Made by a program: the position numbers and the translations under genes. Source: Candidatus Jorgensenbacteria bacterium CG23_combo_of_CG06-09_8_20_14_all_54_14 (GTDB taxonomy: Bacteria; Patescibacteriota; Minisyncoccia; UBA6257; GWB1-50-10). Taken from it: a DNA stretch of 10,131 nucleotides. Of this stretch, positions 1 to 10,131 are shown piece after piece (positions within the stretch are counted from its first letter, which is position 1; each line of letters begins with the position of its first letter). The notes under the pieces are model-generated. The model worked only from the letters and a program-made list of their open reading frames with translations, ran no database searches and had not been told where the DNA came from. The stretch is taken from the NCBI GenBank assembly GCA_002772205.1, contig PCRZ01000019.1, positions 379 through 10,509 on the forward strand, written 5' to 3'.

Positions 1-229
1 CATAGCACCCAAATTTATGCTGCCCCCAATTCAGACATTTTCGCGGGCCTTTGCCTCGCCGGAGTGGCTCTCGCCTCGGCGAAGCCTCTGGCGTAGCCTG
101 GGTCGGCCACGCAGGCGGGGGAGAAATTCCTTGTCCCGAGCTTGCCGAGGGGCAAAATGCGCCGTGCCCTGTAGTAAACTTTGCTTTACTACCGGGGTCC
201 AAACTATTTTAAGAATAGTCCACTAATTC
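1..229. other. Gene-free region rich in inverted repeats
   Basis: I find no convincing gene here; open frames on both strands are short and low-complexity. The stretch holds several small potential hairpins: TCGCCG (56-61) with CGGCGA (77-82), TTGCC (142-146) with GGCAA (151-155), GTAGTAAA (171-178) with TTTACTAC (185-192), and ACTATT (203-208) with AATAGT (214-219). Such GC-rich palindromic spacers are common between genes of CPR-type genomes. Whether these are dispersed repeats cannot be judged from one window. The left edge may also contain the 3' flank of a gene outside the window. Confidence 0.5.
171..192. repeat. 8-bp inverted repeat, hairpin
   Basis: Perfect 8-bp arms GTAGTAAA (171-178) and TTTACTAC (185-192) flank a 6-nt loop. 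It is AT-richer than the neighbouring repeats and has no T-tract immediately after it, so it looks more like a palindromic intergenic repeat than a terminator. Confidence 0.5.
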
Positions 230-259
230 AAAACACTCCGACTCGAGTCGGAGTGTTTT
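230..259. terminator. Bidirectional intrinsic terminator (perfect 30-bp palindrome)
   Basis: The 15-base arms 230-244 and 245-259 are exact reverse complements. The arm begins with AAAACACTCCGACTC, so each strand reads stem then T-run; on the plus strand the run is six T (255-260). It lies 20 nt beyond the stop codon of the minus-strand zinc-ribbon gene and would end that transcript. It would also stop any plus-strand transcript entering from the left. Confidence 0.8.
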
Positions 260-279
260 TTATTGCCGCAGATTCATTT

Positions 280-435
280 TCAGCCGCACTTCGCTCCCTC
301 AAACCCGCAGGCGACGCAGACCATCTTCACGCCGTTAGAAGATACCATCTCGCTCGCGCAGACCGGGCAGTGGAGCACTGCCTCAACAGCCGTCTCATCT
401 TCCGCTTCCACTTTTACCTCGGATTCCGCTTCCAT
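280..435 (-). CDS. Small zinc-ribbon protein, 51 aa
   Basis: I translated this short minus-strand frame directly: ATG at 435, TGA at 280-282. Residues 1-18 are strongly acidic (Glu/Asp-rich) and probably disordered. The C-terminal part carries CPVC (Cys23, Cys26) and CVAC (Cys40, Cys43) separated by 13 residues, with aromatic Phe45 and a further Cys50. Two CxxC knuckles at this spacing are typical of a rubredoxin-like zinc ribbon. Support for a real gene: a perfect TATAAT on the same strand just upstream, GGGGAG 5 nt before the ATG, and a terminator palindrome just after the stop. Its specific role is unknown; small zinc ribbons often mediate protein or nucleic-acid contacts. Chance occurrence of this motif with matching signals seems unlikely. 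Confidence 0.75.
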   Translation of the reverse strand: MEAESEVKVEAEDETAVEAVLHCPVCASEMVSSNGVKMVCVACGFEGAKCG

Positions 436-446
436 ACCCACTCCCC

Positions 447-452
447 ATTATA
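447..452 (-). promoter_or_regulatory. -10 box (TATAAT) of the zinc-ribbon gene
   Basis: Perfect TATAAT on the minus strand, with 11 nt between the box and the ATG at 435. No good -35 hexamer is visible 16-19 nt further upstream. The predicted start point near 440 leaves a leader of about 4-5 nt, so the GGGGAG at 441-446 would probably lie outside the mRNA. Confidence 0.5.
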
Positions 453-482
453 CTCTCCGCCGCTTTTTCCACATTTGACCGC

Positions 483-511
483 TTCACCGTTCCGTGGCAC
501 AATACTATAAG
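483..511 (+). promoter_or_regulatory. Putative promoter of the 168-aa gene
   Basis: TTCACC (483-488, 4/6 to TTGACA), a 17-nt spacer, then TATAAG (506-511, 5/6 to TATAAT). The expected start near 518 gives a leader of about 30 nt that includes the AGGAGG. An alternative TTGACC (475-480) with CACAAT (498-503) overlaps it and cannot be excluded. The promoter is divergent from the zinc-ribbon promoter. Confidence 0.45.
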
Positions 512-537
512 CAATTGCCTTCAATAACTTTTAAAAT

Positions 538-543
538 AGGAGG
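538..543 (+). promoter_or_regulatory. Strong Shine-Dalgarno AGGAGG
   Basis: AGGAGG ends 5 nt before the ATG at 549 and fixes that start. It is the only full-consensus ribosome-binding site at a gene start in the window; most other genes here have none or a weak one. Confidence 0.85.
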
Positions 544-548
544 AACGC

Positions 549-1055
549 ATGAACAGCAATGAAAGCCATTTGACAGCCGAAGCGAAGCGCATTGCAGGAA
601 TTGCCGAGAATACCCAACGGGTGATAGGCGCTTTTCAGAAAAAACTTCTGATCTCCGAGGCCGATGCGGCAATGCTCCACGACGCCGAGGAGTTTTTTGA
701 GGAAGTCATAAGCGGCGTCGAAGCAGTGGACGCTTTCAACCGACGCCACAAACTCACACTTTTTTGGAACCTCTCAAGTCTTCACGAACTCGACGCTGCA
801 ATCTGGTACCTCTCGCTCCGCAAACTCGGGGAATGCAGGCCCAGTGCCGTGCACGAAATCGTGCACGAGGTGCGTACATGGAACGCGGTTCTCAGAAAAA
901 TGGAATTTAGTGAGGATCTGGAACGGGACGAAAAACGGGCGTTCGAGGAATTGTGGCAATTCCTCGGAGAAACGATTTCCCTCGCCGAACGCATCGCGGG
1001 CGGAGAACCGCTCCCCGCAATCGCGCTGGAACCGGTAGCGCAGGAGGAAACATAG
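549..1055 (+). CDS. Uncharacterised alpha-helical protein, 168 aa
   Basis: I do not recognise this protein. It is Glu/Ala/Arg-rich, with no signal peptide, no membrane segment and no obvious catalytic motif. Almost the whole length looks helical: amphipathic stretches at about residues 8-35, 38-66, 78-92, 98-118 and 119-147 are broken by a more hydrophobic, aromatic patch around residues 68-90 (LFWNL, AAIWYLSL). The last 20 residues are Pro/Ala/Glu-rich and probably flexible. It is very likely cytosolic, perhaps a small helical-bundle adaptor, but that is only inference. It is monocistronic: own promoter, strong AGGAGG, and an intrinsic terminator 8 nt after the stop that separates it from infC. 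The strong ribosome-binding site suggests high expression relative to its neighbours. Confidence 0.8.
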   Translation: MNSNESHLTAEAKRIAGIAENTQRVIGAFQKKLLISEADAAMLHDAEEFFEEVISGVEAVDAFNRRHKLTLFWNLSSLHELDAAIWYLSLRKLGECRPSAVHEIVHEVRTWNAVLRKMEFSEDLERDEKRAFEELWQFLGETISLAERIAGGEPLPAIALEPVAQEET

Positions 1056-1063
1056 CATAAGAG

Positions 1064-1096
1064 GAGGCGAGACCGATGGTTTCGCCTCTCTCTTTT
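1064..1096 (+). terminator. Intrinsic terminator after the 168-aa gene
   Basis: GAGGCGAGACC (1064-1074) pairs with GGTTTCGCCTC (1078-1088) through 11 pairs including one G-U, with a 3-nt loop. The stem is followed by TCTCTTTT (1089-1096). It insulates infC from the upstream gene. Confidence 0.85.
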
Positions 1097-1124
1097 GAAA
1101 GCGTTGTATTGCGGGACATGCTTA

Positions 1125-1133
1125 TGCTACTAT
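1125..1133 (+). promoter_or_regulatory. Extended -10 promoter element of infC
   Basis: TGC followed by TACTAT (1128-1133, 4/6) forms an extended -10 element. A TTG-starting -35-like hexamer at 1104-1109 matches only 3/6 at an 18-nt spacing. The predicted transcription start is about 1139-1140, which coincides with the ATT start codon of infC. Confidence 0.4.
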
Positions 1134-1139
1134 AGGGCC

Positions 1140-1640
1140 ATTCAGTACCGAACCAACAACGCCATCACCGCACCCCAGCTCCGCGTCATTGACGCGGCGG
1201 GCGCGAACCTCGGGATTTTGGAACGCACGGAGGCGCTCCGCATCGCGAGCGAGCAGAGAATGGACCTCATTGAGATAGCGCCCGCCGCAAAGCCGCCGGT
1301 GGCGCGCATCATGAGCTTTGACAAATTCCGCTACCTCAAAGAAAAGGAGGAGAAGAAACAACAACGGGCGGAGAAGAGCAAGGGCCTGAAGCACGTCCGC
1401 ATCACCCCCCGCGCGGCCCTGAACGACCTCCACATCAAAGCCCGCCAGGCGGAGAAGTTCCTGAACGAGGGGCACAAGCTGGAGATACGCCTCTTCATGC
1501 GGGGGCGCGAGAAGGGTAATAAGGAGTGGGCGTTAAAAAAACTTGATGAATTTCTAAAAATGATACCGGTCCCCCACCAGATGACCATGCCGCCGCGCTG
1601 GGGCGGGCGCGGATTCATTACCCAAATCGGGAAAAAATAG
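1140..1640 (+). CDS. infC: Translation initiation factor IF-3
   Basis: IF-3 binds the 30S subunit, prevents premature 50S joining and proofreads start-codon and initiator-tRNA pairing. The protein is 166 aa from the proposed ATT start, within the usual range of about 165-180. The N-domain begins YRTNNAITAPQLRVID, matching the family pattern of a short basic start followed by the first beta strand. A long Lys/Glu linker helix follows at about residues 62-82. The C-domain carries the RGREKGNKEWALKKLDEF segment and ends with the PPRWGGRGF region. I chose ATT at 1140 because homology begins there, IF-3 genes classically use ATT as an autoregulatory start, and no in-frame ATG exists upstream; the frame itself extends back to a TTG at 1095 inside the preceding terminator. 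The AGGG at 1134-1137 is too close to act as a normal Shine-Dalgarno. First gene of infC-rpmI-rplT. Confidence 0.93.
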   Translation: MQYRTNNAITAPQLRVIDAAGANLGILERTEALRIASEQRMDLIEIAPAAKPPVARIMSFDKFRYLKEKEEKKQQRAEKSKGLKHVRITPRAALNDLHIKARQAEKFLNEGHKLEIRLFMRGREKGNKEWALKKLDEFLKMIPVPHQMTMPPRWGGRGFITQIGKK

Positions 1641-1682
1641 GCGTGGTCTTGTCAAACTTTGCAGGGAAGGGTAGTATGGCGG

Positions 1683-1700
1683 GGCACGTGGGAACGTGCC
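1683..1700 (+). promoter_or_regulatory. Hairpin in the infC-rpmI spacer, possible L20-type leader element
   Basis: GGCACGT (1683-1689) and ACGTGCC (1694-1700) form a perfect 7-bp stem with GGGA loop, 20 nt before the rpmI start. It is followed by a loose AT run rather than a clean T-tract, so it is a poor terminator. In other bacteria, L20 represses rpmI-rplT through structured RNA in this region or upstream of infC. This hairpin could be a reduced form of that operator, but the match to the known motif is not shown. Confidence 0.35.
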
Positions 1701-1720
1701 AATTTTATTCAACGGGACCT

Positions 1721-1897
1721 ATGGCACGTAAAAGCTTCACTAAGCGGATCAGGATCACAAAGCAAGGGAAGGTGTGCCGCCGCGCCATGACGCTCGGACA
1801 CTCGCGCGCCAATAAGAGCGGTCGCCAGCTCACCCGAAAAAAGAAGATGCGGGGGCTCATGGGCATCTCATTAATTAAAACTGCACCGTATCAATAA
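1721..1897 (+). CDS. rpmI: 50S ribosomal protein bL35
   Basis: bL35 is a small, highly basic protein of the large ribosomal subunit. This 58-aa copy is shorter than the usual 64-66, mainly by loss of the N-terminal PKMKTHSGA-type segment: it starts MARKSFTKRIRITKQGKV. It keeps the basic KxxRRAMTLGHSRANKS centre and the RKKKMRGL region. The open frame could begin at a GTG (1643), but that 26-residue extension is not basic and has no counterpart in the family, so I chose ATG 1721. A weak GGGA lies only 3 nt before it. The gene follows infC by 80 nt and precedes rplT by 5 nt, the standard order in bacteria. Confidence 0.9.
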   Translation: MARKSFTKRIRITKQGKVCRRAMTLGHSRANKSGRQLTRKKKMRGLMGISLIKTAPYQ

Positions 1898-1902
1898 ATA
1901 TT

Positions 1903-2247
1903 ATGACTAGGGTAAAACGAGGAACAATTGCACACAAGAAACGGGAGCGGCTCCTCAAAACCACGAAGGGGTTTCGCTGGGGCCGCAAATCCAAAGAGCG
2001 CGCCGCGAAGGAAGCGCTCCTCCACGCGTGGAGCAGCGCGTTCAAGGGGCGCAAGGAGAAGAAACGGGACTACCGCGCGCTCTGGAACGTGAAAGTGAAC
2101 GCCGCCGCGCGCGGCGAGGGCACGAAATACAGCGCGCTCATCCACGCATTGAAACTGAAGGGGGTAAAGCTGGACCGGAAAATATTAGCCGACCTTGCCG
2201 AACACGAACCGGGGGTGTTCAAGAAAATTGTGGAGTTTGTGAAATAG
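1903..2247 (+). CDS. rplT: 50S ribosomal protein bL20
   Basis: bL20 binds 23S rRNA early in large-subunit assembly and in many bacteria represses its own operon. The 114-aa protein is close to the usual length of about 117. The N-terminal basic helix starts TRVKRGTIAHKKRERLLK, followed by KGFRWGRKSKERAAKEALLHAW. The globular C-domain includes RDYRALWNVKVNAAARGEGTKY-type sequence and LKLKGVKLDRKILADLAEHEP, all typical. It starts 5 nt after rpmI with no Shine-Dalgarno (AATAAATATT precedes the ATG), so it probably depends on translational coupling. A terminator hairpin starts directly after the stop codon. Confidence 0.96.
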   Translation: MTRVKRGTIAHKKRERLLKTTKGFRWGRKSKERAAKEALLHAWSSAFKGRKEKKRDYRALWNVKVNAAARGEGTKYSALIHALKLKGVKLDRKILADLAEHEPGVFKKIVEFVK

Positions 2248-2271
2248 CCCCGCCGCAGATGGCGGGGTTTT
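2248..2271 (+). terminator. Intrinsic terminator of infC-rpmI-rplT
   Basis: CCCCGCC (2248-2254) and GGCGGGG (2261-2267) form a perfect 7-bp GC stem with a 6-nt loop, followed by TTTT. The stem begins at the base right after the rplT stop codon. Confidence 0.9.
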
Positions 2272-2352
2272 CGGCTTCAATTGAAGGTTTTTTGCGCTCC
2301 GCCGCAACAAAACCACTCTTAGGCATTTCAACACCGACTCTACAGTGAAGCT

Positions 2353-2411
2353 CCACGGGCTTATCCAGCCTTTGTAGCCGAAGCTACTTCGGCGGAGTAG
2401 GCCGCCCGTGG
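2353..2411. repeat. Nested inverted repeat with CCACGGGC arms
   Basis: The outer arms CCACGGGC (2353-2360) and GCCCGTGG (2404-2411) are perfect. Inside is a second hairpin, GCCGAAG (2377-2383) with CTTCGGC (2387-2393) and a 3-nt loop. The result is a stem with an internal GC-rich hairpin, like a small folded intergenic repeat element. Confidence 0.6.
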
Positions 2412-2424
2412 CTCCTCTCTATTC

Positions 2425-2467
2425 GGGGTTCCGTGGAGCGCCCGCCTGCCGGCGGGCAGGGAACCCC
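2425..2467. repeat. Nested inverted repeat with GGGGTTCC arms
   Basis: The outer arms GGGGTTCC (2425-2432) and GGAACCCC (2460-2467) are perfect. The inside holds overlapping palindromic segments: CCCGCC (2441-2446) with GGCGGG (2451-2456), or alternatively CCTGCC (2445-2450) with GGCAGG (2455-2460). Confidence 0.6.
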
Positions 2468-2495
2468 GCACCGTCCGCCTAAGGCGGACTGGTGC
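2468..2495. repeat. Hairpin with GCACC/GTCCGCC arms
   Basis: GCACC plus GTCCGCC (2468-2479) pairs with GGCGGAC and GGTGC (2483-2489 and 2491-2495). The loop is 3 nt and there is one bulged T at 2490. Confidence 0.55.
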
Positions 2496-2504
2496 GCGGG
2501 TAAT

Positions 2505-2540
2505 ATATGTCCTATTGGACGGCCGTCCAATAGGACATAT
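2505..2540. repeat. Perfect 36-bp palindrome
   Basis: Positions 2505-2522 and 2523-2540 are exact reverse complements, centred on GGCC; the arm starts ATATGTCCTATTGGAC. There is no unpaired centre. It lies 50 nt beyond the alkyltransferase stop codon (minus strand) and may stabilise or end that transcript. It lacks a following T-run on the minus strand, so a plain intrinsic terminator is doubtful. It could also be a site for a dimeric DNA-binding protein. Confidence 0.75.
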
Positions 2541-2590
2541 TCTTTAGCGACTTGATACTCCCCGTTTTTAACCCTGCCCCGTTGAGACCA

Positions 2591-2998
2591 CTAACACGAC
2601 TTCCTCCGCCACTCAAACCGCGCCAAATCAACTTTCCCTCTTTTTACCTCCACGCCTTCTTTTTCCAACATCGTTACCTTCGCCCGCGCCCCACGCGCGA
2701 AACCGCCCACACTCCCGTCCGAGCACACCACACGGTGGCAGGGCACTGGCGAGTACGATGACTTTTGACAATGACTATGACTGAATTTCTGCCAGTCATC
2801 GTTATGGTCATTGTCATAGCTGGTTGCGTAGAGCAACCGCGCGTAGTTTTTGCTCAGCGCATTCCCCGCCGCGCGCGCGGCGCGCGGAAAACCCGCAAGC
2901 CACGCCACCCGCGCGTAGGTTGCTACCCTACCGCGCGGAATTTTTCTCGTCGCCCGGTACACCCGGTAGCAAAACTGCGACTGCTTCTGTGTTCTCAC
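2591..2998 (-). CDS. O6-alkylguanine-DNA alkyltransferase (MGMT/Ogt type) with internal insertion
   Basis: This suicide repair protein takes alkyl groups from O6-alkylguanine onto its active-site cysteine. At 135 aa it lacks the usual N-terminal RNaseH-like domain and consists of the DNA-binding/active-site domain. Visible: IPRGRVATYARVA (residues 20-32), the helix-turn-helix PRAARAAGNALSKN with the arginine finger, the Asn51 hinge, the active site PCHRV (86-90, Cys87), and SDGSVGGFARG followed by LEKEGV. Cys87 is present, so it is a true transferase candidate rather than a cysteine-less ATL. Oddity: about 30 residues (52-83) lie between the hinge and PCHR, where family members have only a few; they are encoded by palindromic DNA. 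The start is GTG at 2998, without a Shine-Dalgarno. Last gene of the minus-strand run, 54 nt after the Nudix gene. Symbol (ogt or related) left open. Confidence 0.88.
   Translation of the reverse strand: MRTQKQSQFCYRVYRATRKIPRGRVATYARVAWLAGFPRAARAAGNALSKNYARLLYATSYDNDHNDDWQKFSHSHCQKSSYSPVPCHRVVCSDGSVGGFARGARAKVTMLEKEGVEVKRGKVDLARFEWRRKSC
2766..2816. repeat. Palindrome inside the alkyltransferase gene
   Basis: The arms TGACAATGAC (2766-2775) and GTCATTGTCA (2807-2816) are perfect. Pairing extends to 16 bp (2766-2781 with 2801-2816) if two G-U pairs are allowed. An alternative inner hairpin is TGACTG (2778-2783) with CAGTCA (2793-2798). It lies wholly within the extra residues 52-83 and keeps the frame open. 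Confidence 0.75.
2822..2838. repeat. Second small hairpin in the same insertion
   Basis: GGTTGC (2822-2827) and GCAACC (2833-2838) form a 6-bp stem with a 5-nt loop, 5 nt from the larger palindrome and still within the extra coding segment. Confidence 0.55.
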
Positions 2999-3052
2999 AC
3001 TATGATAAAAACTTTCTGCTCAACGAGCCATACCAAACTCCAAAACCGTCTC

Positions 3053-3592
3053 TTACTTTGCAGGTGCTCCTGTGGTCGCAGTTCTACTACCGGGTATATC
3101 TTTCTTGTGAACGATGAGGTCATAGACGTGTTTCAGGTGCCGGCGAAGATTCGGTTTGGAGAGCATCCGCGCCGCATCCCGGTAGAGGAACCACCCGTAC
3201 CCCTCGTGCCGCTCCCCTTGATGGTGTTCCGGCACTATCTTCACCCGCACCCGCGGCTCCCGGGTCTCCGCAAGGTAATACGTCACCGTTTTAAATATTT
3301 TCCTCCGGTTCCGCACATAGGTGAAATTGTCGTGCACCCTGAACGGTTCCTTGAACCTGAGGTCGCGGGACCGCAAACCTGTCTCTTCCTCCACCTCGCG
3401 GAGCGCTGCACGAAAAGCGTGTTCACCCTCACCAAGCTTGCCTTTGGGGAAGTTCCAATAGGCGCCGCCGCTATAGAGGAGTAGGAACCGCGGCCCTTCC
3501 CCTGTCCGGCGGTAGATGATGATGCCGGCGGAGATTTCACGCCCCGGCGCCATCGGAGGTCTCGCGGGTCTTATAAATATCTTGCGTTCCAT
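3053..3592 (-). CDS. Nudix hydrolase, Ap4A-hydrolase-like, 179 aa
   Basis: Nudix enzymes hydrolyse nucleoside diphosphates linked to another moiety, using divalent metal held by the Nudix box. The box GX5EX7REUXEEXGU is complete at residues 51-73: Gly51, Glu57, Arg65-Glu66, Glu69-Glu70, Gly72-Leu73. It is preceded by SAGIIIYRR and by YWNFPKGKL, the pattern seen in bacterial diadenosine-tetraphosphate hydrolases and related alarmone or nucleotide clean-up enzymes; the exact substrate is not readable. The protein is cytosolic. The C-terminus (about 160-179) is an extra basic, Ser/Thr/Ala-rich tail. It starts 11 nt after the MFS stop codon without a clear Shine-Dalgarno, so it probably belongs to the same transcript. 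Its place beside a glycosylase and an alkyltransferase fits a nucleotide-pool and DNA-maintenance theme. Confidence 0.9.
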   Translation of the reverse strand: MERKIFIRPARPPMAPGREISAGIIIYRRTGEGPRFLLLYSGGAYWNFPKGKLGEGEHAFRAALREVEEETGLRSRDLRFKEPFRVHDNFTYVRNRRKIFKTVTYYLAETREPRVRVKIVPEHHQGERHEGYGWFLYRDAARMLSKPNLRRHLKHVYDLIVHKKDIPGSRTATTGAPAK

Positions 3593-3603
3593 GGACGCTT
3601 TGG

Positions 3604-4278
3604 CTAGTGCGGAGTGCCTGCCGGCGTGTGGTCGCGGATGAACGGCGTTTCACAGGCGCCGTCCCTCCCGCCGGGGAAGATTAGGTTCGGCACCATGACG
3701 AGGAGCAGCGCGCTCGCAAAGGAGAACACCCCCGCAAGGATGAAGATGGCGTTGAATCCGAAGAAGCTCACCGCAGCCCCGCCCGCCGCCGCGGCGATAC
3801 CCGACGCGATGCCGAGCGTGGTGTTGTCCAGGGACCAGTCAAATGCATAGTGCTCTTTGTCCAGGTGGCGCGAGAACATCGCCGACCACGCGGGAATGTA
3901 GAGCCCGAACGCAACCCCCTGGAGAAAGGCAACCGCGATGAGCCCCCGGACGCTCACCGCGAGCGGGAATGCCATTGCCGCAAAGCCCGCGAGTACGAGC
4001 CCCGCAATGAGGGTGAAAAAATCGTCCTTTTCACCCTTGTGCCGGTCAATGAACATCGCCACGGGAACTTGGACAAGGGAACGCACCAACCAGTACACCG
4101 CCACCGCCACTCCCACGGTAGCGGCCGTGGCTCCGGCGATGCGATCCACCACAAAGAGCGCGAACACGGGGTTCACGAGCCCCCACCCGCCCCACAGGAG
4201 CAGGTCGGCGGCAATGAACGAGCGGATGACGCGGTTCACGCGAACCTCCGGAAGTTTGAGATCAATCCTGATGTGCAT
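3604..4278 (-). CDS. Half-size MFS-type membrane transporter, 224 aa
   Basis: An integral membrane protein with about six hydrophobic segments: near residues 18-44, 51-77, 86-108, 111-135, 150-174 and 175-200. This corresponds to the N-terminal half of a 12-helix Major Facilitator Superfamily carrier. Between helices 2 and 3 is DRHKGEKDD (78-86), a form of MFS motif A (GxxxDRxGRR). It ends with a short soluble tail, and no frame continuing the second half is seen downstream, where the Nudix gene begins 11 nt later. It may act as a homodimer or be a reduced family member; the substrate is unknown. It follows the Clp gene by 8 nt. The AAAGGA (4291-4296) 12 nt before the ATG overlaps the end of the Clp gene and is a distant Shine-Dalgarno at best. 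Confidence 0.8.
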   Translation of the reverse strand: MHIRIDLKLPEVRVNRVIRSFIAADLLLWGGWGLVNPVFALFVVDRIAGATAATVGVAVAVYWLVRSLVQVPVAMFIDRHKGEKDDFFTLIAGLVLAGFAAMAFPLAVSVRGLIAVAFLQGVAFGLYIPAWSAMFSRHLDKEHYAFDWSLDNTTLGIASGIAAAAGGAAVSFFGFNAIFILAGVFSFASALLLVMVPNLIFPGGRDGACETPFIRDHTPAGTPH

Positions 4279-4286
4279 CGGTTCGT

Positions 4287-6791
4287 CTATTCCTTTACGG
4301 CGAATTGAAACTCTCCGCCGCCAAATGAAATGGTAACGGTACTCCCACGCTTCAGCTCCTTCCGCAGAATTCTTTCCGCAAGCACTCCCCTCACCTTCTC
4401 CGAGATCACCTGCCGCAGGGGGCGCGCGCCGAAGACAGGGCTGTACCCGAGGCGGGTGATCTCCCGGATTGCGCTCTCCTCAACTGCGAGAGTAACCCCG
4501 TGGCTGTCACTTAAAAGATCGGCCACCTCCTTCACGAGAAATCCGGTGACGGTATATATCTCTTCTACGGAAAGGTTGCGGAACACGATGATATCCGAGA
4601 AGCGATTGATAAGCTCCGGCTTGAAGTAGTCGGTGAGTTTTTTCTTCAGCTCCTCGGCGATGTCGGGCACGGTGCGGCCCTGCTCGATCTGTTCCTTGAT
4701 GAACTGCGAGTTGGCGTTGGACGTGGCGATGATGATGGTGTTCTCAAAGTTCACTGTGCGCCCCAAGCTGTCGGTCAGGCGCCCGTCGTCAAACACCTGG
4801 AGGAAGAGGTTCAGGAGATCGGGGTGTGCCTTTTCAAACTCGTCCAGGAGGATAAGTGAATAGGGTTCGGCGAGCACCGCGTCGGTCAAAACCCCCGTGC
4901 GCTCGCCGTCCGGCGTGCCGATAAGGCGAAAGATGCTCTGCTTGTCCTGGTACTCTGACATGTCAAAACGGTGCATACGCTCCTTGGCACCGAAGTTCGC
5001 CTGTGCGAGAAGTTTCGCGAGCTCGGTCTTCCCCACGCCGGTTGGCCCCACGAAGAGGAAAGTGGCGATTGGGCCGCCCTTCCGCGCGAGGCCGCTCCGG
5101 TACTCGCGGAGCGCCCGCGCCACGTCCCCCACCGCGGTATCCTGGTTCACGAGGCGCTCGTGGATGGTGCGCTCAAGGTTCAGGAGCTTCTCGGTCTCCA
5201 CCACGCCCGCGCTCGCGATGGGCACCTTTGTCTGCGTCTGCGCAGCCGCCACCACATAGCCCTCGTCCAAAATCTTTGCCTTCTCCTCGCGCGCCCCCGC
5301 GAGCGACTGCTTCAGGAGCTCAAGGGCGCTCCCGGGGAGGGGGTTGGTGCGAAGGTAGCGGTGGGCGAGCTCCACCGCCTTCCGCACCGCGCGGAAGGTG
5401 ATGGAAATCTTGAACTCGCGCTCAAGAATAATGCTCGTGTAGACCAGGATGCGGACCGCCTCCGCCTCGGTGATCTCCTCCACTGGTATCACCTCAAACT
5501 GTTCAAGAAAATCCGAGCGCGGCTCAATGTACTGTTTGAACTCCTTGGGGAAGGTGGCGGCAATGACCGGTACGGCATCGTTCTTCACGAGCGGGAGGAA
5601 GAGGTCAATCGCGGACAGTTTCTTCGCATCGCCGGTGCGGAAGAGGTTGTGCGCATTATTAATTACGAGCATGATGTTCCCCGCGAGGATAATCTCCTCC
5701 ACTATCTTTTGGAGCCGGCCGGAGAGCACCTCGGGCGTGGCGTTGGCCACGAGATCGGATATCTCGAGCGATACGAGGCGCTTATCAAATAGCACAGGCG
5801 GCACCTCGTCCTTAATGATGCGGAACGCGAGGTGGGCTATGATGGTAGATTTTCCTATCCCAGGAGCCCCCACGAGGAGCGCATTAGGTTTCCCCAGCCG
5901 GGAAATGGCGGAGAGGAGACGTTTAAATTCCACCTGGTGCCCCACGAGGAGTCCCACTGCCTCCGCGCGGGCAAGATTGGTGAGATCGGTGCTGAACTGG
6001 TCCAAGGTAGGGGTCGGCCGCGCGGTCCAGGCACGGTTCATCACCCGCCGCCGGAGGAAGTGGGGGCGGTACGCAAATCCACCGAGGACCGCAGGCACCC
6101 GCCGGAGGCGTGAGAGTCGCTTCGCCCAGCGCCCGAAGATGACGGCCTCTGTCACATCTTCGGTAGAAAGATTAAAAAATTCAAAGATGGAGGCGAGGGA
6201 TGGTTCCCTTATCGCCGTTAAAGCCGCGAAGAGGTTCCGCGGCTCTATGAAACGCTCGTCGGTGGCGCACGCCATGTGGTACGCACTCACCATGAGGGTC
6301 TCTACCAGCTTCAAAAGCTCCCCCTTCTCCGGCGCCTCGGCGGAAACGCTCTCCGCAAGGTATTTCTCCACGCGCTCCGCGAACATAGCCGGGTCCACGC
6401 TCAACCGCCGGAGCGACTCTTTTATCTCGCGCTGTTCGGTGAGTTCCCGGAGCAGCGTTAGGTGGAATCCTTCTCGGAGGGCGAGTGATTTCCGGGACGC
6501 GTAGTTCACAGCTCGGAATGCGGCGGGGGTCACCGCCTCGGCGACATTCACTCGTTCACCCTTGAGCTCCGTTAATGTTTTCTCTCCCTCTCCCACGTGG
6601 AGCAGGCGGTCCACGAGAAAGAACGCCGTGAAAACCCCCAAGCTCCGCAGATAGGGAAGGTCGGAGAGAATGAAAAGGCCGCCCGCGAGCGCCGCGATGA
6701 GGTACGCGCAGTAGCTTGCGAGGCGCACAAAGAATTCCCCCGCAGAGGTGAGGGAGAGGCGCGGCTCGCGGTAGTAAAATGTTTGGGTCAT
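4287..6791 (-). CDS. Membrane-anchored Clp-family AAA+ ATPase, degenerate D1
   Basis: An 834-aa double-AAA+ unfoldase. Residues about 21-43 and 46-64 are hydrophobic and probably anchor it to the membrane. About 88-148 and 161-220 resemble the two Clp_N repeats. D1 has Walker A GAPGIGKS (308-315), but its Walker B reads VINNAH (376-381) where family members have IDE, and its arginine-finger region reads FLEQF (428-432) instead of LERRF. D2 is intact: Walker A GPTGVGKT (582-589), Walker B LLDE (648-651), sensor SN (691-692), arginine finger NRF (Arg730) and sensor-2 GAR (788-790). There is no ClpB-type coiled-coil M-domain, and I see no ClpP-docking IGF/IGL loop. D2 therefore probably powers remodelling while D1 only binds nucleotide. 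It overlaps the upstream membrane gene by 4 nt (ATGA), implying translational coupling. Not confidently ClpA, ClpB or ClpC, so no symbol. Confidence 0.9.
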   Translation of the reverse strand: MTQTFYYREPRLSLTSAGEFFVRLASYCAYLIAALAGGLFILSDLPYLRSLGVFTAFFLVDRLLHVGEGEKTLTELKGERVNVAEAVTPAAFRAVNYASRKSLALREGFHLTLLRELTEQREIKESLRRLSVDPAMFAERVEKYLAESVSAEAPEKGELLKLVETLMVSAYHMACATDERFIEPRNLFAALTAIREPSLASIFEFFNLSTEDVTEAVIFGRWAKRLSRLRRVPAVLGGFAYRPHFLRRRVMNRAWTARPTPTLDQFSTDLTNLARAEAVGLLVGHQVEFKRLLSAISRLGKPNALLVGAPGIGKSTIIAHLAFRIIKDEVPPVLFDKRLVSLEISDLVANATPEVLSGRLQKIVEEIILAGNIMLVINNAHNLFRTGDAKKLSAIDLFLPLVKNDAVPVIAATFPKEFKQYIEPRSDFLEQFEVIPVEEITEAEAVRILVYTSIILEREFKISITFRAVRKAVELAHRYLRTNPLPGSALELLKQSLAGAREEKAKILDEGYVVAAAQTQTKVPIASAGVVETEKLLNLERTIHERLVNQDTAVGDVARALREYRSGLARKGGPIATFLFVGPTGVGKTELAKLLAQANFGAKERMHRFDMSEYQDKQSIFRLIGTPDGERTGVLTDAVLAEPYSLILLDEFEKAHPDLLNLFLQVFDDGRLTDSLGRTVNFENTIIIATSNANSQFIKEQIEQGRTVPDIAEELKKKLTDYFKPELINRFSDIIVFRNLSVEEIYTVTGFLVKEVADLLSDSHGVTLAVEESAIREITRLGYSPVFGARPLRQVISEKVRGVLAERILRKELKRGSTVTISFGGGEFQFAVKE

Positions 6792-7150
6792 ACGAGGGGC
6801 GTAATGGCCTTGAAAATCAAATAGACGGGGATGAGGAGCCAGAGGAGATACACCGCGATGGCAAAACAGATCACCACCGCGTAGACCACGCTCGCCACCA
6901 CGAGGCGGATGAGGCGCAGGGGAAAACCGAGCGCATAGCCGATAAAGGAGTAGTCCTTATAGAGCGGCTCAAAGAGGTGCTGGGCGGTTATTTTCCAGGC
7001 GAGGTAGTAGTCCAGCCGCTCAAGCTGGTTCAGGACAAAATTGGAGTACAGGCGGCCGCTCTTCACATACCAGTGACGCAGGAACTCAATGAGGCGGTAG
7101 AAGAAACGTTCCACCACATAGATGAGCGCGGTGTCTGTCATTGAATTCAT
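6788..7150 (-). CDS. Small membrane protein coupled to the Clp ATPase, 120 aa
   Basis: Function unknown. Residues 1-70 are amphipathic and aromatic, with a patterned stretch HWYVKSGRLY (26-35), QLERLDYYLAWKIT (42-55) and LFEPLYKDYSFIGYALGF (59-76) that looks conserved-type rather than random. Residues about 80-120 are strongly hydrophobic, enough for one long or two short membrane helices, with no long soluble tail after them. The stop codon overlaps the Clp start (ATGA) and it begins 6 nt after the glycosylase gene. This coupling suggests that it forms a membrane complex with the anchored ATPase or helps to insert it. No Shine-Dalgarno is seen; a second in-frame ATG three codons later (7141) is an equally possible start. 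Confidence 0.82.
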   Translation of the reverse strand: MNSMTDTALIYVVERFFYRLIEFLRHWYVKSGRLYSNFVLNQLERLDYYLAWKITAQHLFEPLYKDYSFIGYALGFPLRLIRLVVASVVYAVVICFAIAVYLLWLLIPVYLIFKAITPLV

Positions 7151-7156
7151 TATAAC

Positions 7157-7768
7157 TTAGAACAGTGATGACTGCTGAACCGGCGGGGCGCTTTCCGCCA
7201 CGGGAGCGGCGAGCTCCTCGCGCTTCGCAATCACCGCGGGGAGCTTCTGGAACGCCTCGGTGAGCTCCTTGAGGGTCTGGGTGGAGCGGAGTGCCGCGGC
7301 GGTGTGGAAGAGGGGGTAGACGTACCGCCCGCCCACACGGAAAAGCTTCCCCTGGTCGCGGGAAATCTTCGCGGCGGGGAGAAAGTAGTTCATTGCGAAG
7401 CGCCCGAGGGGTGCAACGACTTTCGGCGCGATGATGTCAATCTGCCGCGCGAGGTAAGGGGCGTACGCGGCAATCTCTTCGGGAAGCGGGTCGCGGTTCT
7501 CCAGCGGGCGGCGCTTCACAATGTTTGTGATGTAGACGTCTTCACGCTTCCAGCCCAAACCCAAAATGAGCTTGTCCAAAAGCTGACCCGCGCGCCCCAC
7601 GAAGGGGCGTTTTAGTTGATTTTCGTAGAACCCAGGCGCCTCGCCGATGAACATGACCGCCGCATCGGGACTCCCCTCACCAAAGACGAGGTTGGACTCG
7701 CGGAGGGGGAGGCCCTCATCGCGCGCGAGCTCATCTTCCAGTGCGCGGAGGGATTCGGTTTTGGTCAT
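7157..7768 (-). CDS. Family-4-type uracil-DNA glycosylase lacking Fe-S cysteines
   Basis: Removes uracil from DNA as the first step of base-excision repair. The 203-aa protein shows the family pattern VFGEG (28-32), motif GEAPG (42-46), RPFVGRAGQLLD (54-65), VYITNIV (78-84), NRDPLPEEI (91-99), LGR (121-123) and the C-terminal His155 motif in FHTAAALR, where HP is usual. Odd feature: family-4 enzymes normally carry four cysteines for a [4Fe-4S] cluster, two near the N-terminus, one in KCRP and one in EEIxxC. Here the last two are Arg86 (KRRP) and Tyr102, and the whole protein has no cysteine. The tail ends QSSLF (199-203), which resembles a sliding-clamp-binding pentapeptide. First gene of the six-gene minus-strand run, with TATAAT 8 nt before the ATG and no Shine-Dalgarno. 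Confidence 0.92.
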   Translation of the reverse strand: MTKTESLRALEDELARDEGLPLRESNLVFGEGSPDAAVMFIGEAPGFYENQLKRPFVGRAGQLLDKLILGLGWKREDVYITNIVKRRPLENRDPLPEEIAAYAPYLARQIDIIAPKVVAPLGRFAMNYFLPAAKISRDQGKLFRVGGRYVYPLFHTAAALRSTQTLKELTEAFQKLPAVIAKREELAAPVAESAPPVQQSSLF

Positions 7769-7776
7769 TTAAAGCG

Positions 7777-7782
7777 ATTATA
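7777..7782 (-). promoter_or_regulatory. -10 box (TATAAT) of the glycosylase-led operon
   Basis: Perfect TATAAT on the minus strand, 8 nt before the ATG at 7768, so transcription would start about 2 nt before the start codon. The -35 region at 16-18 nt spacing matches poorly. Confidence 0.55.
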
Positions 7783-7796
7783 AACCGCATTAAAAG

Positions 7797-7805
7797 TTAT
7801 GCACA
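7797..7805 (+). promoter_or_regulatory. DnaA-box consensus (TTATGCACA)
   Basis: Exact match to TTATNCACA on the plus strand. It lies just upstream of the glycosylase promoter, in the divergent region. A single 9-mer can arise by chance; it gains weight from the second box at 7884. Confidence 0.45.
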
Positions 7806-7883
7806 GTACCACCATTGAAGCGGCCACTTTCGTGTTTGGAATCGTCAGAAAACGCGAGGTGATCGTATGTGGTTTTCGTGGGA

Positions 7884-7892
7884 TGTGGATAA
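7884..7892 (-). promoter_or_regulatory. DnaA-box consensus (TTATCCACA)
   Basis: Exact strong consensus TTATCCACA on the minus strand, reading TGTGGATAA on the plus strand. It is 87 nt from the first box, in opposite orientation, and 8 nt before the -35 of the LexA-methyltransferase promoter. It overlaps an imperfect GTG-N7-CAC dyad (7885-7897) that could alternatively be an operator. Confidence 0.5.
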
Positions 7893-7900
7893 CTCACCAT

Positions 7901-7928
7901 TTTACACTTTCTATTTATTTTCTATAAT
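7901..7928 (+). promoter_or_regulatory. Strong promoter of the LexA-methyltransferase/HNH operon
   Basis: TTTACA (7901-7906, 5/6), a 16-nt AT-rich spacer, then a perfect TATAAT (7923-7928). It is the best promoter match in the window. The predicted start point is about 7935, the A of the ATG, so the mRNA is expected to be leaderless. Confidence 0.7.
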
Positions 7929-7934
7929 ATCAGT

Positions 7935-9371
7935 ATGGTAACAAAAAGGCAAAAACAAGTCCTCGATTTCATAACTGATTATCGAGAGCGAAAAGGGTAT
8001 GCCCCCTCGCTTGATGAAATACGCAAGAAACTCAAACTTGCGTCAGTTTCAACAGCTCATTTTCATGTCTCCAAGCTCCGCAATTTGGGGTATTTAGTAA
8101 AGGAAGAAAATAAACCGCGATCTATTGATGTCGTGAGACGCGAGGGTATGGTTAAAATTCCTCTCTTGGGGACTATTGCCGCCGGACAGCCCATTGAAGC
8201 GATTCAAGATAAGGAAATGATCGCGGTCCAGAAAAGCAAGATTCCTTCCTCGTCAGAAGTGTACGCCCTCCGTGTGGTGGGTAACAGTATGATTGATGAA
8301 AATATAAACGACGGCGATGTTATTTTAGTGCGCCAACAAGAAACCGCCGAGAACGGACAGAAAGTAGTAGCTCTCATTGAGAATCACGAAGCAACATTAA
8401 AGAAATTCTACAAAGAGCGAGGGCATATCCGCTTACAGCCAGCCAATAAAAATATGGAGCCGCTCATCTTTCGAAACGGCCGAGATGTTTCCATACAAGG
8501 AATAGTACTTGATGTAATCCGAGATGTTGGCGCACCTATTCCTGAAACTGTTTTACCAAGAATAATAAAGCAGACGGATAGGAAAAGTTCTCCATATTTT
8601 GCGGCAGATAATATTTTGATATACAAAGATGATATTTTGAAAATTAGCTCGATACCAAACAATTCAGTGGACTTAATTGTTACCTCGCCACCCTACAATG
8701 TGGATATTCACTATAATTCTCATGCAGACAATTTATCTTACGAGGATTATTTGGAATTTACCCAAAAATGGATAAAGAAGTGTTTTGATCTCGCAAAAGG
8801 CGAAGGACGATTTTTGCTTAACATTCCGCTTGATAAAAATAAAGGCGGCCAAAAATCAGTTGGCGCGGATATTACGAAAATCGCGAAAGACATCGGCTGG
8901 AAATATCACTCAACAATCATTTGGAACGAGGGCAATATATCGCGCCGCACTGCTTGGGGTTCTTTTATGTCCGCCTCCGCCCCTTATGTTATCGCTCCGG
9001 TTGAATTGATTTTGGTTTTGTATAAAAATAGTTGGAAAAAAACAGGAGGGAGTAGAAAAAATGACATCACAAAACAAGAGTTTATGGATTGGACAAATGG
9101 GGTCTGGACTTTTAACGGCCAGAGCAAAAAAGGAGCAGGCGGACATCCTGCACCTTTCCCAATTGAATTACCGAGGAGGTGTATAAAATTATTTAGTTTC
9201 GTTGGCGATACTATTCTAGATCCATTTTTAGGCAGCGGATCAACACTAATCGCATCTTATTTGCACGGCAGAAAAGGAATCGGAGTCGAAATTGACGAAA
9301 AATATTGCAATATCGCAATAGACCGCTTGCAACAAGAGGCTAAAATAAATCAACCAAACTTGTTAAAATAA
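7935..9371 (+). CDS. LexA repressor fused to a beta-class DNA methyltransferase
   Basis: A single 478-aa frame. Residues 1-66 are a LexA winged-helix DNA-binding domain (TKRQKQVLDFI, GYAPSLDEI, recognition region SVSTAHFHVSKLRNLGYL). Residues 73-198 are a full S24 peptidase domain: cleavage site Ala83-Gly84 in GTIAAGQPI, nucleophile Ser118 in GNSMIDENINDGD, general base Lys156 in EATLKKF. These lie almost exactly where E. coli LexA has Ala84-Gly85, Ser119 and Lys156. After a linker, residues 225-478 are an amino-methyltransferase in beta order: TSPPYN (250-255, motif IV, catalytic), a variable target-recognition stretch, HPAPFP (404-409, motif X), then DPFLGSGST (429-437, AdoMet motif I). TSPPY favours N4-cytosine but N6-adenine is possible. 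Between residue 199 and the catalytic motif there is no ATG and only one GTG (codon 245), so separate translation is unlikely. The promoter suggests a leaderless mRNA; the HNH gene follows by 4 nt. Confidence 0.93.
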   Translation: MVTKRQKQVLDFITDYRERKGYAPSLDEIRKKLKLASVSTAHFHVSKLRNLGYLVKEENKPRSIDVVRREGMVKIPLLGTIAAGQPIEAIQDKEMIAVQKSKIPSSSEVYALRVVGNSMIDENINDGDVILVRQQETAENGQKVVALIENHEATLKKFYKERGHIRLQPANKNMEPLIFRNGRDVSIQGIVLDVIRDVGAPIPETVLPRIIKQTDRKSSPYFAADNILIYKDDILKISSIPNNSVDLIVTSPPYNVDIHYNSHADNLSYEDYLEFTQKWIKKCFDLAKGEGRFLLNIPLDKNKGGQKSVGADITKIAKDIGWKYHSTIIWNEGNISRRTAWGSFMSASAPYVIAPVELILVLYKNSWKKTGGSRKNDITKQEFMDWTNGVWTFNGQSKKGAGGHPAPFPIELPRRCIKLFSFVGDTILDPFLGSGSTLIASYLHGRKGIGVEIDEKYCNIAIDRLQQEAKINQPNLLK

Positions 9372-9375
9372 CACC

Positions 9376-9975
9376 ATGAAAAAGAATAAGAAGAAAAATG
9401 ACCATATTCAAAAAGACCTCGTTGTTGAGTTCTTTAGGAAAAATCCGAACCGTGATATAAAACACCCGGAAGTTGTTGATTGGGTGGTCGCAACTTACAA
9501 AAAGAGAACAGGAAATGTTTTTCGTGATCCCGACAGAGCAATCCGTCAATTAGCACAAAGCGGCTTCTTGATAAAAATTGCCAAAGGGGTTTATAAATAT
9601 GACCCCGACAAAGCGTATAAAAGGGATTTAGAAGATTTTACCGCCGCACAAAAAGAGGCAATTCTAAAAAGAGACGGCTACAAGTGCGTTATTTGCGGAC
9701 GAGGTAAAAAGGACGGCGTTGATTTACATATTGACCATATAAAACCAAAAGATTTTGGCGGCGAGGCAACAATCGAAAATGGTCAGACATTATGCTCACA
9801 ACACAATTTTATCAAAAAGAATTTGAAACAAACCGAAACCGGAAAAAAGATGTTTATCCGCCTTTATGAATTAGCAAAAAGCGAGAAAAACGAGGAGCTA
9901 ATGAAGTTTTGCGCTGATGTTTTAGAAACTTACGAAAAGCACGACATAAACGGACACATTGTCTGGAAAAAATAA
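9376..9975 (+). CDS. HNH endonuclease with N-terminal winged helix, probable restriction enzyme
   Basis: A 199-aa protein, basic at its N-terminus. Residues about 11-76 look like a winged-helix domain ending RAIRQLAQSGFLIKIAKGVYKYDP. Residues 104-149 form an HNH nuclease: zinc ligands Cys104 and Cys107 (CVIC), Cys140 and His143 (LCSQH), catalytic His121 in IDHIKP, the GG at 128-129, Asn135 in ENG and Asn144 in HN. HNH enzymes cut DNA with a single metal ion. A helical tail follows (150-199). It starts 4 nt after the methyltransferase stop, without a Shine-Dalgarno, so it is probably translated by coupling. The adjacent DNA methyltransferase makes a type II restriction endonuclease the best reading; a homing or mobile-element nuclease is less likely. 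Base composition is AT-rich like the methyltransferase part. Confidence 0.88.
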   Translation: MKKNKKKNDHIQKDLVVEFFRKNPNRDIKHPEVVDWVVATYKKRTGNVFRDPDRAIRQLAQSGFLIKIAKGVYKYDPDKAYKRDLEDFTAAQKEAILKRDGYKCVICGRGKKDGVDLHIDHIKPKDFGGEATIENGQTLCSQHNFIKKNLKQTETGKKMFIRLYELAKSEKNEELMKFCADVLETYEKHDINGHIVWKK

Positions 9976-10131
9976 CGCCGCCAATTGACTCGATCCCAAG
10001 CGAGGCCCGAGCCGAAACGTTTTGTCTTTGTGCGTTTGTTTGACCAAATCCGAACCTTTTTTGAATAGAACTGACGGCGCGCTTCGCGCGCCAAACTGAA
10101 CGCTCGGGCGGGCAAAAAGGAAGGGGGTTGG
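9976..10131. other. Downstream flank of the restriction cassette, no gene seen
   Basis: No credible gene and no clear intrinsic terminator follows the HNH gene. Composition returns to GC-rich near the right edge. There is a run of six T at 10057-10062 without a good upstream stem. Confidence 0.45.
10076..10092. repeat. GC-rich hairpin
   Basis: GGCGCGC (10076-10082) and GCGCGCC (10086-10092) form a perfect 7-bp stem with a TTC loop. There is no T-run, so it is probably an intergenic palindrome of the same general kind as those in 1-229 and 2353-2540. Confidence 0.6.

Follow-up and report, generated by a model that had tools for sequence, protein, structure and literature searches.

Genes and domain architecture of the locus

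The window, i.e. the entire stretch of DNA analysed, is 10,131 nt in length and corresponds to nt 379 to 10,509 (forward strand) of contig PCRZ01000019.1, assembly GCA_002772205.1, from Candidatus Jorgensenbacteria bacterium CG23_combo_of_CG06-09_8_20_14_all_54_14 (Patescibacteriota). All coordinates given below are those of the window. Two genes in tandem, a LexA-methyltransferase fusion and an HNH nuclease, show the following features:

7935..9371, + strand: LexA-methyltransferase fusion, 478 aa (ORF without internal stop; Pfam and NCBIfam domains; same architecture in homologues)
7935..8120, + strand: LexA winged-HTH domain, residues 1-62; residue 43 is Phe, codon 8061-8063 (Pfam, family covariation)
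8160..8507, + strand: Peptidase_S24 self-cleavage domain, residues 76-191 (Pfam)
8181-8186, 8286-8288 and 8400-8402, + strand: scissile Ala83-Gly84, Ser118 and Lys156, inside the Peptidase_S24 domain
8667..9320, + strand: N6_N4_Mtase domain, residues 245-462, motif order SPPY then DPFLGSG (Pfam; PADLOC MTase_II, 316 bits)
9376..9975, + strand: HNH nuclease, 199 aa, HNH at residues 104-142 (Pfam, alignment, model)

An earlier, sequence-only reading of this DNA had described a LexA and a beta-class methyltransferase in one frame, followed 4 nt downstream by an HNH nuclease gene, and had allowed that a stop codon, a frameshift or an assembly artefact might lie at the junction. The ORF (7935-9371) has no internal stop, and matches Pfam models LexA_DNA_bind (residues 3-62), Peptidase_S24 (76-191) and N6_N4_Mtase (245-462), each over its cut-off, as well as NCBIfam lexA TIGR00498 (185.5 bits; cut-off 110.95). 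Both the LexA winged HTH and the S24 domain are full-length, with the Ala-Gly cleavage site and Ser-Lys dyad present, and the methyltransferase motifs by which a type II restriction-modification (R-M) system is recognised are intact (SPPY at 251, HPAPFP at 404, DPFLGSG at 429). An assembly artefact at the junction can be dismissed, because other contigs encode the same architecture with 98-100% query cover and 76-90% identity (P0004 to P0048); loci L005 and L006 (78-79% identity) are further examples. The observation of a fusion beside an HNH gene therefore stands, and it belongs to a larger set of cases (see below). The AlphaFold model of the fusion was poor (mean pLDDT 60.3) and was left unused.

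The HNH ORF (9376-9975) begins 4 nt past the fusion stop codon on the same strand. Residues D120, H121 and N135 are invariant across 23 aligned rows, and the protein matches generic HNH and weak restriction endonuclease models only. Its AlphaFold model (pLDDT 81.6, pTM 0.44) has a predicted N-terminal winged helix; since Foldseek returned nothing for it at E <= 0.001 (4h9d, at E 0.053, ranked first among HNH structures), the model supports just a winged helix plus HNH. A separate nuclease gene beside the methyltransferase is conserved as a pair, and the HNH protein is probably its restriction enzyme. An HNH gene also adjoins the methyltransferase in 22 of 29 LexA-free loci (in L066 as a fragment only), which indicates that LexA was probably acquired by an already existing methyltransferase-HNH pair. 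One such pair is on plasmid pCALNI01 of Calditerrivibrio nitroreducens, where a methyltransferase 64% identical over residues 228-471 is followed by an annotated HNH gene but, unlike the fusion of the window, is free of LexA. The upstream neighbour of the fusion is a UDG-family gene. The contig (10,509 bp) stops 156 bp past the HNH stop codon, and therefore nothing beyond is visible downstream.

Promoter, operator and recognition helix

The sequence-only reading had placed an operator within nt 7884-7934, and a candidate LexA box is indeed found in that stretch, among these elements:

7884..7894, + strand: DnaA-box-like element TGTGGATAACT, the reverse complement of which holds TTATCCACA; left edge of a conserved upstream module (sequence, conservation)
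7901..7906, + strand: -35-like hexamer TTTACA (11 of 12 consensus matches, counted together with the -10)
7908..7928, + strand: candidate LexA operator, direct repeat TTCTA-N6-TTCTA, half-sites 7909-7913 and 7920-7924
7923..7928, + strand: -10 hexamer TATAAT, 6 nt before the ATG (sequence)

The candidate operator sits in the promoter spacer and overlaps the -10 hexamer, so that on sequence evidence a LexA-type box is present in the fusion's own promoter. The spacing between -10 and ATG suggests a leaderless mRNA. The alphaproteobacterial LexA box, GTTC-N7-GTTC, has the same period as this direct repeat. The TTATCCACA in the reverse complement of TGTGGATAACT is a putative DnaA box.

A direct repeat of this kind occurs upstream of 79 of 84 fusions (100 shuffles: mean 0.9, maximum 3), the pattern having been derived from the same upstream sequences on which it was counted; five of the 84 are without it. 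It is found upstream of 4 of 370 control ORFs, a set from which those sharing the fusion's upstream region were removed (33 of 432 with them in), and upstream of 13 of 26 unfused LexA ORFs. None was detected at 28 LexA-free relatives of the window's methyltransferase (the remaining locus of the 29 has no upstream DNA; an earlier run on 25 loci also gave none).

The operator of the window has a single match in the 508,565-bp assembly at <=3 mismatches. The same genome carries a second fusion, L118, in a convergent cassette, and its operator likewise matches once at this threshold. These two are the only LexA_DNA_bind proteins found in the assembly, and their predicted circuits coexist with different operators and a different residue 43.

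This residue, in the recognition helix, has the highest excess mutual information with the operator dinucleotide among 71 positions. In 90 rows (78 fused and 12 unfused, the duplicate L138 having been dropped from 91), TA in the operator goes with Phe43 in 49 of 56 and GG with Glu or Gln in 21 of 21, while GA goes with His or Tyr in 11 of 12 and the single TG row has His. On a tree built from the S24 part only (91 rows, the L138 duplicate included), all 7 of 7 independent pairs show agreement between GG and Glu/Gln43 (p 0.016); for TA and Phe43 the association is weaker (4.5 of 6 independent pairs on average, median p 0.0625). Across the family, residue 43 shows an apparent protein-operator code.

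RecA was found in all 38 fusion genomes searched, and it is present in the window's assembly. The LexA-box pattern was not found in the 150 bp upstream of the window genome's own recA, and among 26 recA genes checked in fusion genomes (26 of 30 loci, the start not being found in four; the start for L189 was set inside the gene) 3 are preceded by a lax version. At <=3 mismatches the operator occurs at the fusion's own promoter only, with no sign of an SOS regulon including recA under its control, and the fusion appears to form a dedicated circuit.

The fusion family in other genomes

A database search for this architecture and its neighbours, as the sequence-only reading had proposed, retrieved fusions that usually lie beside a partner gene, and several partners match restriction endonuclease families. 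The methyltransferases joined to close relatives of the LexA part fall into 15 sequence clusters and belong to several Pfam families. The self-cleavage residues identified in the window are conserved throughout: of 168 LexA-containing ORFs of at least 300 aa, 167 keep A83, G84, S118 and K156 unchanged, the exception being a fragment (P0101). Median column conservation is 0.72, and the LexA part has a median pairwise identity of 0.57. In 19 further fusions these four positions are again invariant.

On the LexA tree, 9 changes are required for the fused label, but just 1 is forced by starred branches. For the window's methyltransferase type, a tree of fused and free rows takes 19 changes, near the value for shuffled labels (24.5), and just 2 are forced by starred branches. 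Because tree support is limited, the case for repeated grafting rests more on the unrelated methyltransferase classes and on the pair with 92% versus 24% identity. A tentative proposal, to which we give slightly less than an even chance, is that promoter plus LexA constitute a plug-in damage sensor and that its grafting onto unrelated R-M systems has happened repeatedly in Patescibacteria. Each system would thereby have become an insulated homeostat: when it cuts host DNA that is under-methylated, the methyltransferase would be induced via RecA.

Partner genes (the nearest ORF of at least 80 aa) are convergent with the fusion in 50 of 65 cases and tandem in 15, counts that retain some false or partial partners (L051, 104 aa; L052, 116 aa; L054, 80 aa; and L089, the remainder of a broken methyltransferase). 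Of 43 convergent partners amenable to this check, only 2 have the LexA-box pattern within 200 bp upstream. With most partners convergent and without a box, the switch would mainly control the methyltransferase.

Proposed regulation of the pair and relation to known systems

The domain architecture, the operator and the residue conservation were established by computation; from them we infer repression, self-cleavage, its dependence on RecA, the enzyme activities and a role as homeostat. The best explanation as a whole, which is considered moderately probable, is that the window holds a two-gene type II-like R-M cassette in which the methyltransferase bears a self-cleaving LexA as its own repressor and would be freed by RecA-triggered cleavage, DNA breaks, including those of self-restriction, raising protection. 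At rest the fusion, probably a LexA-type dimer, would occupy the direct-repeat box between its own -35 and -10 and keep expression low. RecA filaments on broken DNA would trigger its self-cleavage at Ala83-Gly84 and the loss of the HTH, whereupon the promoter would open and more methyltransferase be made; the freed S24-methyltransferase part should keep methylating. Because a restriction enzyme cuts its host where methylation lags, a damage-sensing homeostat would be the natural effect, self-restriction leading through breaks and RecA filaments to more modification. Since in most relatives the partner lies tail-to-tail and without a LexA box, induction would favour modification, and antisense transcription could even oppose the nuclease. 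In the window the tandem nuclease downstream would rise as well, which makes a purely protective reading weaker there. A new recipient cell has no repressor, and so the methyltransferase would be expressed first.

The sequence-only reading had instead proposed that damage or phage entry derepresses methyltransferase and nuclease jointly, boosting restriction as an induced defence. The HNH gene 4 nt downstream on the same strand makes this possible in the window, and 15 of the 65 family partners are similarly placed, but as a general rule it is not supported, given the convergent majority and the scarcity of boxes at those partners. Extra methyltransferase would presumably also shield incoming phage DNA, and this alternative is regarded as unlikely. 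The interpretation offered earlier is, overall, partly supported.

A plain autorepressor, with S24 serving merely for dimerisation and a circuit like those of Ecl18kI, SsoII and EcoRII without damage response, is less likely again. M.Ecl18kI, M.SsoII and M.EcoRII are C5 methyltransferases and, to our knowledge, lack an S24 domain. According to PMC12707154, their N-terminal HTH repressor domain binds their own promoter, and autorepressing methyltransferase-repressor fusions are known. The methyltransferase of the window resembles them in its N-terminal DNA-binding domain and candidate operator in its own promoter, but differs in that the repressor is a whole LexA with S24, associated with a LexA-type direct repeat and, in the family, with unrelated methyltransferase classes. 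Locus L129 (356 aa) retains HTH, operator and methyltransferase without S24, so self-cleavage is not needed everywhere; against a mere dimerisation role stands the near-complete invariance of cleavage site and dyad despite the divergence of the LexA parts.

Timing control, in which a DnaA-like box would couple expression to replication and the fusion serve establishment in a new host, SOS cleavage being secondary, is improbable. A TGTGGATAA-like box, in either orientation, is present upstream of 66 of 84 fusions, as against 6 of 370 control ORFs and none of 28 LexA-free methyltransferases, and upstream conservation among 15 close loci starts at it. However, 18 of 84 fusions are without the box, 10 of 26 unfused LexA genes have it, and its identity as a DnaA box is putative. 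The window genome holds five exact copies of TGTGGATAACT, two at the fusions and three close to genes that by eye seem unrelated; these three weaken the case for a fusion-specific element. The box could instead mark the edge of a transferred module.

That the fusion is the general SOS repressor of the cell, with the methyltransferase as a passenger, is very improbable: the two fusions are the sole LexA_DNA_bind proteins found and RecA is present, but each operator occurs at its own promoter only, recA has no box, and the two differ in residue 43 and operator. An artefact of assembly or chance read-through, to which the short contig might point, has a negligible likelihood given the many other contigs with the same architecture and a common promoter module.

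Compared with LexA proper (TIGR00498, including stand-alone LexA of Patescibacteria), the fusion shares winged HTH, S24, scissile Ala-Gly and Ser-Lys dyad, but carries a methyltransferase and, in the window's genome, has operators at the fusions' own promoters only, recA excluded. In C-protein type II systems (PvuII, BamHI type) a DNA-binding regulator exerts autogenous control of the pair (PMC12707154). An R-M pair under autogenous control would be common to both, whereas in the window the regulator is inside the methyltransferase and potentially damage-responsive; no separate C protein gene was seen, only 4 nt lying between fusion and HNH gene, the upstream neighbour being of the UDG family and the downstream side being cut by the contig's end. 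In type I restriction alleviation (EcoKI, ClpX), damage tips the balance to protection of the chromosome by proteolysis of the assembled enzyme (same source); the window's system would act via methyltransferase derepression, if the present reading is right. PMC3874152 describes induction of SOS by type II R-M systems in post-segregational killing. The sequence-only reading had known of no system of this kind, and searches of an open-access library (REBASE and most subscription journals being outside this scope) found none described, although autorepression by methyltransferase-repressor fusions is, as noted, not new.

It has long been asked how R-M systems avoid killing their host and what tunes them after establishment; a methyltransferase equipped with a DNA-break sensor of its own would link self-restriction to protection by direct feedback. 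The prediction that damage induces the methyltransferase in a recA-dependent manner is testable in E. coli. To a phylum that is large and mostly uncultured this would add a form of SOS wiring, and a LexA switch on many unrelated DNA-modifying enzymes of related bacteria suggests that cut-and-protect systems monitor DNA breaks, perhaps their own. A regulatory module exchanged between unrelated enzyme classes, with its apparent code at residue 43, could also yield orthogonal damage-responsive switches. By tblastn with the whole fusion, none of 72,556 plasmid and 50,697 phage records covered 80% of it; one fusion (L085) is on a putatively viral contig.

The fusion and its restriction-modification pair

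The window forms the end of its contig, C34 (10,509 bp), in an assembly of 508,565 bp that is 94.6% complete, and the features of interest are as follows.

7908–7928: candidate operator, between TTTACA and TATAAT
7935–9371 (+): fusion ORF, 478 aa, with Pfam matches to a LexA winged HTH (residues 3–62), an S24 peptidase (residues 76–191) and an N6_N4 methyltransferase (residues 245–462)
9376–9975 (+): HNH gene, 199 aa, beginning 4 nt past the fusion stop codon

The curated LexA equivalog profile scores the fusion at 185.5 bits against a cut-off of 110.95, and Ala83-Gly84, Ser118 and Lys156 are all present. A structure predicted with modest confidence for the HNH protein has a winged helix at its N-terminus, together with an HNH region. 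Also in the window are a uracil-DNA-glycosylase-superfamily gene (7157–7768, minus strand), divergent from the fusion with 166 bp between them, an O6-methylguanine-methyltransferase-like gene (2591–2998) and a NUDIX gene (3053–3592).

Within the available DNA, 29 of 80 homologous loci (including L010, truncated by its contig end) carry the window's methyltransferase type without LexA, and an HNH relative lies just downstream of the methyltransferase in 22 of the 29 (a fragment only in L066). The records are titled Deltaproteobacteria, Nitrospirae, Omnitrophota, Nanoarchaeota, Campylobacter and others, and in the cultured Calditerrivibrio nitroreducens the methyltransferase-HNH pair is annotated on a plasmid. 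Since the pair occurs without LexA, the window's system is a type II-like restriction-modification pair of putative cognate specificity, to which LexA was probably added.

The C-terminal parts attached to related LexA sequences (n = 167) form 15 clusters when grouped at 40% identity. Scanning one representative per cluster (15 of 15) identified N6_N4_Mtase in 13, a C5 methylase in one (L108), and an N6_Mtase/Eco57I domain in one (L111), the HTH of which lies on a separate upstream ORF. Nineteen further fusions from other genomes all have LexA HTH and S24 domains, joined to N6_N4_Mtase (14), C5 methylase (3) or MethyltransfD12 (2); the last two (L167, 376–2145; L178, 1489–3183) place a D12-class enzyme (PF02086) on LexA, an additional methyltransferase family for the module. 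Between the window and locus L029, the LexA parts are 92% identical and the methyltransferases 24%. A LexA tree (65 rows, 14 states) with limited branch support requires no fewer than 30 switches of methyltransferase cluster, against a floor of 13 and at least 35 (mean 38.3) in 50 shuffles of the labels; for the five loci whose methyltransferase is of the window's type, 5 changes are required. Database queries with the LexA part only gave 3,174 and 2,373 matches (E ≤ 1e-10) whose length is compatible with a fusion, and among the matches listed 115 of 120 and 120 of 120 have a precomputed methyltransferase domain; where a source names such a protein, the name is LexA or methyltransferase. On these sequence comparisons, LexA is a module shuffled across methyltransferases. 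Close unfused LexA genes also occur: in L110 (3–2094) a C5 methylase gene of its own comes directly after LexA, with a gap of 1, and in L070 (4968–6384) the ORF that follows is weakly REase-like, inspection by eye showing no methyltransferase among the next ORFs.

Candidate operator and predicted self-cleavage

A direct repeat of period 11, [T/C]TC[T/G][A/G]-N6-[T/C]TC[T/G][A/G], lies upstream of 79 of 84 fused ORFs. As the pattern was derived from these same upstream sequences, its weight rests not on the match rate but on the controls: shuffling gave a mean of 0.9 and a maximum of 3, and the pattern precedes 4 of 370 control ORFs and 0 of 28 methyltransferases that are of the window's type but lack LexA. 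It also precedes 13 of 26 unfused LexA ORFs, with the contig-cut L065 and the split L111 counted among the 26. The alphaproteobacterial LexA box, GTTC-N7-GTTC, has an equal period. No other site resembling the window's 21-mer at ≤3 mismatches was found in the whole assembly.

The operator dinucleotide is identical in both half-sites in 67 of 79 fusions. Across 90 rows it follows residue 43, in the LexA recognition helix: 49 of 56 TA operators go with Phe, all 21 GG operators with Glu or Gln and 11 of 12 GA operators with His or Tyr, and residue 43 shows the highest mutual-information excess with the dinucleotide among 71 positions. On a tree of the S24 part only, GG and Glu/Gln43 agree in all 7 independent pairs (p 0.016), and TA and Phe43 in a mean of 4.5 of 6, below significance. 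The sequence evidence for recognition of this candidate operator by the fusion is thus strong.

In the window the conserved upstream module has at its left edge a DnaA-box-like sequence, TGTGGATAACT (7884–7894), which is present, in either orientation, upstream of 66 of 84 fusions; it may couple the system to replication or may be the edge of a transferred module. In L058 (2281–5066) the fusion cassette adjoins ORFs of 373 and 480 aa, dnaN- and dnaA-like by size alone, with DnaA-like boxes around them. In L102, where LexA is stand-alone and close to the fused ones, a second operator and DnaA-like box (~624–677) precede an ORF that is SmpB-like by eye, a hint of a target beyond LexA itself.

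Of 168 ORFs of at least 300 aa, 167 have A83, G84, S118 and K156 without variation, the sole exception being a fragment without the region, and the same holds for 19 of 19 further fusions. Because these four are fixed against a diverging background (median column conservation 0.72, median pairwise LexA identity 0.57), self-cleavage appears to be under selection; if S24 were retained only as a dimerisation domain, one would not expect it to depend on these residues. Counting against this is L129 (genome G089, 1492–2559), a 356-aa HTH-methyltransferase fusion that has the same operator type, and an ORF in the convergent position, but lacks S24.

Partner genes and a possible circuit

A neighbouring ORF lies within 120 bp downstream of 65 of 66 fused ORFs, 50 of these partners being convergent and 15 tandem, and 39 of the 50 touch or overlap the fusion 3' end. 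All 11 partner groups with at least two members of assigned methyltransferase cluster share one cluster within the group. Pfam matches among partner representatives include Endonuclease_7 with His_Me_b4a2 (Hpy99I-like), TaqI, BglII, MutH (a family that also includes Sau3AI) and, marginally, PvuII; Bsp6I matches the partner beside the C5 fusion L109. The Pfam scan gave no match for 4 of 10 representatives (L036, L023, L062, L084) and for 4 of 5 partners in a second set (L085, L107, L070, L100). PADLOC REase_II models matched 6 of 10 representatives in one set and 3 of 10 in another, two of them weakly. In L072 a 124-aa ORF (3203–3577), ADP-ribosyltransferase-like by eye and without a PADLOC match, separates the fusion from a nuclease-like partner. 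Genome G017 has three LexA-methyltransferase loci (contigs C14, C32 and C36), one of which, L089, is interrupted within the methyltransferase.

According to the sequence-only reading, damage would cleave the LexA part and derepress modification and restriction jointly. Because the operator pattern occurs within 200 bp upstream of only 2 of the 43 convergent partners examined, the regulated gene would mainly be the methyltransferase. Joint induction may still apply to the window member, where the nuclease gene follows in tandem and would be induced as well. At rest the fusion would repress its own methyltransferase gene; broken DNA would trigger RecA-dependent self-cleavage, and modification would go up. 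Type II systems cut host DNA when methylation falls short, inducing SOS (PMC3874152), so that feedback from self-restriction to protection may be the simplest use of such a switch. Convergent overlap might add antisense interference with the nuclease, a form of control known for EcoRI and Eco29kI (PMC12707154). Methyltransferases fused to a repressor domain that shuts down their own gene are already known (section 11 of that 2025 review, the main text of which contains no occurrence of LexA), and no description of a LexA-methyltransferase fusion was found in the open-access literature searched, judged by titles and abstract starts among the matches listed. The new element here is that the fused regulator is a whole SOS repressor, predicted to cleave itself, and that it is spread over many restriction-modification families.

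Second fusion and distribution

The window's assembly encodes one RecA and two LexA_DNA_bind proteins, both fusions, the first combining Phe43 with TTCTA and the second Glu43 with TTCGG.

Contig C23, 8187–9713 (−): second fusion (L118), 508 aa, operator TTTCGGGTTTCTTTCGGGT, residue 43 Glu
Contig C23, 7201–8190 (+): its convergent partner, 329 aa

No PADLOC model matched this partner, and its relative in L036 is without a Pfam match. Each of the two operators is unique in the assembly at ≤3 mismatches, and no such site was found upstream of the genome's own recA; a lax form of the pattern occurs in 3 of 26 recA upstream regions, drawn from 30 loci of fusion genomes. Each fusion circuit therefore appears dedicated and insulated. 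A search of 38 fusion genomes found RecA in all 38.

Judged by open-frame length, 18 of 99 relatives (own genome included) carry a fusion, 13 of the 18 having no other LexA_DNA_bind match, and two additional relatives have variants (split in G083, without S24 in G089). Across the phylum the fusion is found in at least 20 of 379 genomes, own included; stand-alone LexA is also present in many of the 379, among them several of the 20 fusion genomes.
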